Assembly (NCBI GenBank): GCA_902762795.1 | Contig: CACWPM010000004.1 | Span: 1-64,000 of the forward strand | Reading direction: 5' to 3' | Length of the DNA: 64,000 nt | Source of the DNA: Fibrobacter succinogenes | GTDB taxonomy: Bacteria > Fibrobacterota > Fibrobacteria > Fibrobacterales > Fibrobacteraceae | Part shown: positions 1 through 64,000 of the stretch, piece after piece | How the letters are laid out: each line of letters begins with the position of its first letter | Position numbering within the stretch: the first letter of the stretch is position 1 | Position numbers and translations under genes: made by a program | The notes under the pieces: generated by a model | What the model saw: only the letters and a program-made list of their open reading frames with translations | The model's database searches: none | Told to the model about the DNA's origin: nothing

Positions 1-77
1 GCTCATCAGAACCGTTAACTATAATCTAACAAACAAGTTCAAGAAAAACAAGAGGCCGTTTTGCAGAGCGTTCATTT

Positions 78-170
78 TGCAAACAACCGTTTGCACGAGT
101 GTCGCGGCAACCAAGCTTGCTTGGGTTGACATGACCGAGCAGCAGGTTGTTCTACAAACAACCGTTTGCA
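78..170. repeat. Nested hairpin repeats downstream of the TonB-like gene
   Basis: Two copies of a motif reading ACAAACAACCGTTTGCA lie at about 79-95 and 154-170. The first can fold as TGCAAAC/GTTTGCA around AACC. Between them, at 101-140, sits one copy of the dispersed GTCGCnnC...GCATGACCGAGC element, whose variable hairpin here is CCAAGC-TT-GCTTGG. A degenerate version of the flanking motif appears near 10021-10045. No gene is visible in 1-178. Confidence 0.6.
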
Positions 171-178
171 AATAAAAT

Positions 179-766
179 TTATTCAGTAAAGGACAATGGA
201 ATTGTGACGGTTGTTTTGCCGGATTTTATTTTATGAAACATCCAACGTCTTACATGTTTTTGTATTTCAGCATCAAATTCGCGATTTTGTGTTGTAGAGG
301 AAACGATGGAAATGTCAGAAATTTCGCCACTGGAAATTATTGTGAATTTTAAGGTAATTTGGCCTTGAAATCCCGGCATTTTTTTTAAGTGTTTACGATA
401 AACATGACGAAGGCCTGGTGTTCGTTGACGAAAAAATTTCAGAACATCTGAAGCAGAACGAGAAACATTCTTTTCATTTTTTAAATCAATATCTCTTACA
501 GATGGTAACTTAACAAAACCCTTTTGAGCAGTTCTTAAATAATCACTTCTAACAAGAGGTCCAATCCATTCAACGTTCTCTATACCACCTTTACTGAAAT
601 CCGTCACATTCTCCGTTTTATTTTTTTGACTTTTCTCTTCTTGGACAACCACCGAACTGCTTGAAATTTCAGTTTGCTCTTTTTCTTCTTTGCAACTAGA
701 AAATACGAGGGAGACACTCACAACAATAATCGCAATGAAAAAGTTTTTCATTTTAAGAATTTTCAT
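179..766 (-). CDS. Lipoprotein with a TonB/AgmX-type C-terminal domain
   Basis: The protein has about 195 residues. It starts with a basic and hydrophobic signal peptide ending in a lipobox-like VFSSC, followed by a Glu/Ser/Lys-rich linker. The last 100 residues resemble the TonB C-terminal fold of the AgmX/PglI type: a helical start, then GQITLKFTI, a strand with SGEISDISIVSS, and a WMFHKIKSG segment before the last strand. Such proteins are usually envelope-anchored; the partner here is unknown. A GTG at 787 and an ATG at 751 are alternative starts; 766 was chosen because it gives a normal signal peptide and has GCGAG a few bases upstream. It is transcribed alone, away from the helicase gene. 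Confidence 0.7.
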   Translation of the reverse strand: MKILKMKNFFIAIIVVSVSLVFSSCKEEKEQTEISSSSVVVQEEKSQKNKTENVTDFSKGGIENVEWIGPLVRSDYLRTAQKGFVKLPSVRDIDLKNEKNVSRSASDVLKFFRQRTPGLRHVYRKHLKKMPGFQGQITLKFTIISSGEISDISIVSSTTQNREFDAEIQKHVRRWMFHKIKSGKTTVTIPLSFTE

Positions 767-960
767 AATAGTCTCGCATTCTTTCACTCTTGCTAATGTT
801 AGTGCTTCTGAATATCATTTACAAAATCGCAAAAACAACGCCAAGCGTTTTTATGAAAATTTACATGCAATGAAGATTCCCGGTCAAGCCGAAGCAACAG
901 GCAAACCCATTGCCGAGCCGACCAGTCTTGGTTTGAAAAAGCAAAGACAAGAGAATATCT

Positions 961-1003
961 TTCGTCTCTCGTCTGTAGGCTCATGAGCCGTTCTCTCGTC
1001 TAT
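961..1003. repeat. Constant-flank hairpin repeat, TCGTCTGTA type
   Basis: TCGTCTGTA is followed by the perfect palindrome GGCTCATGAGCC (978-989), then GTTCTCTCGTCTATATTAC, ending against the stop codon of the helicase gene. Other copies with different stems lie at 3614-3660 and 33162-33201. It lies in the 3' untranslated side of a minus-strand gene, with no T-run to make it a normal terminator. Confidence 0.65.
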
Positions 1004-1004
1004 A

Positions 1005-3572
1005 TTACCCTATCACTTCCAAAGCGGCGTACTTGAGGATGATAGTGCGGTTCATGCTCTCGCGATCGAAGCGTACATCGACGCGGGCATTATCGCCACT
1101 GCCGTAAGCCTTCATAATCACACCCGTTCCATACCTGGAATGGCGAACGCGTGCGCCCTCATGATATGGATTGTCATACTCAATTGTCGGGCCAGACGGA
1201 TCAGGCGATTTCACGACCTTCACCGGATTGCGGTAGACTATATGCTTGTCGTTCTTCTTGATGGATGCTGGTACAGGCGCCGGACGTGAACCATATGAGC
1301 CATACGAACTGCCACCGTACGAGTTGCCGGAACCGTTTCCATAACCGCCGCGAGAGCCACCGCCGTACGAATTTCCGCCAAACGAGCGGTTGCCATAGGA
1401 ATTGCCATAGGAATTGCCCGAGCCCGAATTCCCATAGGACGGACGAGAGCCATAGTTCGACGAGCCGTACGAACCATAAGAAGGCTTGGAGCGCGTATTG
1501 CCCACAAAATCAGGAACAGACGGACGCATATTCAAGCACGGCGTAAAGTCGACAACAGACGGATCCAGTTCCTTGAGGAACCTGGACGGAGCAAACGGCC
1601 GAATATTTCCCTGGAAAAACCTGCGTTCGGCATGGTACAGATAAAGTTTCTTTTCGGCACGGGTGCAGCCCACATAGAACAGGCGACGCTCTTCTTCCAT
1701 CTGCTCGTTGATTTCGGCCATCGAGAGCATCGAAGTCCCACGCACGAGCGGGAAGATTTCATCATCACAGCCGGCAATATGAACGGTATTAAATTCCAAA
1801 CCTTTCGCCATGTGGATTGTCATGAGCGTCACAAGGCCCTTCGACGTATCGACCTTCTTGTCGCCATCCGTCAAAAGCGAAATATCCTGCAAGAACGCAT
1901 CAAGCGTTGCACCCGGATGTTCTTCGTCAAATTCGCGGATAGCGTTGATCATTTCGTCCAAGTTTGCAATGCGTTCGTCGGCCGTGACTTCGTCTTCCTT
2001 GCGCAAGAAGTCCTTATAGCCTGTATCGTTGATGATATGTTCAGCAAGAATCGGGAGCGGATACTCACCAGAAGTCATCATGTTCTTCCAGTTCGTCACA
2101 AGGTCTGTAAACACCTTAAGCTTCGGAGCGCCGCGCCCCGTGCCGTTCGCCTCAGCCAATAAATTATCCCAGAAAGACCCCTGGCCAGCCTTCACCTTGG
2201 CGAGCACACCTTCGACAGTCGTCTTGCCGATGGCACGCGGCGGAGTGTTAATCACGCGCAAGTATGCGGCATCGTCTTTTTCGTTCGCGAGCACGCGCAA
2301 ATAGGCCAAAATATCCTTGATTTCCTTGCGGTCCCAGAACCTTGTTCCGCCAAAAATCACCGACGGGATACGCAAATCGTTGAGCGCCTTTTCGAGCACA
2401 CGGGACTGGGCGTTCGTGCGGTAGAAAACAGCCGTCTTGGCATAAAAATCAGGCCCCGCCTGCGCAATCGCCTTTGCGATGTTCGAGGCTTCGGAACGGT
2501 CATCCTCGAAATAGCGCACGTGGATGAGTTCGCCCGCTTCTTCCTTGGAGAAAACGTTCTTCTGCATTTCTTGCGGGCGGACGTTATGCGCAATCACGGA
2601 ACCAGCGCCTTTAACGATGTTTGCAGTCGAGCGGTAATTGCGTTCAAGCTTGACAATCGTGACCGGAGCAAAATCGCGGTGGAAGTTGCGGATAATCTTG
2701 ATGTTCGCGCCACGCCAGCCGTAAATACTCTGGTCGTCATCGCCCACCACCGTCACGTTCTTGGTTTCTGGATTGATGAGCAACTTCAAAAGTTCGTACT
2801 GCACATCGTTCGTATCCTGGTATTCGTCCACGACAACGTACTGGAAACGTTGTCTCAGCTGTTCCGCCAAATTCGGCACCATCTGCAACATGCGAACCGT
2901 ATTGAAAAGCAAATCGTCGAAATCCATCGCATTCGATTCCGCAAGCTTTTTCTGATAAGCCGCGTAATAGCGGGCCTTACGTTCTTCGTCGGCAAATTCG
3001 GCGTTCAAAGCAGCCACATCCGGCGTCTGCAAGACAGCCTTGTCATTCTTGTACAAGACGGTGTTCTTGAAACGGGAAATGGCGCTGTGGACCTTTTTCA
3101 GTTCATTCACGTCGTAATCGTCGCCCAAATCGTCCTTCAAGATTTCCTTGAGGATGCGCTTTTGGTCATCGTCATCGTAAATGGAAAAGTTTGCATCGAA
3201 CCACTTGCCGCCAAGCGCCTTGATTACGGACTCCTTCGCCAAGCAAAGTTTCAAAAGCTTTAGACATACGGAGTGGAACGTTCCCATCCACATAAAAGGC
3301 TTGCGGCAATTCAAAAGCTTCTGGATACGATCCTTCATTTCGCGAGCAGCCTTGTTCGTAAATGTCACTGCCAACACGCGATTGGAATCGATATTGTGAT
3401 ACGAAACCAGATGAGCAATCTTGTAAGTAATGCAACGCGTCTTTCCAGAACCTGCACCGGCCAAAATAAGCATCGGGCCGTCAATCTTTTTTGCGGCGGC
3501 CGACTGTTCCGAATTCAACTCATTATCTAAAACACTACCATCAACAACATTACTTTCTTCAACATCTACCAT
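1005..3572 (-). CDS. pcrA: UvrD/PcrA-type superfamily 1A DNA helicase
   Basis: This 855-residue ATP-dependent 3'-5' helicase family protein acts in DNA repair and in removing protein from DNA. Visible motifs are Walker A GAGSGKT (39-45), motif II VVVDEYQDTND, motif III GDDDQSIYGWRGA, motif V TIHMAKGLEFN and motif VI YVGCTRAEKKLY. After the helicase core, about residues 680-770 form a low-complexity Gly/Ser/Tyr/Asn stretch made of repeated YGS/YGN units. The last 55 residues (HEGARVRHSRYGTGVI onward) fit the Tudor-like C-terminal domain of PcrA/UvrD, which in other bacteria binds RNA polymerase. The ATG at 3572 has a good AGAGGTG ribosome site. A second UvrD-type helicase lies at 38400-40856. 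Confidence 0.93.
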   Translation of the reverse strand: MVDVEESNVVDGSVLDNELNSEQSAAAKKIDGPMLILAGAGSGKTRCITYKIAHLVSYHNIDSNRVLAVTFTNKAAREMKDRIQKLLNCRKPFMWMGTFHSVCLKLLKLCLAKESVIKALGGKWFDANFSIYDDDDQKRILKEILKDDLGDDYDVNELKKVHSAISRFKNTVLYKNDKAVLQTPDVAALNAEFADEERKARYYAAYQKKLAESNAMDFDDLLFNTVRMLQMVPNLAEQLRQRFQYVVVDEYQDTNDVQYELLKLLINPETKNVTVVGDDDQSIYGWRGANIKIIRNFHRDFAPVTIVKLERNYRSTANIVKGAGSVIAHNVRPQEMQKNVFSKEEAGELIHVRYFEDDRSEASNIAKAIAQAGPDFYAKTAVFYRTNAQSRVLEKALNDLRIPSVIFGGTRFWDRKEIKDILAYLRVLANEKDDAAYLRVINTPPRAIGKTTVEGVLAKVKAGQGSFWDNLLAEANGTGRGAPKLKVFTDLVTNWKNMMTSGEYPLPILAEHIINDTGYKDFLRKEDEVTADERIANLDEMINAIREFDEEHPGATLDAFLQDISLLTDGDKKVDTSKGLVTLMTIHMAKGLEFNTVHIAGCDDEIFPLVRGTSMLSMAEINEQMEEERRLFYVGCTRAEKKLYLYHAERRFFQGNIRPFAPSRFLKELDPSVVDFTPCLNMRPSVPDFVGNTRSKPSYGSYGSSNYGSRPSYGNSGSGNSYGNSYGNRSFGGNSYGGGSRGGYGNGSGNSYGGSSYGSYGSRPAPVPASIKKNDKHIVYRNPVKVVKSPDPSGPTIEYDNPYHEGARVRHSRYGTGVIMKAYGSGDNARVDVRFDRESMNRTIILKYAALEVIG

Positions 3573-3613
3573 CTAGCACCTCTAGTCGATATACAGATGT
3601 GCAATATAGTAAT

Positions 3614-3783
3614 TAGACGAGAGAACGGGCGAAGCCCTACAGACTAGAGACGAGAGATATACATGAGAACAATCAGTATGTAATAGAAAAGCGCCCGTCT
3701 CGCAGGCGCTCTTTCGTCTAATATCTCTAAAAGACGCGTCGGGCCGAAGGCCCGCTCTTTCGTCTCTCGTCTTTCGTCTATAA
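3614..3783. repeat. Intergenic hairpin repeats including TCGTCTGTA-type copies
   Basis: In reverse orientation at 3614-3660, constant flanks GAGAGAAC and TACAGAC enclose GGGC-GAA-GCCC. A second block at 3741-3783 has GGGCC-GAA-GGCCC followed by repeated CTCTTTCGTCT units and ends at the pilB stop codon. The whole 212-bp gap between the helicase and pilB is made of such elements plus a terminator. Confidence 0.6.
3685..3709 (-). terminator. Rho-independent terminator after pilB
   Basis: Read on the minus strand, GCGCC-TGCGAGACG-GGCGC is followed by TTTTCT. It lies about 80 bases beyond the pilB stop codon, in the correct orientation. Confidence 0.55.
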
Positions 3784-3784
3784 T

Positions 3785-5710
3785 CTATTCATCCGCAGTA
3801 GAAGCCCCGATGGCCTGTTCCAAAGTGGTCTGGCCCTGGAGCGCCTTGTTGATGCCGTCCATACGGAGCGTAATCATTTCGCAAGACTTGATGGCCTCAC
3901 GCTTGATTTCGTCACCGGAAGCACGCTTGATCACAAGGTTACGCACGGCTTCGTTCGGCACGAGGAACTCGTAAATACCGCAACGGCCCTTGAAGCCCGA
4001 ACCATCGCACTTTTCACAACCGCGTCCATGATAGAACTGCATGTCCGGAGAAAGGTGGAGTTCATCGCGGAGTTCCTGAGAAATCTCGACCGGTTCCTTA
4101 CAGTTCTTGCAAATACGGCGCACAAGACGTTGGGCCAAGACACCCTTAATTGCAGTAGACACAAGGAACGGTTCCAGTCCCATTTCGAGCAAACGAGGGA
4201 AAGCACCGGCAGCATCGTTTGTATGGAGCGTACTGAAGACCAAGTGACCCGTCAAAGCGGCTTCGATAGCCATCGTCGAGGTTTCCTGGTCACGCATTTC
4301 ACCGATCATGATAACATCCGGGTCCTGACGGAGCAAGGCACGAATGCCCGCCGCAAACGTAAACCCAGCGGCATTGTTGATCTGACCTTGGTTCACACCG
4401 TCAATATTCAATTCCACCGGGTCTTCCATCGTCGAGATGTTAATCGTGGAATCCAAAATTTCTCGAATAGAAGCATAAAGCGTCGTAGACTTACCGGAAC
4501 CCGTCGGGCCGGTCACCAGCACAATGCCGTTCGGAGCATTAATCGCATCGATAAACTGCTTCAGGACGCGGGCATCGAAGCCCATTTCCTTTAGCGGGAA
4601 CTGACCCGAGTTCGGGTCCAAAATACGCATAACGATCTTTTCGCAAACGCCGCGCTTACGCAAAGAAATCGGGAACGAGCTCACACGAAGGTCCACTTCG
4701 GCGCCCTTGTAACGCACAGTAAAGCGTCCGTCCAACGGTTTACGCTTTTCAGCGATGTCCATCTTCGAGAGGAGCTTGATACGCGAAAGAATCTGCGGCA
4801 TGAGTCGTGCCGGAATCGGGGACATCACCTGCAAGTCACCATCGATACGGTAACGCAACTTGAGGAACGTTTCTTGAGGCTCCAAGTGAATATCGGATGC
4901 GTGTCGTGCGATAGCTTCGTGAATAAGCGTCGTCACGATCTTCACAACCTGGCGACCTTCTTCATCGGTCAGTTCCGGTTCATCACTAGAGCTGCTTCCG
5001 CGCTCGACAGTTTCAAGTTCATCGTCGCCAGAAGAACCGATAAGTTCAGCAAGGGATTCTTCAGCGGGGCCGTGATTTGCAAAAAGAATATCGATGGTTT
5101 TCTTGATATCCTGTTCGGACGCCATGACCACATCGACATTTTTCTTGACCTTAAACTTGATGGAATCCCTAAGACGGACGTTCGTCGGGTCAGCCATGGC
5201 CACCACAAGAGCCTGGCGAGAATCCCTCGTCACATAAAGCGGGACAATCTTATGCGCCTTGCACTGTTCTTCGGAGATATATTCATAAACCTTTTCATCG
5301 AGCCTGATAGCATCGAGCTTTACGAAGGGGACTTCGAACTGGCAACAAAGAATGTCCGTAAGTTTTTTTTCGTCGATATACTTCAAATCGACGAGCACTC
5401 GACCCAGGCGCTTTCCGCCTGAAGTTTTCTGCTTTTCAAGGGCATCGTTCAGCTGGTCCTGGGTAATAAAGCCCTGATCCAGGAGCATTTCACCAATACG
5501 CTTCTTGGTGACGCTCTGCATCTGGACACCCAGAATATCCGTCAGCTGTTCCTGTTTGACCATGCCAGCCTTGACAAGAATCTGGACAAGGGTCACCTTT
5601 TTACCCAATTGCGCCTGGTACTTGACTTCGTCTTCGGCGTACTTCAACTGGTCTTCATTAATCAAGTTAACGCGAACCAGCAACTGTCCTAAACTGTTTG
5701 AATCCTTCAT
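3785..5710 (-). CDS. pilB: PilB/GspE-type assembly ATPase
   Basis: This cytoplasmic ATPase powers type IV pilus extension or type II secretion. It has about 641 residues. The N-terminal 220 residues carry MshE/GspE N-domain repeats (LGQLLVRVNLINEDQL and IGEMLLDQGFITQDQL). The motor domain contains Walker A GPTGSGKST, an Asp box, Walker B VIMIGEMRDQET and a His box FSTLHTND. A C-terminal zinc-binding loop has CKNC and CEKC pairs. The start is set at ATG 5710 because the thiL stop codon overlaps it as ATGA, suggesting translational coupling; an in-frame GTG lies at 5722. No other pilus gene is in the window, so PilB versus GspE cannot be settled. Joining it to thiL is unusual. Confidence 0.9.
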   Translation of the reverse strand: MKDSNSLGQLLVRVNLINEDQLKYAEDEVKYQAQLGKKVTLVQILVKAGMVKQEQLTDILGVQMQSVTKKRIGEMLLDQGFITQDQLNDALEKQKTSGGKRLGRVLVDLKYIDEKKLTDILCCQFEVPFVKLDAIRLDEKVYEYISEEQCKAHKIVPLYVTRDSRQALVVAMADPTNVRLRDSIKFKVKKNVDVVMASEQDIKKTIDILFANHGPAEESLAELIGSSGDDELETVERGSSSSDEPELTDEEGRQVVKIVTTLIHEAIARHASDIHLEPQETFLKLRYRIDGDLQVMSPIPARLMPQILSRIKLLSKMDIAEKRKPLDGRFTVRYKGAEVDLRVSSFPISLRKRGVCEKIVMRILDPNSGQFPLKEMGFDARVLKQFIDAINAPNGIVLVTGPTGSGKSTTLYASIREILDSTINISTMEDPVELNIDGVNQGQINNAAGFTFAAGIRALLRQDPDVIMIGEMRDQETSTMAIEAALTGHLVFSTLHTNDAAGAFPRLLEMGLEPFLVSTAIKGVLAQRLVRRICKNCKEPVEISQELRDELHLSPDMQFYHGRGCEKCDGSGFKGRCGIYEFLVPNEAVRNLVIKRASGDEIKREAIKSCEMITLRMDGINKALQGQTTLEQAIGASTADE

Positions 5711-6732
5711 AGATGCGACCACGCCTGAGCGTTTAAAGAAATTCTTCCACCAAATTTATTATTCAAATATACACCACAACCACTATTTACCAAACCGATC
5801 TCGTGAATTTCGTCACATTTTAACCCTATTTTTTCATGATTTATAGAGTTACTTTTAATATATATACTTTTTGTAACATCAGATGTGAAAAGTAACTCAT
5901 ATTCTTCACCCCCATTTAGCGCAAATTTGAGGGGCGGAAGCCCAAAATAATCGCACATTTCCAAAACATCCGGGTCAATAGGCAATTTTTCTTCGTCAAT
6001 TTCGATGGAAACGCCAGATGAAAGCGCTAAATGATTAGCCTCTGAACTCAGCCCATCGCTAATGTCCATACACGCACCACGCACGCCCTGCCTTACCAAT
6101 TGCACCCCGGCATCCTCGCAAATTTTTGGAGCCAGGTGGTATTCAACCAACCGCGGGAAGCGCGACACCTCTTCAGGATGGTTCATAAGAATCCAAAGTC
6201 CAGCATCGGATTTGCCAAGAGTCCCCGCTACATAAACGCGGTCACCCGGTTTTGCACCACTGCGGAGGAGAGTGGTTTCGCCATCGGTCGTTCCGAGAAG
6301 AGTCGTTGAAAACATACCGACATCACCTGCAACCGTATCCCCCCCAATCAACGTAATTCCCCTTCTCTCAAAGCCTTGCGATACAGCTTCTGCAATTCTG
6401 TTGCGAGTTTCTTCGCTCCAGTTTTTGTTCAAGCAAAGTCCAAAAAGTGCAATCCGGGGCCGACCTCCCATCGAAGACACATCTGAAACGTTGGACACAA
6501 TATGCTTTTCGACCGCCTGCTCAGGACTAGACCAGTCCAACCTGAAGTGCGTGTTTTCAACCGAAAGATCTTTTGTTACAAGCCAACCGTCAAAAATGGC
6601 ACAGTCATCCCCGGCAGACAGCCAGCCGCGGTACACTGGCGCCTCGTTCTTTAAAGGGGCGACTCCATCCAAAATTTTACTGACGAACTTAAATTCGCCA
6701 AGATCCGGGAATTTCATATTTTTCAAGGACAA
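5707..6732 (-). CDS. thiL: Thiamine-monophosphate kinase
   Basis: ThiL phosphorylates thiamine phosphate to thiamine diphosphate in the cytoplasm. The 341-residue protein has the family ATP and metal motifs GDDCA (41-45), KDLSVENTHF (54-63), NVSDVSSMGGRPR (81-93), IGGDT and a later MDISDGLSSE. The start is a TTG at 6732 with GGTGG nine bases upstream; an ATG at 6717 is the alternative. Its stop codon overlaps the start of the pilB-type gene. No TPP riboswitch or other thiamine gene is visible nearby. Confidence 0.9.
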   Translation of the reverse strand: MSLKNMKFPDLGEFKFVSKILDGVAPLKNEAPVYRGWLSAGDDCAIFDGWLVTKDLSVENTHFRLDWSSPEQAVEKHIVSNVSDVSSMGGRPRIALFGLCLNKNWSEETRNRIAEAVSQGFERRGITLIGGDTVAGDVGMFSTTLLGTTDGETTLLRSGAKPGDRVYVAGTLGKSDAGLWILMNHPEEVSRFPRLVEYHLAPKICEDAGVQLVRQGVRGACMDISDGLSSEANHLALSSGVSIEIDEEKLPIDPDVLEMCDYFGLPPLKFALNGGEEYELLFTSDVTKSIYIKSNSINHEKIGLKCDEIHEIGLVNSGCGVYLNNKFGGRISLNAQAWSHL

Positions 6733-6781
6733 ATCAATTTTCCACCCAATAATTTAACAATAAACTTTCTATACTTTAGGT

Positions 6782-7237
6782 GTGGGACACATATTTTTCA
6801 TAACGCCATCATCGCCCGGCAGTTTAGACAAGCTGAACCAGTGGACCTTCCGCTGGCTTTTGGAGCATGGCAACATGGCAGATGATTCCACCCTCTATAC
6901 TTGCAATTCCATCGAAAGCGCACAAAGTCTTTTGGAATCGGCCCTCATCATAGGCCAGTCTCCGGCACTTATCATCTTTGACCACGCCGATCACGCAACC
7001 GAGAAGAACTTGTCCTTCAGTAAAGAACTTCACAACGGCATTCCGGAATCCTGGATTATCGAAATCATTCCCGACGACATGCCGCTCCCCGAAGATTCTA
7101 GAGATGACAGCACATTCTGGATTAGGCGCCCCGTCAGCGAAGACGAATGGTACGCAACGCTCGAAAACGTGTTACAGAAAAACGCTTGTCCGCAATGGGC
7201 CAAGTGGACAAGACACAAGAGCTACAAAGGATTTTAA
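6782..7237 (+). CDS. Small protein of unknown function
   Basis: The 151-residue protein is not recognised. The sequence alternates hydrophobic strands and helices (IFFITPSSPG, PALIIFDHAD, WIIEIIPDDMP), somewhat like a receiver-type alpha/beta fold, but no phosphoacceptor motif can be assigned. It is divergent from thiL and 15 bases before the TIM-barrel gene, so it probably forms an operon with it. GTG 6782 is the only possible upstream start. A TATACT box at 6770-6775 would place transcription initiation on or beside that GTG, so the message may be leaderless. Confidence 0.6.
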   Translation: MGHIFFITPSSPGSLDKLNQWTFRWLLEHGNMADDSTLYTCNSIESAQSLLESALIIGQSPALIIFDHADHATEKNLSFSKELHNGIPESWIIEIIPDDMPLPEDSRDDSTFWIRRPVSEDEWYATLENVLQKNACPQWAKWTRHKSYKGF

Positions 7238-7252
7238 CAGAGGTTTTTAAAC

Positions 7253-8254
7253 GTGATTATCGGCGTCAGCTATTTTGGTGTGCGCTCCCCGAAGCTCGCA
7301 CGCTTAGATATTGCACATATAAAAGAAGCGGGTTTCAATGCCATTCTACACACATGGAGCGAAGAAGACCTGCAATATTATTACGGCACCATGAAGCAAA
7401 TCGTGAACGAGTCCGCCGCCATGGGGCTTTCCGTTTACGTGAACCCGTGGGGTGTCGGCCGCGTTTTCGGCGGTGAAGCTTATTCGGAACTCACAGCACG
7501 GAACCACGACTTGTGCCAAGTCGCTATAGACGGGAAGCCGAAAGTGGCAGCATGCCCAAACCATCCCGAGTTCCGCGCCTACATGCACAAGTGGATTGCG
7601 ACAGTTTGTGACACAAACGTTTCGACGATTTTTTGGGACGAACCGCACTTCTATTTTGAAAAAGGCGGACTTGAAAACTGGAGCTGCCGCTGCGAGAAAT
7701 GCCGTTCAAAGTACCGCGAGAAGTTTGGAGAGGAAATGCCGGCGGAGCTTACGGACAACGTCAAAAAATTCCGCGAGGATTCGCTTATTGACTTCCTGAA
7801 AGAAATGGCCGAGGATGTTCACGCCCGCGGCAAGCGCAACTGCGTTTGCATGCTACCACCGTGGTTCCCGGCGGGGCTCGAAGACTGGGGCCGCGTTGCA
7901 AGCCTCGATGCAGTCGATGAAATCGCGAGTGACCCCTACTGGGAGCGCGGAGCAAACGAAGAATGGATCCGCGAAAAGTACCGAGAAACAGCAAACAAAC
8001 TTGTGGAAGTTGCAGACAAATACGGAAAGTCCGTACAAATGTGGATCAAGGCATACCAAATTGAAGCGGGCCGCGAAAAAGACCTGGCCATCGCCGTCGA
8101 AGAAAGCCGCGCCGCAGGCATCAAGAACATCTTCGCCTGGAGCTACCGCGGCACGGAAACATTAAGCTGGCTAAAAAGCGACGACCCGGACCGCGTTGCG
8201 GAAGTATTCCGCTCCGCAGTAGGAAGTAGGAAGAACATTACATCACGCGGATAG
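7253..8254 (+). CDS. Glycoside-hydrolase-like TIM-barrel protein
   Basis: The 333 residues read like a complete beta/alpha barrel. GFNAILHTWSEED follows the first strand, LSVYVNPWGVG a middle strand, STIFWDEPHFYF carries acidic residues where barrel hydrolases place catalytic ones, and IFAWSYRGTE is near the end. A Cys cluster CRCEKC after the DEPH motif recalls uncharacterised glycosyl-hydrolase-like families. There is no signal peptide, so it is probably cytoplasmic. The GTG start has CAGAGG ten bases upstream. The substrate is unknown and enzymatic activity is inferred from the fold only. It follows the small protein at 6782. Confidence 0.65.
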   Translation: MIIGVSYFGVRSPKLARLDIAHIKEAGFNAILHTWSEEDLQYYYGTMKQIVNESAAMGLSVYVNPWGVGRVFGGEAYSELTARNHDLCQVAIDGKPKVAACPNHPEFRAYMHKWIATVCDTNVSTIFWDEPHFYFEKGGLENWSCRCEKCRSKYREKFGEEMPAELTDNVKKFREDSLIDFLKEMAEDVHARGKRNCVCMLPPWFPAGLEDWGRVASLDAVDEIASDPYWERGANEEWIREKYRETANKLVEVADKYGKSVQMWIKAYQIEAGREKDLAIAVEESRAAGIKNIFAWSYRGTETLSWLKSDDPDRVAEVFRSAVGSRKNITSRG

Positions 8255-8302
8255 CCGCGGAGCCGTGAACGGCAAGAGAGTTTTGGATAAAAAAGAGGAA
8301 GA

Positions 8303-10015
8303 ATGAGAAACTACAACTTTAAAATGTGGCCATCCATATTCTTGGCTGCATCGCTATTGTTTTTTGCATCATGCAGCGATTCTGCAACCACGGCAAACGA
8401 AGATTCCAACCAACCAGAATCAGAAAAGCCAAGCACATCAAAGCAAACTAAGGAAGCTTACTGGATTCTTTCGGGCCGCGTAATCACGCTCGACAGCAAT
8501 GCGGTACCGAACGCCAAAGTTTACCTTACCGACACCGATGATTCTACCGGCCGTGGCTATTACATTGATTCGGCAACGACCGACAAAAATGGATATTACT
8601 TATTCGATCGCGAGAAAGATAAGCATACATATATCCCTTACAAGTACCATCTACTCGTAAGAGCCAAATATGCAAAGGATTCTCTTTACGCCTTCTATGC
8701 CGACTATCCTAGATACCATAGAGTATACGAAGGAACAGAGGATTCACTTTATATTCCTATAAGAGTCCGAAAATATGTTACGGTCTTGATGAGCACGCAT
8801 AAGTTCGGTGATTTATACAGCAGCTACGGCGCCTCCGCAGAAAGTTATGCGGATTCCATTTGCTTTGGAGCAAACTTCCTTTGCCATACATTTTCAAAAA
8901 AAGATTTTGAAAACAATTATTTTGTCAGCATCGACAATTTTCCTGCCGGCGAAATATCTGACATGCGTATATGGTTCGGCAAATATCCAACAATAATATC
9001 GACATCTACGACCGTCGGGCACAGAGACACTGTTATATGGGGTCATGAAATTGGAGGCTATCCAGAAGACACGCTCCAAATAACACTCCCCAAAGAGGCC
9101 GCAAAAATGTTGGATTCGATGGGTTTAGAACCGTCGCTAGATTTTCTACTCGCCCCCATCCACACCAAAGATGAATTCGCAAGACGACTCAACGATTCCC
9201 AAGACTATTGCTTTGACAGACTGCTGGCGGGAAACGGTTACGAAGTCGAACTCATCCACGCAGAAAACGACGACGATGCAAACCGTTTTTGGGGAATGTT
9301 CAAAGAAATGAGTAAAAACATGCCCGTGTCTCGTTGGCTCGACAACACGTATGTTTCTAAAGACCGTTACGGTTTACCGAGAGGAGCGCACATCATCGCT
9401 TCTGTTGAGCCGGGATTTACCCTGCCCGATACGCTATACAAGCTGCACAAGTACACCCTCAGCAATTGCCCAATGGTATTCTATAAAAAGGCAAGTTCCA
9501 ACTCAAACCAAGTTGCATATTTGGACGACGACTGTGAAGGAACGACAGAATACGAATCGCGCGATACAGCATTCCTCGCCAGTTTCTGGATCGATACGGA
9601 CGAAGCTACCGCGGATTTTTCGAAGATCCTATCGGCCGGTAAAAAGGTCGGATTTGAAATGGCTCGCTGCGAAGATGATTCGAAATCCATCTGCTTCCAA
9701 GTCAATACGGGAATCGACTCATCAAGTAAAATCTATGGAACATCAAAAATCTTCGATGGCAAAAAGCACCATGTCGCATTTGTCCTCTACAACGAGCACC
9801 TTACAATCGCAATCGATGGCAATACCATCACGGACACCGTCCTTGAACTTTCGCAGGAGTTTTACGAAAACAACGTGAGCGGAATCAAGGTCGGAGACTT
9901 TGCGCTAACCGACTTCATCATACACCGTTTCAACAGTGACTTCCAGCGTCCGGACTATAGCGACTGGAGACGAATGCGCGTATGGCTTAAGGCGTTCTAC
10001 CTGCTGCAAAAGTAA
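8303..10015 (+). CDS. Lipoprotein with carboxypeptidase-regulatory-like and LamG-like domains
   Basis: The 570-residue protein has a signal peptide ending in the lipobox FFASC (about residue 25), then a Ser/Glu/Pro linker. Residues about 55-110 (ILSGRVITLDSNAVPNAKVYLTDTD region) fit a carboxypeptidase-regulatory-like beta sandwich. The C-terminal region from about residue 410 (FLASFWIDTD, HHVAFVLYNEHLTIAIDG) fits a Laminin-G/concanavalin-like sandwich. A surface binding role, perhaps to polysaccharide, is an inference from these folds. The start has a strong AGAGGAAG ribosome site. A 48-bp gap with an imperfect hairpin separates it from the barrel protein. Confidence 0.75.
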   Translation: MRNYNFKMWPSIFLAASLLFFASCSDSATTANEDSNQPESEKPSTSKQTKEAYWILSGRVITLDSNAVPNAKVYLTDTDDSTGRGYYIDSATTDKNGYYLFDREKDKHTYIPYKYHLLVRAKYAKDSLYAFYADYPRYHRVYEGTEDSLYIPIRVRKYVTVLMSTHKFGDLYSSYGASAESYADSICFGANFLCHTFSKKDFENNYFVSIDNFPAGEISDMRIWFGKYPTIISTSTTVGHRDTVIWGHEIGGYPEDTLQITLPKEAAKMLDSMGLEPSLDFLLAPIHTKDEFARRLNDSQDYCFDRLLAGNGYEVELIHAENDDDANRFWGMFKEMSKNMPVSRWLDNTYVSKDRYGLPRGAHIIASVEPGFTLPDTLYKLHKYTLSNCPMVFYKKASSNSNQVAYLDDDCEGTTEYESRDTAFLASFWIDTDEATADFSKILSAGKKVGFEMARCEDDSKSICFQVNTGIDSSSKIYGTSKIFDGKKHHVAFVLYNEHLTIAIDGNTITDTVLELSQEFYENNVSGIKVGDFALTDFIIHRFNSDFQRPDYSDWRRMRVWLKAFYLLQK

Positions 10016-10082
10016 GTAGCCGTTTGCAAAACCGACGGTTTGTTAAGTCGACAGTCCCCTAAAGACAAAAAAACTCCCGTTT

Positions 10083-10120
10083 GGCGGTGAAATCGTGATT
10101 TTTTCATCATTTTCACCGCC
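10083..10120. repeat. Imperfect inverted repeat GGCGGTGAAA/TTTCACCGCC
   Basis: A ten-base arm GGCGGTGAAA is matched by TTTCACCGCC about 20 bases later. It lies between the convergent ends of the LamG lipoprotein gene and efp and could act as a terminator for either. Confidence 0.45.
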
Positions 10121-10148
10121 ACTTTTGCATTTTCAGCATTCAAGCCAT

Positions 10149-10201
10149 AAAAAAAAGCCCCGTCGCTTGGACGAGTCTTTTGAAAAATCACTGGATGGGG
10201 C
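10149..10201 (-). terminator. Rho-independent terminator downstream of efp
   Basis: On the minus strand, GCCCC pairs with GGGGC across a branched loop that itself contains CGTC-CAAGC-GACG, followed directly by a run of eight T. It lies about 180 bases past the efp stop. The 10016-10378 gap otherwise holds small palindromes, including one GGATCC...GAATGAC element at 10258-10289, and no gene. Confidence 0.6.
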
Positions 10202-10378
10202 AAAGTCCCAACTCTTTGGCTCGGTTTAAAGAATATACAAGCGTAATCAGAATTGTATGGATCCCCTTCGCTCCGCTTCGAGAATGACCGTGAGCAACAA
10301 ACGCCCGGTATCAACCGAGCGTGGGTGCGAGAGCGAGGCGAAGACGGAGTCCCCGCCTTGCATAAGAGCCGAGCGGTC

Positions 10379-10963
10379 TTATTTAGCTCTTTCGAGGTAA
10401 GAACCGTCGCGGGTGTCGACGCGGATCTTCGTGTTGTTTTCGATGAACAGCGGAATCATCACCTTTGCGCCAGTTTCGAGAGTAGCTTCACGCATCACGT
10501 TACCGCTGGTGTTGCCCTGAACTGCCGGAGGAGCGTCAACGATCATCAGATCAACGAAAGTCGGCGGAATAACTTCGATCGGGAGCGTATCGCCACTCTT
10601 CGGATCCTTCCACCATGTAACTTCAACAGTAGCACCATCAAGGAGCCAAACTTCACAGCCATTGAGAGCTTCCTTGGAAATTTCTTCGGTTTCCTGAGTT
10701 TCGCCATTAAGGAAATACCAGGTAGCGCCGTCATTGTAGAGGTAGGTCATTTCGGTGTAGGTCACATCAGCTTCTTCCACCGTATCACCGCTCTTCCAGG
10801 TGCGTTCGAGAGTACGGCCAGTCACCAAGTTCTTGATGCGAACGCGGTTGAAAGCCTGACCCTTACCCGGCTTCACAAACTGGTTTTCGATGATTTCATA
10901 CGGCTGACCATCAACCATGATTTTCAATTTTTTACGGAATTCGTTGGTGCTTACAGTACCCAT
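10379..10963 (-). CDS. efp: Elongation factor P
   Basis: EF-P rescues ribosomes stalled on polyproline. The 194-residue length and three-domain layout are typical. The loop at the domain I tip reads KPGKGQAF, with Lys34 at the position that is beta-lysylated in EpmA/EpmB bacteria. AGAGGA lies six bases before the ATG. It is divergent from epmB, the aminomutase of that modification pathway, with 41 bp between the starts, which supports Lys34 modification. epmA is not in the window. Confidence 0.97.
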   Translation of the reverse strand: MGTVSTNEFRKKLKIMVDGQPYEIIENQFVKPGKGQAFNRVRIKNLVTGRTLERTWKSGDTVEEADVTYTEMTYLYNDGATWYFLNGETQETEEISKEALNGCEVWLLDGATVEVTWWKDPKSGDTLPIEVIPPTFVDLMIVDAPPAVQGNTSGNVMREATLETGAKVMIPLFIENNTKIRVDTRDGSYLERAK

Positions 10964-11004
10964 ATTATCCTCTTTTGGTTTTTGATTCTAAATTTAGCAA
11001 TATA

Positions 11005-11973
11005 ATGGAAAAATCTGTTAAAGTTTTCACGCATATTTCTGAATTTTTAGACTTTTTAGGCAAAGATTTTAATGGTTTGACAAGCGAATTGCAAGCAAAC
11101 CTAGACCACAACCCTTCGTTTGCCTTTAACTGTTCCAAGCATTACGCTGACCTTATCAAGAAATCGAGCGAGCCCGTCAAACTGCTACGCGAGGTTCTAC
11201 CTTCTATAGACGAACTCAAGGATGCTCCGGGATTCGTCGATGATCCTGTCGGAGATCTCCCGGCAGGCAAATCCGAATGCATCTTGCAAAAATACGAGAA
11301 CCGCGCCCTTATCGTTTCAACAGCGGCCTGCGGCGTGCGCTGCCGTTTCTGTTTCAGGCGCAACTACCCCTTCCAGGACACACAGAATATCGCAAAAGAA
11401 GTTTCGAACTGGCTCGATGTCCATACAAGCATTTGGGAAGTCATTCTTTCCGGCGGAGACCCGCTAACACTTGGACCAGGACCGTTCCGCGACCTTGTGG
11501 AAGCAATCGCATTCCACCCTTCCGTCACGACACTCCGCATCCACACGCGACTCCCCGTAATGCGCCCTGACCTCGTGATGCAGCATTTTGAACTCTTGCG
11601 CGAACTCCCCGCGCGTTTCAACTGCGTTCTCGTTTCGCACGTGAACCACCCCGACGAACTCGACGAAGAATCCGCAGCTGTTTTCGCACAACTTAAATTT
11701 TGCGGTTGGACGCTTTTAAACCAGAGTGTTCTTTTGAAAAGCGTAAACGATGACGCCGAAACGCTTGAACGCTTGAGCCGTAAGTTATTCGAGCAAGGCG
11801 TACTCCCCTACTACCTGCACCAACTCGACCATGCGAAAGGGGTCGCCCATTTTGAAATCAGCGACGAACGCGCCCGAGAACTCATCGCGCAAATACGTAC
11901 AAAACTCCCCGGCTACCTCGTACCGAAACTCGTTCGTGAAATCGCCGGGGAAAAGAGCAAAACGCCGGTGTAG
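11005..11973 (+). CDS. epmB: EF-P beta-lysylation protein EpmB (lysine 2,3-aminomutase family)
   Basis: This radical SAM, PLP-dependent enzyme of about 322 residues converts (S)-alpha-lysine to (R)-beta-lysine for EF-P modification. The iron-sulfur motif CGVRCRFC (cysteines 109, 113, 116) and SGGDPLTL are visible. The C-terminal LVPKLVREIAGEKSK matches EpmB-type proteins, and the length suits EpmB rather than the longer catabolic KamA. The ATG at 11005 is preferred to an in-frame TTG at 10975 inside the shared promoter region. Its neighbour efp makes the assignment strong. Confidence 0.92.
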   Translation: MEKSVKVFTHISEFLDFLGKDFNGLTSELQANLDHNPSFAFNCSKHYADLIKKSSEPVKLLREVLPSIDELKDAPGFVDDPVGDLPAGKSECILQKYENRALIVSTAACGVRCRFCFRRNYPFQDTQNIAKEVSNWLDVHTSIWEVILSGGDPLTLGPGPFRDLVEAIAFHPSVTTLRIHTRLPVMRPDLVMQHFELLRELPARFNCVLVSHVNHPDELDEESAAVFAQLKFCGWTLLNQSVLLKSVNDDAETLERLSRKLFEQGVLPYYLHQLDHAKGVAHFEISDERARELIAQIRTKLPGYLVPKLVREIAGEKSKTPV

Positions 11974-11976
11974 CAG

Positions 11977-12032
11977 TGAGCCTTGAGGTCGCAACCTGCG
12001 GTTGCTTTGAGGTATGAGGTATTATTCGCAAA
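11977..12032. repeat. Hairpin repeat with TTGAGGT flanks
   Basis: TTGAGGTC, then GCAACC-TGC-GGTTGC, then TTTGAGGTATGAGGTATTA lies between epmB and the next minus-strand gene. The same TTGAGGT and TATGAGGT words flank hairpins in the mosaic block at 18730-18945. Confidence 0.55.
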
Positions 12033-12042
12033 GGCGAGATGC

Positions 12043-12837
12043 TTAAAACCAGTAGCCGATGCCAAGCTGGATTTTGTTGAACAAGTAATACGAACCGACG
12101 ATACTTTCGTCGATATATCCGTCCTTTTTAACAGATTCCGTTCCTGTTGCATTGTCTGTACGGCTGCTCCCCCAAGAAACGGTGTAACTGCCACAAGTTT
12201 TATCGACCGCAACAACATCGGTCAGCTGGTACGAAAAGCGTGCATCGACAAACAGCCCAAAAGAAAACTCATGACCGATGACGAACGAAAGCCCCGCGCC
12301 AAAGAAGCGGTCTTCATGACATTTGTCAGTGCGGACACTTTTAGGCAGAAAGAACGAGCTTTTTCTCATAAGCTTGAAATCAAAAACAGGTCCCGCTTCA
12401 AAATAAAGAACATTCGGGATATGAGCCTGCGCAAGCAGTGAAACTTCTAGATAAAGCAAGTAGTCCTTGTTGTAACCGGCCCAGTGACTACCGCCGTCAC
12501 AATCGCATTCCAGCGACAATTCTCGATGTCCCGAACTAAAATAGCGATAGTCCAATCCTACGCCCGAATGCAAATTTAGCCACGACAAAAACGAGTACGA
12601 GACATCAAAAGAAATCGTCGTGCCTTTTCCGACGCCGTCCGCATAAACGCCCCAAGGGGCATCCGTGACTTCGCCAATGCTATTCAAGCTCAAGCGAGCG
12701 CCCAAGCGCAAAGGTTTATCAGCCTTGTTCATCGCAAGTTCCGCAGCACCTGCCAACGATTCTACTACACCGATAAGCAACAAGACACAAGTGAACACTG
12801 CGATAGGAAACCGCCCCATTCCTTTTTTTTCCCACAT
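12043..12837 (-). CDS. Probable outer-membrane beta-barrel protein
   Basis: The 264-residue protein has an N-terminal signal peptide (hydrophobic core about 10-30, AGA cleavage region). It then shows alternating amphipathic strands rich in Tyr, Phe and Gly and ends in LGIGYWF, with the terminal aromatic residue typical of outer-membrane barrels. The family is not recognised. The ATG has a textbook AGGAGG. The upstream lipoprotein gene ends 25 bases before it and may be co-transcribed. Confidence 0.6.
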   Translation of the reverse strand: MWEKKGMGRFPIAVFTCVLLLIGVVESLAGAAELAMNKADKPLRLGARLSLNSIGEVTDAPWGVYADGVGKGTTISFDVSYSFLSWLNLHSGVGLDYRYFSSGHRELSLECDCDGGSHWAGYNKDYLLYLEVSLLAQAHIPNVLYFEAGPVFDFKLMRKSSFFLPKSVRTDKCHEDRFFGAGLSFVIGHEFSFGLFVDARFSYQLTDVVAVDKTCGSYTVSWGSSRTDNATGTESVKKDGYIDESIVGSYYLFNKIQLGIGYWF

Positions 12838-12862
12838 ATTTTCCTCCTAACAGAAAACACCA

Positions 12863-13843
12863 TTAATTGGTCCTTTCTCTCCCGAGAATCCCGTCAATGC
12901 AATCTTGGAATTCACGATAATTACTTTTTTCGTATTGCAATGCATCTGATTCAGAATCAGATCTCGAAGATTGTAAATAAAGTGCATTTTCATCGCGGCA
13001 CAACTCAGGCGGGACATCGTGTTTTATGCTATGATTACCCACACATGTCGTTTCCCCAGACGATAAAGATACAGACACACTATCGCGATAACGAGCATAA
13101 TTCAATTTCAAATCAAACACGTGATTATCATAAGTAAATTTCATACTCTTATTCGTTTTTTCTTGAACCACAATTCCATATTTTTTCGCATTTTCGTCAA
13201 CATATCGAGAGCCATAAAATACATCTCTTAGTCCAATGGTACTTTGGTTACCCAAGAACTCAAACAGTTCATTCACAAAATAGGAATGCATATAATCATA
13301 ATCAGGACGATCTTCCACACGATATTCTACTTTATCTCCATCAAGTTTAAAAAACTTATTATAACCTTCATTACCACAACCATATTCGTCATTAACATAC
13401 ATACACTGTGTCAGAAGCCAAGTTCCATCCAACTTGCCAGATGTTCCACCGACCCAAATACCAGTATCAATTTCCTTTGTAGACGGATCTTCATAATAAG
13501 ACGAAAGTAACAGTGTATCATTACGGAATTTATAAGCAAAATGATATTCATCAGCAAAAGAATAATAAGAATCATAAACAAACGAGCCATTACGTTTAAA
13601 ACAGCCTCCAAAAATATTCAGCACAAAAGTCACAGAATCCTTTGCCTCGTCAATATCAGCATTTCCTTCTCGAGTCACACGAGCGGCAGCAAAATGTTGC
13701 GCAATGTCGAAAGAAAGACCTTCATTAGAAACACCAGAAAAGGAATTTCCGTCTTCGGTAAAACCGGCGCATCCCGCTAAAATAGCGACGCCGGTAATGC
13801 ATGCGGCTATAAAACGTCGAACAAAATAATTATTCTTTTTCAT
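12863..13843 (-). CDS. Lipoprotein of unknown function
   Basis: The protein has about 326 residues with a basic start, a hydrophobic stretch and the lipobox ILAGC. The rest is acidic and rich in Tyr, Asn and Asp, with single Cys residues, and no domain is recognised. ATG 13843 is preferred over ATG 13849 because GGTGG lies six bases before it. The coding region overlaps the 3' end of the TIGR02147-family gene by 14 bases, so the two are probably translated together and functionally linked. Confidence 0.65.
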   Translation of the reverse strand: MKKNNYFVRRFIAACITGVAILAGCAGFTEDGNSFSGVSNEGLSFDIAQHFAAARVTREGNADIDEAKDSVTFVLNIFGGCFKRNGSFVYDSYYSFADEYHFAYKFRNDTLLLSSYYEDPSTKEIDTGIWVGGTSGKLDGTWLLTQCMYVNDEYGCGNEGYNKFFKLDGDKVEYRVEDRPDYDYMHSYFVNELFEFLGNQSTIGLRDVFYGSRYVDENAKKYGIVVQEKTNKSMKFTYDNHVFDLKLNYARYRDSVSVSLSSGETTCVGNHSIKHDVPPELCRDENALYLQSSRSDSESDALQYEKSNYREFQDCIDGILGRERTN

Positions 13844-14663
13844 TTTCATCCACCTTTTTGCTCAATGGAAAGAGCTGTAAATTCAATCGATAAACACGGT
13901 CGTAACTTTTCACGTTCGACACAATTTCTGCAACTTTTTTGCGGAAAGCATCAAGTTCTGCAGCAAGACACTCGTAGGCATCACGATCCAGTCCCATCGT
14001 CATTCCAGAGATGTGGCGGTAATCGCGCGTGTACCGTTCCAACGCTTCGGCAGCCAAATGCGCATACTGCATTTGCATGTTGACAACCGTTGCCGACACC
14101 ACTTCGCGGGTACTAGAAACACCTTCACTCGTTTGGTGGTAATTTCCACATTCGTCTTTTTTCAAGAGTCCAAGCGATTCCTGAAGTTCCAAAGATTCGC
14201 GAGCATCCGCAGCAGAAATTGCAGGGACAAGCGCATGCCCCATTTCGAGCGGAGTTGCGCCCTTCATAATCGGAGCAAGTTCCCTAAGCGCAGGGTTTGC
14301 CCACGACGAGAAATAGGCGAACGACTTGGCCTCTAAAAATTCAACTCTATTTTCTTTCGCTATTTCCATCATCCGTTCAAACGCAGATTGGCGTTTTTCG
14401 GCACTCGAAGAATCACAAAAAACAACCAAAGCCCGAAAGTATTCTGCAGACGCTCCAGACAACTTCATTGCCGGCAAGACATTTTCAACACCAACCCTCG
14501 AAAGGCGTGTTTTGCCATCGCAAACGAGTTTCAGAAAACCCGATGAAGAAAAACCGGCTAGCTTTGCAAATTCACGCCAAGTGAACGCGGAACACCTTTT
14601 ACGGCTTTCGTAAAAGTCTCGAATGTACTTTCGATAGTCTCTGTATTCAAAAACTGGTTTCAT
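13830..14663 (-). CDS. TIGR02147 family protein
   Basis: The protein has about 277 residues and starts MKPVFEYRDYRKYIRDFY, the hallmark N-terminus of this Fibrobacter-expanded family. Next comes a helix-turn-helix-like stretch (FTWREFAKLAGFSSSGFLKLV) and the family's middle FSSWANPALRELAPI and LLKKDECGNYHQT. A regulatory role for the neighbouring surface lipoprotein is inferred from the overlap with that gene and from the N-terminal fold. Translation from 14732 is also open, but the family start is at 14663. Confidence 0.85.
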   Translation of the reverse strand: MKPVFEYRDYRKYIRDFYESRKRCSAFTWREFAKLAGFSSSGFLKLVCDGKTRLSRVGVENVLPAMKLSGASAEYFRALVVFCDSSSAEKRQSAFERMMEIAKENRVEFLEAKSFAYFSSWANPALRELAPIMKGATPLEMGHALVPAISAADARESLELQESLGLLKKDECGNYHQTSEGVSSTREVVSATVVNMQMQYAHLAAEALERYTRDYRHISGMTMGLDRDAYECLAAELDAFRKKVAEIVSNVKSYDRVYRLNLQLFPLSKKVDENEKE

Positions 14664-14794
14664 TTTATTTAAATAGCGTTCTATTCCAAAAAATAACAGA
14701 TTTTTCCAAAAAACACAATACAAATAAAACAAAACTTTTTATTTTTTACAGAAAAAAGCAATTTTTATTAAAAATCTACAATTTATTTTTTATT

Positions 14795-14817
14795 TTATGA
14801 AACATCCTGTTTCATAA
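14795..14817. promoter_or_regulatory. Perfect 10-bp palindrome upstream of the TIGR02147 gene
   Basis: TTATGAAACA-TCC-TGTTTCATAA lies about 130 bases before the TIGR02147 start and 70 bases after the preceding gene. No T-run follows on the minus strand, so an operator is as likely as a terminator. Confidence 0.35.
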
Positions 14818-14886
14818 GGAAGCCTCCGTCCATCCACCACACAGGATAAAAACTTCATCCCCTCAAAAAAAGATGCCTATGCATCC

Positions 14887-15939
14887 TTAATACGAAAGCA
14901 CGGACTCTATAAATTTCTTTTCGAGCAAGTCGTCAAAATCTGCCGGCTTCATGACACTCAAGCTGGAATCTTTACAATAGACCAAACAATTGCCATTGAG
15001 TCCACCAAACCAATCCATGCCCTTAAATACAAGAGTGATGTTATCGTTTATGGCGTAATCAATGATATCATAATTCGGGAAATCCGGATAATCCTTACTT
15101 TTAAGATATTGGTGGAACAGCACCGCATTGTACTTAGGTTTAAATTTATCTACAAAAACTATTTCCGTTTTCAATGAAAGCAATTCGACAGAAGGCATTT
15201 TTTTCCAGCTCATCAAATTTTGGAATTCATTTAAGGAAGTCGAATTACCGATCAAAAGACTATTGTCACGTTCCTGGACATTAAAGAACAGCAACACCAT
15301 GTCATCTCGAATATCTTCATATTCTTCTATTTCAGATTGAAGAATATCCAAAAAAGATTCATGATGACGATGTTTGTCAAAATCATTTTGACAATTTATT
15401 TTATCTATATACATAACTTCATAATTCCAAAAGAAATTTCTAGTTTTATCAAAATTCGGAATTCGAAGTTTTTTACTCATATATAAGTAAAGAAGTTTTT
15501 CAGGAGACAGCCTGACGACAAAGCTGTCATCATTTAAATACTTCTTCAAATTTTTTTCAGAGGCTTTTTTGTATAAAGCTTCATCAACCGCATAAATTTT
15601 CATTTCATGGGCAGTCGCAGCCGAATCGCCTTTAACAAGAATTTGATTTTCTTTTGACCCAACATCAAAAACAAAAACCTTTTTATCACACGGTTTAAAA
15701 ATGGACTGGTCCATTGGAATAGAAATACCGACTCGTCCACAAACATTCACGAGATCGAGGTCAATTTTATTGCCGTCAATTTTTATATTGCTAAAAAGGA
15801 TTTGAGGCTTCTTAGCAATCATATAAACATGTGCGTTTTTTATTGCATTTTGCACATCAGCATCATTTTTTGCCCATGCAATATCGCGCACAGAAATTGG
15901 ACTACACGTCAATTTTAGTGTCGTTGATATGACGTTCAT
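14887..15939 (-). CDS. Protein of unknown function
   Basis: The 350-residue protein is not recognised. It has no signal peptide or membrane segment. It is rich in Asp, Lys and Phe, with a central acidic helix (ILQSEIEEYEDIRDDM) and strand-like segments such as MVLLFFNVQ and TEIVFVDKF. The ATG has AAGGGA upstream. It is surrounded by AT-rich non-coding DNA on both sides, and its low GC content relative to hisB suggests a variable gene. Confidence 0.55.
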   Translation of the reverse strand: MNVISTTLKLTCSPISVRDIAWAKNDADVQNAIKNAHVYMIAKKPQILFSNIKIDGNKIDLDLVNVCGRVGISIPMDQSIFKPCDKKVFVFDVGSKENQILVKGDSAATAHEMKIYAVDEALYKKASEKNLKKYLNDDSFVVRLSPEKLLYLYMSKKLRIPNFDKTRNFFWNYEVMYIDKINCQNDFDKHRHHESFLDILQSEIEEYEDIRDDMVLLFFNVQERDNSLLIGNSTSLNEFQNLMSWKKMPSVELLSLKTEIVFVDKFKPKYNAVLFHQYLKSKDYPDFPNYDIIDYAINDNITLVFKGMDWFGGLNGNCLVYCKDSSLSVMKPADFDDLLEKKFIESVLSY

Positions 15940-16503
15940 AACAATCCCTTAAAATAGCCCATACACGGCGCCAAACATAAAAATTAAGCACCCAAAAACC
16001 TAGGCTAAATCAGCGCAATTTATTACTTTAAATTTCTTACGATTCAAATATGTTTTACTGTAAAAACGAAATGTAATTTTTTGACTTTTTCATTTTTACA
16101 TTTTATAAAACGGAATGTGATATTTAACACATTTTTTTATACCGACCATCTTACTCAAAAAAAAAATCAAGTGAAAATTCCTGACAGTTCAATTGTGAAA
16201 AAATTTGACGTTATTCCAGTTCTTCAATTAACCGAGCCACAGTACACTCAACTTACGTCTAGTTCCATCTTTTGAAAGAAGTTGGCTTCCATTAAAACGG
16301 TAAGAAAATTGTCATTTTTATTCAATGATAAAATCAGCAATTAACAGTCTATATTTCTGGAAAGCCGCATTTTTCAATTTTAATCAATTAAGTAAATTCT
16401 ATCACGCAATTAATTTATCTTAAAAAAAACTATTACCATAAAAACATCGCCAACCAACCTATTTCAAATGGCGATGCAGGAACAAAATCAGGCACGGCAT
16501 TAT
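15940..16503. other. AT-rich intergenic region without a convincing gene
   Basis: About 560 bases of A/T-rich sequence. A 64-codon open frame at 16081-16275 has no ribosome site or coding bias. Nothing else could be supported. Confidence 0.5.
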
Positions 16504-16529
16504 AAAAGAAACGCCCACACGAAGTGGGC
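16504..16529 (-). terminator. Terminator after hisB
   Basis: On the minus strand GCCCAC-TTCGT-GTGGGC is followed by GTTTCTTTT, starting 33 bases after the hisB stop codon. Confidence 0.7.
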
Positions 16530-16562
16530 AAGACAATTTCGACAATAGAGAGGCGTTATTCT

Positions 16563-17147
16563 TTACAACACGCCTTTGCTACTGGGAATGCCTTTAACGT
16601 TACGCGAAGGTGCCACAGCCATGGCGACAGCGCGCGCAAAAGCCTTGAAAATGGATTCCAGGCAATGGTGATTATCTTTACCGTAAAAGAGTTCAACATG
16701 CAAGTTCATGCGGGCGTTTTCGCAGAGGCTTTTGAAGAAATGTTCGAACATGCTGGCTTCGATTCCGCCTGCAGTCGCAGCGGGCAATTGTACATTCCAG
16801 ACAAAGCCAATACGGTTGCTAAAGTCGATACAAACGCGGCTCAAAGCCTCATCCATCGGGACAAAATAAAAGCCGTACCGTTCAATGCCTTTCTTGTCGC
16901 CGAGACTTTCAACAAGAGCCTGGCCAAGTACAATCGCGATATCTTCCATGCTATGGTGCATATCGACTTCCGTATCGCCCTTGCAGGTCAAATCGAGGTG
17001 AAAACCTCCATGCACTTGGAACAAATTAAGCATATGATCCAAAAAGCCTGAACCGGAGCTGATATTGCCTCTTGTAGCTTCGTCCAAGTTCAAGTAAAGC
17101 TGGATATCGGTTTCACCGGTTTTGCGAGAAATCTTAGAAGAACGCAT
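16563..17147 (-). CDS. hisB: Imidazoleglycerol-phosphate dehydratase
   Basis: This enzyme catalyses a late dehydration step of histidine synthesis. The 194-residue, monofunctional protein has all the metal-binding motifs: GSGFLDHML (32-40), DMHHSMEDIAI (His64, His65, Glu68) and DNHHCLESIFKA (about 158-169). It follows the rodZ-like gene by 10 bases and is the last gene before a terminator. No other his gene is in the window, so the histidine genes are scattered. Confidence 0.96.
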   Translation of the reverse strand: MRSSKISRKTGETDIQLYLNLDEATRGNISSGSGFLDHMLNLFQVHGGFHLDLTCKGDTEVDMHHSMEDIAIVLGQALVESLGDKKGIERYGFYFVPMDEALSRVCIDFSNRIGFVWNVQLPAATAGGIEASMFEHFFKSLCENARMNLHVELFYGKDNHHCLESIFKAFARAVAMAVAPSRNVKGIPSSKGVL

Positions 17148-17157
17148 TCAGCACCTC

Positions 17158-18108
17158 TTATTGAAGGACACGACCGTCAAAAACACTAAAGCGGACCACA
17201 CGACCGAACTTCGGCGCAGGCACTGGAGTTTCAACGCCGTTCAAATACATTTTGCCGATAGCACGCGGTTCACCAATGACGATATACAGTGTACCACTTG
17301 CAGTATAAACAAGCTTATTATCGACCGTAGCAATGTTCGCTTCTTTTACAAAATCATCATCGTCTTCATCGCGCTTGATGCCCACCCAGGAGCGCATTTC
17401 GCCAGAGCCTACGAGTTCAATTTTCGTACGGCCATTGTCCGAGACGGGCCCTGTCGGAGCCTTCACGGAATCTTTCTTAGAGGTCGACGATATAAAAATT
17501 GTCGCGGAAGCCGGTAGGTTCTCCGCTTTTTTCACGGCCTTATCGACTTCAGCTTGCGTTACAGTTTCGTTTTTTTCGTCCTTAATGGAATCAACGGGAA
17601 CGGCTTCGGCACCTTCAGGCATGTCCTGGCTGACTTCGGAGGAATCTTCAGCAGCGACCACCGCCGGCGGATTGGCGCCACCGTCAGAAGAGGTGTCCCC
17701 CATCGTTACAATGTGGAGCCCGACAATGAACAACGCCACAATAACCACGATGGCGATAGGCACGGCCTTACTGCGAGGTTTCTTTTCTTCATCCGTTATC
17801 GGAGCGATGTTTTTGAGCATCGGTTCCATGTCGCGGACGGCAAAATTCGAACCGACTTCTTCGGCATACGTTTTAAGGATAGCCTTAGGATCCAGACCGA
17901 GTTTGATACTTACGGAGTTCAGATAGCTACGGACATAAGCTTCTACCGGCAAAGATTTCCAGTCACTCGTTTCAATGAGATGCAACATCTTCAAAGATAT
18001 TTTTGTGCGCTCCGAAAGATCCTCAATAGAAAGTCCTTGAGATTCGCGAACGCGGGCCAAGAAATCACCGAGACGTTCGTTGGGATTCTTCTCATCCAAT
18101 TGAATCAT
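17158..18108 (-). CDS. RodZ-like transmembrane helix-turn-helix protein
   Basis: The 316-residue protein is organised like RodZ. A cytoplasmic HTH_25-type domain (about 10-80: LGDFLARVRESQGLSIEDL and KISLKMLHLIE) comes first, then a basic stretch KKPRSK, one membrane helix (about 115-135), an acidic Ser/Glu linker and a C-terminal beta domain of the DUF4115 type (KIELVGSGEMRSWV onward). RodZ links MreB to the membrane in cell-shape control; that role is inferred here. It lies three bases after maf and ten before hisB. Confidence 0.85.
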   Translation of the reverse strand: MIQLDEKNPNERLGDFLARVRESQGLSIEDLSERTKISLKMLHLIETSDWKSLPVEAYVRSYLNSVSIKLGLDPKAILKTYAEEVGSNFAVRDMEPMLKNIAPITDEEKKPRSKAVPIAIVVIVALFIVGLHIVTMGDTSSDGGANPPAVVAAEDSSEVSQDMPEGAEAVPVDSIKDEKNETVTQAEVDKAVKKAENLPASATIFISSTSKKDSVKAPTGPVSDNGRTKIELVGSGEMRSWVGIKRDEDDDDFVKEANIATVDNKLVYTASGTLYIVIGEPRAIGKMYLNGVETPVPAPKFGRVVRFSVFDGRVLQ

Positions 18109-18111
18109 TTG

Positions 18112-18684
18112 CTATACCCTAACTTGTAAGCGTTCCAACATTTCCAAAGTACGCGCAACGGGTAACCCGACCACGTTGTAGTAACATCCATTGATAGACT
18201 TGATCAAGCGCGCGCCATTCGTTTGAATGCCGTAGGCACCGGCCTTATCCATCGGGTCTTTAGAATTTACATAATCTTCAAGTTCTTGTAAGGAACAGTT
18301 TCTAAAAAAGACCTCTGTTTTCTCCTCGGATGCGCATACAATTTCACCATTGCGTGCAATCGCGACTCCGGTAATCACAAAATGGCTCCGATTGTTTAAT
18401 TTATTGAGCATTTCAAGGGCGTCGGCCTCGGATTTCGGCTTACCAAGAGGCTTGCCATCCAAAAAGACAAGCGTATCAAAACCGAGTACAAACGCATCGC
18501 GTTCCAAGCGTGAAACAGACAAAGCCTTAATGCAGGCGTTCTCACGCGGAAAGTCGAGCGGATTCGTGCTTGCGGGCTTTTCGTCTTCGCCCGAGACGAC
18601 CACGCGGAAGTTGACTCCCAGCTGCTTCAAGATTTCGGAACGTCGCGGCGAACCGCTTGCAAGGATTATTTGGTTATTGGTCAT
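18112..18684 (-). CDS. maf: Maf-like nucleoside triphosphate pyrophosphatase
   Basis: The 190-residue protein starts with the signature LASGSPRRSEIL (8-19) and contains LGFDTLVFLDGKPLGKP and DKAGAYGIQ, the conserved Maf core. Maf enzymes hydrolyse non-canonical or specific nucleoside triphosphates such as dTTP and UTP in the cytoplasm. It heads the maf/rodZ-like/hisB row. The region before its start codon carries a heptad AGG array. Confidence 0.93.
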   Translation of the reverse strand: MTNNQIILASGSPRRSEILKQLGVNFRVVVSGEDEKPASTNPLDFPRENACIKALSVSRLERDAFVLGFDTLVFLDGKPLGKPKSEADALEMLNKLNNRSHFVITGVAIARNGEIVCASEEKTEVFFRNCSLQELEDYVNSKDPMDKAGAYGIQTNGARLIKSINGCYYNVVGLPVARTLEMLERLQVRV

Positions 18685-18692
18685 TGTTTGTT

Positions 18693-18726
18693 TTTAGGTT
18701 ATAGGTTTTAGGTCGTAGGGGTTAGG
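18693..18726. repeat. Heptad AGG array
   Basis: AGG recurs every seven bases (TTATAGG, TTTTAGG, TCGTAGG, GGTTAGG) directly before the maf start codon. Related arrays lie at 30188-30229, 36553-36573, 36678-36712 and 62043-62074. Confidence 0.6.
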
Positions 18727-18729
18727 CCG

Positions 18730-18945
18730 CATCTGTGGAGTCTTGAGGTCGCTTCGCTTGGGCTATGGGGTCGGAGCTGAAGCTCCTCTGGGCTCGCTCC
18801 GCTTTGGGCACGCTCGTAAATTCGCTCTGAGGTAGCCTTGCTTTGCAAGGCTTTGGGCAATCGCCCATACCCCAGAGGGCCGCAGGCCCGTGCTCATAGC
18901 TCATAGCCCAAAGGGAGCCGCAGGCGACCGCGCCCATACCTCATA
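18730..18945. repeat. Mosaic of short hairpins between maf and lptD
   Basis: At least six small palindromes follow each other: GGAGCT-GAA-GCTCC, GCCTTGC-TTT-GCAAGGC, GGGC-AAT-CGCCC, GGGCC-GCA-GGCCC and others. They are separated by spacer words related to CTATGGGGT, TGGGC and CATACCTCATACCCC. No coding sense is visible. The spacer words recur at 11977-12032. Confidence 0.6.
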
Positions 18946-18949
18946 CCCC

Positions 18950-21430
18950 CTAATCATAGTACTTCGTATCGGTGCTGCCCGCATTCAACTTGATATCCGG
19001 CAAGTCACGCACGTAAATCGAGAAACTCCAACCAGCAGCAGGGCCAGTCGGCGTCCATGTAAAGTCAAGCTGCCAGCAATGCAACACGCGCTTGAATGTA
19101 AATTCATGCGAAACAAATTTTCCTTCGTTGTAATCATAGCGGGTACTGTACGACACATCCCAATTGACCGTCGGCTGGAATGATGCAGAAATGCCCGTAG
19201 AATGCGAGATGTTATCTTTGAATAAATTCTTAGCCACGCGGTTACTGCTGAAAGAATAGCGGTAATCCAAACTAAGCGACCACTTGAGCATTTCGTACTT
19301 TTCCAATTGCGACGGAAGCCCGCCGTTAAACGTACCGCTCCAATGGAAATTCTTTGACAGCTCATAGCCCCAGTACGTAAGTTCCGGGAACTTCACCTTG
19401 TTTGGATTCGATTCATACTTGTGATAGAAGCTGTGGCGCGTATTGATGGTAAACATGTAATCCGGCAAAATCTGAAAACCGAACGACGAAGAAATGTCCG
19501 AAAAATTAAGCGAATCTGCGGCAAAGTTGTACGAAAAACTATGTCTTGTCGTAAGCAAACGTCGAGTGCCATACTGGTCTTCGACCGCTTTCGCTTTTTT
19601 CGTAGAATCGCCGCGGGTCGTATCGACTTTAGCCGCCTGCTTGAGGTACTTGATATCAAAGTCATTGCTCAAACTAAAGCCTAACGTCTGTTGCTTTTGC
19701 TGGTACGGATACTGACCGAGGTACGGATGCGGAGCAAATTTTTTTACCGTGTCAATTTCTGGCGCATATGTATAAGAGATACTCGGAGAAAGCACATGCC
19801 GAACGCCAGTAAAGCGCCCGATCTCAGGAACCCAAATACCGTAAAGCTTTGTGTCCGCGGTCAAACTATAACTGTGATTGTACGCCACATTTCCAAAGGA
19901 ACCTTCATCCGGATTAAAGCTCATATAGCGTTTTCTTTTGTACAAAGAATCGTTCGGATTTTTCCACGCGGTTCCGGTCCAATATCCCGAGAACGTCGCC
20001 CGCGGTGTAATGTTGATGACATCAAACAGGCGTCCAGAATAATCGAGCGTATAAGTGCCCGTGTAGCCCAAGTAATGCGCAGTCGTATCCTTATCTTGTG
20101 ACAAATCCTTGTCACGACGCATCTTGTAATTAAAACGGTTCGTAAAGCTGTAGTTGAATTTTTCAAGGAACGACTGGAACGATCCGTCCTCAGCAGCCAC
20201 CTCTCCCTCTTCCAGTTCAAAATTGAAAAGATTTCCGCTCATGCGGTACTGGATATCGGGCAAATCGCGTTCGAGCATTCCTGTCGTGAGGTTATGGCTC
20301 TGCGAAACCTTGACCGTCAAACTCTTGTTGTTCCCGAACTTTCCAGAATACGCTAACGAAGCGTTTGCCTGCTGGTTCAGGATTGTCCCCGCTTCGAGCG
20401 AGTTGTTCTTGCGGATGCTCCTGTCACTTACAAAGGAACCTTGACCGCTCAACGTGTGCTTGGCATCGGGAGTCAAGTTCTGGTTATGCGAAAACGCGAT
20501 ATCGTAACCGCTGTTGCTAAAATCGAATTCTTCAAGGTAGCTTGTATAACGCAAATATCCGTCCAACAAATAACGTTTCTTATAACGGATTTCACCCATC
20601 AACGTAGAGCGTTCAAAACGGGCCTCGTCGCCTTCAATAATATCCGCAGAAATCGTAGCATCCCAATAATCATTGGCAGCGTAATAGAAACCAATATTGC
20701 GCAAGTAATAGCCCTGTTTCTGGTCACCGCCGAACTTGGGCGTCAAAAGACCAGACTTGCGCCCGCTCTTGAGGGGAGCGACAATCATCGGGAGAACCGC
20801 CACAGGTACATCAGCAATATTTAAAACCACCGGCCTTGCTGTAATCGTCTCCTTGGGCTTTACAACCATACGGCGACCATAAAAGTAAAAATGCTGGTGA
20901 GTCGTATCGTTACACGTGCTGAAGTCGCCTCGCGCAATCTGGATTCGCGTATCGGGCAAGCGGCGCACTTCCATGCCGTTCAGTTGCTGGTTATCCTGGA
21001 ACGTCGTTGCGTAATAGACTTCTCCGATTTTGGATTTGAGATTGTACTTGAGGCGCATGCCCGACAAGGACGGGTTCTTGGTTTCGCGAAGCACCGGGTT
21101 TCCCGATGCAGCCAAAATCTGATTCTTCTGGTCCATCCAAATGGTGTCGGATTCAAGCGTTGCAGTTCGGTACTTGAGCTGCGCCGACTTGTTCAAGTTA
21201 AAAGTCGATGTTTCCACATCATAGACCAAATCGACAGCGCGATATTCAATCGTATCAACGCCAGTCGTGTCATTCATCCAATCGACCTCGGTCGTGTCCT
21301 CCACAGGCTGCTCGCGTTCTTCAAGTTCAAACCGGGTCATCTCCTCGCCGTACGAGCAAGGAGCAAAGACCGCAACGACAACAATCGCAAAAACGGCCCA
21401 CAAATAGCGATGGGTTTTGGATAAAATCAC
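18950..21430 (-). CDS. lptD: LPS-assembly protein LptD (OstA-like)
   Basis: LptD is the outer-membrane barrel that inserts lipopolysaccharide into the outer leaflet. The protein has about 826 residues. It begins with a signal peptide, then an OstA/LptA-like beta-jellyroll (about 65-190: LVYDVETSTFNLNKSAQL, TLESDTIWMD, LSGMRLKYNLKSKIG) and the conserved LKSGRKSGLLTPKFG that starts the barrel. The rest is Tyr-rich barrel strands. The GTG at 21430 is chosen over a TTG at 21469 because TGGAA precedes it and it gives a normal signal peptide. Confidence 0.88.
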   Translation of the reverse strand: MILSKTHRYLWAVFAIVVVAVFAPCSYGEEMTRFELEEREQPVEDTTEVDWMNDTTGVDTIEYRAVDLVYDVETSTFNLNKSAQLKYRTATLESDTIWMDQKNQILAASGNPVLRETKNPSLSGMRLKYNLKSKIGEVYYATTFQDNQQLNGMEVRRLPDTRIQIARGDFSTCNDTTHQHFYFYGRRMVVKPKETITARPVVLNIADVPVAVLPMIVAPLKSGRKSGLLTPKFGGDQKQGYYLRNIGFYYAANDYWDATISADIIEGDEARFERSTLMGEIRYKKRYLLDGYLRYTSYLEEFDFSNSGYDIAFSHNQNLTPDAKHTLSGQGSFVSDRSIRKNNSLEAGTILNQQANASLAYSGKFGNNKSLTVKVSQSHNLTTGMLERDLPDIQYRMSGNLFNFELEEGEVAAEDGSFQSFLEKFNYSFTNRFNYKMRRDKDLSQDKDTTAHYLGYTGTYTLDYSGRLFDVINITPRATFSGYWTGTAWKNPNDSLYKRKRYMSFNPDEGSFGNVAYNHSYSLTADTKLYGIWVPEIGRFTGVRHVLSPSISYTYAPEIDTVKKFAPHPYLGQYPYQQKQQTLGFSLSNDFDIKYLKQAAKVDTTRGDSTKKAKAVEDQYGTRRLLTTRHSFSYNFAADSLNFSDISSSFGFQILPDYMFTINTRHSFYHKYESNPNKVKFPELTYWGYELSKNFHWSGTFNGGLPSQLEKYEMLKWSLSLDYRYSFSSNRVAKNLFKDNISHSTGISASFQPTVNWDVSYSTRYDYNEGKFVSHEFTFKRVLHCWQLDFTWTPTGPAAGWSFSIYVRDLPDIKLNAGSTDTKYYD

Positions 21431-21513
21431 GGTTCCACAAGATAGAAAAAAACGGGGCCCGTAACCCAAAGCCCACTGTATTTTTTCAACAATTCAAGAA
21501 AGTTCATATAATC

Positions 21514-21543
21514 AAAAAAGAACGTTCCGTAGGAGGAACGTTC
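21514..21543 (-). terminator. Terminator after the PDZ protein gene
   Basis: On the minus strand GAACGTTCC-TCCTAC-GGAACGTTC is followed by TTTTTT. The perfect nine-base stem starts about 60 bases past the stop codon. Confidence 0.8.
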
Positions 21544-21601
21544 ATCAAGCTTGAGTCAATTCTGCGCAACCAGTAATTCCGGCAATCGCAAAAAGCACGA
21601 A

Positions 21602-22411
21602 TTACTTTAGCACGGCGTTTGCACCGCTTACAGAACCATTGTGGTCGATAGAAATAACGTAGCGACCGCTGGGGAGCTGAGAGCCGTTCCAGTTAACCGT
21701 ATTGACGCCAGCAACAACTTCATCGAGTTTAAGCGAAGCCACCTGTTCGCCATCGGCATTCATGATGGTCACGACTGCGCGGCCCCTGGACTTGACGGCA
21801 AACGAGAGAGCCTTGCGGTTGAAGAGGCGAAGGCTTGCATCCCCCGTGCGAACCGGAGTCGTCTTGACAAACTTAGGAGCATCCTTGGCCTTTTCCACAT
21901 AAATTCCATTGACCTCAGCGGATGCAACAGAGACTTCGTTCTTGATGAGGTTACCACGACTGAGAACAGCGACGAGCTGCTTGTCGTTTTCAGTTGCACT
22001 TGCGAACGTTTCGAGTTCCTGAACATTCACGCGTTCCTTGTCGCCATACCAGTTCTTGACGGCCTTGTTGTCCAAATCCTTCACCGTAATCTGAGCACGA
22101 CGGACAATAGCGGAATACGTTTCGCCATTGCTCATGTACGTGATTTCGAGGGGCTTGTTGACCTGGCCACGAAGTTTAGCCTTGGAAAATTCAATATCCT
22201 GACCCTTGAGGCTCACACCGTCAACAGAAGTAATGATGTCGCCAGCACGGAGATTCGTCTCTGCAGCCGGAGTGCCCGGAATAACTTCGGCCACGTGAAC
22301 GCCTTCGTTTACCTGGTAAATCGTAATACCAACACCGCCAAAGGATTCGTCAGCCATAAGCGGAGCAGTCATCATCGCAGCAATCAAAGAAGCCTTAACA
22401 AAATTATTCAT
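21602..22411 (-). CDS. Exported PDZ-domain protein
   Basis: The protein has about 269 residues: a cleavable signal peptide (LIAAMMTAPLMADES), then a PDZ domain (about 25-110: VNEGVHVAEVIPGTPAAET, LRAGDIITSVDG). The C-terminal 80 residues resemble a FlgD-like or sorting-type beta sandwich (VVTIMNADGEQVASLKL, NTVNWNGSQLPSGRYVI). There is no protease domain, so it is not a DegP-type enzyme. ATG 22411 follows a strong AAGGAGA. A role as a periplasmic or surface scaffold is inferred. It is flanked by its own promoter and terminator. Confidence 0.75.
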   Translation of the reverse strand: MNNFVKASLIAAMMTAPLMADESFGGVGITIYQVNEGVHVAEVIPGTPAAETNLRAGDIITSVDGVSLKGQDIEFSKAKLRGQVNKPLEITYMSNGETYSAIVRRAQITVKDLDNKAVKNWYGDKERVNVQELETFASATENDKQLVAVLSRGNLIKNEVSVASAEVNGIYVEKAKDAPKFVKTTPVRTGDASLRLFNRKALSFAVKSRGRAVVTIMNADGEQVASLKLDEVVAGVNTVNWNGSQLPSGRYVISIDHNGSVSGANAVLK

Positions 22412-22436
22412 GATATTCTCCTTAAATTTCTTCCTT

Positions 22437-22464
22437 AATATATAATAAAAAGTTGTTATTTCAA
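22437..22464 (-). promoter_or_regulatory. Sigma-70-type promoter of the PDZ protein gene
   Basis: On the minus strand TTGAAA is followed after 16 bases by TATATT, placing the transcript start about 20 bases before the ribosome site AAGGAGA. Confidence 0.5.
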
Positions 22465-22559
22465 ACAGATTCAAGCCAAAATATATGGTATATAACGGTA
22501 AAAATCCCCTTCAATGCAACGGACGGGCGCATAAGCGGTCCGTTTCGGCTAGTACAAAC

Positions 22560-24734
22560 CTATTCCTTCACGCAGCGGATAGTCATCAAATCGTCCGTAT
22601 TTTTCTGATCCTTATAATAAGTCATGTCATTGAATCCTATATGAAAGATCCAAACGTCATCTGGATTTTGTCGGTCAGAAGCCCAGTAATAAGCATTGCT
22701 CTTTCCACTTTTATCACTCGGATTTTTACTCGTTCCAAAAGACAAGAACGATGTTCCGTACGTATTGCATTCAAACCCGGAGCAAATGGAACCGATTTGA
22801 GACACTAGCTGTTGGTTATAGCAGTTTTGCAAATATATGGAAAGGCGATCATATCCTTTTTCTAATGAATTGACAACAGTCGAATCAGGCAGTTTCCAGC
22901 CCGCTGGGCAAGCAGTTTTAGCGGCCTCTTTCGAATAAAATCTACCAGCGATTTCACATCCTTCTTGAACTGGGACGCTTTGCGCTCCGGTCGGAACATA
23001 CCTCAAGTTTTCGGCCATCCAGGTGTAGCCATTAAACTCGACGGTCCTGTACGTGTCGCCATCGCGTTCGTCCTTTAGCGTTCCATACTGGACATCCGGA
23101 TTAAAGTAATATTCCTTCGGCAAACCGCAACTCCAATTTCTTGAATAATACCACTTGCCGTTATAGCAGATGTAATCTTCTTTCAAGCCTTCTTTCCAGT
23201 CACGGATTCTCTTGCCCTCGGCATCGCAAGGAGCGTCGTAAAAATCGGCCCATGCATTTTGATGGCAAACATAAGTCATATTCGTATCAATGAGACCTTG
23301 GACGGATTTCCCTTCCGCATCGCAAGGTCTGTCGCCAACATCCGCTTCCCTTTGCGTTGCGGCATCCCAGCCCGTATCGCGGCAGATATAAAAGATTCTC
23401 CCCTTATAGTCCTTGGTTCCGCTATCCACTATTTTCCCGACACGGTCGCAAGGAACATTTGTCGTTGAAATTTCCATTTGATCCGCAATTTTCCACTTTG
23501 AATTTTTGCACAAATAATACTTGCTGGTGTCCGTCGGGCTTTTCACGAGCTTGGCCGATTCGCCGCAAGCGAGGTCTTGCACTTCGTAGTCCATTTTCGT
23601 AGCGACATTCCAGCCATCGGCCTTGCAGATATAGTAACGTTCGTTTACAGTCGGACTCTCGATGACCTTCCCGACTTTATCGCAAGGGACATCCTTGGTA
23701 TCTTCTTCAAAACTACTCAAAAACGTCCACCCGTTCACATTGCAAAAATACAATGTATCGCTGATGATGTTTTTTAAGCCGGCCCGCTGGACAGCACCAA
23801 ACATTTTATCGTCGCAATAAGGCAGCCCTATGCATTTCCTATAGAGATTGCTGAATATGTAGGTAGGAGGCACCTCCTCGTAACCGGTCGCGGCACACCC
23901 ACGTTGAGCAGCATTACTCGCCCATACACGAGCCCTTATATAAACTAAATCTGTCGTAGCTTGACCCCAACCTGGTGTTAAAGAAACATTCCATATACCG
24001 CAATATTCAGAACGGTCTAACGTTCCTTTTTCAGAAAAAGACTTGATAAAACTGGCGACAGCAACAGTGTCAAGAGAGAAAAAATAATTCAAAGCATGTT
24101 CTACGTTAGACCTCGTAAATCTGGCATTGCGTTCTTGCAGCGGATTTTCGCGGAACAACGTGTCCAATCCCAAAGCTGCCATAAGTTCTTCCTTTGCCTT
24201 TTTTTCGGCATCCGCCGCAGCGACTCCGTTTGAAACAAGTTTTGCGGTTCGTGCTTTGATAATCTGCATATAAGGGAAAATCGCAAGAGACGAGGAATCC
24301 ACTGAGATACCAATTCCCATGCCTGTGACTCCCCCTGCGGCACCTCCCATAGCACCAGCACCTCCTGCAACGCCCCCGCCACATCCAAAGCTACTGGACA
24401 TTTCCTCGTCTAAAAAGTCGAGATAATTTGAATTGGAAGGGACCGTTCCAGAAGAACTGGACTTGGCGTTTTTCCCTGAAGAAGACGATTGCACCGCGAC
24501 ACTCGACTTGCCACCTTCCGAAGCAAGCGAACTTGACGTGGGCGTTTTTCCCGTAGCAGAAGACTGCGCCGTAGTTGACAAAGGCACGTTCCCCGTCGAA
24601 TTCGACAGTTCGACAACGCTCGATGAACTCTCTTCCGCGAGAACGTCGCCGACATTATCGGCCTCGGCAACATTCCCCGATTCCGAGCAGGCGATTAATG
24701 CAACGACAGACAACAAAAATGCAAATTTTTTCAT
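22560..24734 (-). CDS. FISUMP-domain lipoprotein (downstream copy)
   Basis: The lipoprotein has about 724 residues with lipobox VALIAC, then a long Ser-rich linker with SSSS blocks. A Gly/Ala/Met-rich patch (near residues 110-135) and an unknown domain follow. Next come about five tandem modules of 40-55 residues, each with PCD near the start, YICK or YLCK and GW or KW. The protein ends in the TIGR02145 FISUMP domain (VEFNGYTWMAENLRY, CPAGWKLPDS, IRCVKE). The function of FISUMP proteins is unknown; a surface role is assumed. The ATG at 24734 has AGGGGGAAG upstream, and seven bases separate it from the paralogous gene before it. Confidence 0.9.
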   Translation of the reverse strand: MKKFAFLLSVVALIACSESGNVAEADNVGDVLAEESSSSVVELSNSTGNVPLSTTAQSSATGKTPTSSSLASEGGKSSVAVQSSSSGKNAKSSSSGTVPSNSNYLDFLDEEMSSSFGCGGGVAGGAGAMGGAAGGVTGMGIGISVDSSSLAIFPYMQIIKARTAKLVSNGVAAADAEKKAKEELMAALGLDTLFRENPLQERNARFTRSNVEHALNYFFSLDTVAVASFIKSFSEKGTLDRSEYCGIWNVSLTPGWGQATTDLVYIRARVWASNAAQRGCAATGYEEVPPTYIFSNLYRKCIGLPYCDDKMFGAVQRAGLKNIISDTLYFCNVNGWTFLSSFEEDTKDVPCDKVGKVIESPTVNERYYICKADGWNVATKMDYEVQDLACGESAKLVKSPTDTSKYYLCKNSKWKIADQMEISTTNVPCDRVGKIVDSGTKDYKGRIFYICRDTGWDAATQREADVGDRPCDAEGKSVQGLIDTNMTYVCHQNAWADFYDAPCDAEGKRIRDWKEGLKEDYICYNGKWYYSRNWSCGLPKEYYFNPDVQYGTLKDERDGDTYRTVEFNGYTWMAENLRYVPTGAQSVPVQEGCEIAGRFYSKEAAKTACPAGWKLPDSTVVNSLEKGYDRLSIYLQNCYNQQLVSQIGSICSGFECNTYGTSFLSFGTSKNPSDKSGKSNAYYWASDRQNPDDVWIFHIGFNDMTYYKDQKNTDDLMTIRCVKE

Positions 24735-24741
24735 CTTCCCC

Positions 24742-26847
24742 CTAATTTGATTCCTTGATGCAGCGAATCGGCAAATAAAGATATGACCCCGGAATGACAT
24801 AAGATATGTAGGTATGATAGAAATACATATGCTTAATATCTTTTGTACTGTAATCCCCATAAACCCAGTAATAAGTTTGGCGTATCAAGTCATCTTGTTT
24901 TGCAGATATTCTTGTATCATAACCCCCAAGTTCCAAAAAAGACGTTCCATAGACATTGCAGTCATAAAGGTTGCATCGAGAGCCAACCTCGGACATGAAC
25001 TGAGCCAAGTACGAAGATTTTTCGGAACCGGAAAGTTTTTGATACTCAGGTGTGTAAAATGAATTGACATCCGTAGAATCAGGCAGCCTCCAGCCGGCAG
25101 GACACGCTGTTTCCGCAGCGTCCAACGAATAGTACCGCCCCGCGATTTCGCACCCTTCTTCAACAGGGACACTTTGCGTAGCATCCGGCGTTGCATACCT
25201 CAAATTCTCGGCCATCCAAGTCCGACCAAAAACATCGACGGTCTTATACGTCTCGCCATCGCGTTCATCAACAAACGTTCCGTACTCGACATCCGGATTG
25301 AAATAATATTCCTTCGGGAAATCGCAACTCCAATTCCTTGAATTATACCATTTACCGCTGTAACAGATGTAACGATTTCTGCTCAAGTTAGCCCGCACCC
25401 TCATGTCCTCCTCATCACAAGGCGCGTTGTAAAATTCTGTCCATGCTTTATTGTAGCATACATAAGACATAAGCGTATCGCGCTCGCCCTGAATTTTCTT
25501 GCCTTCCTCGTCGCAAACACGTTCCCCGATATCGACTTCCCTATAGGTTGCAGCATCCCAACCCGTATCGCGGCAGATATAATATCCAGAAGAAGCCCCC
25601 CTCTGTTCGTTTACGTCATAAAGGTAAAGGGCCAACGAATTTTCCTTGAATTTATTTTTTACCATTTTCCCGATATTGTCTCGGTTACAAGGAACGCCAA
25701 ATGTCGATACTTCCAAGTGGTTTGCAATTTTCCATTTCGAATCTTTGCACAAATAGTACAACGTATCAACAACCGGACTATTCATAAGTTGCGGCGTGGT
25801 ACCACATGGGTTATTTCTCGTTTCATACGCCATCCTTGAAGCAACACTCCAGCCATCTTCCCTACAAACGTAGAACAAATTGGGATTATGCTCGCTCTTG
25901 CGAAAATCTCCTATTTTATCGCAAGGAACACCCTTAAGATCGCGGTCGTATTCATTCAGGACTTTCCATCCTTTTTCGGAGCATACGTAAAGATCCTCGC
26001 TAATGATTTTTTCAAAACCGATTCGCTTTACAGTACCAAACATTTCATCCGTGCAATAAGGAAGATCGAGGCATTTTCGGTGGATGTTACTGAATATAAG
26101 GTAAGGGTCATCGATATCGCTATCCGCAACCCCACATCCGCGAATGCCGACTCTTCCAGCCCACGCATATATTGTTTCGTCGCCACCAGAATTTGCAAAC
26201 CACGGCACACCTTTCCACGCGCCGCAATAATCCAATTTTTCTAGCGTTCCCGTTTCGGCAAAGTTTTGAAGATAATTGCCCAGTCCACTTGTGTCATTGA
26301 GAAAAACATAGTTTATGGCATCAACAATGGAATAATCCCTGATAAACGTTATAGGCTTATCCCTTGTTTTAATAAGCGTATCAAGTCCCAAGGCCTTATA
26401 AAGTTCTTCCTTGGCAATTTTTATGGCATCTTCTGTCGAGGCTCCATTTGCAACATGCACATACGCACGGTTATTTATAAGAAGTTCATAGGGATTGTAT
26501 TCTTTCCGGGAAGCGAAGCTCGGAGTGCCGCATGAGAAGGATCCAGTATTCGTCGAATCTTTAAAGATTTCAGGAACCGAGCTGGACGAACGAATTTTCA
26601 CAGATGAGCTGGACGATTGCACTTCGCTGCTGACGAAAATTTCGGACGAACTTGATAGAAAAGCACTTTCCGTAGCCGACGAAAGTTCGGTCGAATACGA
26701 CAGTTCGACAACGCTCGAAGAACTCTCTTCCGCGAGAACATCACTGGAACTACCGAAATCGCCGAAATCATCAAAATCGGTAATATTTTCTGATTCCGAG
26801 CAGGCGGTTAATGCCACGACAGACAACAGATATGCAAGTTTTTTCAC
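24742..26847 (-). CDS. FISUMP-domain lipoprotein (upstream copy)
   Basis: The paralogue has about 701 residues with lipobox VALTAC and a Ser-rich linker. It has the same order of domains as its neighbour: unknown domain with LDLPYCTDEMFGTVKR, tandem Cys modules (GVPCDKIG, FYVCREDGW, YYLCKDSKW, YYICRDTGW), and a C-terminal FISUMP domain (GRTWMAENLRYA, CPAGWRLPDS, IRCIKES). The GTG at 26847 has GGGGGAGG at ideal spacing. It lacks the Gly/Ala/Met patch of the other copy. The pair arose by tandem duplication and later diverged. Confidence 0.9.
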   Translation of the reverse strand: MKKLAYLLSVVALTACSESENITDFDDFGDFGSSSDVLAEESSSSVVELSYSTELSSATESAFLSSSSEIFVSSEVQSSSSSVKIRSSSSVPEIFKDSTNTGSFSCGTPSFASRKEYNPYELLINNRAYVHVANGASTEDAIKIAKEELYKALGLDTLIKTRDKPITFIRDYSIVDAINYVFLNDTSGLGNYLQNFAETGTLEKLDYCGAWKGVPWFANSGGDETIYAWAGRVGIRGCGVADSDIDDPYLIFSNIHRKCLDLPYCTDEMFGTVKRIGFEKIISEDLYVCSEKGWKVLNEYDRDLKGVPCDKIGDFRKSEHNPNLFYVCREDGWSVASRMAYETRNNPCGTTPQLMNSPVVDTLYYLCKDSKWKIANHLEVSTFGVPCNRDNIGKMVKNKFKENSLALYLYDVNEQRGASSGYYICRDTGWDAATYREVDIGERVCDEEGKKIQGERDTLMSYVCYNKAWTEFYNAPCDEEDMRVRANLSRNRYICYSGKWYNSRNWSCDFPKEYYFNPDVEYGTFVDERDGETYKTVDVFGRTWMAENLRYATPDATQSVPVEEGCEIAGRYYSLDAAETACPAGWRLPDSTDVNSFYTPEYQKLSGSEKSSYLAQFMSEVGSRCNLYDCNVYGTSFLELGGYDTRISAKQDDLIRQTYYWVYGDYSTKDIKHMYFYHTYISYVIPGSYLYLPIRCIKESN

Positions 26848-27002
26848 AAATCCTCCCCCAAAACCCCGAAACAACCACTAGATTAAAATACATTCAAATT
26901 ATTTAGATGTTCCACAAAAAAAGAAGTTTTCAGAATAAACGTTGCGAACAGTTCATTTTTCGCAAAATCGGCGAAAAACGCCATTTTTCGGATCATTGAG
27001 CG

Positions 27003-27062
27003 TTTTCTCCCCCCATTTTCAAGTTTTCTCCCTACATTTTTGCTTTATGGGGGGGGAGAAAA
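27003..27062. repeat. Inverted repeat with an eight-G tract
   Basis: TTTTCTCCCCCC (27003-27014) is matched by GGGGGGAGAAAA ending at 27062, with about 34 bases between. The right arm contains a run of eight G (27049-27056). It lies between the NERD gene's 3' end and the FISUMP operon start. Confidence 0.55.
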
Positions 27063-28196
27063 TCAATTTATCTTATGAAATTTCTGAGAGACCTTTTCGC
27101 GATGAGCCTTTTTCTGTTCTTCCGTCAATAAAGTACAAGGCAATAATTTTTTACACCACAAATCAATTGTTTCTGCATTGTAAAGCACTTTTTCAGACAT
27201 CATTTTCTTAACCAAATCCGTTTCCAAATTATAAACTTCATAAATTGACATAAACGAAGTATTTTCAGGAACCGCTTTTAGCTTTGACTTCAAACCAAAA
27301 ACTATAATACTGAAAACTCGAAACTGAAATTTATCAAGTTGCAGAAAGTCACACAACGCATTTATATGGCCTTCATTCTGCATAATCGGATTAGGAAAGA
27401 AATCCTTTTCACTATTTGACTTGAACCGCTGCCACTGAGGGTGGTTTTCATCCCCATAAACGGAACCAGACACATTTTTACTTTCAAAAACATAAACACC
27501 CGTTTCGTGCAAAAGCAAAACATCAATTTCAGAATAGCCTTCACTCACCGGCACATAAACATTCCGCAAAATTTTGTAATGACGAGCATCAAATTGACAA
27601 GCAGCCCAAACCGCTTTGCTTACTTCATCCTCCCCGACTTTACCCGCAATTTCTGCAGCTGTAGGAATTTGACGCACAACACCATCATACGTTGCAGGAT
27701 AAACATGAAACGGGTCCCTTATCGCAGGTGTTATCTCGGATTGTGAATTATTTTGTCTAAGTATAGAATCCCTTTTAATTTCATTTTTTTCATAAGAAGC
27801 ATTATTATGTGAAATTAAATTTTTTCTTTTATCGAAAGTTTTAATTTCACTAGGATAATCTTCACCTCTGCTTTGTCTGACTATAAATACGATTGCAGCA
27901 ATTAAAACAACAACTAAACCGGCAACCGTAAAAAAAGCACTATGAGCTTTGACAAAATCAATAATCACCAAAACCAAGCCAATCAAGAATATTGTTCCAC
28001 AGCCATACGCCAACATTTCCGGTTTCTTTTGTGCCATGGATAAACCGATAGATATTATCGTTCCAAAAATTAAAAGCGGAATGAAAATAGAAGTAAAGCT
28101 GCTAAGAAACGCCGACGACATTTGCGAAACCATAGCGTTATTATCAGCAAATGCACTTGTCAACAACAAGGCTATAAAAAGAACAATATTCTTCAT
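27063..28196 (-). CDS. Membrane protein with a NERD (nuclease-related) domain
   Basis: The 377-residue protein has a signal-like first helix and two or three further membrane helices up to about residue 110, then a charged linker. From about 185 a NERD domain follows: AGKVGEDEVSKAVW, then YSEIDVLLLHETGVYVFESKN, which holds the D and ExK residues of the PD-(D/E)XK-like fold, and FPNPIMQNEGHI. NERD proteins are predicted nucleases of unclear role, sometimes linked to plasmids or defence. No obvious partner gene is present. The region just upstream of the start carries a GGATCC-type repeat remnant. Confidence 0.8.
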   Translation of the reverse strand: MKNIVLFIALLLTSAFADNNAMVSQMSSAFLSSFTSIFIPLLIFGTIISIGLSMAQKKPEMLAYGCGTIFLIGLVLVIIDFVKAHSAFFTVAGLVVVLIAAIVFIVRQSRGEDYPSEIKTFDKRKNLISHNNASYEKNEIKRDSILRQNNSQSEITPAIRDPFHVYPATYDGVVRQIPTAAEIAGKVGEDEVSKAVWAACQFDARHYKILRNVYVPVSEGYSEIDVLLLHETGVYVFESKNVSGSVYGDENHPQWQRFKSNSEKDFFPNPIMQNEGHINALCDFLQLDKFQFRVFSIIVFGLKSKLKAVPENTSFMSIYEVYNLETDLVKKMMSEKVLYNAETIDLWCKKLLPCTLLTEEQKKAHREKVSQKFHKIN

Positions 28197-28258
28197 TAAT
28201 CAATCTCATGCTTTGCATTCCAGGGTCAGAATGACGGGCACGAAGTCAGGATAACACG

Positions 28259-29371
28259 CTATTCAGTCATTTCTTTGGATTCTTCGTAAGACGGACGATC
28301 GTCTTCGTAATCTTTAAGAGTCTTGTCTCCTGGCACAACGATAAGGCCAAGCGTCACCGGTTCGCCCTTCAAGTTGATGTAGGCTTCCAGATAAAGTGTT
28401 GTGGAGAGGCGGATGAGGCGAAGGTCCATCATGGTGCCGCCCTTGTGGATGCTCATCGGATCGCGATTGAAAAACAGGAATTTCTTGTTGATGTATTCAA
28501 AGCGGTCTTTTTCGTAATTAATCGACCATTCCGTATCGCCATCGTTTTCTTGACGGTAAATGCAGCGGTCATTGTCGATATCGCATTCGAAGCTGGCGCT
28601 TTCCTGGTAGCGTTTATTCCATTCGCGACTGAAAGCACACGACTGCACGCGGGAACCGCCATTGCGTTGTTTGTTCAGCTGGTCATTAATAACAACGTAG
28701 TCCATTTTCAAGTTTTTGACTTGATTGTAGACATTCATGAGAATGATATATGCTTCAATGTCTTTCGGGCACTTGCCGGTGAGGTTTACGTCTTCGTGGG
28801 CCTTCAAGAGAGTTTGTTGCAAATCGACATCGATAGCGTCCGGGATTTCGCTTTTCTTGATTTTATCAAGTGTTTCCTTGGGCGGTACATGAATAATCTT
28901 GTCGCCCTTCTTGATAGCATAACCGAGCTGGTCGCGCACATAGTCCAAGCACTGTTGCACGTGAATATGAACCGTATTGGAACCCGCCGAAACAAAGTCC
29001 GCACCGATACGAACATTCCATTCGTCTGCCGTATTCTTCGCCGCCTTATCGAGCTCGCAGAACGGTTCTTCGCGAGTACCGTCCACGAAAATCAAGCTGA
29101 CGTGGAGCTTTGTCACAAGAGATTCTTCTTTGTTGATGGCACTGCCCAGGCTCCAAAAATTCGGATTCAAGCGGAGAACTTCGGCAAAAGCCTTGTCGCC
29201 ATCGAACGCGGGCAAAAGCGAATCGTTACGTGCATTTTTCTCTTGCAAAAGTTCCGAATAAGACGTCTTGACATCCATATTGTCAAACGAATTACGGGCA
29301 ACAGCCGAGAATGCCGAAGTCGCCAAAAACGAGCAAAGGACCACAACGGACGTACATAATTTTGAAAACAT
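28259..29371 (-). CDS. Exported protein of unknown function
   Basis: The protein has about 370 residues and a clear signal peptide (LCTSVVVLCSFLATSAFSA). The mature part is mixed alpha/beta with scattered Cys residues (CELDKA, VQQCLDYV, CAFSREW, FECDIDNDRCIY) and no recognised domain. ATG 29371 has AGGAGAGGG upstream. It begins 10 bases after the ABC permease stop codon and is probably its operon partner, yet it does not look like a metal-binding solute receptor. Confidence 0.65.
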   Translation of the reverse strand: MFSKLCTSVVVLCSFLATSAFSAVARNSFDNMDVKTSYSELLQEKNARNDSLLPAFDGDKAFAEVLRLNPNFWSLGSAINKEESLVTKLHVSLIFVDGTREEPFCELDKAAKNTADEWNVRIGADFVSAGSNTVHIHVQQCLDYVRDQLGYAIKKGDKIIHVPPKETLDKIKKSEIPDAIDVDLQQTLLKAHEDVNLTGKCPKDIEAYIILMNVYNQVKNLKMDYVVINDQLNKQRNGGSRVQSCAFSREWNKRYQESASFECDIDNDRCIYRQENDGDTEWSINYEKDRFEYINKKFLFFNRDPMSIHKGGTMMDLRLIRLSTTLYLEAYINLKGEPVTLGLIVVPGDKTLKDYEDDRPSYEESKEMTE

Positions 29372-29381
29372 TTTCCCTCTC

Positions 29382-30188
29382 CTATTTTTTAACAATTTTT
29401 TTAACAGCAAAGTTAAGCAAATAAAGAACGACGCCTCCTGCGATAATCGTAGGCCCGACGACAAAATTCAACTGGCATGCCACCAGAAGCCCAAGCACCA
29501 CAAGTACAAGCGACACAATAACAGAAATCAACATCATCTGAAGCAAATTCTTGGCATAGCATTCCGCAATATACGCAGGTATAGTGAGGAGCGCAATCAC
29601 GAGAATCATGCCCACCGCCTGCACGGCTATCACGACCGTAAGCGCGATGAGCGCAATCAAGAGCATGTAGTAGTTCAACACGGGAATGCCACGGACACGT
29701 GCAAATTCCGGGTCGTACGAAATCGAAAGGAAATTGCGGTAGCAGACAGAAACCGATGCCAAAATGAAAACAAGCAAGCCACCCATCCACCAGAGAAGTT
29801 CCGTCGGCACAGTCAAAAGGCTACCGAACAAGAAGCTCATCATCTCGCCACTGTAACCGGGCGTCAAGTCCGTCAAAATCACACCCAGCGCCATGCCTGC
29901 GGCCCAGATTATCCCGATGAACGTATCAGCATGTTTGCGGTCGCGCCATGTAAGGGTTCCCATGAGCATAGCACAGGCAAGCGCAAAGCCAAGCGCACCA
30001 AGCATCGGCGAAAAGCCAATGAAGCAAGCAAGCCCAACCCCGCCAAACGAAGCGTGCGCCACACCGCCCGAAAGAGCCGTCAAGCGGTTCACGACGACAT
30101 AAGTTCCCATAACACCGCAAGCAATGGCAACAAGAACCGCCGCGATGAGAGCATTCTGCATAAAATCCATGGAAAGCAAGTCGAGCAT
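29382..30188 (-). CDS. Metal ABC transporter permease (ZnuB/MntB family)
   Basis: The 268-residue integral membrane protein has about eight hydrophobic helices. It starts MLDLLSMDFMQNALIAA, as in the family, and contains NRLTALSGGVAHASFGGVG and the conserved loop near SYDPEFARVRGIPV. The family imports zinc, manganese or iron; the metal cannot be read from the permease. The ATP-binding and solute-binding subunits are not adjacent, which is unusual. The start codon touches a heptad AGG array and has no clear ribosome site. Confidence 0.88.
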   Translation of the reverse strand: MLDLLSMDFMQNALIAAVLVAIACGVMGTYVVVNRLTALSGGVAHASFGGVGLACFIGFSPMLGALGFALACAMLMGTLTWRDRKHADTFIGIIWAAGMALGVILTDLTPGYSGEMMSFLFGSLLTVPTELLWWMGGLLVFILASVSVCYRNFLSISYDPEFARVRGIPVLNYYMLLIALIALTVVIAVQAVGMILVIALLTIPAYIAECYAKNLLQMMLISVIVSLVLVVLGLLVACQLNFVVGPTIIAGGVVLYLLNFAVKKIVKK

Positions 30189-30229
30189 TTTTAGGTAGTA
30201 GGTAGTAGGTTTTAGGGATTAGGGATTAG
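30188..30229. repeat. Heptad AGG array
   Basis: GGTAGTA, GGTAGTA, GGTTTTA, GGGATTA, GGGATTA follow one another between the permease start and the 3' end of the HAD gene. The last units overlap the end of that reading frame. Confidence 0.6.
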
Positions 30230-30910
30230 TTTCTCTTTTAAATTTAGCAAATGCGGGATGTGAAAATCCACCCAACCGGGCGCTTGGATGTTCGGATTCA
30301 CAAGAACAGTCGTCCAACCGCGTTCATGAGCGGGTTCCAAATTGCGCAGCGAATCTTCGAGCAATACGATTTGCGACATTTCTGGCGAATCTCGATCCAA
30401 GACGCCCCGCGCCACAAGCCATTTTTCAATTTTATCGTATGCGCTCACGTGAGGTTTGCCAACCCAATCCATGAGCTTGAGGTCAAAAACATCCTCAATC
30501 GCAGTATCGAGCTGCATGTGTGCCATGCCGGCGCGGCTCCAGTCCCCTCGCCCATTCGTAAACACAAAACGATGCCCCACAAGCGACTTCAGGAGTTCGA
30601 GTTTTTCAGGCGAAACCTTAGGATAAACTAAGTACTCCGGTTCGTGGATGAAGTCAAAGAAATCGTCGGGAGCTGTCCCATTCATGGCCATGAGTCCCGA
30701 AAGAGTCGTACCAAAACGATGCAGATAATCCTTGCGGATTTCGGTGGCACTTTCAAACGTACCGCCAACAGTCTTTTGGACAAATTCAGCTATGCGGTGG
30801 TCCAATGAATTTAGAACAAAGCGTTCTTCTTCGCCATATAGCGTAAGGTCGTAATCGAATAGCCAAATTTTCGAAACGTCGTTTTTGATGCCGATATCCA
30901 GAGCACTCAC
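30212..30910 (-). CDS. HAD hydrolase, pyrimidine 5'-nucleotidase-like
   Basis: The protein has about 232 residues. HAD motifs are FDYDLTLYG (nucleophile and acid Asp), VFTNGRG, the Lys of WVGKPHVS, and LLEDSLRNL. The cap arrangement fits the SDT1/PynA-like pyrimidine 5'-nucleotidase group, which dephosphorylates UMP or CMP-type substrates. GTG 30910 has AGAGG upstream and follows the dgt stop codon by 13 bases, suggesting a nucleotide-turnover pair with dgt. The C-terminus overlaps a heptad array. Confidence 0.82.
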   Translation of the reverse strand: MSALDIGIKNDVSKIWLFDYDLTLYGEEERFVLNSLDHRIAEFVQKTVGGTFESATEIRKDYLHRFGTTLSGLMAMNGTAPDDFFDFIHEPEYLVYPKVSPEKLELLKSLVGHRFVFTNGRGDWSRAGMAHMQLDTAIEDVFDLKLMDWVGKPHVSAYDKIEKWLVARGVLDRDSPEMSQIVLLEDSLRNLEPAHERGWTTVLVNPNIQAPGWVDFHIPHLLNLKEKLIPNP

Positions 30911-30923
30911 GGAACAAGACCTC

Positions 30924-32231
30924 TTAATAGCCCATCGCAAGCCCGCCTATTTGACGAGCGAGGTATGTGGCATAATTGTCCGTCATGCCGCTCACAAAGT
31001 CGAGCACCTGGTGGTATGCTTCGGCGGTCGTCACACTTTGGCCTATCTTAGCTTGTCCAATCAAACGCACGATTCGGTTGGCCCGGTACGAATTGCGACC
31101 GTTTTGACGATAATCGTAAACGCCGTTGATAAACGCATCGAGCACCGTGCTGAGCGTCGTGTAGCTACCGACTTCGAGTTCCGTCTTGCGGCGGTCCGGG
31201 TAAATGCGTTCCACGCCCAGGCGCTTTGCAATGCGGATGCCTTCCATCGTATCGGAACGGGAAAGGTCAATCAAGTGCTTGTCAAGCGAACCTTCCATAA
31301 TGCGGTCGTAATGCTTCACGAAAAGCACCGCCACGTCATCAATCAAATTCTGGATAGCGCGCCCGCGAATGCTGCTGAGGAAGTCCCTGAAGTTCTGACC
31401 GTTTTCTTCGAACTCGCGGTCAATATCCACTTCCGGCCCACACAAGAAACTGAACATGTTGCGCACGTCGCCGAACGTCAAAATACCAAGTTCAATCGCA
31501 TCTTCAACATCAAGGATGGAATAGCAGATATCGTCTGCCGCTTCCATCAAGTACACCAGCGGATGGCGAGCCCACACGCCGTTTTCAATTTCAGGGATGC
31601 CAAGAATTTCCGCCGTTTCTCGATAAAGTTCTGCTTCGGTGCGGAACAAGCTCGTCGGGCAACCGTAAAAAGCAAGTCGCGGGTACTTGATCATCGAGCC
31701 AATCGTCGCATACGTAAGGCGCATACCGCCATCGAGGAAGTGGTATTCCAGCTTGCTCAAAATGCGGTGGCCTTGAGCATTACCGTCAAAGTTTTCGAAG
31801 TCCGCAATTTCCTTGTCGCTCAGTTCAGACATCGGCGCAGAACGGCGGTTCTTGCGGAACCATTCACGGATAGCGGCTTCGCCGGCGTGACCAAACGGCG
31901 GATTTCCAATATCGTGAGCGAGGCACGCCGACTGCACAATCGTTCCGAACTGGTATTCGTTCACGTACTTCGGCAAATGCTTTTTAATCAGGTGATACAC
32001 CGTAATCGCAAGGCTACGGCCAACACTCGAAACTTCGAGGCTATGTGTGAGGCGGCTGTGAACGTGGTCATTCACCGAGAACGGGTGAACCTGAGTCTTG
32101 CGGCCTAAGCGACGGAATGCCGTAGAAAAAACGATGCGATCGTAATCGCGATGGAAGTCAGAGCGGTTCGGGTCCGGATCGGCCGGGTGTCCGTAACGAG
32201 TCGCAGAAAGAAGCGTATCCCATTGTAGCAT
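30924..32231 (-). CDS. dgt: Deoxyguanosinetriphosphate triphosphohydrolase-like protein
   Basis: The 435-residue HD-domain enzyme releases tripolyphosphate from dNTPs. Metal ligands are visible as His63 (RLTHSLEVS), His106-Asp107 (LAHDIGNPPFGH) and later LVYLMEAADDICYSILDVEDA. The start DYDRIVFSTAFRRLGRKTQV is typical for the family. Whether it prefers dGTP or needs dNTP activation, as the Thermus type does, cannot be told. It is followed by the HAD nucleotidase. Confidence 0.93.
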   Translation of the reverse strand: MLQWDTLLSATRYGHPADPDPNRSDFHRDYDRIVFSTAFRRLGRKTQVHPFSVNDHVHSRLTHSLEVSSVGRSLAITVYHLIKKHLPKYVNEYQFGTIVQSACLAHDIGNPPFGHAGEAAIREWFRKNRRSAPMSELSDKEIADFENFDGNAQGHRILSKLEYHFLDGGMRLTYATIGSMIKYPRLAFYGCPTSLFRTEAELYRETAEILGIPEIENGVWARHPLVYLMEAADDICYSILDVEDAIELGILTFGDVRNMFSFLCGPEVDIDREFEENGQNFRDFLSSIRGRAIQNLIDDVAVLFVKHYDRIMEGSLDKHLIDLSRSDTMEGIRIAKRLGVERIYPDRRKTELEVGSYTTLSTVLDAFINGVYDYRQNGRNSYRANRIVRLIGQAKIGQSVTTAEAYHQVLDFVSGMTDNYATYLARQIGGLAMGY

Positions 32232-32257
32232 GGGTCAAATTTAGCATAAGGCGAGAG

Positions 32258-32415
32258 GCGCGACAACTGTGCATAGCACAACCGGCATGACCGAGCCGAG
32301 CTAAAAGCACGCGAAGCGTGACAATATAGTTATTAGTAGGAAGTAGACAGTGGGCAGCGTTTAGCGACTAGGATGAGTCACGACAACTGTGCATAGCACA
32401 ACTGGCATGACCGAG
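32258..32415. repeat. Two copies of the GCATGACCGAG hairpin repeat
   Basis: At 32258-32296 and 32377-32415, GACAAC, then TGTGC-ATA-GCACA, then AACnGGCATGACCGAG. The two copies share the same stem; copies elsewhere (101-140, 35578-35613, 41553-41588) keep the flanks but change the stem. Confidence 0.7.
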
Positions 32416-32437
32416 ATAAGATTGCAATCATCTTTTT

Positions 32438-32833
32438 TTATTTAGTTACAAAAGCGATAAAAGCTACAATAAAACCGCTAAAGGTAAGACCGGCAAGCAA
32501 AATTAAAGCCACCATCATCCACTTGATATACTTTGCAAGGCGCACCATCATGGAATTTTGGTCTTTCGTAAATTGCTGATAAACGTTGAGAGCGGCCATC
32601 AAGGTAAATCCCACATCGTCAAGCCATCCGAAGAGCGGAACAAAATCAGGAACGGCGTCCACTAGAGACATGTCGTACACTACCGCAAGCATGGCGATGA
32701 CCACAGACAGCGCTTTCCATACAACAGGCGCACCGTTTTGGACTTCTTTCGCACTAGATTCTTCGCGGCTAGAGGCATGTCCCATGTCGTTCATGTCGTG
32801 AACTTCAACATCGTCATAAATTTTATTAGCCAT
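32438..32833 (-). CDS. DUF1232 (YkvA-like) membrane protein
   Basis: The 131-residue protein has a charged N-terminal 40 residues, then a DUF1232 core (VDAVPDFVPLFGWLDDVGF, a helix-Pro-helix signature) between hydrophobic segments, and a final membrane helix (about 105-130). The family's function is unknown. It stands alone between repeat copies and a 370-base gap. Confidence 0.8.
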   Translation of the reverse strand: MANKIYDDVEVHDMNDMGHASSREESSAKEVQNGAPVVWKALSVVIAMLAVVYDMSLVDAVPDFVPLFGWLDDVGFTLMAALNVYQQFTKDQNSMMVRLAKYIKWMMVALILLAGLTFSGFIVAFIAFVTK

Positions 32834-33201
32834 TCAAAAACACATCCACATTAAATAGTTATTTAGAAAATAACAAAAATTTTCACAGTCATAGCAATCT
32901 CTTTTTAAAGATACGCAAATACAAAAAAGATTACCGATTTCTCGATAATCTTCATTAAAGTTTCTGCTATGCAAAACCCAGAACGTTGGATAAAAATGCA
33001 AATCTCTGTCATGCCCATAAAATACAAGCGTATTCTGTACTGTATGGATCCTCCTAGCGGAGGATGACTGTAGACGCGAGCCTCCGTAGCTACAGTTTCC
33101 AGAGCCATACGGATAAAACATCTTTCGTTTCCACAAAAGGGCAAAGCCCCAAGTGTTGTATATCTCGTCTGTAGCTGCTTGCAGCGTTCCTTCGTCTACA
33201 A
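32834..33201. repeat. Intergenic region with two hairpin-repeat types
   Basis: No gene is seen. At 33044-33068 TGGATCCTCC-TAGC-GGAGGATGAC is a GGATCC/GGATGAC element with a perfect seven-base stem. At 33162-33201 TCTCGTCTGTA, then GCTGC-TT-GCAGC, then GTTCCTTCGTCTACAATTAC is a third copy of the TCGTCTGTA family, ending at the DUF1846 stop codon. Confidence 0.6.
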
Positions 33202-34686
33202 TTACCCGTGGTAGAGCTTGCTCGTCTGATAATTCGGTTCCGACGTAAGGTTCACACCGAGGCGACGGAACACGCCTACATCGACCTGCGAGAGGATTAC
33301 GCTGGAATGGACTTCGCTATGGCGGAGTTCCGGGAGCTTTTCAAGAGCAATCTTCGCATTGTAATCCGTCAAGGCGCAAACAGAGAGGGCCACCAAAACT
33401 TCGTCCATGTGGAGGCGCGGGTTGTTGTGGCCGAGCTGCTTTGTCTTGAGGTTCTGAATCGGTTCAATCACCATCGGCGAGAGCAAACGCACTTCGTCAG
33501 GAATCTTCGCAAGGTGCTTCAACGCGTCGAGCAACGCTGCAGAAGAAGCGCCGAGGAGCGAGGAAGTCTTGCCCGTGATAATCGTGCCATCGTTCAGTTC
33601 AATCGCGACCGCAGGCCCGTTCGTCTCTTCAGCCTTGGCAACTGCGGCAACAGCCACCTTGCGATCCGTCGCACTGATGTGGGCCTGTTCCATCACAAGT
33701 TCGAGCTTATAGACCTGATCCTTTTCGGCATTGCCCTTGCGGACTTGGCACAAAGTATTGTAGTAGCGACGGATGATTTCAGCATTGGCAGCTTCGCAAA
33801 CAGCGGCATCATCAATGATGCAGTTACCCGCCATGTTCACGCCCATATCCGTCGGACTCTTGTACGGAGATTCGCCCAAAATGCGCGTGAAGAGCGCGTT
33901 CAACACCGGGAAAATTTCCACGTCACGGTTGTAATTGATAGTTGTCTTGCCGTAAGCTTCCAAGTGGAACGGGTCGATCATGTTCACGTCATTCAAGTCG
34001 GCGGTTGCCGCTTCGTACGCGAGATTCACCGGATGCTTGAGCGGGATGTTCCAAATCGGGAACGTTTCGAACTTGGCATAGCCCGCCTTGACTCCACGCT
34101 TATTTTCATGATAAATTTGCGAGAGGCAAACAGCCATCTTTCCACTTCCCGGCCCCGGAGCAGTCACCACCACAAGTTCACGAGAAGTCTCAACAAATTC
34201 ATTTTTTCCGTAACCATCATCGCTCACGACCAGAGGAATATTGCTCGGATACTCCGCAATCGGATAATGACGATAGACCCTAAGGCCTAAACCTTCAAGC
34301 TTTTTCTGGTAAGCGACAGCACTCGGCTGCTCTTGCCAACGTGTCAAAACAACGCTACTCACGTAAAGTCCATAACCGCGGAAAGCGTCGATCAAGCGTA
34401 AAACGTCCTGATCATAAGTGATTCCAAGGTCGCCACGGACCTTGTTCTTTTCGATGTCGCCAGCGTTGATAGCGATAATGACTTCGGCCTTGTCCTTGAT
34501 CTTTTCGAGCATACGGATTTTAGAGTCGGGAGCAAAGCCAGGCAAGACACGACTTGCATGATGGTCATCGAATAATTTTCCGCCAAATTCGAGATAAAGT
34601 TTTCCACCAAATTTAGAGATACGTTCTCGAATTTTTTCAGATTGAGTTTTCAGATAAGCTTCGTTATCAAAACCAACTTTAAACAT
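33202..34686 (-). CDS. DUF1846 domain-containing protein
   Basis: The 494-residue protein matches the DUF1846 family over its full length. It starts GFDNEAYLKTQSEKIRERI, has YLEFGGKLFDDHHASRVLPGF, a Gly-rich VTAPGPGSGKMAVCLSQ that resembles a nucleotide loop, and a C-terminal LNDGTIITGKTSSLLGASSA. Structures of family members are known, but the reaction is not established. It is monocistronic and divergent from the flavoprotein gene at 34795. Confidence 0.9.
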   Translation of the reverse strand: MFKVGFDNEAYLKTQSEKIRERISKFGGKLYLEFGGKLFDDHHASRVLPGFAPDSKIRMLEKIKDKAEVIIAINAGDIEKNKVRGDLGITYDQDVLRLIDAFRGYGLYVSSVVLTRWQEQPSAVAYQKKLEGLGLRVYRHYPIAEYPSNIPLVVSDDGYGKNEFVETSRELVVVTAPGPGSGKMAVCLSQIYHENKRGVKAGYAKFETFPIWNIPLKHPVNLAYEAATADLNDVNMIDPFHLEAYGKTTINYNRDVEIFPVLNALFTRILGESPYKSPTDMGVNMAGNCIIDDAAVCEAANAEIIRRYYNTLCQVRKGNAEKDQVYKLELVMEQAHISATDRKVAVAAVAKAEETNGPAVAIELNDGTIITGKTSSLLGASSAALLDALKHLAKIPDEVRLLSPMVIEPIQNLKTKQLGHNNPRLHMDEVLVALSVCALTDYNAKIALEKLPELRHSEVHSSVILSQVDVGVFRRLGVNLTSEPNYQTSKLYHG

Positions 34687-34794
34687 ATATCAAATACCAT
34701 TTTTAGAGTTTTTTACAAAAATAAAAAAACATAAACCACCATCTCAAGTCCAAAAAAATATTTTTTTGCCATATTTCTAAATTTGGGGCATAAG

Positions 34795-36552
34795 ATGTTT
34801 ACATATCGCTACAGAGAACTCGCTGTCGCCCTTGAAAAAAAAGGCGAAGTCCGCGCTGCACTCGCGAGGACGCTCCGCGTGAACCCCGAAGAAATTTTCA
34901 ATCTCGAAGTCGAACGTTTTTCGCTCGATTCGAGGCGCAAAGGTGACTTACATTGGTCTTACAATGTCGTTTTCGACTTAAAGCGGAAGGTGCGAGCGAC
35001 AGGGAACAATGCACGAGGGCTGATTGAATCCAAACGCGAAATTCATTCGCTCGATGCAGAACCGGGGCGCAGTACGGTTCCAATGCCAAGCCATGTAGAC
35101 GTAATCGGAGCCGGCCCCAGCGGACTTTGGGCCGCACTTCACCTTTTACGCAAGGGCTTTACTGTCGATATTTACGAACAAGGAAAACAAGTCGAAGAAC
35201 GCTTTCGCGACATACGCAGATTTTTTGTAGACCGCAAGTTCAACGCATTTAGTAACGTGCTATTTGGTGAAGGTGGGGCTGGCGCATTCAGCGACGGCAA
35301 GCTCAACACTCGCAGTCGCAACTTGTTCAGCGAAACCGTGCTCAAAGACATGGTGGACTTCGGCGTTGACGAATGCGTCGTCACGTTTGCAAAGCCGCAC
35401 ATCGGCACAGACAAACTTGTTTTAATGTTGCGAAAAATTCGCGCGGAAATCGTCCGCCTTGGCGGGCGTATCCATTTCAACACGACCCTTGAAGATATCG
35501 AGATTAAGCAAGGTAGAATTACCGCTATAAAGCTGAAAAAAATTGAACAGACGAGAGACGACAACACCATAAGGCGAGCGTTGCGACCAACAGAGTTGGG
35601 CATAACCGAGCCGACTTGTTGGCACGAAGTGCAAAGACGAGAGACGAGAGAAAACGCAACAACAAACGTGTTCTTAAATACCTCAACTTCGTTCTGGCAA
35701 CCGTGCGAAGCGTTGGTTCTTGCAGTCGGACACTCGGCACGCAATATTTACGAAATGCTTCACGCACGCGGCGTGACAATTGAAAGCAAAGCGTTTGCCA
35801 TGGGCGTCCGCGTAGAGCACCCGCAATCGCTCATCAACATGCGGCAACTCGGGCATAATGTCGATACAAAACTCACCGGAGCTGCCGAATATTTCCTTGC
35901 GACACCGACGCTCAACAAGACGTCAAGTGCGTACAGCTTTTGCATGTGCCCCGGCGGAGTCCTTGTGCCATGCGCATCCGAACCGGGAACGCTCGCGACA
36001 AACGGCATGAGTTACAGCCGCCGCAACGGCGCTTTTGCAAATGGCGCCATCGCCGTCCCGATTACTGCAGGCGCGGAGGGGTTCGACATTCCTTCGAGCG
36101 GATCGCTTTTTGGCGGGCTCGACTTGCAACGGAAAATCGAAAGCGATGCATATAACATTGGTGGAAAAATGTATGCGGCACCCGCACAAACCATCAAAAA
36201 CTTTCTTGCACATCGCGAAGACAAAACGCTCCCGAAATCCACCTACCCTTGCGGACTCGTACAAAGTAACCTCTGGGATTGGATGGACAAGACGATTTGC
36301 AACAGCCTCGCCGAGGGATTCCAGAATTTCGACCGCAAAATTCCAGGGTTCATCGAACAAGGTTTGATCGTCGCCCCGGAAACGCGCACCAGTTCGCCAC
36401 TCCGCATCACACGCAACAACGACACGCTTGAAAGTATCAACACCAAAGGACTTTTCGTTCTCGGCGAAGGAGCCGGTTACGCCGGCGGGATCGTCACCAG
36501 CGCCGCCGATGGCGTGCGACTTGCACACTATGCAAAGAAGGAAATTAAGTAA
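34795..36552 (+). CDS. NAD(P)/FAD-dependent oxidoreductase (COG2509-like)
   Basis: The flavoprotein has about 585 residues. Its N-terminal 95 residues form a separate domain (FTYRYRELAVALEKK), then a Rossmann motif VIGAGPSGLWAALHL, FGEGGAGAFSDGKLNTR and a C-terminal FAD-closing LFVLGEGAGYAGGI, the usual layout of this uncharacterised family. An odd stretch of about 35 residues near position 250-285 is encoded by repeat DNA (see 35550-35650) and is not expected to be conserved. ATG 34795 has GGGG at suitable distance; a TTG lies at 34783. Confidence 0.85.
   Translation: MFTYRYRELAVALEKKGEVRAALARTLRVNPEEIFNLEVERFSLDSRRKGDLHWSYNVVFDLKRKVRATGNNARGLIESKREIHSLDAEPGRSTVPMPSHVDVIGAGPSGLWAALHLLRKGFTVDIYEQGKQVEERFRDIRRFFVDRKFNAFSNVLFGEGGAGAFSDGKLNTRSRNLFSETVLKDMVDFGVDECVVTFAKPHIGTDKLVLMLRKIRAEIVRLGGRIHFNTTLEDIEIKQGRITAIKLKKIEQTRDDNTIRRALRPTELGITEPTCWHEVQRRETRENATTNVFLNTSTSFWQPCEALVLAVGHSARNIYEMLHARGVTIESKAFAMGVRVEHPQSLINMRQLGHNVDTKLTGAAEYFLATPTLNKTSSAYSFCMCPGGVLVPCASEPGTLATNGMSYSRRNGAFANGAIAVPITAGAEGFDIPSSGSLFGGLDLQRKIESDAYNIGGKMYAAPAQTIKNFLAHREDKTLPKSTYPCGLVQSNLWDWMDKTICNSLAEGFQNFDRKIPGFIEQGLIVAPETRTSSPLRITRNNDTLESINTKGLFVLGEGAGYAGGIVTSAADGVRLAHYAKKEIK
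35550..35650 (+). repeat. Palindromic repeat inserted in frame in the flavoprotein gene
   Basis: GACGAGAGACGA occurs at 35550-35561 and again at 35636-35647. Between them is a GCATGACC-family copy: TTGCGA, then CCAAC-AGA-GTTGG (35587-35599), then GCATAACCGAGC. A small GCAC-GAA-GTGC follows. The reading frame is open through the whole block. Confidence 0.7.
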
Positions 36553-36712
36553 TAGATGTTAGGTATTAGGTACATAATCGCGGCCTCGCCGCCCAATGAG
36601 GAAAACTCAACTCGAGAATCGAAGTTCTAAATTTCGTTAGCCGCCCCGCACAATAAACTTGTAAAACAAGCTCTTTTCCTATCCCCTACAACCTATAACC
36701 TAAGACCTAAAA
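36553..36712. repeat. Two heptad AGG arrays in inverted orientation
   Basis: The first (36553-36573) follows the flavoprotein stop codon as TAGATGTTAGGTATTAGG. The second (36678-36712) is its reverse complement type and runs straight into the rluA-like ATG as CCTATAACCTAAGACC. The middle holds small GC-rich hairpins and no gene. Confidence 0.6.
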
Positions 36713-37912
36713 ATGATTACACGTACTATCGATCGCAATTTTGCCAACATGCGCCTTGACCGCTTTCTTCGCAAGGCGTTCCCCGAAGAATCGCTCTCGG
36801 TTTTCTTCGCCGTCATCCGCAAAAAGAAAGTCCGTGTAAACGGCGTTGTCGGCAAGGCAAACCAGATGCTCGTCGAAGGCGACGTGGTGAACATTTACGA
36901 GAATTTCAAGTCGGTAAGTGAATCAGACGAGATGAGTATAAAAGGGGAAAGCCTTCCCCTCGCTTCCGCCGCCGAAGCGGCTCCCGCTACCCCTTCGAGC
37001 GGGGCCACACCACCTAAAGGTGGCCATGCCCACATAAGTGCTGAAGCACTAAGTGGTCAAAGGCCGCAACACCCCATTGCAAAAAACGCAACAGGTTTTG
37101 CTAAAAACAAATCGACCTGGGGCAAAACATTAACAGGCGCTGAGAAACAAGCGCATTGGGGTGCGCACGAGCTCGAGTTCATCGTGCAAACGGAAGATTA
37201 CGTTATTGTCAACAAGCCCTCGGGACTCGCAAGCCAGCCCGGCAGCGGCACACGCCCGGGCGAAAGCCTTGTGGAATATCTTTGGGAATGGGGCCGTAGT
37301 GAAGGTCTCGATTTCAAGCCGACCATAGCCCACCGCCTCGATCAAGAAACTTCCGGTCTTATAATTGCGGCTCTCCACGGCGATACGCTCCGAGACTTCA
37401 CTCGCATGATTCGCGAACACGTTGTAGACAAGTTCTATTTCGCACTCGTGAAAGGCAATCTCAAAAAAGACCGAGGCACTATCAACGAATCGCTTTTGCG
37501 CACAGATAACGCCAAGGGCAGCAAGATGCTCGTTGGCAAAGATGACGAAAACGCACAAAAAGCCATTACACATTACCGCGTCAAACAACATTACGAAGGC
37601 TACGATCTTGTGAAAATCAAGCTTGAAACAGGCCGAATGCACCAAATTCGCGCCCACTTCGCAAGCATCGGACACCCGCTTTTGGGTGACACGCGCTATG
37701 GCGATTTCGCCCTCAACCGCGAAGTCAAAAAATTGTTCGGATTGAACCGTTTATTCTTGCACAGTTGCCGCCTAGAATTCGATTGGAACGGCGAACAAAA
37801 AGTATTTGATTGCCCGCTCCCCAAAGAACTGCAAAGCGTAATTAAGCAACTGAAGCCGCTCCGCATCGAACATCCCGAGAACAACTTCGAAAAAAGCCAT
37901 CGCCGCAGGTAA
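36713..37912 (+). CDS. RluA-family 23S rRNA pseudouridine synthase
   Basis: The 399-residue protein has an N-terminal S4 RNA-binding domain (about 5-65: MRLDRFLRKAFPEESL, KKKVRVNGVVGKANQML) and a catalytic domain with HRLDQETSG (catalytic Asp), KFYFALVKGNL and TGRMHQIRAHFASIGHPLLGD. The closest type is RluC/RluD, modifying 23S rRNA. Between the domains, residues about 78-140 are non-conserved and encoded by stacked palindromes (36944-37072). The family is normally near 320 residues, so the extra length is this linker. A heptad array touches its start codon. Confidence 0.9.
   Translation: MITRTIDRNFANMRLDRFLRKAFPEESLSVFFAVIRKKKVRVNGVVGKANQMLVEGDVVNIYENFKSVSESDEMSIKGESLPLASAAEAAPATPSSGATPPKGGHAHISAEALSGQRPQHPIAKNATGFAKNKSTWGKTLTGAEKQAHWGAHELEFIVQTEDYVIVNKPSGLASQPGSGTRPGESLVEYLWEWGRSEGLDFKPTIAHRLDQETSGLIIAALHGDTLRDFTRMIREHVVDKFYFALVKGNLKKDRGTINESLLRTDNAKGSKMLVGKDDENAQKAITHYRVKQHYEGYDLVKIKLETGRMHQIRAHFASIGHPLLGDTRYGDFALNREVKKLFGLNRLFLHSCRLEFDWNGEQKVFDCPLPKELQSVIKQLKPLRIEHPENNFEKSHRRR
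36944..37072 (+). repeat. Stacked palindromes encoding the RluA linker
   Basis: Five hairpins lie in a row inside the reading frame: GGGGAA-AGCC-TTCCCC (36944-36959), GCCGC-CGAA-GCGGC (36968-36981), CCCC-TTCGAGC-GGGG (36990-37004), CCACC-TAAA-GGTGG (37010-37023) and AGTGC-TGAA-GCACT (37037-37050). They resemble the mosaic block at 18730-18945 but are translated. Confidence 0.7.
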
Positions 37913-38037
37913 AATCGCCAGAACAAAATCGAGCTAGTAGTCTGAAAAATCAAAAAGCAAACCTCGGAACTGCGCATAAAGCTCTTCTGCACTATGCTTT
38001 TTTTAGAACCTGTTTGTTTCAGCGCTTATTTATTTCT

Positions 38038-38296
38038 GTACCTATAAAACAGATTACAACGAAGTTTTATAGGTATCGAGCATACTTTTTTTTATTGCGT
38101 ACCTATAAATCGCCCAAAAATAACACTTTATAGGTACGTTTTTCCATTTTTACACACAAGCTAAGTCCAAAACCACCTATAAAAACGAATCTTTTCATTG
38201 TTTATAGGTACAAATTCAATCAAATTCGCCTTTTCAAATCGAAAAAAGACTGTTTTGTACCTATAAAAGTGAACAAAACAATAATTTTATAGGTAC
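38038..38296. repeat. Array of four inverted-repeat units, TACCTATAAAA type
   Basis: Four units each consist of an arm related to GTACCTATAAAA, a spacer of 15-17 bases and the reverse-complement arm: 38038-38075, 38099-38137, 38175-38209 and 38257-38296. The spacers differ in sequence, while arm orientation and spacing are constant. Centres are about 61, 74 and 84 bases apart. The units fill the 490-base gap (37913-38399) between the convergent rluA-type and helicase genes, and no gene is visible in it. Confidence 0.8.
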
Positions 38297-38399
38297 CAAC
38301 TTCAAAATCGTCTTGAATTTTTGGAAAAATCAACTTAAAAATGAACTTTTTTGAGCTCGCATGGCTCCAACGGCTAGTAAATTTTAAAACAGTCCCCAA

Positions 38400-40856
38400 T
38401 CAAGTCGAAGAAGACACAAGCGGAAAATCGAATTGTATCGAGCGCGGGGTCGCGAACTTGTCAAATGTAATTTCATAGCAAAAATTCTTTTTATCGACAG
38501 CGCTAACCGTTCCGGCTCCAAAAATCTTGTGCACCACGCGATCGCCCACCGCAAATTCCGCCGTAGGCGCCTTCTTTACCGCACCGAGACTTTCGTCTTC
38601 ATCAAAATCATTCATCAAATCGCGATTGCGGTCCGCTTCCGCAATAAAATCTCGAGCCGCCAAAAGCAAATCGTCCGAAAAACCGCGCACAACATCGAGC
38701 TCGCCCATATCCATTTCGAGCAAAAATCTCGACGGATAGCGCGATCCGCCCTCGCCTGCCACACCATCTTCGGCATCGCTCAGGCAAAGCACATTTTCGG
38801 CACGCGTGAACGCCACATACGCAAGCCTGCGTTCCTCTTCAAGCTGAATCTTGTTCTGCACACGCTTCACCGGGAAAAAGCCCTCGTTCAAGCCGCACAC
38901 AAAAACATACGGGAATTCCAACCCCTTCGCATTGTGGATAGTCATCAGCTGCACGCGGTCTTTTTCCTGCGTATCTTCGTCGGCATTCGTGAACAGCACG
39001 ATATTCTGCAAATATTCATCCAGCGACGCATCTTCTTCATAGTAATTCTCGAATTCGAGAATACCTTGTTTGAGCTCCGCGAGATTGTCCAAGCGGTCTT
39101 CGTCGCCATCCAGGCGGAGCATTTCCTCGTATTTCGTCTCGCGAAGCATCTTCGAAAGCAATTCCGAGACGCGCATATCCTTATAACGCGCGCGGTACTT
39201 TTCAATCAACTTCACATATTCAACAACATTACATCTCGACAAAAAATCCTTGCAATCAAAATCTATTTTACGACGGTCATTGCCCACCGACGAAAGTTCT
39301 GCCTGCGTCGTGACATCCGGCGCCACATCGTTCAGCCGCCCCGCCTCGTACACAATTTCAAGCAGGGCCTCATAAAGCCCGACACCACGCGTATCCGCAA
39401 ACGCCTGTAAAATCGAAAGCTTTTTCGGACCGAACTGGCGCTTCGGCGTATTCACAGTACGAACAAAAGACAAATCATCCGCATAAACTAACATCCGTAG
39501 ATAACAAATGACATCCTTGATTTCCTTGCGCTGGTAAAAGCCGACTCCGCTATAAACCTTGTACGGGATAGATTCCGACATCAAAGCCTCTTCGACAGAA
39601 CGCGACTGCGAATGCATCCGGTACAATACCGCGATATCCTTGTAATGCACACCACCCGCGGCCCCCTGCACGGAATTCTGCACCGCATTCTGGATGCGCT
39701 CCACAATCCAGCGCGCCTCTTCACGAGTGTTCTTCGCATGGTAAAAAACAGGCGTCTTGCCGCCCGCACGGACAGGCCTCAAGACCTTTTCTATCCGATA
39801 CTTGTTATTCTTGATAACCGCATCCGGGACCCTCAAAATACTCGAAGTCGAACGGTAATTGTTCTGCAACAAAATCGTCTTTGCGCCCTTATGGAACTCG
39901 TCAAATTCCAAAATGCGGTTGATATCCGCACCACGCCAACCATAAATGGTCTGATCCGGATCACCCACCACAAACAAATTCTTGTGATAACTCGAAAGCA
40001 AATCCGCCAGGCGGTGCTGTTGCCCGTCAATATCCTGGTACTCGTCCACCATCACGTACATCATACGCTTGCGCCACTTGTCAAGCTTCTCCGGGAAATT
40101 TTCAAGGATATAAAGCGTCACTAGAATCAAGTCGTCAAAATCGAGCGCGTAATTTTTCTTTTGTTCATAAAGATAACGGTAATAAACAGCCATCCACTTG
40201 TCCGGAGCGTCATCCGCAAGTTCCACCAAATGCTCGCGTTTTTCAACCGGCCCAGCGCCGTCCCGGAATGCCCCCGACGCATTTTCCGCTTCATAAGCAT
40301 TCCCTGCTCCCGACGCATCCCCCTCGTCCGCCAAATGCTCCGCAAACAAGGAAACATACCCGATATCACTGGCCTTGCGGCCCCCGACAAAATCAAGGAC
40401 ACTGCTGATTTTCAAATCCTTGAGCGAGAAGCCCAAATCCGCATACGCCTTGCGCAAAAGCGACTTCTGGTCGTCCTCGTCTAAAATCATGAATTCCTTC
40501 GGGTAATTCAGCACATGGATTTCCTCGCGCAAAAAACGCACGCAGAAACCATGGAATGTCGAAATGTAGCCGCTATCGTCGCCGCCCAAAATCGACCGGA
40601 TGCGCTTTTTCATCTCGGCTGCCGCCTTGTTCGTAAACGTCACGCAAAGAATGTTCGCAGGCGAAATCCCCATCTCCTTCACGAGATACAAATAGCGGTG
40701 CGTGAGTGTTCGCGTCTTGCCGGAACCCGCCCCCGCCACAACGCGCACGTAACCCTCGGTCGTCTCGACGGCCTCCAGTTGTTCCTTGTCCAAGCGGGAA
40801 CGCTCCCATTCCAGGGATCTTTCAACAACATCGCTATTCTTCGGTGTACTTTCCAT
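38400..40856 (-). CDS. Second UvrD-type superfamily 1A helicase
   Basis: The 818-residue helicase has Walker A GAGSGKT (42-48), VMVDEYQDIDGQQ, GDPDQTIYGWRGADI, QLMTIHNAKGLEFPYVF and YVAFTRAENVLCL, the full SF1A set. It ends with a short Tudor-like domain (FAVGDRVVHKIFGAGTVSAV), as in PcrA. Unlike the copy at 1005-3572 it has no Gly/Ser/Tyr-rich region. It carries an insert near residue 185-215 rich in Ala, Gly and Glu (SGAGNAYEAENASGA). The ATG lies just beside a MITE-like element. Confidence 0.92.
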   Translation of the reverse strand: MESTPKNSDVVERSLEWERSRLDKEQLEAVETTEGYVRVVAGAGSGKTRTLTHRYLYLVKEMGISPANILCVTFTNKAAAEMKKRIRSILGGDDSGYISTFHGFCVRFLREEIHVLNYPKEFMILDEDDQKSLLRKAYADLGFSLKDLKISSVLDFVGGRKASDIGYVSLFAEHLADEGDASGAGNAYEAENASGAFRDGAGPVEKREHLVELADDAPDKWMAVYYRYLYEQKKNYALDFDDLILVTLYILENFPEKLDKWRKRMMYVMVDEYQDIDGQQHRLADLLSSYHKNLFVVGDPDQTIYGWRGADINRILEFDEFHKGAKTILLQNNYRSTSSILRVPDAVIKNNKYRIEKVLRPVRAGGKTPVFYHAKNTREEARWIVERIQNAVQNSVQGAAGGVHYKDIAVLYRMHSQSRSVEEALMSESIPYKVYSGVGFYQRKEIKDVICYLRMLVYADDLSFVRTVNTPKRQFGPKKLSILQAFADTRGVGLYEALLEIVYEAGRLNDVAPDVTTQAELSSVGNDRRKIDFDCKDFLSRCNVVEYVKLIEKYRARYKDMRVSELLSKMLRETKYEEMLRLDGDEDRLDNLAELKQGILEFENYYEEDASLDEYLQNIVLFTNADEDTQEKDRVQLMTIHNAKGLEFPYVFVCGLNEGFFPVKRVQNKIQLEEERRLAYVAFTRAENVLCLSDAEDGVAGEGGSRYPSRFLLEMDMGELDVVRGFSDDLLLAARDFIAEADRNRDLMNDFDEDESLGAVKKAPTAEFAVGDRVVHKIFGAGTVSAVDKKNFCYEITFDKFATPRSIQFDFPLVSSST

Positions 40857-40877
40857 ATGCGCCTTTTACTCAACAAC

Positions 40878-41126
40878 CAGCGTTAGGCTCTGTCGGGTCA
40901 AACTGTACACTTGTACCCAGCTAGCAAAAAATCCTCAATCCGTAAGTCCTTCCAAAACTGTTTTTCGGCTGCATGACCGATGTTTTTACGCTGAAATGGT
41001 CATTCGGCGGTCCGCAGCATGTTCGCAGCTATACGGCCTGGCCTAACAGAGCCAAAGTGTAATTTTCGCAGCGTTTTCGCAGTTTCGACCCAAAAGTACG
41101 GACAGGCCCGACAGAGCCCAGCGTTA
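40878..41126. mobile_element. MITE-like element with 12-bp terminal inverted repeats and 8-bp target duplication
   Basis: The element runs 40886-41118 (233 bp). Its ends are GGCTCTGTCGGG (40886-40897) and the exact reverse complement CCCGACAGAGCC (41107-41118). It is flanked by the direct repeat CAGCGTTA (40878-40885 and 41119-41126). It has no room for a transposase. Ends beginning GGCTCT with an 8-bp duplication recall the ISL3 family, but this is only a resemblance. A second related end, GACTCTGTCAAGTCAAACTG, starts near 41155, and an internal CTAACAGAGCC lies near 41043, so the site may have been hit more than once. Confidence 0.75.
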
Positions 41127-41263
41127 GTATACACAAATGTACACTATTTTAAAAGACTCTGTCAAGTCAAACTGTATTTTTTTACAAAAAATGCGTAATT
41201 GTGGCGAAAAAGCGACCAACAACTCTCGACACTCCGCAACAAGGCAATCGTGAATTACTTCCA

Positions 41264-41527
41264 TCAACTTGGCGAAATAGAGAAGTCTGGATACTTTTTC
41301 CATTCGGTTTCAAGCTTATCCATAAAGAGACCGGTAAACAGGTCTTTACGGCCCTCAAAATAGTACTGGAGCGTACTTACCAAAAGCGATTTTCCAAAAC
41401 AACGCGGACGTGACAAGAAATAATAATCATCCATGTGGACCATCTTGTAAATCAAGTCAGTCTTGTCCACGTAATACTTGCCATCTTCGCGAATTCGCGC
41501 GAAATCCAGCACTCTCTTTAACGTCAT
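41264..41527 (-). pseudogene. Truncated AAA-ATPase-like (PF09820-type) gene
   Basis: The 87 residues match the N-terminus of the large AAA-ATPase-like/DUF1703 family: a start region FARIREDGKYYVDKTDLIY, then FLSRPRCFGKSLLVSTLQYYF containing the Walker A-like region, and LFMDKLETEWKKYP. Full-length members have about 500 residues. Here the frame ends after SISPS and no continuation is found before the MITE-like element about 150 bases downstream. It is a remnant. Confidence 0.75.
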
Positions 41528-41552
41528 ACTGTTAATATAACAAAAGATGAGA

Positions 41553-41623
41553 GTCGCAACAACAAGCTAGCTTGTTGGCATGACCAAACCGCATTATATG
41601 CACTCCATAGGAGTGCATATAAT
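41553..41623. repeat. GCATGACC repeat copy followed by a perfect 14-bp palindrome
   Basis: GTCGCAA, then the perfect palindrome CAACAAGCTAGCTTGTTG (41560-41577), then GCATGACCAAAC forms a copy of the dispersed family. Directly after it ATTATATGCACTCC-ATA-GGAGTGCATATAAT (41593-41623) is a separate perfect hairpin. A looser TTATCAA-GA-TTGATAA lies near 41670-41685. Confidence 0.65.
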
Positions 41624-41711
41624 AAAAGTATGCAAGGCGAACAATCAGGGTTGCAAGCACGTAAGTCAGCTTATCAAGATTGATAAACTTTTACAATTGC
41701 GCCATCTGCTG

Positions 41712-42275
41712 TTATAGTTCAAACGCGAATCCCAAATCCTTAAGAGCTGGGTTCTTTGAGTCCTTCTCACTCAGAAGCGGTTCAAAACCATTGCCAACAG
41801 GCCATTCAATACCGATTTCAGGATCGTTCCACATCAGGCCACCTTCGTCCTTGGGATCGTAAAAACGAGTACACTTATAGACAAACGTTGCTGTTTCGCT
41901 GATAACCACGAACCCATGAGCAAAGCCCTCGGGAATGTAGAACTGCTTCTTGTTTTCAGCTGAAAGTACAACCCCCACCCACTTACCAAAGGTCGGGCTG
42001 CCCTTGCGGAGATCCACTGCCACGTCAAAAACCTCGCCTTCAATGACGCGGACAAGCTTGCCCTGCGGATTCTTCTTCTGAAAATGCAGTCCGCGAAGCA
42101 CTCCCTTCTTACTCCGGGACTCATTGTCCTGCACAAAAACCATGTTCAAGCCCGCGGAATCGAATTCCGCCTTATTGTATGTTTCCATGAAATAACCACG
42201 ATGGTCGCCAAAGACCGTCGGCTCGATGATAGTCACGCCCTCAATGGACGTCTTGACGAAATTAAATTTGGACAT
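41712..42275 (-). CDS. rfbC: dTDP-4-dehydrorhamnose 3,5-epimerase
   Basis: The protein has about 187 residues. RmlC epimerises dTDP-4-keto-6-deoxyglucose on the route to dTDP-L-rhamnose. Family motifs are EPTVFGDHRGYFMETY, FVQDNESRSKKGVLRGLHFQ (catalytic His), KLVRVIEGEVFDVAVDLR and IPEGFAHGFVV. ATG 42275 has AAGGAAA upstream; ATG 42281 is possible. rmlA, rmlB and rmlD are not in the window. It follows the Abi-like gene by about 15 bases, downstream of the polysaccharide locus. Confidence 0.94.
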   Translation of the reverse strand: MSKFNFVKTSIEGVTIIEPTVFGDHRGYFMETYNKAEFDSAGLNMVFVQDNESRSKKGVLRGLHFQKKNPQGKLVRVIEGEVFDVAVDLRKGSPTFGKWVGVVLSAENKKQFYIPEGFAHGFVVISETATFVYKCTRFYDPKDEGGLMWNDPEIGIEWPVGNGFEPLLSEKDSKNPALKDLGFAFEL

Positions 42276-42290
42276 AGTCATTTTCCTTTT

Positions 42291-43175
42291 TTATAACTTA
42301 AATCCTTTTGGTAAACCCAAAGTCTTTTCAAAATTTTCCGGACAACACATAATCAGCTCATTGAAACTAGCCGCCATTTCCAATTGCGCAACACGGTCCG
42401 TAGATAGCAAATCGTGCAAAATGAATATCAAAGCACCAACAGAATCATTTTCCAGCCGTAATCTTTGCATGGTAGGAGTCCGGGAGGGCCTTATCTTGAA
42501 ACGATATCCCCACAACCGGCCATGATGAGCGCAACGATTCCGAAGAATGACAAGACTCCGCACCCAAGACACCATATCATGCGGAGGCGCATTCAACCTT
42601 GACGCTACCATTTTAATGTGTGACTGATATTTCAACGCACCAAAAAGTTTCGACCATTTCCCGAATGAAAGAATTTCGGCAAGAATCCAGCATGGTGGGA
42701 CCTCGGATTCCGTATATGTCGCTTTAAAATGCTTCGCAGGAAGTTCATTGTTATCGATAGCACGTTCCAAAGCATCGATACACTCTTGTTTAAAATTGCT
42801 CAAATCTATAGAATTGACAAACAGGTGACCATCCATAAACCAAAACGGGTCTTGAAATTCAGTCACCATAAGGTAGTTCAAAATCGAGCGGAACATTATC
42901 TCGAAACGACCGAGATATTTCTGCAGGAACACACGCAGTTTTTCATCCCACAGATATAGGTTGTATATCCGATTGAACGTAGTACCAGGCAAAAATTTGT
43001 CTAAACGATTTCCTTTATCGTCAAATTTTTCAAAATATAGGCCATATCCGCAAAAGCGATAATAATTCACCTGAGACAGAATCAACATTGCCGAATCATT
43101 ATCTATTTCGACACCGCGACTTTTCAGCAAGGAAACTTGCTCTTCTAGGGTTGTCGGCTTCTTATTAAATTTCAC
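42291..43175 (-). CDS. Abi family (AbiD/AbiF-like, Abi_2) protein
   Basis: The 294-residue protein has the Abi_2 family pattern: KKPTTLEEQVSLLKSRGVEI, a LSQVNYYRFCGYGLYF segment, and RNRCAHHGRLW with R212 and H217 forming the R-x4-H motif of HEPN ribonucleases. Members act in abortive infection, probably as RNases. It sits between the terminator of the polysaccharide operon and rfbC, with which it may be co-transcribed. No antitoxin-like partner is visible. Confidence 0.85.
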   Translation of the reverse strand: MKFNKKPTTLEEQVSLLKSRGVEIDNDSAMLILSQVNYYRFCGYGLYFEKFDDKGNRLDKFLPGTTFNRIYNLYLWDEKLRVFLQKYLGRFEIMFRSILNYLMVTEFQDPFWFMDGHLFVNSIDLSNFKQECIDALERAIDNNELPAKHFKATYTESEVPPCWILAEILSFGKWSKLFGALKYQSHIKMVASRLNAPPHDMVSWVRSLVILRNRCAHHGRLWGYRFKIRPSRTPTMQRLRLENDSVGALIFILHDLLSTDRVAQLEMAASFNELIMCCPENFEKTLGLPKGFKL

Positions 43176-43189
43176 CTTGCAACCCCTAA

Positions 43190-43243
43190 AAACAAAAAGA
43201 CTCGCCGTGGTCCGCTCCCGAAGAACGGGGTCGCGTGGCGAGT
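43190..43243 (-). terminator. Terminator of the polysaccharide operon
   Basis: On the minus strand ACTCGCC pairs with GGCGAGT (43200-43206 with 43237-43243) around a branched loop containing CCCCGTTCTTCGGGAG, followed by CTTTTTGTTTTT. It lies about 180 bases after the wzx-type stop codon. The rest of 43244-43422 is AT-rich with no gene. Confidence 0.65.
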
Positions 43244-43422
43244 ACTATTAGTTATAAATATAGCTAAAAAAGCCCATGTAGTCAATAGGGAAATGCGTGT
43301 TTTGGCAATATATTTGAAATTCACCATTGGCTATAGTTCCGCTTTTCCTATCAAATATACATTCTCGTTTTGTCACGGCTGCTTACAATTGCACCTTATT
43401 TTAGATTATCAACAAACAGGTT

Positions 43423-44868
43423 TTATTCATTTTTTATTTCAGAACGATTAAGCAATTTATTTACAAATAACAGAATTATATCATTTTTTAATAAAAATAG
43501 AAATACAAGATATGACAGAAAACCTGAAACTAGAGACATAAACAATCCTAGAATAACCCCAATACTAATTATTCGTGACACATAAACAACAGCCCCCATT
43601 AAGACTGAACTGATTAGCATGCTGAAAACATAACTCTTTTTTAGTACAATTCGGAAAAATTTGTGAGAATACGAAATTAATATAATCGTTATCAATAATT
43701 CCGCAATAACAGAAGCAATTGCAGCGCCATTATGCTTATAGACAGGAATTAAAAACATGTTTATACAAAAATTCACAATAGCACCAAAAACAGTAGCAAT
43801 CAGTATTTTCGATTCATTATTTGTTGCCATTAAAATTAAATGTCCTAGGAAATAGGCAATAGAAAAAATAATAATTAAAGGTGAAAGAATTTCTAAAGTA
43901 GTTGTAGCCTCCATAAATGACTCTCCAAATAATACAGGAACGATACTATCCGCAAGAAATTCAATTCCTATTACACAAGGAATGGAAACAACCAAAATAA
44001 TCCTTAGTCCTAACATTAGCAATTGATTAACATCTTCAGACTTCTTTTCTTTCAAATACATACTAATTCTAGGATAAAACGGAGCTACTAAAGCAATTGC
44101 TAAGGTATGAACTAATCGTACTATTTTAACGGAATTTGAATAATACCCAACATAGACATCTCCATGAAAATGCTGAATCATCAAAGTATCTAACATTGTA
44201 TAAATTTCAGTAGCCAATGTAGATGCTAATAGTACAAAAACAGGTTTTAAGTGTTTTTTTAAGTTAACATCTTTTACGGTAAACTTAACCTTGTTCCTTA
44301 GATTCCAAACATTGAGGATATAGTTACCAGCTGTTGCCATACAGAGAATAAAGCCATATTTAACATAATCAGATGTATTCTGAACAAAAATAAGCATCGC
44401 TATGAAAGACAAGATCTTCATAATTATACTTCTTGTAGCGATGTATTTATATTCTTCTATTCCTTGATAAAACCAATCAATATTGAATACATTCAAAACT
44501 AATTGTATTCCCATTACATTTAGCAGGAACCTTTTTTCAGAAAAATACCCCCAAAAATTAATTAATGAATAATAAGCAATAACACAAACAATTGAAGAAC
44601 AAAGGTTAATAAAAAATAATTCCGAAAAAGCTTTTGATCTGTCTTTAGCAGAAAAATTCCGAGCAATTATTTTAATTCCATATTGAGGAAGACCAAGAGC
44701 AGCAATTACAGCAATATAGGATACTATTGTGGAAGCATAATTAACTTTACCAACCCCTTCTGCTAAAAGCGCCCTTGATATATACGTCGTAGTTATGAGT
44801 GGAAAAAGAGCCGTGAAGCCTTTATATATAACATTATATATGGAATTCTTTGCTAAAGATTTTCCCAT
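43423..44868 (-). CDS. Wzx-type O-antigen flippase (polysaccharide biosynthesis protein)
   Basis: The membrane protein has about 481 residues and 12-14 predicted helices, of the MOP exporter superfamily. It starts SLAKNSIYNVIYKGFTALFPLITTTYISRALG-like, with the typical GVGKVNYASTIVSYIAVIAALGLPQYG segment. It would flip lipid-linked repeat units to the periplasm. ATG 44868 lies five bases after the preceding GT stop codon. It is very AT-rich compared with genes outside the locus and is the last gene before the terminator. Confidence 0.9.
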   Translation of the reverse strand: MGKSLAKNSIYNVIYKGFTALFPLITTTYISRALLAEGVGKVNYASTIVSYIAVIAALGLPQYGIKIIARNFSAKDRSKAFSELFFINLCSSIVCVIAYYSLINFWGYFSEKRFLLNVMGIQLVLNVFNIDWFYQGIEEYKYIATRSIIMKILSFIAMLIFVQNTSDYVKYGFILCMATAGNYILNVWNLRNKVKFTVKDVNLKKHLKPVFVLLASTLATEIYTMLDTLMIQHFHGDVYVGYYSNSVKIVRLVHTLAIALVAPFYPRISMYLKEKKSEDVNQLLMLGLRIILVVSIPCVIGIEFLADSIVPVLFGESFMEATTTLEILSPLIIIFSIAYFLGHLILMATNNESKILIATVFGAIVNFCINMFLIPVYKHNGAAIASVIAELLITIILISYSHKFFRIVLKKSYVFSMLISSVLMGAVVYVSRIISIGVILGLFMSLVSGFLSYLVFLFLLKNDIILLFVNKLLNRSEIKNE

Positions 44869-44873
44869 AACAA

Positions 44874-45605
44874 TTATCTTTCTCGCTTCAGCATTCTTTT
44901 TAGACTTCTTGCACAATACCGTCCATAGTATTTAAAACTATTGGTATAAGTCCAACCACAAGGATAATATATTTTCTTATATTCTTTTTTGTATATTTTT
45001 CTGAGAATGTTTTTGTATTTGTCAAAATTTCGATCCATCGTTCCATGTGAACGATGCCAAGCGTTAGCACGAACGACAACAACAGGTATATGCCTTTGAG
45101 CAGCTCTTAAAGTAAGATCAACTCCATATAAATGCCAACCATCAAAATTTTTTTGATCAAACCCTCCAACTGCTTTATATATATCTCTATTCATAGCTAT
45201 AAAGCATTCATCACAAGTAAGAACATCAAACCAATCCTTGCCTTTAAAATCATAATCATAAATTCTGTCTTTATTTTGACCATCCGAAATTGTAGAAACA
45301 ATCTTTCCACCATCAGAGAAGCGACCGGCAAAACCAACAATGCATCCACATTCAGCGGCATTAACAACTCTATCTATTGTAATTTGATCATACAATATTA
45401 TATCTTGATGAAGAAAAACAACTATTTCAGAAGTACTTTTATCAAATCCATAATTCAATGCCGCGGCGGCCGAAGGAAACCGATTACTACTATTGTCTAT
45501 CAGCACCCACTCAATTTCATAATCGACTAAACAATCTGCACTTTTCTGCAAATCATCAAGCATATCTTCTTTTGTATAGCAACATATAAAAGATATCTTT
45601 TTCAT
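44874..45605 (-). CDS. Family 2-like glycosyltransferase
   Basis: The 243-residue protein begins KKISFICCYTKEDML and has a nucleotide-binding fold with IEWVLIDNSSN and the DxD-like FLHQDIIL. The acceptor-side LTCDECFIAMNRDIYKAVGGFD is typical of GT2-like enzymes, and WHLYGVDLTLRAAQ follows. It probably adds one sugar of the surface polysaccharide repeat; donor and linkage are unknown. It lies between wzy-like and wzx genes with short spacers. Confidence 0.83.
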   Translation of the reverse strand: MKKISFICCYTKEDMLDDLQKSADCLVDYEIEWVLIDNSSNRFPSAAAALNYGFDKSTSEIVVFLHQDIILYDQITIDRVVNAAECGCIVGFAGRFSDGGKIVSTISDGQNKDRIYDYDFKGKDWFDVLTCDECFIAMNRDIYKAVGGFDQKNFDGWHLYGVDLTLRAAQRHIPVVVVRANAWHRSHGTMDRNFDKYKNILRKIYKKEYKKIYYPCGWTYTNSFKYYGRYCARSLKRMLKRER

Positions 45606-45612
45606 AATTTAA

Positions 45613-46746
45613 TCACCTTGTCATATGAAACAATGGAAGGAATACCGTATTTATATTGCCATATATAGCTTCAATAAACAAATAATAAAAAGACAAAATA
45701 AACCCAATACCTATAACCCATATATTAGAAAAAGTAATTCGAACAGCACCAAACTTATATGTAAACAAAAGTACTGCTAAATATGTATAATCTATCAACA
45801 AAAGATCCCTTTGAAGTCGATACAATTCCATAGATATGGTCAGCAGTGGAAGGAAAACAAGAGTCGCAATATTCAATTTGAAAACAAACTGTCCCAAAGC
45901 ATCGCTAAAACAAAGATTAAATTTGTTGACAGTTTTTACATTTTGCAAGTTGTTTACAGGAATTAATAAGATATAAGAAATGAGTAAAATTATGTAAAAA
46001 ATGGCTGAAGTCCTTATTCTATATAAATACATTGTTTCTGTAACAAGAATAGACTCACCTCTAAGCCGTAAAAAAGCGCTCTGAAATTTTGATAATGCGG
46101 AAAAGATATCCATAAAAGCATTGATTTTAGTTAAACCAAACGCAGTAAAACCTAGTGCATTAACAATACATGCCGTAATAACTAATTTTTTCTTATTTAA
46201 ATATATAACAAGCACATAAAGAGCTGTCAAAACATACGAAAAATGGAACTCGCTAGCAATAAATACTCCAAGCAAGTATTTAATCGTATTCACTCTCTCA
46301 TTGTATCCTCTGCCGGCTTCAAACAAATAGTATGAAAAATAAAACCATACCGACATGCTAATCATGGATTTTACCTGAGTAGCATCTATTACATATGGAG
46401 CAATGAGAAATAGTCCTAGAACAACATTTACATTCTCTGTATAATGTTTTGCACCCTTATATATCAAAATAAAAGAAATCGATGAAAAGAGAAATCGCGA
46501 TAGTTTAAAATCATTAAAAAGACCTGCTATATAAAAAACTAAATTCGATAATGCATTTCCAGAAAAAACAGGATTTTTTCCAGACTTTAAATCACAATAT
46601 GATATAAAATAATTTAAACTATCAGCATTATCATTACTATATGTAAATAATAGAACACCAAATAGAACTATCAAGGACGTATAAATTCTTGATGTCTTGA
46701 ATATAACACTTCCGCAAATAATAACACACCACAAAATCAATAACAT
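45613..46746 (-). CDS. EpsG/Wzy-like polysaccharide polymerase
   Basis: The 377-residue protein has about 10 hydrophobic helices and few charged residues. DNADSLNYFISYCDLKSG followed by NLVFYIAGLFNDF near the start is the pattern of the EpsG family. It would join repeat units in the periplasm. Its position between glycosyltransferases and a flippase supports Wzy. An 83-base gap before it may contain a promoter but none is clear. Confidence 0.82.
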   Translation of the reverse strand: MLLILWCVIICGSVIFKTSRIYTSLIVLFGVLLFTYSNDNADSLNYFISYCDLKSGKNPVFSGNALSNLVFYIAGLFNDFKLSRFLFSSISFILIYKGAKHYTENVNVVLGLFLIAPYVIDATQVKSMISMSVWFYFSYYLFEAGRGYNERVNTIKYLLGVFIASEFHFSYVLTALYVLVIYLNKKKLVITACIVNALGFTAFGLTKINAFMDIFSALSKFQSAFLRLRGESILVTETMYLYRIRTSAIFYIILLISYILLIPVNNLQNVKTVNKFNLCFSDALGQFVFKLNIATLVFLPLLTISMELYRLQRDLLLIDYTYLAVLLFTYKFGAVRITFSNIWVIGIGFILSFYYLFIEAIYGNINTVFLPLFHMTR

Positions 46747-46829
46747 ATGATTACGTCCTTTATTTCCCTTAATTTTATAGTCATGTTGTCATTTATTACA
46801 GCCTAAAAGTATTTTCATTTTTGATTAAA

Positions 46830-47750
46830 TTACTTTGATTTCACCATAGCTATTAAATCAACAAAAATTTCCCTTATGCTCCAATACTGTTTTACATTCA
46901 AAATAATGAAGCCAAGCATTTTTAACAAGTTTCCTTCATTAAATATTTTCATTCTTGCTGAATAAAAATTTCTTCTACGTTGTATTGATTTTTCAATTTG
47001 CGTATTATTTATTTTCTGGCAGTATTTCAATAAAACGTCGCAAACATCAACTCGTTCTTTAGCTTCAAGAGCTTTTCTCCCCTTACCAAATTTCATTTTA
47101 TAGGTTGAAGCATTACATGTGTGTCGCCTAAAATCTATTAACTGCCGATTGATAATATAAAGAGAGTCCGTAATCAGCCCCAAATTATAAACAACATGAT
47201 CATGAGCACAATTCTCATTATCAAACGTTCCCATGAGTTCTGCAATTTCTTTAGTAAAAGCATATGTACAACCAGGTCTTGAAATTGTACCAATTCTTTT
47301 ATTACCGTGTAACCATTTCAACAAGCCATCATTCCGGTCACTTTCCTTTTGAGCTCTAATTTGCTTACAACCTTCAGATAAAAGAACATAGTTTGAAATT
47401 AACACTTTAACATTACTATGCTGTTCAAAAACATTACACATTACATCAATTTTGTCTTTATGCCATATATCATCTTGATCACAGAAAAAAATTATATTCC
47501 CCGTACATAAACTTAATGCTTTTCGAAAATTTTTTTTCCATCCAATATTACTCTCATTCCTGAAAATATTCCAATTCACAAGAAAATTTTTTTCAACAAA
47601 CTCTTTTACAATAGAAACCGTATCATCAGTTGACACATCATCAACTATAATAACCTCATCAGGCGTTCTAGTCTGATTCTTAATTGAATTCAACAGTTCT
47701 ATAATATATTTGCTTCCGTTATAAGTTGTTACAGCAATAGAACATCTCAT
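46830..47750 (-). CDS. Family 2 glycosyltransferase
   Basis: The 306-residue GT2 starts SIAVTTYNGSKYIIELLNSI and has VDDVSTDDTVSIV, FFCDQDDIWHKDKI (DxD), RPGCTYAFTKEI and NCAHDHVVY. It probably transfers a sugar onto the lipid-linked repeat. It lies three bases after the next GT2 gene. Donor unknown. Confidence 0.9.
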   Translation of the reverse strand: MRCSIAVTTYNGSKYIIELLNSIKNQTRTPDEVIIVDDVSTDDTVSIVKEFVEKNFLVNWNIFRNESNIGWKKNFRKALSLCTGNIIFFCDQDDIWHKDKIDVMCNVFEQHSNVKVLISNYVLLSEGCKQIRAQKESDRNDGLLKWLHGNKRIGTISRPGCTYAFTKEIAELMGTFDNENCAHDHVVYNLGLITDSLYIINRQLIDFRRHTCNASTYKMKFGKGRKALEAKERVDVCDVLLKYCQKINNTQIEKSIQRRRNFYSARMKIFNEGNLLKMLGFIILNVKQYWSIREIFVDLIAMVKSK

Positions 47751-47753
47751 TTT

Positions 47754-48737
47754 TTACCTAGCTTTACTATATAAATACATCAGTCGATACATTCTTCTTT
47801 TTAAAGCTTGTTGCGCAAGCCAATTCTTTAATGAATGCACAAAAGAAATTTTACTTTTATTTATACAATCCTTATAGAAACTATCATCAAGACAGTTATC
47901 AAGAATTGAACAAATCTCTCGATAAGTTTTTTCTTGATAAAATTGAGATACACATCTATTAAATAATCTGTGCACTGTTGATTTGTACATCTGTTGTTTA
48001 AACAAATCCTGTTTTAAATCAATATGTTTTTCTAAGTGAGTTGCAATCAATTTAGGTTCTTCAAGATTGAAAACTGTTTTTTTCTTTGTCATTGATGACG
48101 GATTATATCTGTAATTATAAAGGCAATCCTCAAGAATATACATGTCTTGTGCTTTGTAAACACAAGGAATAACAACACTAGCATCTTCGGCTATTTTGAT
48201 TTTTTCATCTATGCTTAACTGAACATCTAAGTATATACTTTGTTTGAACACTTTACTACAGACATTTCCACAAAATCCAATTAAGTGCGGATAAATTTTC
48301 TGTGCAATATCATTTTTCTTGTAATATCCAAATTCCTCTTTCATTTTTTGTTGATCACAGTTTCCGTTCTTCATTTGGATATTCATACCACTACAGATAA
48401 GATCAGGCGAATAATCCTTTACTACGCTTGCAAACTTTTCAAAATAGTCTAATTCAATCCAGTCATCTCCATCTACACAGGCTATATAACCCGAAGTAGC
48501 GATTCTAGCCCCGGCTTTTCTTGCACTGACAAGGCCACCATTCACCTTATGAATAACTTGAATTCGCGAATCTAAAGCAGCATAACGATCACAAATAGAT
48601 GGACTACTATCTGTAGAACCGTCATCAACCACTATAATTTCAAGATCATTAAACGTCTGCGCAATAACACTATCAAGACATTTACTTAAATAATTCTCTA
48701 TATTATAAACCGGTATTATCACAGAAAATGTAGCCAC
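47754..48737 (-). CDS. Family 2 glycosyltransferase
   Basis: The 327-residue GT2 starts FSVIIPVYNIENYLSKCLDSV and has IVVDDGSTDSSPSICDRYA, VIHKVNGGLVSARKAGA and ACVDGDDWIE (DxD). The C-terminal half is helical and basic and resembles EpsJ-type transferases. The donor is unknown. It follows a truncated glycosyltransferase frame by about 30 bases. Confidence 0.9.
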   Translation of the reverse strand: MATFSVIIPVYNIENYLSKCLDSVIAQTFNDLEIIVVDDGSTDSSPSICDRYAALDSRIQVIHKVNGGLVSARKAGARIATSGYIACVDGDDWIELDYFEKFASVVKDYSPDLICSGMNIQMKNGNCDQQKMKEEFGYYKKNDIAQKIYPHLIGFCGNVCSKVFKQSIYLDVQLSIDEKIKIAEDASVVIPCVYKAQDMYILEDCLYNYRYNPSSMTKKKTVFNLEEPKLIATHLEKHIDLKQDLFKQQMYKSTVHRLFNRCVSQFYQEKTYREICSILDNCLDDSFYKDCINKSKISFVHSLKNWLAQQALKRRMYRLMYLYSKAR

Positions 48738-48768
48738 GATTATTCTCCCAATAATTTTTGCAAACCAC

Positions 48769-49074
48769 TTACAATTTTATAATATGGAACTCGATAAATA
48801 ACATCACCCAAATACTTGATTTCATTGTCGAAAAAAACTTTTTATCTTGCCTTGACAACACTAGATACGTTGACGAAATATATTTAATTTTTTCAAGAGC
48901 AATTGAAAAGCCTGTATCAATTATATTAGAAGTTCGACCAGAATATTTTTTTGCACAAATCATTAACGTTCCCAAAAAAGAGAAACGCTTTAAAATATCA
49001 TAAACATTTTCAATGCAATAAAAACGTTCATTTTCTTCTTTTATTAACTGATTTGTAACAATTAGCACATTCAT
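48769..49074 (-). pseudogene. Truncated glycosyltransferase N-terminus
   Basis: The 101 residues begin MNVLIVTNQLIKEENERFYC and continue with IENVYDILKRFSFLGTLMICAKKY, as in the N-terminal Rossmann half of GT4-like enzymes of 340-370 residues. The frame stops after FIEFHIIKL, and nothing further of a donor-binding half is seen before the next gene. Its ATG overlaps the stop codon of the opine-dehydrogenase-like gene as ATGA, so it is still coupled. It may be a recent deletion remnant or a short functional protein. Confidence 0.6.
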
Positions 49075-50090
49075 TTGCAAGTTTTCTCCATACATTTTTC
49101 CATACCCCATTCATAAACAACATCTATTTTCGGGGTGTCAACGCCATGTTTTTGAGCCAAATCTACAATGAAGCGCAACCCAAAGGGAAAATCTTCCGTG
49201 AAATAGCGGCTTTCAAAATCAGGAACCCAGCCATTTTCCACTTCTTTCATAGGAGCCTTGATTGTCTCAAAAGCTTTGATGGAACTTAACTTAGTTGCAA
49301 GGGATTTTGCATCTGTCGATTCGTAGTATTCTAAAAGCGAAGGAATCGACTTCTGGTTCATTGGAAGCTTTTCAAGCAAGCGCATGAATTCGGCATCCAT
49401 ATCTATTAACCACTGAGCGGCATCTTCCGTCCATTCCTTATAAAAAAGAATGCAATGATCATAAGGTTTTCCATCCCAATTATGCCACATACTGTAAAGA
49501 CGCCCCGTATGCAAAATCGGGTTACTATTTGTCAGACAAGCTTCATAAAAGCTCTGTAGCAAATTAACTGGCGTATTAAACAAATTCTCGATAAAAGTTC
49601 TAAATTCTTCGCAATTATCGATATTTTCCACAGCAATATTCAACGATGACTTATATCCCAACAGATTTGCTGTTTTACCATATTCCACCACGCGGGCAAT
49701 AAAAGGGACTCGCTGAAAACCGAATAGCTTATTTTTTTCTCCAAAAACTTCATGTGCAAAGAAGAAGAACCCTGTACTACTGACAATAGTGCCGACCACG
49801 GTCTTTTCAGAAAGATACGGTTTGATTTGCTTCAACGTCTGCTTTATCAAGAACCCCGGCAAGCAGAGTATAACCACATCCGCATCGGGAATAACTTCTT
49901 GCGGATTAGAGGAAATTCGACCCAAGCAGCCATTAAAGACTTTTCCATTCGCATCCTTTACTGAAATTACGTGACACCATTTTGCAGGATGATTTGTCAA
50001 CAAGTCTACAGAAATATTTTCCTGAGAAGAAAGAAAACCTATGCAAACATGCCCCAGAGCCCCTCCGCCACAAATCGTTATCTTCTTCAT
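49071..50090 (-). CDS. Octopine/nopaline dehydrogenase family protein
   Basis: The 339-residue protein has an N-terminal NAD(P)-binding ICGGGALGHVCIGF motif, VVILCLPGF, and a C-terminal helical opine dehydrogenase domain with NSNPILHTGRLYSMWHN, the His/Asn-containing active-site region. The family reductively joins an amino group to a 2-oxo acid. Its ATG overlaps the stop codon of the cytidylyltransferase/CobD-like fusion (ATGA), implying a shared pathway. Its substrate is probably an intermediate made by that fusion; this is inference. Confidence 0.85.
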   Translation of the reverse strand: MKKITICGGGALGHVCIGFLSSQENISVDLLTNHPAKWCHVISVKDANGKVFNGCLGRISSNPQEVIPDADVVILCLPGFLIKQTLKQIKPYLSEKTVVGTIVSSTGFFFFAHEVFGEKNKLFGFQRVPFIARVVEYGKTANLLGYKSSLNIAVENIDNCEEFRTFIENLFNTPVNLLQSFYEACLTNSNPILHTGRLYSMWHNWDGKPYDHCILFYKEWTEDAAQWLIDMDAEFMRLLEKLPMNQKSIPSLLEYYESTDAKSLATKLSSIKAFETIKAPMKEVENGWVPDFESRYFTEDFPFGLRFIVDLAQKHGVDTPKIDVVYEWGMEKCMEKTCK

Positions 50091-51901
50091 CTGTCTAGCT
50101 CCTTAAAGGCATTGAGAAGTTTCACGTTGTCTTCGTGGCTACGAACAGCTATCCGCATATACTGTTTGCCGTCGAAGCCCTTCTTATCGCTGCAATCGCG
50201 AGTTAAGATGTTGTACTTTTTGAGCATTGTGAGTACAAGTTCATTTGCATTTTTAGGCGGAAGAATTTCGCACAAGAAATAGTTTGCTTCCGAAGGCATC
50301 ACCCTCAGGAACTTAATCTTGCACAGTTCGTTTCCAAAGGCATCCCGTTCTTCGATGAACCGTTCACAGGCAACCTTGTAGTCCTTTTCATACTTAGTAT
50401 AGATCTGCATGAAGAATTCGGCGAAACTGTTGAGATTCCATATACTCACGCTCTTCTTCATTTTGGCAATAAGGTTCTTGTCTGCAGAACAGAGAATGCC
50501 CAAACGGATTCCGGGAACTCCGTAGCTCTTGGAAATGCTCTTCATCACCACAAGGTGTGGATAATCCTCTAAGATTCTGTCATCCAGAAGGGTATTTTCT
50601 TCATAGCCATGGCTGAAGTCAACAAAACTTTCGTCCACAATCAAACGACAGCCATTTTCTTCGCACCACTTCGCCAGAACGAGAATATCCTTTTTCGGGA
50701 TAAAGTTTCCAGACGGGTTGTCAGGATTGATCAGCAGCAGGTTATCAGCATGGTTATCGCCAAAAAAATTCATCAAGTCTTGCACAGAATAGCGATAATC
50801 GGCATTGTCCGGAACGAATGTGACAAGAGTTTCAGGATTGCGACGGTTCGGGTATTCCTCAAAAGTGGGGCGGGTCACGCCAAGCGTACCGGGGAGTTCC
50901 TCCATCAGGGCCTTAATCAGTTCGGCAGCACCGTTGCCGGGAATCACGTACTCTTCCTTCACCCCCCAGCATTTAGAAGCGAGAAGAGTATTGACCTTCA
51001 TGCCAGAGGGATATTCGCCAACGAGAGTCTTGAAGTTGGCGTTCATTTCATCAATGATGCGGGAATAACGAAAATACGGATTTACCAGATAACAATAATC
51101 TAGCATCTTCGGGAAACGCCAAAATCCGCCATAACGACCATAATACTTGCGAAGAACATCCTTCTCTTCCGCAAACAGAGCCTCGGCAATATCAAGGTCT
51201 TGCTTATCGTCAATCTCGTACCACTTCTCGTTGGTGATGGGCAAAGCCTTGAGGTCGCTCTTGCTCAAGAAGGATATAATGCGCAGTACGTTTTCGTAGT
51301 ATTCGTTGTTGCCGACGGCCTTGCAGTATGCATCCAGGAATGGCACATACTTGGTACGCGAGAATTCCTTGCTGAACTTATAGATGTTGACTGTCTTGTA
51401 ATAGTTGTTTACTTCTTCATAGCTAAATGCGGCCTTCGTCACAAAATTGACAATATTATTGTCCCTGTCAATCTTGACCATGGTTCCGTCCATCCAAGTT
51501 TCATACTTCGCGACCAGAGCCAAATTGGGGAACGGATTTTTCAGGAGAAGGTCAAACATTCCGTCATCAAAAATCAGGTCACTTTCGATTAAGAGCGTGT
51601 CGTCTTCCTGCAGCTGTTTTTTCGCAAGCGCAAGCGAATAAATATTATTCGTCTTGTCATAAATTGGATTGTTTACAAACTCTATCTGCAGTCCGCTACG
51701 TTCTGCACCAAGATAATCCATTAATTTTTGACCTTCATAACCAACAACGACTACAACACGGTTCAAGTTCAGCTTACTCAGTTGATTAAGCGTTCGGTCA
51801 ATCAAAGGAGTCCCATTCACCGGTACCATGCATTTCGTGTTATTCTTGGTGTATTCACCAAGTCGTTTTCCCATGCCTGCTGCCAAAATTATTGCTTGCA
51901 T
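50087..51901 (-). CDS. Fusion of LicC-like nucleotidyltransferase and CobD-like PLP enzyme
   Basis: The 604-residue protein has two parts. Residues 1-235 form an NTP-transferase domain (LAAGMGKRLGEYTKNNTKCM, LLIESDLIFDDG, WYEIDDKQDLDIA) like LicC, which makes CDP-choline. Residues about 255-604 form a fold type I PLP domain with GNGAAELIKAL, NPDNPSGNFIP, IVDESFVDF and SISKSYGVPGIRLG, where K458 binds PLP. The C-terminal ILTRDCSDKKG and MRIAVRS fit CobD-type phosphothreonine or phosphoserine decarboxylases better than HisC. It may decarboxylate a phospho-amino acid and CDP-activate the product (inferred). AAGGATC precedes the ATG. Confidence 0.85.
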   Translation of the reverse strand: MQAIILAAGMGKRLGEYTKNNTKCMVPVNGTPLIDRTLNQLSKLNLNRVVVVVGYEGQKLMDYLGAERSGLQIEFVNNPIYDKTNNIYSLALAKKQLQEDDTLLIESDLIFDDGMFDLLLKNPFPNLALVAKYETWMDGTMVKIDRDNNIVNFVTKAAFSYEEVNNYYKTVNIYKFSKEFSRTKYVPFLDAYCKAVGNNEYYENVLRIISFLSKSDLKALPITNEKWYEIDDKQDLDIAEALFAEEKDVLRKYYGRYGGFWRFPKMLDYCYLVNPYFRYSRIIDEMNANFKTLVGEYPSGMKVNTLLASKCWGVKEEYVIPGNGAAELIKALMEELPGTLGVTRPTFEEYPNRRNPETLVTFVPDNADYRYSVQDLMNFFGDNHADNLLLINPDNPSGNFIPKKDILVLAKWCEENGCRLIVDESFVDFSHGYEENTLLDDRILEDYPHLVVMKSISKSYGVPGIRLGILCSADKNLIAKMKKSVSIWNLNSFAEFFMQIYTKYEKDYKVACERFIEERDAFGNELCKIKFLRVMPSEANYFLCEILPPKNANELVLTMLKKYNILTRDCSDKKGFDGKQYMRIAVRSHEDNVKLLNAFKELDR

Positions 51902-51916
51902 AAAGATCCTTAAATA

Positions 51917-52669
51917 TTAATGCAGATTGTCAAAATGAGGTGATACTCGTTTTTCAATGGGAGGCAACTGCATATAGTCGCCATACTCTTTTTTTAAATA
52001 CCAATCAAAATCTTTAATTATCGGAAACATAGCATCTTCAAATTTATGATATTGCAAATTCTCGAAAAAATCCGCAGGTTTAAACCAATACACATTATGA
52101 AGAATGGAACAAGAATAATAATCAAAATCGTTCGACAGTTTGTAATACTTAGCAAATTTATTTTCCATTATACGACAAATTTTCACAGTCAAACTACACG
52201 GTATGGCTTTTAAAAATATTTTTACTATTTTTTCAACAAAAGAACCTCTTTCCAAAGGAACATTTCGTCGAGACATTAAAACCAAGATTATTCCGTATAA
52301 CTGTTGAATTTTCCGAGCAATTTTATGACGAGGACATTTATCTAACGGAAAAACATCTACAAAAAAAGGCGTTTCTGAATTACGGTTCTGCACCCGTTTA
52401 ACTTTCGTAAAGGTATTTGTGCAATTTGGATTTGTTTGCAAATTATCCAAATAGTATTGTTCATAATTCCAGGTATTCAAAAACCGATTATAATCATCAC
52501 GAGGCATATAGATATCAAGGTCATCATCCCATGGAATAAATCCATTATGCCTAATAGCTCCTAGCAATGTCCCAAAGGCTAAAGAATATTTAATATGATT
52601 CTTTTGACAATGAGTGTCAATATCCTTCAGAATCTGTAAAACAGATAATTGAACTTCACGTAGCGTCAT
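51917..52669 (-). CDS. LicD-family phosphotransferase
   Basis: The 250-residue protein starts with a helical region followed by FGTLLGAIRHNGFIPWDDD and DIYMPRDDY (33-60), the LicD signature with clustered Asp residues for metal. LicD proteins transfer phosphocholine or similar groups from CDP carriers to glycans. Together with the LicC-like domain next door this suggests that the polysaccharide carries a phosphodiester decoration. It overlaps the GT4 stop codon by 14 bases and has AGGA upstream. Confidence 0.9.
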   Translation of the reverse strand: MTLREVQLSVLQILKDIDTHCQKNHIKYSLAFGTLLGAIRHNGFIPWDDDLDIYMPRDDYNRFLNTWNYEQYYLDNLQTNPNCTNTFTKVKRVQNRNSETPFFVDVFPLDKCPRHKIARKIQQLYGIILVLMSRRNVPLERGSFVEKIVKIFLKAIPCSLTVKICRIMENKFAKYYKLSNDFDYYSCSILHNVYWFKPADFFENLQYHKFEDAMFPIIKDFDWYLKKEYGDYMQLPPIEKRVSPHFDNLH

Positions 52670-53813
52670 TCTGACAATTCCTGTAAATTTTTTTCATTAT
52701 GCCACAGATTTTTTCGACATCAAAATTTTTCATCACTTCTTGATTGACTACACTCATTTCATCAGCATTCCCTGATACAATCTTTTTCATTCCTTCGGCA
52801 AAGCCATCGATATCATGGCTATCATATAAATATCCACCCTTACCATTTTCAATTAAGTCTATATTGCCTCTAATTCTGCTGCAAACAACAGGTAATCCAG
52901 CCGCCATCGCTTCCATCAAAGCGACTGGCAGGCCCTCTTGCAAACTCGGAAATGCAAAAGCGTCAACTGTATGCAGGATTTCTTTGACATCTTTACGATA
53001 GCCGGCAAAAACAACTCTATTTTGTAAACCAAGTTCTGCAACAAGGTTCTTTAGACGTTCCTCTTCTTCACCAAAGCCAACAATCAAGTATTTAACTTTC
53101 TCATTAATAATTTTAGCAAGAGCCCTGATTATAACTTCATGATTTTTTCTTATCGAAATTTGCCCGACAGACATAAAAACGAAATCGCCATCGGAAAAAC
53201 CGAAACTTGAACGCATTTGCGTTCTATCTACTACAGTGTTCTTGATTTCTTCGGTATGCACGCCTATACCGGGAACGTATTCAACTTGCTTAGCATACAT
53301 CTTTTGCGCATTACGAAAATCTTCTTGATTAATGGTTATCAAGACATCCGTATACTTAGAGCACAATTTTTCAATGGGATAATAAACCACCCATGCTATT
53401 TTCGATGAGCCCTTGAAAAAATGAAAACCATGCGCAGTGTAAATTACTTTCGTCCCTGTTTTTCGAGCTTTACGGCACGCAAGTCTGCAAATGACACCGC
53501 CAATTGGAGAATGACAATGGACAATTTGGTACTTATTTTCTTCTACAAGGTGTTTTACCAACTTGTACGATTTGACAATATTCCCGATTTTGCTTATAGA
53601 ACGAGGAATCGGGATTTGAAAAGTACCGATATTCAGCTTCTTGAGTTCTTCACGGTATTCGTTAACGCGTTCCTGTGAAGTAATCGAGCCTTCTTCAAAA
53701 TTTGTTGCTACATCAACAGCGTATCCGAGCGATTGCAAGATACGGATGTTGTCTGCATTGAACAGATCTATCATCGAAGCAACAGAAGCTAGCTGTAAGG
53801 CTCTTTTTTGCAT
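52656..53813 (-). CDS. Family 4 glycosyltransferase (EpsD-like)
   Basis: The GT-B enzyme has about 385 residues. It has an N-terminal fold with ASMIDLFNADNIRILQSLGY, then HCHSPIGGVICRLAC and VIYTAHGFHFFKG. The donor-binding half has FVFMSVGQISIRKNHEVIIRA and FPSLQEGLPVALMEAMAAGL (E-x7-E). ATG 53813 is preceded by GGTGGAG and overlaps the stop codon of the nuclease-like gene as TGATG. It transfers a sugar in repeat-unit assembly; the donor is unknown. Confidence 0.9.
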   Translation of the reverse strand: MQKRALQLASVASMIDLFNADNIRILQSLGYAVDVATNFEEGSITSQERVNEYREELKKLNIGTFQIPIPRSISKIGNIVKSYKLVKHLVEENKYQIVHCHSPIGGVICRLACRKARKTGTKVIYTAHGFHFFKGSSKIAWVVYYPIEKLCSKYTDVLITINQEDFRNAQKMYAKQVEYVPGIGVHTEEIKNTVVDRTQMRSSFGFSDGDFVFMSVGQISIRKNHEVIIRALAKIINEKVKYLIVGFGEEEERLKNLVAELGLQNRVVFAGYRKDVKEILHTVDAFAFPSLQEGLPVALMEAMAAGLPVVCSRIRGNIDLIENGKGGYLYDSHDIDGFAEGMKKIVSGNADEMSVVNQEVMKNFDVEKICGIMKKIYRNCQNDAT

Positions 53814-54310
53814 CACTCCACCTCGATTGTATTCTGATACAAAAGTCTAAATCCGAACTTCGAACGGAATTCGTTCATCTCTACTTTATGCGATACCTGA
53901 AAATTCGGGTGCCTATGGTCCGCAATATACGCTTTGCGCGTTCCAAACACTTTGGGATCGTGATTGGCAACAAATTCATTAATTGTAGAAGCTAGTTGTT
54001 CCTTCGCATGTTTAAAATCGCTTTTCTTGCGATTTTTTATTTCAACAAATGCCAAATAGGAATTGTCCATCTTATGGAGCAAGCCTTCACTTAGGCTTAT
54101 CTGATTCCCATTTTTCTTTATAACAATATTCCTATCTATAGGGATAAAGTGCAACATGTGTGCAGAAGGATTTTTCACAATAGCATCCCACGGATCATCC
54201 GCATGATCCGTAGTTGTCCTGGCATATGGTTCGGCCTCGCGATCAATAATCCCGAAATGAACGTCATTGCGGGCAGGTTCCCTATTATACTTTGCTTCAA
54301 AGAAATCCAT
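53813..54310 (-). CDS. Probable PD-(D/E)XK-like partner of the AAA ATPase
   Basis: The 165-residue protein is not recognised as a named family. D82, E90 and K92 in KMDNSYLAFVEIKNRK, with Q105 in the next helix (HAKEQLAST), fit the D-x(n)-E-x-K core of PD-(D/E)XK nucleases. The ATG overlaps the ATPase stop codon by one base (TAATG), so the two form a unit. Such ATPase/nuclease pairs are common among defence systems. It is embedded within a polysaccharide operon, which is odd. Nuclease activity is inferred. Confidence 0.6.
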   Translation of the reverse strand: MDFFEAKYNREPARNDVHFGIIDREAEPYARTTTDHADDPWDAIVKNPSAHMLHFIPIDRNIVIKKNGNQISLSEGLLHKMDNSYLAFVEIKNRKKSDFKHAKEQLASTINEFVANHDPKVFGTRKAYIADHRHPNFQVSHKVEMNEFRSKFGFRLLYQNTIEVE

Positions 54311-55539
54311 TATCCCTCAACCTCGTCCTGGATTTCCAGCAAAGCATCAAAAAGGTCATTCGTTTCGCTTAACGCAGAATTCAAGAAATTCCTGTCGCTG
54401 GGGATTCCGTCGTAATTGTCTAGCAACCGAATTTCTCCTTCAGGCGAAATTTCGTATATGGCAACATCCTTCGGACGCACGGAGCCACTGCGAGGTACTA
54501 TGGAATCCATTCGATCCAGCAAAGCCTGCGATTTTGCAGATTGCTTTATTTCTGCCTTGAGCATACCCGCCTTGACGGCAAGAGTCAGGTAATTCAGCAT
54601 GTAAGGGCTATGGGTCGTAAAGACCAACTGGTTACCGGCAAGTTGGTTATTGACTTTCAGAAGTTCATTCAGCACAACCCGCTGTGTCTCGGGATAAAGG
54701 TTCTGTTCGGGTTCCTCGACAATATTCACCAAACGTCCATTGATGAAGTAGCGCGCCTCCACCTGCTTAATCAATGTTGTCCGCAAGAAATTGGACAAGG
54801 AGCGATCCTTCAAAATCTCCGCCACCATTTTTTCAGTCTTTTGTCGCTCAGCCCCGCTTGCAGCGTCCAACCCCGTTTTCTTATTTTCTTTAATCTTGTT
54901 AAGCAAATACCGCGTCACAACGACCATGGGAACCATAGACTGGAAACCGCTCGCCGCCTCGGTTATCTTTATTTTGAATTCAGAACCGTTCAGCCAAACA
55001 GAATCTGTTAACGGGTCATAAGTAACTTTGTAACCATTTAAGGGAAGCGCTATAGGTTCATTTGCATTGCGGAGCGCATTTGTATATTCATCAAAAAATA
55101 CAGAAAGAGAACCGAACAAATTTCGAATATCTTTCGCATCTTTCAAGGCAGTCATGAAATTACGTTCCGAAGGGATATACATGACCTGCGGGCGAACGAA
55201 ACTACGCGACTTTATTTCTTTTACACTTAAATTGCCCTTTACATAGGTAAAAGCAAATTTTGTTCCCTTAAAATAAAGGAAGGTGTCGGTTTTGAAATAG
55301 TTCTGTATATTATGGAACGCACAATACTTTTCGCGGAAATTTTTGGCTGTCAGTTCCTTGACATCGAAGTCCCCGCGCACCAAAGCCTTTTCGAGCCACA
55401 GAAAAGTCGAAAGCAGCTTAGCAATGGAACTTTTGCCAGACCCTTGCATACCACAAAAAACGGTGACCTTGTTTACTTTCAAGGGCAATCCGTTCTTGTT
55501 GGCGATAGGGCCAAAATTCTGTATCAAAAGTTCTTGCAT
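54310..55539 (-). CDS. AAA/ABC-type ATPase of the OLD/SMC-like group
   Basis: The 409-residue ATPase has Walker A GMQGSGKS (30-37), an ABC-like signature EAASGFQSMVPM, Walker B NIVEEPEQNLYPETQ and the switch His in FTTHSPYMLNY. The central part (about 60-190) is an insert of unknown fold. This layout matches AAA_21-type ATPases found beside nuclease-like partners. No TOPRIM domain is present in this chain. It lies 20 bases after the epimerase and is coupled to the gene at 53813. Role unknown. Confidence 0.82.
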   Translation of the reverse strand: MQELLIQNFGPIANKNGLPLKVNKVTVFCGMQGSGKSSIAKLLSTFLWLEKALVRGDFDVKELTAKNFREKYCAFHNIQNYFKTDTFLYFKGTKFAFTYVKGNLSVKEIKSRSFVRPQVMYIPSERNFMTALKDAKDIRNLFGSLSVFFDEYTNALRNANEPIALPLNGYKVTYDPLTDSVWLNGSEFKIKITEAASGFQSMVPMVVVTRYLLNKIKENKKTGLDAASGAERQKTEKMVAEILKDRSLSNFLRTTLIKQVEARYFINGRLVNIVEEPEQNLYPETQRVVLNELLKVNNQLAGNQLVFTTHSPYMLNYLTLAVKAGMLKAEIKQSAKSQALLDRMDSIVPRSGSVRPKDVAIYEISPEGEIRLLDNYDGIPSDRNFLNSALSETNDLFDALLEIQDEVEG

Positions 55540-55559
55540 ACGCTAAATATATATAAAAC

Positions 55560-56441
55560 CTATCCGTTCTCCGTCCTTTCGATAGCTTCTTGCAGGGTGA
55601 ATTTCTGGTAGGGTTCCTTGTACTCGCTCATGGCTTGGTCGTAAGCGAGGTTACCGAAGGCCTTGTTCACGAGGCCGGTGGCGTGGCTCATGAGCTTTAG
55701 CGCCCAGCCGAATCCAGGGATAAGCACGCAGCGCTTGTTGTGGGCCTTGGCGATGAGCGAGATGACCTCGCTGGTGTTGCTGTACTGCGGGTTCTGCGGC
55801 CAGAAGGTGCCGTGCTCTCCGTTTTCTATCATGAGGCGCACGAATTCCACGAGGTTCCCGATGTAAAGCATGCTGCGCCTGTTCTCGACTTTCGGGAATA
55901 CCGGGAGTTTTTGCGCGAGCTTGCTCAAGAGCGGGTAGTTTCCTTTGCTGCCCTTGCCAAATATCATGGGCGGACGGAGGATGACAACCTTGAAAGTGTC
56001 GCAATCTAGCGGGCGGATGCCGTTTTCGGCCTGCACCTTGCTGTCGCCGTAGCAGTTGGCGGGGTTCACGGGGGTGTCGCGGGTAATCAGTTTCTCTTTA
56101 CCTATGGGGGCGCTGTCGCCATACACAATGGCACTGCTCATGAATATGAACTGCTTGACGCCTGCGTCTTTGGCCTTCTTCGCGCATTCCACGGTGAGGT
56201 CGGTGTTGACGGCGTAATAGAGTTTCGCACGTTCGTCGCTGATTTTACCGTTATCGCTGTGGGCAATTCCTGCCACGTGATAGACCGCATCGTAGCCGCT
56301 AAAGTCATAAGAACGCCAGGCATCGCCAATCATGTCGAGCGTATCGACCTGGTACTTGCCCGCGAATTCGGATTGAGCGAGGTAGTTCGCAAAGGATGTG
56401 CCGATGTAGCTGTTCGCGCCGGTGATTAAAATCTTTATCAC
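55560..56441 (-). CDS. NAD-dependent nucleotide-sugar epimerase/dehydratase
   Basis: The short-chain dehydrogenase has about 293 residues and starts [20 protein letters not shown]. It contains VYHVAGIAHSD, FMSSAIVYGD, the catalytic YGDSK (Tyr-x3-Lys) and ILRPPMIFGKG. It resembles the WbpV/GalE-like enzymes placed next to initiating transferases, perhaps acting on a UDP-HexNAc. The GTG at 56441 has GGGAGG upstream and overlaps the transferase stop codon; the ribosome site lies within repeat DNA. Confidence 0.88.
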   Translation of the reverse strand: MIKILITGANSYIGTSFANYLAQSEFAGKYQVDTLDMIGDAWRSYDFSGYDAVYHVAGIAHSDNGKISDERAKLYYAVNTDLTVECAKKAKDAGVKQFIFMSSAIVYGDSAPIGKEKLITRDTPVNPANCYGDSKVQAENGIRPLDCDTFKVVILRPPMIFGKGSKGNYPLLSKLAQKLPVFPKVENRRSMLYIGNLVEFVRLMIENGEHGTFWPQNPQYSNTSEVISLIAKAHNKRCVLIPGFGWALKLMSHATGLVNKAFGNLAYDQAMSEYKEPYQKFTLQEAIERTENG

Positions 56442-57136
56442 GAAACCTCCCTGGATCCTTCGGCGCACTTCGCTTGCTCAGGATGGCACTGCGTGGCCTG
56501 TTCGGGATGAGTTTCAGCTTCATGTTTGTGAATTTCGCCGGTGCCACCTTCGACCACGCCATCGCTCTTGACAACGCTCAAGATCGTCCCGAAGAAGCAC
56601 TTGCAATCGAAAAGGAAACTCTGACGCTTTACGTATTCGCCATCGAGGGCAGCCTTCACAGGGATTTCAAGTTCGTCGCGACCGTTAATCTGCGCCCAGC
56701 CGGTAAGTCCGACCGGGACATCGTTCGCACCATACTTGTCGCGCTCTGCAATCAGATCGTACTGGTTCCACAGAGCCGGACGCGGGCCGATGATGCTCAT
56801 GGTTCCCTCGAAAATGTTGAACATCTGCGGGAGTTCGTCAAGGCTCGTCTTGCGGAGGAAACCGCCAACTTTCGTTATCCACTTTTTAGGGTCGGAAAGT
56901 TCATGCGTCGGGGCGTCCTTCGGTGTGTCGGTGCGCATGGTGCGGAACTTGTAAATGTTAAAGTACGTCTTGTGGAGGCCAACGCGTTTCTGCTTGAAGA
57001 GCACGGGGCCCTTGCTATCGAGCTTGATTGCGATAGCGATGACAAGCATCGGGAGAGCAAGCACCACGATGCCTAAACCGGAGAGAACGATGTCCAAAAA
57101 ACGTTTGAAGAAAAGCGTATAGGGAGTCTTATGCAT
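56438..57136 (-). CDS. Initiating undecaprenyl-phosphate sugar transferase (PglC/WcaJ C-terminal type)
   Basis: The protein has about 232 residues: one N-terminal membrane helix ([20 protein letters not shown]) and the catalytic domain with [48 protein letters not shown] and [13 protein letters not shown]. It starts repeat-unit synthesis by moving a sugar-1-phosphate to the lipid carrier. The last 30 residues ([23 protein letters not shown]) are a translated GGATCC-type repeat, not family sequence. ATG 57136 with GGAGAGGG upstream is chosen. Confidence 0.92.
56442..56505. repeat. GGATCC/GGATGAC-type repeat in the transferase 3' end
   Basis: CTGGATCCTTCGGCGCAC, TTCGCTTGCTCAGGATGG and a second CGGGATGAG half lie in frame and encode the HPEQ-type tail of the sugar transferase. 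The repeat end also provides the ribosome site for the epimerase. Confidence 0.65.
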
Positions 57137-57716
57137 TAGCACCCTCTCCATGAGAAGTTCCGTTGACCGGAGTGCGCGCAAAAACCGATCCACAAGCGAT
57201 GTGAGTTTCGCTCGGAACTATAGCTAAAGTTTCAACGACAGCATTGCAGTCTACATGACAAAATTCGCCAACGTCTGCGTTGTGGCGTACGACAGAGCCG
57301 CTCGCGACAAAGGTCGCCAATCCGAGAGTTGCGCCGGTTTGTACCGTGGCGTTCGGTTCGATGCAACAGCCGTTAGCGATTTTTGCGCTCGGGCTCACGT
57401 AAGCGGTCGGGTGGACAAGCGTAGCAAGGGTAATGCCGTTGGCTTGCAGCTGTTCAACAAGTTTACGACGGAGCGACGGATTGCCAATGGCTACAAAACC
57501 GTACTGGAATTCTCCCGCAAATTTTGAAAGATCAGCGAAACAGCCAATTAGAGAAATTTGACGGGATACATCATTACACTCTGGATGACAAGTACAAAAA
57601 GAATCGTCAAGAAACGCGATGCGCCCAAAAGCGCCCATGGCTTTGGCAATTTCCGCTGCCATCACACCATATTGCCCGGCTCCGAGGATAAGGAGGTTGT
57701 TGCCTTGCGAGTTCAC
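57129..57716 (-). CDS. PglD/NeuD-like sugar O- or N-acetyltransferase
   Basis: The 195-residue protein has an N-terminal nucleotide-sugar-binding half (LLILGAGQYGVMAAEIA) and a left-handed beta-helix of hexapeptide repeats (VSPSAKIANGCCIEP, VQTGATLGLATFVASGSVV, VGEFCHVDCNAVV). It acetylates an amino sugar before transfer. Between the halves CHPECNDVSRQI is encoded by repeat DNA. GTG 57716 has AAGGGAGG upstream. It is the first gene of the coupled row; the following transferase overlaps it by eight bases. Confidence 0.88.
   Translation of the reverse strand: MNSQGNNLLILGAGQYGVMAAEIAKAMGAFGRIAFLDDSFCTCHPECNDVSRQISLIGCFADLSKFAGEFQYGFVAIGNPSLRRKLVEQLQANGITLATLVHPTAYVSPSAKIANGCCIEPNATVQTGATLGLATFVASGSVVRHNADVGEFCHVDCNAVVETLAIVPSETHIACGSVFARTPVNGTSHGEGANA
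57545..57600. repeat. GGATCC/GGATGAC-type repeat inside the acetyltransferase gene
   Basis: On the minus strand TGTCATCC, then AGAGTGTAATGATG, then TATCCCGTC has the flanks of the element at 56442-56505. It is translated as CHPECNDVSR, in frame, between the two halves of the protein. Confidence 0.6.
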
Positions 57717-57942
57717 TCAGCCTCCCTTGCAACCCAACCAGTCATCCAACCCGAAAACACTTTACCGCAACCTCGATGTTACTCCGGCTTATTTATGCAA
57801 AGCGACCACCGCCAGAGCATAAAAAACGGACGTGAAACTAATCGGGGTAAATATAAGTAATTTTTTCGTAATTTTGCAGTATTGATTGCTTTTTAATGAC
57901 GCAAATCATACATTTCACCGTCACAGGGCTTTTTGCGCGAAT

Positions 57943-58296
57943 CTAGTTCAAAAAACGGAGTCCTTGATAGAACAGCATTGCGCCCCCCGTAACGAAGACC
58001 ATGTAAGTGACCACAAACAGTACAGCTTTTTTACGGCTACCTTCGAAACGGATTTCCGGCAATGTTTTCGCAAAGCATATAAGCCATAGGTCAAATAGAA
58101 TCCACAAGAGGTTCACGATGGCCATGCAATAGCCGACCGGACGTGGCGCCACAAGCGAAACTAACGTCAGATATATTTTAATGCTTCCCGAAACGCTGTT
58201 CGCGAGCATAAAGTTATGCGCCCCGACGAAACCGCCTAAGCATGCAACCGCAGCCATTTTTGTACGGTTTCGGGGCTTTAGTTCACTAAAGTCCAT
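57943..58296 (-). CDS. TM2-domain membrane protein
   Basis: The protein has about 117 residues and starts MDFSELKPRNRTKMAAVAC. GGFVGAHNFMLANSVSGSIKI and NLLWILFDLWLICF form the two helices of a TM2 domain, followed by a third helix near the C-terminus. The function is unknown. ATG 58296 has GGGAGAAC upstream. It is separated from the polysaccharide genes by a 226-base gap with no visible gene. Confidence 0.8.
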   Translation of the reverse strand: MDFSELKPRNRTKMAAVACLGGFVGAHNFMLANSVSGSIKIYLTLVSLVAPRPVGYCMAIVNLLWILFDLWLICFAKTLPEIRFEGSRKKAVLFVVTYMVFVTGGAMLFYQGLRFLN

Positions 58297-58414
58297 TCTT
58301 GTTCTCCCATATACCGCAACTAAAGGTAAAAACATTCTTGCCGTTCAGGGATCTTTCTATTTGTTACTTTTTAAACACGGTGACTGAAATCACAAAACTT
58401 TTTATTTTTTAGGC

Positions 58415-59161
58415 ATGGAAAAAACATCTCTTTTCGGAAAATTTGCGGCAGTCCTGCCCGCCGGCGGCCTCGGCAAGCGCATGGGCGGCTCGGTACCCAA
58501 ACAATTGATGCAACTGGGAGGCAAGCCGGTTTACCAGTATTGCTTGGAGACGTTCCTCAGGATGGACGAAATCGCGGAGGTCGTGATAGCCGTCCCGGCC
58601 GACTGGAAGGAGTATTTCGAGAAGGATATTTCTGACCGTTTCGGACAATCGACCAGCTTAGAGTTTTCGCACGTTTTAAATAAACTAAAAATCATAGTCG
58701 GAGGCAGGGAACGCTGGCAGTCTGTGCAGAATGGCGTCAACGCAATCGCTAGCAATGCGGAATACGTGTTGGTCCACGATGTCGCACGCCCGTTCGTGAG
58801 CGAAAGAATCATCCGCGATGTCTGTGAAACGCTTGTAAGCAAAGGCAGTTGCCTTGTCGCAAAGCCCGCAATCGACACAATAAAAATCGCAAGCGACGGT
58901 CGCGTCGAAAGCACGATTGACCGCAACAAGGTCTGGCTTGCGCAGACGCCGCAAGCGGCACGCATCGACTTGCTCAAAAAGCTTTATGCCCGCATCGAAA
59001 AGGAACCGCTGCACTTCACGCCGACCGACGAAGCGAGCATTCTTGAATTCTTTGGCGAGTCCGTCTATATCGTGAAAGGCGAATCCGCAAACGACAAGCT
59101 TACCACGCCCGAAGACTTCGAAATTTTCGCAAGCAGGGTCGCGCAAAAATCTTCGTTTTAA
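58415..59161 (+). CDS. ispD: 2-C-methyl-D-erythritol 4-phosphate cytidylyltransferase
   Basis: The 248-residue enzyme makes CDP-ME in the non-mevalonate isoprenoid pathway. Motifs are LPAGGLGKRMGGSVPKQ (CTP-binding loop), GGRERWQSVQNGV, VLVHDVARPFV, AKPAIDTIK and TDEASILEFFG. A neighbouring ispF is not present. It could be confused with polysaccharide cytidylyltransferases, but the motif set fits IspD. Followed by a good hairpin terminator. Confidence 0.93.
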   Translation: MEKTSLFGKFAAVLPAGGLGKRMGGSVPKQLMQLGGKPVYQYCLETFLRMDEIAEVVIAVPADWKEYFEKDISDRFGQSTSLEFSHVLNKLKIIVGGRERWQSVQNGVNAIASNAEYVLVHDVARPFVSERIIRDVCETLVSKGSCLVAKPAIDTIKIASDGRVESTIDRNKVWLAQTPQAARIDLLKKLYARIEKEPLHFTPTDEASILEFFGESVYIVKGESANDKLTTPEDFEIFASRVAQKSSF

Positions 59162-59190
59162 ACACTGAAAACGCCAAAATAACGAAAAAA

Positions 59191-59236
59191 TGCTACCAAA
59201 TCAGAAAATTTTCGAAATTTGGTAGCACAAAATTTC
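59191..59236 (+). terminator. Terminator after ispD
   Basis: TGCTACCAAAT (59191-59201) pairs with ATTTGGTAGCA (59217-59227) around a 15-base loop, followed by CAAAATTTCTTTT. It starts 30 bases past the stop codon. Confidence 0.65.
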
Positions 59237-59539
59237 TTTTATTCGTAATCAAAATCTAATTTTTGCGTCAATTACTGACATTTTTCAACAATTTCGCCTC
59301 CATGCGACCCAAAATTGAAGACAAAAAGCGCGAAAACGAACCATTTTTGTTTAGTTTATTTACAAATTATGCTACTAAAACACATTTTTGGGGTTGTTTG
59401 GTATCATTTTTTCACAAAAAGACCCCTTTCACGTCGAGCCATTCTTAAATTTTACAAATTTACGGCAAACAATTCTCTCGTTCATCTTCACTTCTACCTT
59501 CTCTAATTTCTATATTTTCCGCCGAAAATTTAAGCAGGC
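59237..59539. other. AT-rich upstream region of pheT
   Basis: About 300 AT-rich bases with no supported gene. Short open frames here lack ribosome sites. It must contain the pheT promoter, but no clear -35/-10 pair could be chosen. Confidence 0.4.
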
Positions 59540-59605
59540 ATGGATTTTGCGAACCACCTAGGCAAAGCGCCGGGACCCACGCAAGTTTCGTGCCACAAAG
59601 GGTAA
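59540..59605 (+). CDS. Possible 21-codon leader peptide before pheT
   Basis: ATG 59540 opens a 21-codon frame (MDFANHLGKAPGPTQVSCHK plus Gly) ending TAA four bases before the pheT ATG. GCAGG lies just upstream of its start. It contains one Phe codon only, so a classic Phe attenuator is not obvious, and the region also has small GC-rich hairpins. It may be chance. Confidence 0.3.
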   Translation: MDFANHLGKAPGPTQVSCHKG

Positions 59606-59609
59606 TAAG

Positions 59610-62045
59610 ATGAAAGTTTCTTTGAATTGGCTTAGACGTCACGTTGACCTTCCGGAATCTGCGGAAGATGTCGCAAAGGCGCTCACCTCCATCGGTCTCG
59701 AAGTTGAAGGCATGGAAGAACCGGGCAAGGTCTATGACAAGTTGCTCGTTGCAAAGGTTCTCACTTGCGAGTCCCACCCGGATAGCGACCACTTGCACAT
59801 CACTACCGTGAACGACGGCACGAACACCATCCAGGTTGTTTGCGGAGCCCCGAACGTCGCTGCAGGCCAGACGGTTGTGCTCGCCCCGATTGGCGCAGAA
59901 CTTCCGCTCCCCGATGGCACCAAGCTCAAGATGAAGAAATCCAAGATTCGCGGTGTCGAAAGCTTCGGCATGATTTGCGCCGAAGACGAAATCGGCCTCA
60001 GTGACGACCACGCCGGCATCATGGTGCTCGACGATTCCATCCCGGCAGGTACGCCGTTCGTAAGCCTCGGTCTCTACGACGTCTGCTTCGAATTGAACGT
60101 CACGCCGAACCGCCCGGATGCCCTCAGCCACCGCGGTGTCGCACGCGAACTCGCCGCCAAGTTTAACCGCCCGCTGAAGCCGCTCGCTTACAACTTCAAG
60201 GAAGATTCCGAAGATGCAAGCGCCGCCATCAGCCTCGAAGTCGTTCCGGGTTGCGGTTGCTCACGCTATGTGGGTCGCGTCATCAAGGACGTGAAGGTTG
60301 AAAAGTCCCCGGCATGGCTCGCCAAGCTTTTGCACGCTGTCGGCATGAACAGCATCAACAACGTCGTCGACATCACGAACTTCATCTTGATGGACGTCGG
60401 CCAGCCGCTCCACAGCTTTGACATGGACCAGCTCCACGGGAACAAGATCAAGGTCCGCCGCGCCGTCAAGGGCGAAACGATTGAAACGATCGACCACACC
60501 GCACACGAACTCATCGAAAACGACCTCGTGATTTGCGACGGTGACCGTCCGGCTTGCGTCGCTGGCGTTATGGGAGGTGTCGAATCCGAAATCGTCGACG
60601 CCACCAAGAACGTGTTCCTCGAAAGCGCATGGTTCAACCCGACCGTTATCCGCAAGCAGGCCAAGCGCCTCTGCATTTCTACGGACTCCAGCTACCGCTT
60701 CGAACGCGAAATTGACTTTGCTACGCAGGACGAATACAGCAAGTACGCTTGCGCCATGATCCAGAAAGTCGCTGGTGGCCGCATCCTCAAGGGTTCCGTC
60801 GAATGCACCGGCGAAGACCACAAGAAGGAAAACAACCAGGTCACGCTCCGCGTCGCCCGCGCTGCCAAGGTCATCGGCATGGAAGTTTCCGCCGAACAAA
60901 TTGAAAAGTTCCTTACGGGCATCGCACTCGAAGTCGTGAAGAAGGACGCAGAATCCATCACGTTCAAGATTCCGAGCTTCCGCCCGGACCTCGAACGCGA
61001 AGTGGACCTCATCGAAGAAATCGCTCGTCTCATCGGCTTTGACAACATTCCGTACAGCTTGCCGAAGTTCACGATGCAGCCGAACGAACTCCCGGCCATC
61101 GAAGTCTTGAACCGCAAGATCCGCAAGACGCTTTCTGCCATGGGCCTTCACGAATGCTTGAGCCTCCGCTTCACGAGCAAGGCCCGCACCGAAGCCCTCT
61201 TTGGCCCCGAAAGTGACGACCGTCGCAGCAAGCCGGCTCTCCTCTTGAACCCGCTTTCCGAAGAACTCGGTGCCGTGCCGACGAGCCTCCTTCCGAACTT
61301 GCTCAAGGCCGTTGCCGAAAACGAAAAGAACCGTCCGGGTTCTGTTCGTCTGTTCGAAGTGGCCAAGGGCCAGTTCAAACGCGACCGCAAGGACGAACGC
61401 GATACGGGCTTTGACGAATCCAACCTCGTCGCCCTCACCATCGCCGGTAACTTTGACGTGGACCCGCTCAACGACAAGCCGAAGCAGATTGACTTTGCCG
61501 CCTTCAAGGGCTTTGTCCAGAGTTTCTTCAAGCGTCTCGGCCTCGTCGTGGAATTCCGCGCCGCCGCCAAGCCGGAACTCTTCCTCCACCCGGGCAAGCA
61601 GGCCGAAATCGTCTGCAACGGCACAGTGCTTGGCACGATGGGCGAACTCCACCCGAACTGCCTCAAGGCTAACGAAATCAGCTACGAGACTTACGTGATG
61701 GAAGCCGACATGGACAAGATGGAACACGAAAGCCACAAGAAGATCGTGTTCCAAGCCTTCAGCCGCCAGGTGCCTTCGACCCGCGACATCTCTATCGAAG
61801 TTGCCAAGTCGATGACCCACGAAGACGTGCTAACCCGCATCAAGGCTCTCAACCCGAAGAACCTCGCAAAGATTACTCTCAAGAGCATCTACGAAGGCGA
61901 TAAGATCGAAGCCGGTAAGAAGAACATGGTCTATAGCCTCACCTACCAAGCCATGGACCGCACGCTCACCGACGACGAAGTCAACAAGGCTCACAACAAG
62001 CTCCGCGACAAGCTCGTCCAAAACGGCGACATTGTGCTTCGCTAG
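59610..62045 (+). CDS. pheT: Phenylalanine-tRNA ligase beta subunit
   Basis: The 811-residue subunit has the full bacterial layout: N-terminal domain, tRNA-binding (OB) domain about 40-150 (LTCESHPDSDHLHITTVNDG), B3/B4 editing domain with NVVDITNFILMDVGQPLHSFD, B5 domain, catalytic-like core and a C-terminal FDX-ACB domain (FSRQVPSTRDISIEV). Codon use is strongly biased to C-ending codons, as expected for a highly expressed gene. pheS is not adjacent, although pheST is an operon in many bacteria. AAAGGG precedes the ATG. Confidence 0.97.
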   Translation: MKVSLNWLRRHVDLPESAEDVAKALTSIGLEVEGMEEPGKVYDKLLVAKVLTCESHPDSDHLHITTVNDGTNTIQVVCGAPNVAAGQTVVLAPIGAELPLPDGTKLKMKKSKIRGVESFGMICAEDEIGLSDDHAGIMVLDDSIPAGTPFVSLGLYDVCFELNVTPNRPDALSHRGVARELAAKFNRPLKPLAYNFKEDSEDASAAISLEVVPGCGCSRYVGRVIKDVKVEKSPAWLAKLLHAVGMNSINNVVDITNFILMDVGQPLHSFDMDQLHGNKIKVRRAVKGETIETIDHTAHELIENDLVICDGDRPACVAGVMGGVESEIVDATKNVFLESAWFNPTVIRKQAKRLCISTDSSYRFEREIDFATQDEYSKYACAMIQKVAGGRILKGSVECTGEDHKKENNQVTLRVARAAKVIGMEVSAEQIEKFLTGIALEVVKKDAESITFKIPSFRPDLEREVDLIEEIARLIGFDNIPYSLPKFTMQPNELPAIEVLNRKIRKTLSAMGLHECLSLRFTSKARTEALFGPESDDRRSKPALLLNPLSEELGAVPTSLLPNLLKAVAENEKNRPGSVRLFEVAKGQFKRDRKDERDTGFDESNLVALTIAGNFDVDPLNDKPKQIDFAAFKGFVQSFFKRLGLVVEFRAAAKPELFLHPGKQAEIVCNGTVLGTMGELHPNCLKANEISYETYVMEADMDKMEHESHKKIVFQAFSRQVPSTRDISIEVAKSMTHEDVLTRIKALNPKNLAKITLKSIYEGDKIEAGKKNMVYSLTYQAMDRTLTDDEVNKAHNKLRDKLVQNGDIVLR

Positions 62046-62074
62046 GTTATAGGTTGTAGGGGACAGGTTGTAGG
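62043..62074. repeat. Heptad AGG array after pheT
   Basis: TAGGTTATAGGTTGTAGGGG then ACAGGTTGTAGG starts on the pheT stop codon itself. AGG recurs about every seven bases, as in the arrays near maf, the permease gene and rluA. Confidence 0.6.
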
Positions 62075-62146
62075 CAATAATCACCGCGCTACGCACGTCT
62101 GCATTAGAACAGCAGAGTCGAAACCAGTCATCCTGTCAAGTTCAAA

Positions 62147-62180
62147 AAAAGAGTTGGTCACGCGGCCAACTCTTTTATTT
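62147..62180 (+). terminator. Terminator after pheT
   Basis: AAAAGAGTTGG pairs with CCAACTCTTTT around TCACGCGG, followed by ATTTTAT. The stem is AT-flanked on both sides, so it may also serve the convergent lipoprotein gene. Confidence 0.75.
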
Positions 62181-62241
62181 TATATTTAAATTTTTGCGTT
62201 TTTTATCGCAAGTATTTTTTTAACTAAATTCTGCGAACAGA

Positions 62242-62895
62242 TTATTTCAACGGAGTGTTGCTCAGCATCTTGTCGAGAGCACCCAGAACAACGGATTCCC
62301 AATCACCCTGCGATACGGCAAACGTATAGCTGGAATTAGCTTCGAAATCACCATAGGCAACTCTTTTGCCCGTTTTTACATCAAAATAAGCAAAATTTCC
62401 CTTTGCGGTAAACTGCTTAGAGACGCAACCGCCAACCATCATACCACCCCCAACACCGCCGGCGCCAAAACTACCTGCACAAGCAGATTCTGCTTCAGTT
62501 CTTCCAAACCACACATCATTAAGGACTAGATAGATGTCGGCATCATTATCCATTTGCTTAATTTTTGGCACCTTGATATTTACGCCATCCAGGCTAGCGG
62601 CCTCCGCAGAAACCATATCTGCAGAAATACGTTCCACAGAAAAATTCACACCACTAGAATATTTTCCGATGTTAGCTTCAACTTGAGCCTTGAACCAATC
62701 AGGGAAATTATTCACATAGTCCGGCAAATCATCTTGCAAGTCATCCGGATTGGCAACAAACGGTTCGGTGAACACAACTTTTACCTTACCCGGTTTTTGC
62801 GTCCAGGACGGATCCACCACAGAACGCGGGGCGGCACAGCCAATCAAAATAGCACAGGCAAAAGCCATGGCCACTGCAAATTTCAACTTTCTCAT
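62242..62895 (-). CDS. Lipoprotein of unknown function (paralogue pair, copy 1)
   Basis: The 217-residue protein has lipobox ILIGC. Mature sequence begins with SVVDPSWTQKPGKVKVVFTEP; ADIYLVLNDVWFG and TAKGNFAYFDVKTGKRVAYG are further strands. A Gly/Met-rich loop with two Cys (CAGSFGAGGVGGGMMVGGC) is specific to this copy. The neighbour at 63062 shares the whole architecture. The function is not known. It is convergent with pheT. Confidence 0.7.
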   Translation of the reverse strand: MRKLKFAVAMAFACAILIGCAAPRSVVDPSWTQKPGKVKVVFTEPFVANPDDLQDDLPDYVNNFPDWFKAQVEANIGKYSSGVNFSVERISADMVSAEAASLDGVNIKVPKIKQMDNDADIYLVLNDVWFGRTEAESACAGSFGAGGVGGGMMVGGCVSKQFTAKGNFAYFDVKTGKRVAYGDFEANSSYTFAVSQGDWESVVLGALDKMLSNTPLK

Positions 62896-63061
62896 TCGAA
62901 CTCCTTTTTTACTATTGAAATTATTGTGGATTTCAAGAATTTAGTAAAATAAAACATATTTACACGATTTTTATGTCAAATTCATACAGAAATTCTGTAA
63001 AAAAAAACGTGTACTCAGAACACATCCGAGACACGAAATTTTTTACCAAATTTGTTCTAAA

Positions 63062-63715
63062 TTATTTCTCTAACGGAGTGCCCATCAGCACCTTATTCGC
63101 CGTCAAATTAATCATACCCGTCCAGTTGCCTGGAGTAACCATACCCCTGAACGTCGAATTGGATTCAATTTTACCATAGCCTAGTCTTTTGCCATTCTTT
63201 GTATCGTAGTATGCAAAATTTCCCTTAGCCGTTAAATAATGTTTGTCACAGGGGACCTCCATACCTTTTACGTCGCATGTGGTCTCTTTACTCGTTCCAC
63301 CAACCCAAATGCTATCTATGACTAGATAAACATCTGCCGATTTATCCATTTCGGTAACTTTCGGTACGTTTATGTTCTCATCTTTAAAAAGGGCTGGTTC
63401 AATTTTAATTTTATCCTTGGAAATTTTCTGCATGGAATAATGAATATCGGATGTCTGGGATTCCAAGTTAGATTTAAGTTCGGCAATGAACCAGTCATTG
63501 AATTTACCGGCAAAATCCGGAAAATCGTCATCAAATTTATTTGGATTATCTAGAACAGGTTCCGAGAACACGATGTTCACCTTAGAAGGCTTTTGTGTCC
63601 AAGATTCATCCACCGCGGTACGTGGTGAAGAAGTGAAGAACAAGGCTATCAAAGCACATCCCGTCAAGAACGGGCACGCAATGAACATTACAAGAATCGA
63701 TTTCAGATTACTCAC
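63062..63715 (-). CDS. Lipoprotein of unknown function (paralogue pair, copy 2)
   Basis: The 217-residue paralogue of the gene at 62242 has lipobox FLTGC, VDESWTQKPSKVNIVFSEP, ADVYLVIDSIWVGG and TAKGNFAYYDTKNGKRLGYG. Here the loop is shorter, with CDVKGMEVPC. The two genes are in tandem with a 166-base AT-rich gap, so each may have its own promoter. No domain is recognised. Confidence 0.7.
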   Translation of the reverse strand: MSNLKSILVMFIACPFLTGCALIALFFTSSPRTAVDESWTQKPSKVNIVFSEPVLDNPNKFDDDFPDFAGKFNDWFIAELKSNLESQTSDIHYSMQKISKDKIKIEPALFKDENINVPKVTEMDKSADVYLVIDSIWVGGTSKETTCDVKGMEVPCDKHYLTAKGNFAYYDTKNGKRLGYGKIESNSTFRGMVTPGNWTGMINLTANKVLMGTPLEK

Positions 63716-63794
63716 ACGACCTCCAATTTATTTTGAGAAAACATTACAAGTTTCCAAAATATATAAAAATCGAATAAACCTGTATAAAAGGAAG

Positions 63795-64000
63795 CTAGCG
63801 ATTCCCTTGATTTTCACAAAGAACCGGAATGTTACCGCCAGTCAAGATCGAAGCCGCAATCGAACCGTAGCAAAGACCTTCCCCGACTTTAGACATAGCC
63901 TCATTAACATTCATTCTGTATTTTGAGCCAATCGCAATCGATGGGTTATGGAACCCTGCCGGAATTGTTTTCGGGCGCTCCGGTTTTTCATCGCGGAACT
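63795..64000 (-). CDS. C-terminal part of a gene running off the window
   Basis: An open frame on the minus strand enters from the right edge and ends at TAG 63797-63795 after 67 codons. It includes KPERPKTIPAGFHNPSIAIG and ILTGGNIPVLCENQGN, with an even mix of residues that looks coding. The family is not recognised. The start and most of the protein lie outside the window. Confidence 0.5.
   Translation of the reverse strand, partial: FRDEKPERPKTIPAGFHNPSIAIGSKYRMNVNEAMSKVGEGLCYGSIAASILTGGNIPVLCENQGNR

Follow-up and report, generated by a model that had tools for sequence, protein, structure and literature searches.

Helically phased arrays of inverted arms in Fibrobacter and a putative cognate nuclease that may disperse them

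Why should four inverted pairs of nearly identical arms occupy the gap between two convergent genes in Fibrobacter succinogenes? The pairs lie in the window, i.e. the whole 64,000-nucleotide stretch of DNA that was analyzed, and the genome it comes from is referred to as G000. A first-pass annotation had described eight nearly identical arms forming four inverted pairs with spacers of 15-17 bases between convergent genes. This layout was borne out at 38039-38295: if each arm is taken as 11 bp long, the inner spacers measure 15, 15, 15 and 16 bp, and the neighbors are a pseudouridine synthase (36713-37912, plus strand) and a UvrD-type helicase (38400-40856, minus strand). Four of the eight arms are perfect copies of TACCTATAAAA while four have one mismatch, and in the left arm of the third pair the outermost base is C, not T. 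The features of the array and its borders are as follows.

38039-38295, no strand assigned: whole phased array, four inverted pairs of TACCTATAAA-type arms
38039-38075: inverted pair 1, arms 38039-38049 (plus) and 38065-38075 (minus), 15-bp spacer; a perfect pair in the genome-wide scan
38100-38136: inverted pair 2, arms 38100-38110 and 38126-38136; 61 bp after pair 1, i.e. 6 turns
38174-38210: inverted pair 3, arms 38174-38184 and 38200-38210; 74 bp after pair 2, i.e. 7 turns
38258-38295: inverted pair 4, arms 38258-38268 and 38285-38295, 16-bp spacer; 84 bp after pair 3, i.e. 8 turns
37853-38038: left flank, made up of about 60 bp from the 3' end of the pseudouridine synthase gene and of intergenic DNA; its homologue is carried with the array copy at G000:C5
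38296-38330: right shoulder, ...AACTTCA.AAT.GTCTTGAATTTT, common to other dispersed copies in an alignment of nine copies; approximate right end of the repeated element

Throughout the 64 kb, nine arm matches at no more than one mismatch were found where 1.03 were expected (the largest shuffle gave five), and a general scan of the window detected no further array of at least three inverted pairs. Elsewhere in the window, at 41264-41527, a short ORF aligns with no more than the beginning of PF09820, the Predicted AAA-ATPase family (positions 5-82 of a 201-position profile), and is therefore probably a truncated gene. The annotation had denied that the array is a CRISPR or a terminator, and we agree; CRISPR was rejected on account of the alternating inverted arms, their helical-turn spacing and the neighboring genes, i.e. 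pseudouridine synthase and UvrD-type helicase.

The distances between units do differ, as had been noted (61, 74 and 84 bp), but they are not free, corresponding to 6, 7 and 8 helical turns. Over all arrays, pair-to-pair distances fall at 61-64, 73-75, 83-86, 94-97 and 105-107 bp or at larger multiples. The best period was 10.65 bp for 39 distances in G000 (R=0.886, with a maximum of 0.535 in 2000 random sets) and 10.45 bp for 62 distances from other arm types (R=0.925, null maximum 0.455). Copies within one array family differ by whole turns (84 vs 95 bp), and the arms within one inverted pair are 26-27 bp, or 2.5 turns, apart. Since the distances are quantised at about 10.5 bp (61, 74, 84, 95), the arrays are most readily understood as double-stranded DNA read on one helical face and not as RNA or CRISPR, and the phasing points to a protein complex sitting on that face. 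Some clostridial arrays (L263, L264) repeat a nearly identical 74-bp unit, which suggests local tandem amplification by whole helical turns.

That the units act as structured RNAs or bidirectional terminators, the former being another guess of the annotation, seems scarcely credible to us. Each unit does fold as an RNA hairpin, with energies between -9.7 and -14.2 kcal/mol and z-scores between -3.4 and -6.0, as any inverted repeat would, but the loops are unconserved, the linkers are quantised to helical turns, arrays occur in every gene orientation, and no Rfam family matched at threshold (one chance match fell far below it). Furthermore, the arm words covary with the N-terminus of a protein, which is described below.

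By searching the 3.93-Mb G000 genome for ACCTATAAA-N13-23-TTTATAGGT we obtained 50 matches, and none with the reversed control. These perfect pairs group into about 15 arrays, mostly with three or four recognizable pairs each; the arms are not scattered as unpaired single copies, an outcome that the annotation had named as one that would speak against its reading. The arrays are intergenic and found in all gene orientations, with more in convergent (5) than in divergent gaps (2). Nine of them are homologous to one another over elements some 300-400 bp long, in which the arms are conserved. Pairs of the same type were identified in 14 of 61 genomes of the genus, and arrays with the same arms as in the window also occur in MAGs of Lachnospiraceae, Eubacteriales and Clostridiales. 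In viral contigs the arm pattern yielded single chance pairs only, with no array enrichment.

Comparing all genes around the arrays across genomes revealed one family that directly adjoins arrays in three genomes, namely G000 itself (L185:5452-6351), another Fibrobacter (L115:2661-3548) and a member of Clostridiales (L086:5298-6107). The cognate gene in G000 (G000:C37:6929-7747) encodes a protein of about 275 aa and has the same arms upstream of its start. The family received no assignment in Pfam, NCBIfam or PHROGs, a PDB search by sequence gave nothing convincing, and no transposase family scored above the cut-off. Its C-terminal part of about 110 residues, however, matches the end of the PADLOC entry PDC-S68 (E to 3e-24), and the same domain also ends helicases on plasmids. 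With this library match, the conserved motifs RSKSE, PDF and WEH, and residues E170 and E216 invariant and D201 nearly so across divergent members, we tentatively read the C-terminal domain as PD-(D/E)XK-like, its putative E...D...E(x)K core being placed at E170, D201 and E216, with no clear position for the lysine. In the G001 nuclease (L223) the otherwise nearly invariant PDF reads PNF, a possible natural active-site variant, and the arrays there are intact and dispersed.

Purifying selection acts on the nuclease (dN/dS 0.12-0.26 in the own-type clade, i.e. that of the G000 cognate nuclease), and its gene is often found at the same chromosomal site, a locus conserved in many species. Homologues were found in 41 of the 61 genus genomes, with up to seven per genome; the system is common in Fibrobacter (48 genus genomes in a phylum sample of 167) and occurs in Clostridia as well. 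A phage origin was dropped, and a phage or plasmid element is not indicated either: IMG/VR and PLSDB contained no full-length relative of the nuclease, and one match of 31% identity lay in a 4.2-kb phage record. G000 has additional paralogues at C23, C13, C3 and C9 (L319, L342, L372 and L379). Upstream of those at C23 and C13 lie arrays built on different words (TTACGTACT, TGTTACCAA), while the one at C3 has two widely spaced pairs only, and none were found for the one at C9.

Three or more pairs lie upstream of 82 out of 122 homologous nuclease genes from Fibrobacter and Clostridia, no farther than a few hundred bp from the gene start, and all 82 arrays are phased, phasing having been no selection criterion in a scan that required at least three pairs. 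The same scan found no such array for the other 40. Shuffled upstream sequence gave 0 arrays out of 122, and downstream windows 3 out of 44, some of which are probably real second arrays. Inverted-pair arrays also lie downstream of the gene in L239 and L266; in L239 the same word is present on both sides, as if bracketing the gene. The clostridial homologues share the layout of gene plus upstream array. The upstream words themselves differ, e.g. TACCTATAAA, GGGGCRTATAAA, TTACATACTAAA, ATGCATATAAA, TTACGGACTAAA, TGGGTATAAA, TTTGTAGGCTAAA and more, most arms consisting of a variable outer word and an inner TATAAA or ACTAAA.

Word and resident nuclease go together. For three words, co-occurrence with the cognate nuclease over the 61 genomes gave Fisher p-values of 1.1e-8, 1.1e-4 and 3.3e-8, which are optimistic as the genomes are related; mismatched combinations in these genomes were not significant. 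Because the nuclease of G001 has ATGCATATAAA arms, dispersed ATGCATATAAA pairs were predicted in that genome beforehand, and 12 perfect pairs were indeed found there (four at the nuclease and eight elsewhere), with two in G051, one in G039 and none in the other 58 genomes.

The pairing tracks the N-terminal segment of the protein. Among 57 non-redundant proteins, arm similarity correlated with similarity of this segment when corrected for the C-terminal part (partial r=0.48, p=0.0005), while the reverse correction left no correlation with the nuclease part (r=-0.035, p=0.76). The G000 and G006 proteins occupy the same locus, with a shared flank, and are 97% identical in the C-terminal part, whereas identity is 38% over the N-terminal segment and, at the DNA level, only 43% over the 60 codons that lead up to the shared part. 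The arms at the two genes are TACCTATAAA and TTACATACTAAA, respectively, and the G006 genome contains 26 pairs of its present word and six of the other. Variable residues fall in an LRxxxxxxxQYY stretch, which a weak AlphaFold model built from two sequences (pLDDT 48) renders as a beta hairpin leading into a long helix; as modeled, this arrangement is reminiscent of the three strands plus helix with which Tn916 integrase and AP2 domains bind DNA. We consider it very likely that the arrays are binding sites of this N-terminal domain.

Array positions turn over between closely related genomes. The window array has orthologues in G038 and G019, with 79 of 80 arm columns (99%) identical across the three genomes but only 75% of the spacers and 64% of the linkers; this retention in sister species argues against the chance origin that the annotation had kept in mind. 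Six close relatives (G045, G047, G051, G004, G014 and G001) do not have it. At ten other array loci of G000, no array is present in G045 or G047, where both flanks are mostly intact; G038 has an array at three of the ten. In array-free gaps of sister genomes (L300, L302 and others), different dispersed palindromes of the CCCGGAACAAGTCCGGGATGAC type were seen where G000 has arrays. In G045, G047, G051, G004 and G014 the nuclease locus still has its right flank but not the gene, and no own-type copy was found elsewhere in these five genomes.

A role in chromosome organization, where the array would be a parS-, matS- or SMC-loader-like site bound by a structural protein, would agree with dispersed, phased multi-site arrays under strong selection and with a gene at a conserved locus in many species. 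It is nonetheless very improbable, as the near-complete sister genomes G045 and G047 do without the own-type nuclease and all its arrays, and as a putative nuclease core is conserved while array positions are not. The rapid gain and loss of positions likewise tells against the replication or segregation site that the annotation had listed among its guesses.

One copy bears on how arrays arise. G038, G045 and G047 have no array at the C5 site; in G000 the array there includes about 60 bp from the 3' end of the pseudouridine synthase gene, i.e. the native flank of the window array, which shows both copying with flank and the direction of that copying. An imperfect direct repeat of 34 bp (79%) borders the C5 insertion, and two others have weaker ones. 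Flanking direct repeats exceeded the cross-pair background at only 3 of 15 arrays; none were found at most, and the element ends are ragged. Relic arrays that have lost their nuclease have 57-58% perfect arms vs 69-72%, which at these small numbers does not make them clearly more decayed. The array beside the nuclease gene does not stand out as the source of the dispersed copies.

Regulation is the strongest rival explanation, although we regard it as unlikely. The protein would here bind DNA as a regulator, and its nuclease domain would be vestigial or secondary; the upstream array would serve autoregulation, and the dispersed arrays would regulate other genes or titrate the protein. Where present, the array always lies upstream of the nuclease gene and close to its start, and helical phasing is typical of looped repression complexes, both of which would suit an operator network. 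Such a network is harder to reconcile with positions that turn over between sister species, with arrays in all gene orientations including convergent gaps, which in G000 outnumber the divergent ones, and with invariant nuclease-core residues across divergent members. Defense or genome protection, in which the nuclease would attack foreign DNA while chromosomal arrays store, restrain or activate it, we hold to be quite unlikely. It could draw on the PDC-S68 match, since that protein is a phage-defense candidate, on the same domain in plasmid helicases, and on specificity words that diversify fast, as in defense systems. On the other hand, the match covers the nuclease domain only, viral collections show neither array enrichment nor a cognate gene, and no partner genes were identified.

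We consider that the window array is probably a non-autonomous, dispersed binding array for the chromosomal, sequence-specific nuclease at G000:C37. The operator array that the annotation had suggested comes close to this in its protein-binding part, and so does its suggestion of amplified palindromic elements. Arm conservation, phasing, the pairing of word and nuclease, presence/absence polymorphism and one copy with a transduced flank can be read directly from the sequences. As for the most likely function, presence/absence, homology among copies and the transduced flank lead us to lean toward a nuclease that spreads its arrays as non-autonomous elements. Binding, oligomerization, cleavage and the copying or mobilization reaction are steps that we infer. 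The N-terminal domain would read the arms, with one inverted pair taking a dimer, and three to five pairs at whole turns would place the dimers on one DNA face, so that a complete array, but no stray single arm, would assemble a multi-subunit complex. The PD-(D/E)XK-like C-terminal domain would then cut or nick, and repair of the break could copy the array in trans to other intergenic sites, at times along with DNA from its flanks, while the nuclease gene itself would stay at a fixed, mostly vertically inherited locus. Specificity would change when the N-terminal module and the upstream array are exchanged jointly, and a fresh set of dispersed arrays would then accumulate.

A nuclease-plus-repeat system, each with its own recognition word, in many related bacteria looks undescribed, and no earlier description was found in a literature search outside which most subscription journals and all preprints lay. 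We give even odds to the boldest reading, a new class of bacterial system whose PD-(D/E)XK-like enzyme assembles on phased inverted-arm arrays and copies them through the chromosome, with one-step swaps of N-terminal module and upstream array and a Red-Queen-like turnover of the dispersed arrays. If the proposed reading is true, its many natural pairs of protein module and DNA word could be used to decipher a DNA recognition code, and what maintains dispersed palindromic repeats in bacterial genomes, an old question, would become directly testable.

Several known systems share parts of this pattern. Like MITEs, the arrays are short, non-autonomous, intergenic, dispersed and absent at orthologous sites, but they have no consistent terminal inverted repeats or regular short target-site duplication, and their conserved parts are the internal arms. 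The large candidate defense proteins of PADLOC PDC-S68 match in about 110 C-terminal residues, whereas the protein here is small and stand-alone, differs in its N-terminal domain and has cognate arrays. Phased operator and iteron arrays, e.g. repressor loops, replication iterons and plasmid centromeres, also have protein sites at whole helical turns; unlike them, the arrays described here are spread across the chromosome, and their arm word is exchanged in step with the protein module.

In REPIN/RAYT systems (TnpA-REP, REPtron), dispersed intergenic palindromes are accompanied by a separate low-copy enzyme with cognate repeats beside its gene, several enzyme/repeat types may exist per genome, and repeat word and enzyme co-evolve (PMC3116915, PMC8266576). 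The present system agrees in its dispersed intergenic palindromes, with the same repeat type beside the enzyme gene, in its several enzyme/repeat types per genome and in the co-evolution of word and enzyme. It differs in that the enzyme is putatively PD-(D/E)XK-like and not an HUH/Y1 (IS200/IS605-like) transposase, and in having phased inverted-pair arrays in double-stranded DNA instead of a REP hairpin with a GTAG-type tag; with both the HUH enzyme and the tagged hairpin missing, we do not class it as REPIN/RAYT. In its population biology it works like REPIN/RAYT, and if the proposed reading is right, it would represent a second, independently evolved answer to the same way of life, with a different enzyme fold and a double-stranded DNA geometry.

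What the first reader, a model, noticed from the sequence alone, without database searches (positions are those of the whole stretch)
49071..52669. Possible CDP-opine or CDP-amino-alcohol decoration pathway in the polysaccharide locus
Three coupled genes encode LicD, a fusion of a LicC-like cytidylyltransferase with a PLP domain, and an octopine-dehydrogenase-like protein. The PLP domain resembles CobD-type phospho-amino-acid decarboxylases in its active-site segment (K458) and its ending (ILTRDCSDKKG, MRIAVRS). Chemistry suggested by the families: phosphoserine or phosphothreonine is decarboxylated to an amino-alcohol phosphate, which is activated with CTP. The amino group may then be condensed with a 2-oxo acid, and LicD would transfer the product to the glycan. 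From memory, N-(1-carboxyethyl)ethanolamine phosphate is a known O-antigen substituent in some Proteus, which would fit. The order of steps is inference.
Basis: partly seen in the sequence, partly recalled or inferred. Interest (0 to 1): 0.85.

Follow-up and report, generated by a model that had tools for sequence, protein, structure and literature searches.

The report
Probable CDP-opine pathway for surface sugars
A gut Fibrobacter, like many gut Bacteroidales, carries a three-gene cassette that probably turns phosphoserine into CDP-ethanolamine, joins the amine to a keto acid and hangs the product on a surface polysaccharide; it would give an unexplained bacterial sugar ornament its first candidate pathway, but no chemistry has been shown.

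Summary
LicD, a LicC-like cytidylyltransferase fused to a PLP enzyme, and an octopine-dehydrogenase-like protein (ODH) lie in one tight operon in a Wzx/Wzy-type polysaccharide locus of a Fibrobacter genome. The trio is widespread. In 79 relatives, nearly all Bacteroidales, the gene directly after the fusion is ODH in 52, an unrelated imine-reductase family in 13, and never both. One locus encodes fusion and ODH as one protein; two encode ODH-LicD as one. The genome has serC, no choline kinase and no PEP mutase. Best reading: O-phosphoserine is cytidylylated and decarboxylated to CDP-ethanolamine, the amine is reductively joined to a 2-oxo acid, and LicD transfers the resulting opine phosphate to the glycan. 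The product type, N-(1-carboxyethyl)ethanolamine phosphate, is known in Proteus mirabilis O-antigens; no pathway for it turned up in the papers searched. No reaction has been assayed.

The parts
51917..52669 (-). LicD-family phosphotransferase (250 aa), proposed to transfer the CDP-activated headgroup to the glycan; carries the motif FIPWDDDLDI
   Evidence: PF04991 127 bits; only LicD gene in the genome; best NCBIfam relative is the CDP-choline-type transferase Mf1, below cut-off
50087..51901 (-). 604-aa fusion: LicC/PntC-like cytidylyltransferase plus CobD/SMUL_1544-like PLP decarboxylase
51167..51901 (-). N-terminal cytidylyltransferase domain (about residues 1-245). E106 and E203, invariant, align with the amine-contacting PntC E104/E196 and LicC D105/D192 positions
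50090..51130 (-). C-terminal PLP domain (about residues 258-604): D423, K458 (Schiff-base lysine, codon 50528-50530), R466, R583, R587; decarboxylase-clade motif W488-N-x-N; SMUL_1544-like segment C270-Y-L-x-N-P
49071..50090 (-). Octopine-dehydrogenase-family opine dehydrogenase (339 aa); H194 (codon 49509-49511) and R295 (codon 49206-49208) align with octopine dehydrogenase H212 and R324 and are invariant in 29 relatives
50087..50090 (-). ATGA overlap of fusion stop and ODH start (translational coupling)
52656..53816 (-). GT4 glycosyltransferase upstream in the same operon; overlaps the LicD start by 14 nt
43423..44916 (-). Wzx-like flippase of the polysaccharide locus
   Evidence: PF01943
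45613..46746 (-). EpsG/Wzy-like polymerase candidate (just below the Pfam cut-off)
   Evidence: PF14897 29.3 bits
56438..57193 (-). Initiating sugar-phosphate transferase of the locus
   Evidence: PF02397 2.2e-58

Best explanation
The trio is a CDP-opine decoration cassette. The fusion takes O-phospho-L-serine, attaches CMP from CTP (LicC/PntC-like half) and removes the carboxyl group (CobD/SMUL_1544-like half), giving CDP-ethanolamine; the order of these two steps is open, with cytidylylation first (CDP-serine intermediate) suggested by FrbH. The opine dehydrogenase then condenses the freed primary amine reductively with a 2-oxo acid, probably pyruvate, giving a CDP-linked N-(1-carboxyalkyl)ethanolamine. 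LicD transfers this headgroup as a phosphodiester to a sugar of the repeat unit before or during export. Shown here: gene content, coupling, domain fusions, fold and clade of each enzyme, conserved catalytic residues, and recurrence of the trio. Inferred: every substrate, every product and the step order.
For: PLP half: closest solved structure is SMUL_1544, 'a decarboxylase' (Z 35.0), then CobD (34.6), HisC about 31; profile 235 bits to 6oux, 163 to CobD, 106 to E. coli HisC; tree puts fusions with SMUL_1544 at 100/99 and rejects grouping with HisC, p 3.6e-8; CYLxNP segment shared with SMUL_1544 only. NTP half: 85-87 bits to LicC and PntC; Glu at both amine-contact positions, as in PntC, which binds a small primary amine. 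ODH: Z 36 to octopine dehydrogenase, model pLDDT 94, H212/R324 equivalents invariant. Coupling: ODH directly follows the fusion in 52 of 79 relatives, an unrelated imine-reductase family (OCD) in 13, never both; slot content changes at least 12 times on the fusion tree; fusion-ODH single protein in L123 and ODH-LicD single proteins in L082 and L095. Genome: serC present, no choline kinase, no PEP mutase. Precedents: Cj1436 makes ethanolamine phosphate from serine phosphate for the C. jejuni capsule (PMC12409886); FrbH is a cytidylyltransferase-decarboxylase fusion acting on 2-amino-4-phosphonobutyrate, which is the CH2 isostere of phosphoserine (PMC8976061); N-[(R)-1-carboxyethyl]ethanolamine phosphate occurs in P. 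mirabilis O-polysaccharides (PMC9630907).
Against: No enzyme of this group has been assayed and the glycan of this organism is unknown. The PLP half is below the CobD equivalog cut-off. SMUL_1544's reaction is called putative in the paper read. Divergent fusions also occur beside CDP-alcohol phosphatidyltransferases or DUF3413-sulfatase proteins, and a Bradyrhizobium relative lies beside a PEP mutase, so the wider family is not tied to one substrate. The ODH amine substrate and 2-oxo acid cannot be read from sequence. I could not test whether Proteus strains with the substituent carry these genes.
Confidence: 0.62

Rival explanations
1. The fusion and LicD make and attach plain ethanolamine phosphate; the opine dehydrogenase acts on something else, for example making an amino-acid opine such as N-(1-carboxyethyl)lysine that is amide-linked to a uronic acid.
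For: Some fusion loci have neither reductase, and in L091, L094, L098, L106 and L111 LicD takes the slot directly. A different Octopine_DH subtype sits with ATP-grasp genes in other Fibrobacter loci.
Against: ODH is directly after the fusion in 52 of 79 loci, fused to it in L123 and to LicD in L082/L095; window-type ODH was never found without the fusion in 61 Fibrobacter genomes; an unrelated imine reductase takes exactly the same slot.
Confidence: 0.18
2. The PLP half decarboxylates phosphothreonine (as CobD does), giving a CDP-1-amino-2-propanol headgroup.
For: CobD is the best curated family by HMM score and nearly ties SMUL_1544 in Z.
Against: Clades with SMUL_1544 at 100/99, and the pocket segment matches SMUL_1544 and not CobD; 72 bits closer to 6oux than to CobD.
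Confidence: 0.1
3. The PLP half is an aminotransferase making an amino-alcohol phosphate such as serinol phosphate, as Cj1437 does in C. jejuni, or a phosphonate transaminase like the AEPT half of PntC fusions.
For: PntC-AEPT (Tde1415) is a known cytidylyltransferase-aminotransferase fusion; the Bradyrhizobium relative lies beside PEP mutase.
Against: Class I CobD-type fold and decarboxylase clade, not class V; no PEP mutase in this genome: its two weak hits are a PanB-like and a radical-SAM-like protein, without the EDKxxxxxNS motif.
Confidence: 0.07
4. LicC-type phosphocholine decoration.
For: LicD and a LicC-like domain are present.
Against: No choline kinase family match in the genome; both amine-contact positions carry the PntC-type Glu instead of the LicC Asp; phosphocholine has no use for a decarboxylase or an opine dehydrogenase.
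Confidence: 0.03

Closest known systems
FrbH (FR-900098 biosynthesis)
   Same: N-terminal cytidylyltransferase fused to a C-terminal decarboxylase; substrate 2-amino-4-phosphonobutyrate is the CH2 isostere of phosphoserine (PMC8976061; the isostere relation is plain chemistry).
   Different: FrbH is in an antibiotic phosphonate pathway without LicD or an opine dehydrogenase.
SMUL_1544 (6oux), Sulfurospirillum multivorans norpseudo-B12 pathway
   Same: Closest solved relative of the PLP half by sequence, fold and tree; proposed to make ethanolamine phosphate (PMC4585668).
   Different: Stand-alone enzyme of cobamide synthesis; no cytidylyltransferase domain.
Cj1436 of the Campylobacter jejuni capsule locus
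   Same: Serine-phosphate decarboxylase that makes ethanolamine phosphate for a surface polysaccharide (PMC12409886).
   Different: Its product is amide-linked to glucuronic acid and later dephosphorylated, with no CDP activation, LicD or opine step. Sequence not compared here.
PntC-AEPT fusion Tde1415 (6pd1) and pneumococcal LicC
   Same: Homologous cytidylyltransferase domain; Tde1415 is also fused to a PLP enzyme, and CDP activation serves surface decoration.
   Different: The PLP half of Tde1415 is a class V transaminase making a C-P compound; LicC uses phosphocholine and has no fused PLP domain.
Octopine dehydrogenase (3c7a/3iqd)
   Same: Whole-length fold match (Z 36) and conserved catalytic His and Arg.
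   Different: Octopine dehydrogenase joins arginine and pyruvate in a scallop; the amine here is proposed to be a CDP- or phospho-ethanolamine.
N-[(R)-1-carboxyethyl]ethanolamine phosphate of Proteus mirabilis O-polysaccharide
   Same: Exactly the kind of substituent the trio should make (PMC9630907).
   Different: Known as a structure; no pathway for it was found in the papers searched, and Proteus genomes could not be searched.

Membership tests
CobD / phospho-amino-acid decarboxylase clade | Groups with CobD and SMUL_1544 and apart from HisC in a tree | tested here: met
   Clade support 100/99; grouping with HisC rejected p 3.6e-8
CobD / phospho-amino-acid decarboxylase clade | Clade motif W(N/S/A)xN where HisC has Y/F | tested here: met
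   W488-N-L-N; present in 6oux, 3ftb, 1lc5, 3fkd; absent in HisC
CobD (threonine-phosphate decarboxylase, TIGR01140 equivalog) | Score over the curated cut-off 290.55 bits | tested here: not met
   169 bits: related to CobD, not filed as CobD
SMUL_1544-type decarboxylase | Decarboxylates O-phosphoserine | not testable with these tools
   Needs an assay; sequence, fold and pocket segment match
LicC/PntC cytidylyltransferase | NTP_transf_3 fold with the GxGxRx..K signature and Mg-binding Asp | tested here: met
   LAAGMGKRLGEYTKNNTK at residues 6-23, E106-S-D108; 85-87 bits to LicC and PntC
PntC (AEP cytidylyltransferase) | Linked to a phosphonate pathway with PEP mutase | tested here: not met
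   No PEP mutase in the genome
FrbH | Cytidylyltransferase plus decarboxylase in one chain | tested here: met
   Domain order matches the published description
FrbH | Sequence homology of both halves to FrbH | not tested
   FrbH sequence not held
Octopine dehydrogenase family (PF02317) | Pfam match over cut-off, whole-length fold, catalytic His and Arg | tested here: met
   118.6 bits vs cut-off 30; Z 36; H194 and R295 invariant; the roles of H212/R324 are from memory
LicD family (PF04991) | Pfam match over cut-off with the WDDDLD motif | tested here: met
   127 bits vs cut-off 22.6
Lic-1 phosphocholine system | Choline kinase LicA | tested here: not met
   No PF01633 match in the genome

The most novel reading that the evidence does not exclude
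Decarboxylation and opine formation both take place on a nucleotide-bound amino acid (CDP-serine to CDP-ethanolamine to CDP-opine), and the reductase slot after the fusion is a swappable cassette. Opine dehydrogenases and unrelated OCD-type imine reductases would give stereoisomeric or differently branched headgroups, producing serotype-like diversity across gut Bacteroidales and Fibrobacter.
Probability: 0.28. Interest if true: 0.85.

Novelty: new variant of a known kind. Interest (0 to 1): 0.74.

Why it matters
CDP-activated phosphocholine and aminoethylphosphonate decorations are known, but no CDP-activated opine is known to me. This cassette gives a concrete, testable route to N-(1-carboxyethyl)ethanolamine phosphate, a substituent seen in Proteus O-antigens. 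It also explains a common but vaguely annotated fusion gene of gut Bacteroidales, and it predicts a zwitterionic or anionic headgroup on commensal surface glycans that immune receptors and phages could read.

Tried and rejected
Phosphonate reading: the two weak PEP-mutase hits in the genome are a PanB-like protein and a radical-SAM-like protein, with no EDKxxxxxNS motif. Phosphocholine reading: no choline kinase. HisC-like aminotransferase reading: rejected by tree and structure. Separate PLP and NTP genes near LicD in other Fibrobacter genomes (L039-L042) looked like a split version of the fusion, but their PLP partner lies outside the decarboxylase clade and lacks the W motif. The second Octopine_DH type in Fibrobacter (L144-L148) is only 20-34 bits from this ODH and lies in a different kind of locus. 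Attempts to reach Proteus genomes failed: the search centre must be a genome handle. The papers on FrbH and on the C. jejuni PLP enzymes that I tried by DOI from memory are not held. Literature searches for the combination found nothing. The first PLP tree held two wrongly cut reading frames (L186, L188) and was rebuilt without them.
Full report
WHAT IS THERE. The window lies in a 3.93-Mb genome (97% complete) whose relatives at 89-93% identity in this gene are named Fibrobacter. On the minus strand LicD (51917-52669), a 604-aa fusion (50087-51901) and an octopine-dehydrogenase-like protein (49071-50090) are in one tight run: 15 nt between LicD and the fusion, an ATGA overlap between the fusion and ODH, and a 14-nt overlap of LicD with an upstream glycosyltransferase. 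The neighbourhood holds a Wzx-like flippase, an EpsG/Wzy-like protein, several glycosyltransferases and an initiating sugar-phosphate transferase, so this is a polysaccharide locus.

THE FUSION. Residues 1 to about 245 form a LicC/PntC-type cytidylyltransferase: a profile of 34 relatives gives 87 bits to PntC (6pd1) and 85 to LicC (1jyk). In PntC two Glu residues (E104, E196) face the primary amine of aminoethylphosphonate, where LicC has Asp (D105, D192) and more room for choline (PMC6697681). The window protein has Glu at both places, E106 and E203, invariant in all 34 relatives. E106 aligns without ambiguity; E203 aligns with LicC D192 and within one residue of PntC E196. This favours a small primary amine over choline; it is a reading from alignment, not an assay.

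Residues from about 258 on are a class I PLP enzyme. The predicted structure (mean pLDDT 85; weak around 266-272) matches SMUL_1544 best (Z 35.0), then CobD structures (33.9-34.6), then HisC (about 31). In a 39-protein tree the fusions join SMUL_1544 at 100/99 inside a CobD-type clade at 100/99, and forcing them with HisC is rejected at p 3.6e-8. Two local signatures agree: W-N-x-N at 488-491 is shared with the solved CobD-type proteins and not with HisC, and C-Y-L-x-N-P at 270-275 is shared with SMUL_1544 while CobD has S-A-N-I-N-P and HisC S-N-E-N-P. SMUL_1544 was proposed to make ethanolamine phosphate for norpseudo-B12 (PMC4585668). The fusion scores below the CobD equivalog cut-off, so I do not call it CobD.

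THE OPINE DEHYDROGENASE. The model (pLDDT 94) matches octopine dehydrogenase over its whole length (Z 36.2, 332 residues, 25% identity). H194 and R295 align with octopine dehydrogenase H212 and R324, remembered as the catalytic base and the carboxylate anchor, and both are invariant in 29 relatives.

THE TRIO IS A RECURRING CASSETTE. A scan of 84,980 species genomes gave over 500 relatives; the 80 best are mostly rumen and gut Bacteroidales plus Fibrobacter. In the 79 with enough sequence downstream, the next gene on the same strand is ODH in 52 and an OCD/mu-crystallin-family protein in 13; in 14 it is neither, and of these L074 has ODH convergent and five have LicD in the slot (counts for L044-L123). 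No locus has both next to the fusion. OCD-family relatives with solved structures are imine or keto-acid reductases: pyrroline-2-carboxylate reductase, alanine dehydrogenase, iminosuccinate reductase, ketimine reductase. The two families are unrelated by Pfam assignment but make the same kind of bond, a C-N bond at C2 of a 2-oxo acid, which is what a step 'amine plus 2-oxo acid' needs. On a tree of 81 fusions the slot content changes at least 12 times and is no more clustered than shuffled labels, so the reductase is exchanged freely behind a conserved fusion. In L123 the fusion and ODH are one 946-aa open frame; in L082 and L095 (84% identical) ODH and LicD are one frame. These are metagenome assemblies, so the L123 single case could be a local error. 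In Fibrobacter the fusion is in 10 of 80 species, followed by ODH in six and by OCD in four. Window-type ODH was never found without the fusion in 61 Fibrobacter genomes. The window fusion is closer to some Bacteroidales proteins (82-83%, L047, L048) than to two Fibrobacter ones (75-77%), which suggests transfer between phyla.

OTHER PARTNERS OF THE FUSION FAMILY. More distant fusions (32-35% identity) sit beside a SAM methyltransferase and LicD in the cyanobacterium Gloeothece and CDP-alcohol phosphatidyltransferases in Rahnella and Priestia. Divergent fusions in other Fibrobacterota follow large membrane proteins, one of them (L191) DUF3413 plus sulfatase. A common product that is a CDP-linked primary amine, then N-alkylated, N-methylated or moved to different acceptors, would explain all of these. 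This is inference.

HOW IT PROBABLY WORKS. O-phosphoserine is available (serC present). The fusion adds CMP and removes CO2. The one described enzyme with this architecture, FrbH, cytidylylates 2-amino-4-phosphonobutyrate and then decarboxylates it (PMC8976061); that substrate is phosphoserine with CH2 in place of the ester oxygen. So CDP-serine may come first. Decarboxylation must precede the opine step, because a PLP enzyme needs the free primary amine to form its external aldimine (established chemistry). ODH then adds the 2-oxo acid, and LicD transfers the headgroup. The expected product type, N-[(R)-1-carboxyethyl]ethanolamine phosphate, is a known substituent of P. mirabilis O-polysaccharides (PMC9630907).

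WHAT SPEAKS AGAINST RIVALS. No PEP mutase and a class I decarboxylase-type PLP half argue against the phosphonate route of PntC-AEPT. No choline kinase argues against phosphocholine. Loci without a reductase show that plain ethanolamine phosphate is a likely variant elsewhere, but not in the window.

LIMITS. Nothing has been assayed. The glycan of this genome's organism is unknown. FrbH and Cj1436 sequences and Proteus genomes could not be compared. The papers available to me did not describe this trio; subscription journals are mostly missing from the library, so prior description cannot be excluded.

Noticed in passing
window 53813-55539 (-): A two-gene candidate phage-defence system (PADLOC PDC-M29A 484 bits, PDC-M29B 130 bits) is inserted inside the polysaccharide locus, between the sugar epimerase/transferase genes and the glycosyltransferase upstream of LicD.
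   Followed up: partly
window 48769-49110 (-): A 113-aa frame that overlaps the ODH end and matches no Pfam or NCBIfam family; possibly a truncated glycosyltransferase remnant.
   Followed up: no
L126 7992-11638 (Priestia megaterium pBM700): A distant fusion next to a CDP-alcohol phosphatidyltransferase, ATP-grasp genes and an extra 1-deoxy-xylulose-5-phosphate reductoisomerase gene, beside a lantibiotic cluster. The extra reductoisomerase could be self-resistance to a fosmidomycin-like product.
   Followed up: no
L127 4684-8737 (Bradyrhizobium sp. 187 plasmid): PEP mutase, LicC-like cytidylyltransferase, CDP-alcohol phosphatidyltransferase and a stand-alone CobD-type PLP enzyme that branches inside the fusion family: a candidate phosphonate-lipid or phosphonate cluster.
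   Followed up: partly
L144-L148: A second, distant Octopine_DH subtype in other Fibrobacter polysaccharide loci, next to DegT-like aminotransferase and ATP-grasp-like genes (names by eye from the sequence), without the fusion: a possible separate opine decoration.
   Followed up: partly
L191, L192, L193, L194: In other Fibrobacterota the fusion follows a large membrane protein, DUF3413 plus sulfatase in L191, which suggests a different, perhaps lipid-linked, acceptor.
   Followed up: partly
L124 9001-10833 (Fusobacterium vincentii): A fusion at 48% identity next to a formyltransferase-like gene, with LicD upstream within 5 kb and no opine dehydrogenase; the licC/licD genes without the rest of the lic operon reported in F. 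nucleatum polymorphum (PMC1924603) may be of this type.
   Followed up: no

Follow-up and report, generated by a model that had tools for sequence, protein, structure and literature searches.

The window, i.e. the whole stretch of 64,000 nucleotides of Fibrobacter succinogenes DNA that was analysed (contig CACWPM010000004.1), encodes on its minus strand, in this order, a PglD-like acetyltransferase, a sugar transferase, an epimerase, gene A, gene B, a GT4 glycosyltransferase, LicD and more glycan genes. The nearest named relative carrying the A/B pair is Fibrobacter succinogenes RUG14562. The features of the locus are as follows:

55560-56468, minus strand: epimerase gene, upstream flank outside the module (Pfam Epimerase, 1.5e-23; cassette-free orthologues in other Fibrobacter)
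55545-55551, minus strand: TATATTT element directly before gene A, a possible -10 element (all four Fibrobacter copies)
54310-55539, minus strand: gene A, OLD/AAA_15-type ABC ATPase, PDC-M29A, 409 aa (PADLOC, Pfam, 30-member alignment)
55426-55452, minus strand: Walker A of gene A, GMQGSGKSS, residues 30-38, with invariant G30, Q32, G35, K36 and S37 (alignment)
54691-54726, minus strand: Walker B region of gene A, NIVEEPEQNLYP, residues 272-283, with invariant E275 and E276 (alignment)
53813-54310, minus strand: gene B, predicted small PD-(D/E)XK-like nuclease, PDC-M29B, 165 aa (PADLOC, conserved E-x-K and Q, hhalign)
54035-54088, minus strand: predicted active-site stretch of gene B, running from E75, where most relatives have D, to E90-x-K92 (alignment)
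53811-53816, minus strand: 3' junction of the cassette, GTGATG, where the stop of B and the start of the GT4 gene overlap (the TRATG pattern recurs at the empty site of genome G037 and after B in genome G088)
52656-53816, minus strand: GT4 gene, downstream flank outside the module (Pfam Glycos_transf_1, 1.2e-39)

Gene A lies 20 bp behind the epimerase gene and has one base in common with gene B (TAATG), which begins within the stop codon of A. Gene B ends in TGATG and overlaps the GT4 gene by 4 bases if the latter starts at GTG, or by 1 base if it starts at ATG. Both overlaps, of A with B and of B with the GT4 gene, had been claimed in the original prediction and are seen in the reading frames.

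Gene A matches the PADLOC family PDC-M29A (9e-146, residues 1-406 of 409) and the Pfam families AAA_15 (1.7e-17) and AAA_21 (5.3e-10), so that its original reading as an OLD/SMC-type ATPase is borne out by both collections in the form of an OLD/AAA_15-type ABC ATPase. Other, weaker PADLOC matches are AriA (2.5e-19), PD-T4-4_A (2.2e-10), PtuA (1e-9) and GajA (1.2e-8). The invariance of its Walker residues was judged on a 30-member alignment. No Toprim domain was matched by Pfam at E<=1, and gene A is therefore not a complete OLD nuclease. An AlphaFold model of gene A built on four sequences had a mean pLDDT of 50.

Gene B matches a single PADLOC family, PDC-M29B (2.1e-38, residues 1-164 of 165). 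Pfam yielded nothing of note on gene B itself, with no match to a Toprim domain, and no HNH or PtuB model was matched in Pfam or PADLOC. In the alignment of 30 sequences, E90 and K92 are invariant, D59, C74 and Q105 are near-invariant, and a D or E stands right after C74; [D/E]75, E90, K92 and Q105 thus form the residue pattern of a PD-(D/E)XK nuclease, with E75 in the window. The window copy has S74-E75 where its closest relative, 79% identical, has C-D; an E at position 75 also occurs in three other relatives, which retain C74. Of the D-x7-E-x-K core proposed originally, the E-x-K part (E90, K92) holds, and D82 is not conserved in the 30-member alignment and was rejected as a catalytic residue. 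Relatives of gene B have weak matches to NERD, SduA_C, HSDR_N, Endonuc_Holl and NucS_C, and in hhalign comparisons the conserved D and E-x-K columns fall on their counterparts in SduA_C (P 4e-4) and NERD (P 1e-3). An AlphaFold model of gene B built on four sequences fell short of a confident nuclease fold, with a mean pLDDT of 43 and a plausible strand-strand-helix-strand order, and Foldseek with this low-confidence model returned no match at E<=0.001. Judged by sequence, gene B is a PD-(D/E)XK-like nuclease.

The searches of both proteins against defence collections, suggested in the original prediction, thus lead to one family: by its profile matches the A/B pair is another member of PDC-M29, an already catalogued defence candidate. 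Indeed, both proteins match over their full length, and the gene order and style of overlap are the same; the window copy has S-E where B usually reads C-D and differs in nothing essential. PDC entries are defence candidates by 'guilt by embedding', and experiments are missing for most of them (PMC12988326); in the literature searched, no mention of PDC-M29 and no phage assay was found.

Several named systems resemble the pair in part. In brief: (i) Septu (PtuA/PtuB) likewise combines an ATPase with a small nuclease, and gene A has weak PtuA similarity, but PtuB is an HNH nuclease whereas gene B has E-x-K and no HNH; membership was rejected on this nuclease type, and a Septu kinship is not supported, the Septu scores of A being weak as well; (ii) PD-T4-4 has a weakly similar ATPase and a nuclease partner, but gene B has no PD-T4-4_B match in PADLOC and the pair was not assigned to it; (iii) OLD nucleases, Gabija GajA and PARIS AriA share a related ATPase domain, but no Toprim domain was matched in A or B, and PDC-M29 keeps its predicted nuclease, of PD-(D/E)XK-like type, in a protein of its own. 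Membership among the OLD nucleases was rejected on the absent C-terminal Toprim, and membership in PARIS on the lack of an AriB Toprim partner, gene B matching PDC-M29B alone.

Gene B is patchily distributed, being present in 28 of 393 Bacteroidales genomes, 7 of 167 genomes of the window's phylum and 4 of 80 of its genus. Of the B genes, 30 have flanking sequence (those cut by a contig end were left out), and each of these has a gene A beside it, most pairs overlapping by 1-23 bp. Chance is excluded by this constant adjacency and by the relatives that both proteins have in Bacteroidales and other Fibrobacter. Furthermore, comparison of the window with locus L002 gave dN/dS values of 0.075 (A) and 0.17 (B), a sign of purifying selection on both genes, which argues that the window copy has been kept.

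The genomic contexts of PDC-M29 are varied. Its neighbours include purA and a DEAD helicase (L052), PNPase and rpe (L057), pheT and a GT2 gene (L077), Obg (L081), RNase HII and a GT4 gene (L067) and a type I HsdM (L074). In another Fibrobacter locus (L003, gene A 74% identical), a SAVED effector gene and a true PtuA/PtuB Septu pair (1e-111 and 1e-72, PADLOC) are followed by the PDC-M29 pair and then by a Panacea gene; a Panacea gene also accompanies PDC-M29 in L004. On a Persicobacter plasmid the pair has GmrSD on one side and, at a distance of 4 bp, a type III methyltransferase gene on the other. The original view of a defence-type ATPase/nuclease cassette is upheld by the PDC-M29 matches of both genes together with such relatives in defence islands (the CBASS/Septu island of L003, the Persicobacter plasmid and L074). 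The same contexts answer whether the pair occurs outside polysaccharide loci: it is found in many non-glycan operons, and the case that would have spoken against a defence cassette, a pair always found in polysaccharide loci, is false (purA, PNPase, GmrSD and other contexts). A role of the pair in glycan synthesis or its regulation, to which its position inside the operon and the overlapping reading frames would point, is very improbable, since relatives adjoin purA, PNPase, pheT, Obg, GmrSD and others and orthologous glycan operons lack the pair; as the main reading it was ruled out by these contexts and empty sites.

Comparison within Fibrobacter revealed how the pair came to its place. In G037 the epimerase (91%) is directly followed, with no cassette, by the glycosyltransferase that in G088 comes after B, whereas in G088 genes A and B sit between that epimerase and glycosyltransferase; DNA homology between the two genomes ends at the end of the epimerase gene and resumes at the start of the glycosyltransferase gene. 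The junctions read GAGAAGTGATGCAG at the empty site (G037), GAGAAGTAA...GAGTAATGCAAAAG in G088 and GAGTGATGCAAAAAAG after B in the window. The window and G088 are alike from the sugar transferase through the end of B and different beyond. In four further genomes (G086, G062, G078 and G023) a glycosyltransferase-like gene, named by eye from its sequence, directly follows the epimerase. Because the empty-site genome G037 exists, the pair is an insertion, and since it is a clean insertion between two sugar genes, the sugar operon seems to be where the pair has landed rather than what it works for. Sequence common to L003 and L053 starts about 18 bp before A, and the mobile unit is therefore bounded on that side. 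Each of the four Fibrobacter copies has the TATATTT before A within this boundary, in differing surroundings (its occurrence was checked on the Fibrobacter loci examined), and the motif could be gene A's own promoter element; a sigma-70 promoter scan gave no match above chance.

No direct or inverted repeats as marks of transposition were found around the window cassette. Direct repeats flank two other Fibrobacter copies: a GC-rich 37-nt repeat in L003 (9235-9271 and 11744-11780) and a 76-nt repeat in L053 (3343-3418 and 5306-5381). The L053 repeat includes TTGACA-17-TATATT, and TATATT may accordingly act as a -10 element in the genus.

A designed link with the glycan locus, as originally proposed, is not supported, given the many non-glycan operons, the empty-site genome and the following counts of neighbouring glycosyltransferases. 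As a null for glycosyltransferase proximity, 203 PF00534/PF00535 genes were counted in 29.7 Mb of six genomes, which puts the probability that a random site has such a gene within 2.5 kb at 3.4% at most. With the window left out, 3 of 29 cassettes have a glycosyltransferase within this distance against 1.0 expected (P 0.075), an enrichment that is not significant; with the window included the figures are 4 of 30 and P 0.018. As this null is a rough one and part of the sorting of cassettes was done by eye, a mild preference for glycan loci is possible. Given the varied non-glycan contexts and the empty-site Fibrobacter genome, the glycan link of the pair looks incidental.

The proposal that came with the original prediction was one of layered defence, in which the glycan locus is co-selected with an intracellular defence and glycan change and internal immunity travel jointly. 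It would agree with an AbiD gene in the same glycan cluster, between the flippase and rmlC, with a HepT-like gene between the sugar transferase and the epimerase of G088, and with the position of the cassette at the boundary between the conserved head of the operon and its variable part. However, a relative of the AbiD gene in G061 (80%) has a non-glycan context, and PDC-M29 does not significantly favour glycan loci when the window is excluded; this proposal is thus quite unlikely. A related idea, which we also regard as unlikely, is that the junction of conserved head and variable part in Fibrobacter glycan operons is a landing site for scarless, translationally coupled small defence cassettes, so that glycan recombination would also reshuffle intracellular immunity.

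The closest experimentally proven parallel is WonAB of the Vibrio cholerae WASA-1 prophage, a two-gene operon that encodes first an OLD-type ABC ATPase and then a small PD-(D/E)xK nuclease (PMC12137116). It acts by abortive infection and requires both catalytic sites; it comes into play once phage replication has begun, translation is halted, and the toxicity of WonB requires WonA (PMC12137116). PDC-M29 has the same predicted two-gene make-up, the two systems being likened by description and found in different hosts. From this shared make-up the same logic would follow, with the ATPase as sensor and licence and the nuclease as effector, and the most likely function of PDC-M29 is accordingly worded as defence in which an ATPase sensor licenses an abortive nuclease, as in WonAB.

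The pair is thus probably an intracellular two-gene anti-phage module, with an OLD-type ABC ATPase as sensor and a PD-(D/E)XK-like nuclease as effector, inserted as a compact cassette at the epimerase/glycosyltransferase junction. In favour of this module count the PDC-M29 matches, the gene pairing, the conserved catalytic residues, the alignment of B with SduA_C and NERD, the defence-island contexts, the patchy distribution, the empty site, purifying selection, the loss of B beside an intact A and the parallel with WonAB; against it count the S-E in place of C-D in the window's B and the model of B, with its low pLDDT and lack of a significant Foldseek match. In the proposed mechanism, the cassette, with one edge about 18 bp before A and the other at B's stop codon, would have been inserted at a stop/start junction. 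A would dimerise with ATP and bind B, and a phage-induced change would then license the nuclease of B, which may cleave RNA of the translation machinery if PDC-M29 is WonAB-like and otherwise DNA; infection would be stopped, probably at the cell's expense.

Alternatively, the pair could be a toxin-antitoxin module in which B is a free toxin and A a mere neutraliser, as two overlapping genes including a small nuclease, the Panacea antitoxin genes adjoining some PDC-M29 copies and the tolerated loss of B with A kept (G063) might suggest. In WonAB, of the same make-up, simple neutralisation is excluded because WonB is harmful only with WonA (PMC12137116), and conserved ATPase motifs such as those of A are unusual for an antitoxin, which makes this alternative unlikely. 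The tolerated loss of B also fits an effector that is dispensable to A, as the anti-phage module would have it. In G063 (L053, 4957-5460), B is short of about 208 bp, out of frame, the E-x-K included, and A is intact.

Viral contigs searched with the gene A alignments yielded distant ATPases only. The Microcystis phage Mic1 (MN013189; L143, 3501-4739) encodes an orphan PDC-M29A (1.8e-187) with no B alongside, adjoining an RNA ligase gene; it is possibly a counter-defence decoy. An odd operon becomes a testable case: for the catalogued candidate PDC-M29 there are a defined minimal cassette, a predicted active site placed on the sequence, a genome with the site empty, a copy that has naturally lost B and a phage in which the ATPase occurs alone. 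If PDC-M29 works like WonAB, the ATPase-sensor/nuclease kind of defence would also include systems of Fibrobacter and Bacteroidales, and the orphan of Mic1 might act as such a decoy.

Other genes of the glycan operons were also recorded. The AbiD/Abi_2 gene between the flippase and rmlC is encoded at 42291-43175 of the window (minus strand), at the opposite end of the glycan cluster from the A/B pair, and matches PADLOC AbiD (4.9e-55) and Pfam Abi_2 (1.5e-43). In the orthologous glycan operon of L002, a HepT-like/NTase_sub_bind gene (8690-9091) is inserted between the sugar transferase and the epimerase, and no partner nucleotidyltransferase was noted for it. Finally, LicD is followed in the window by genes for a nucleotidyltransferase-aminotransferase fusion and an octopine-dehydrogenase-like protein (49071-51901, minus strand), an unusual set that may serve the decoration of the glycan with an opine-like group.
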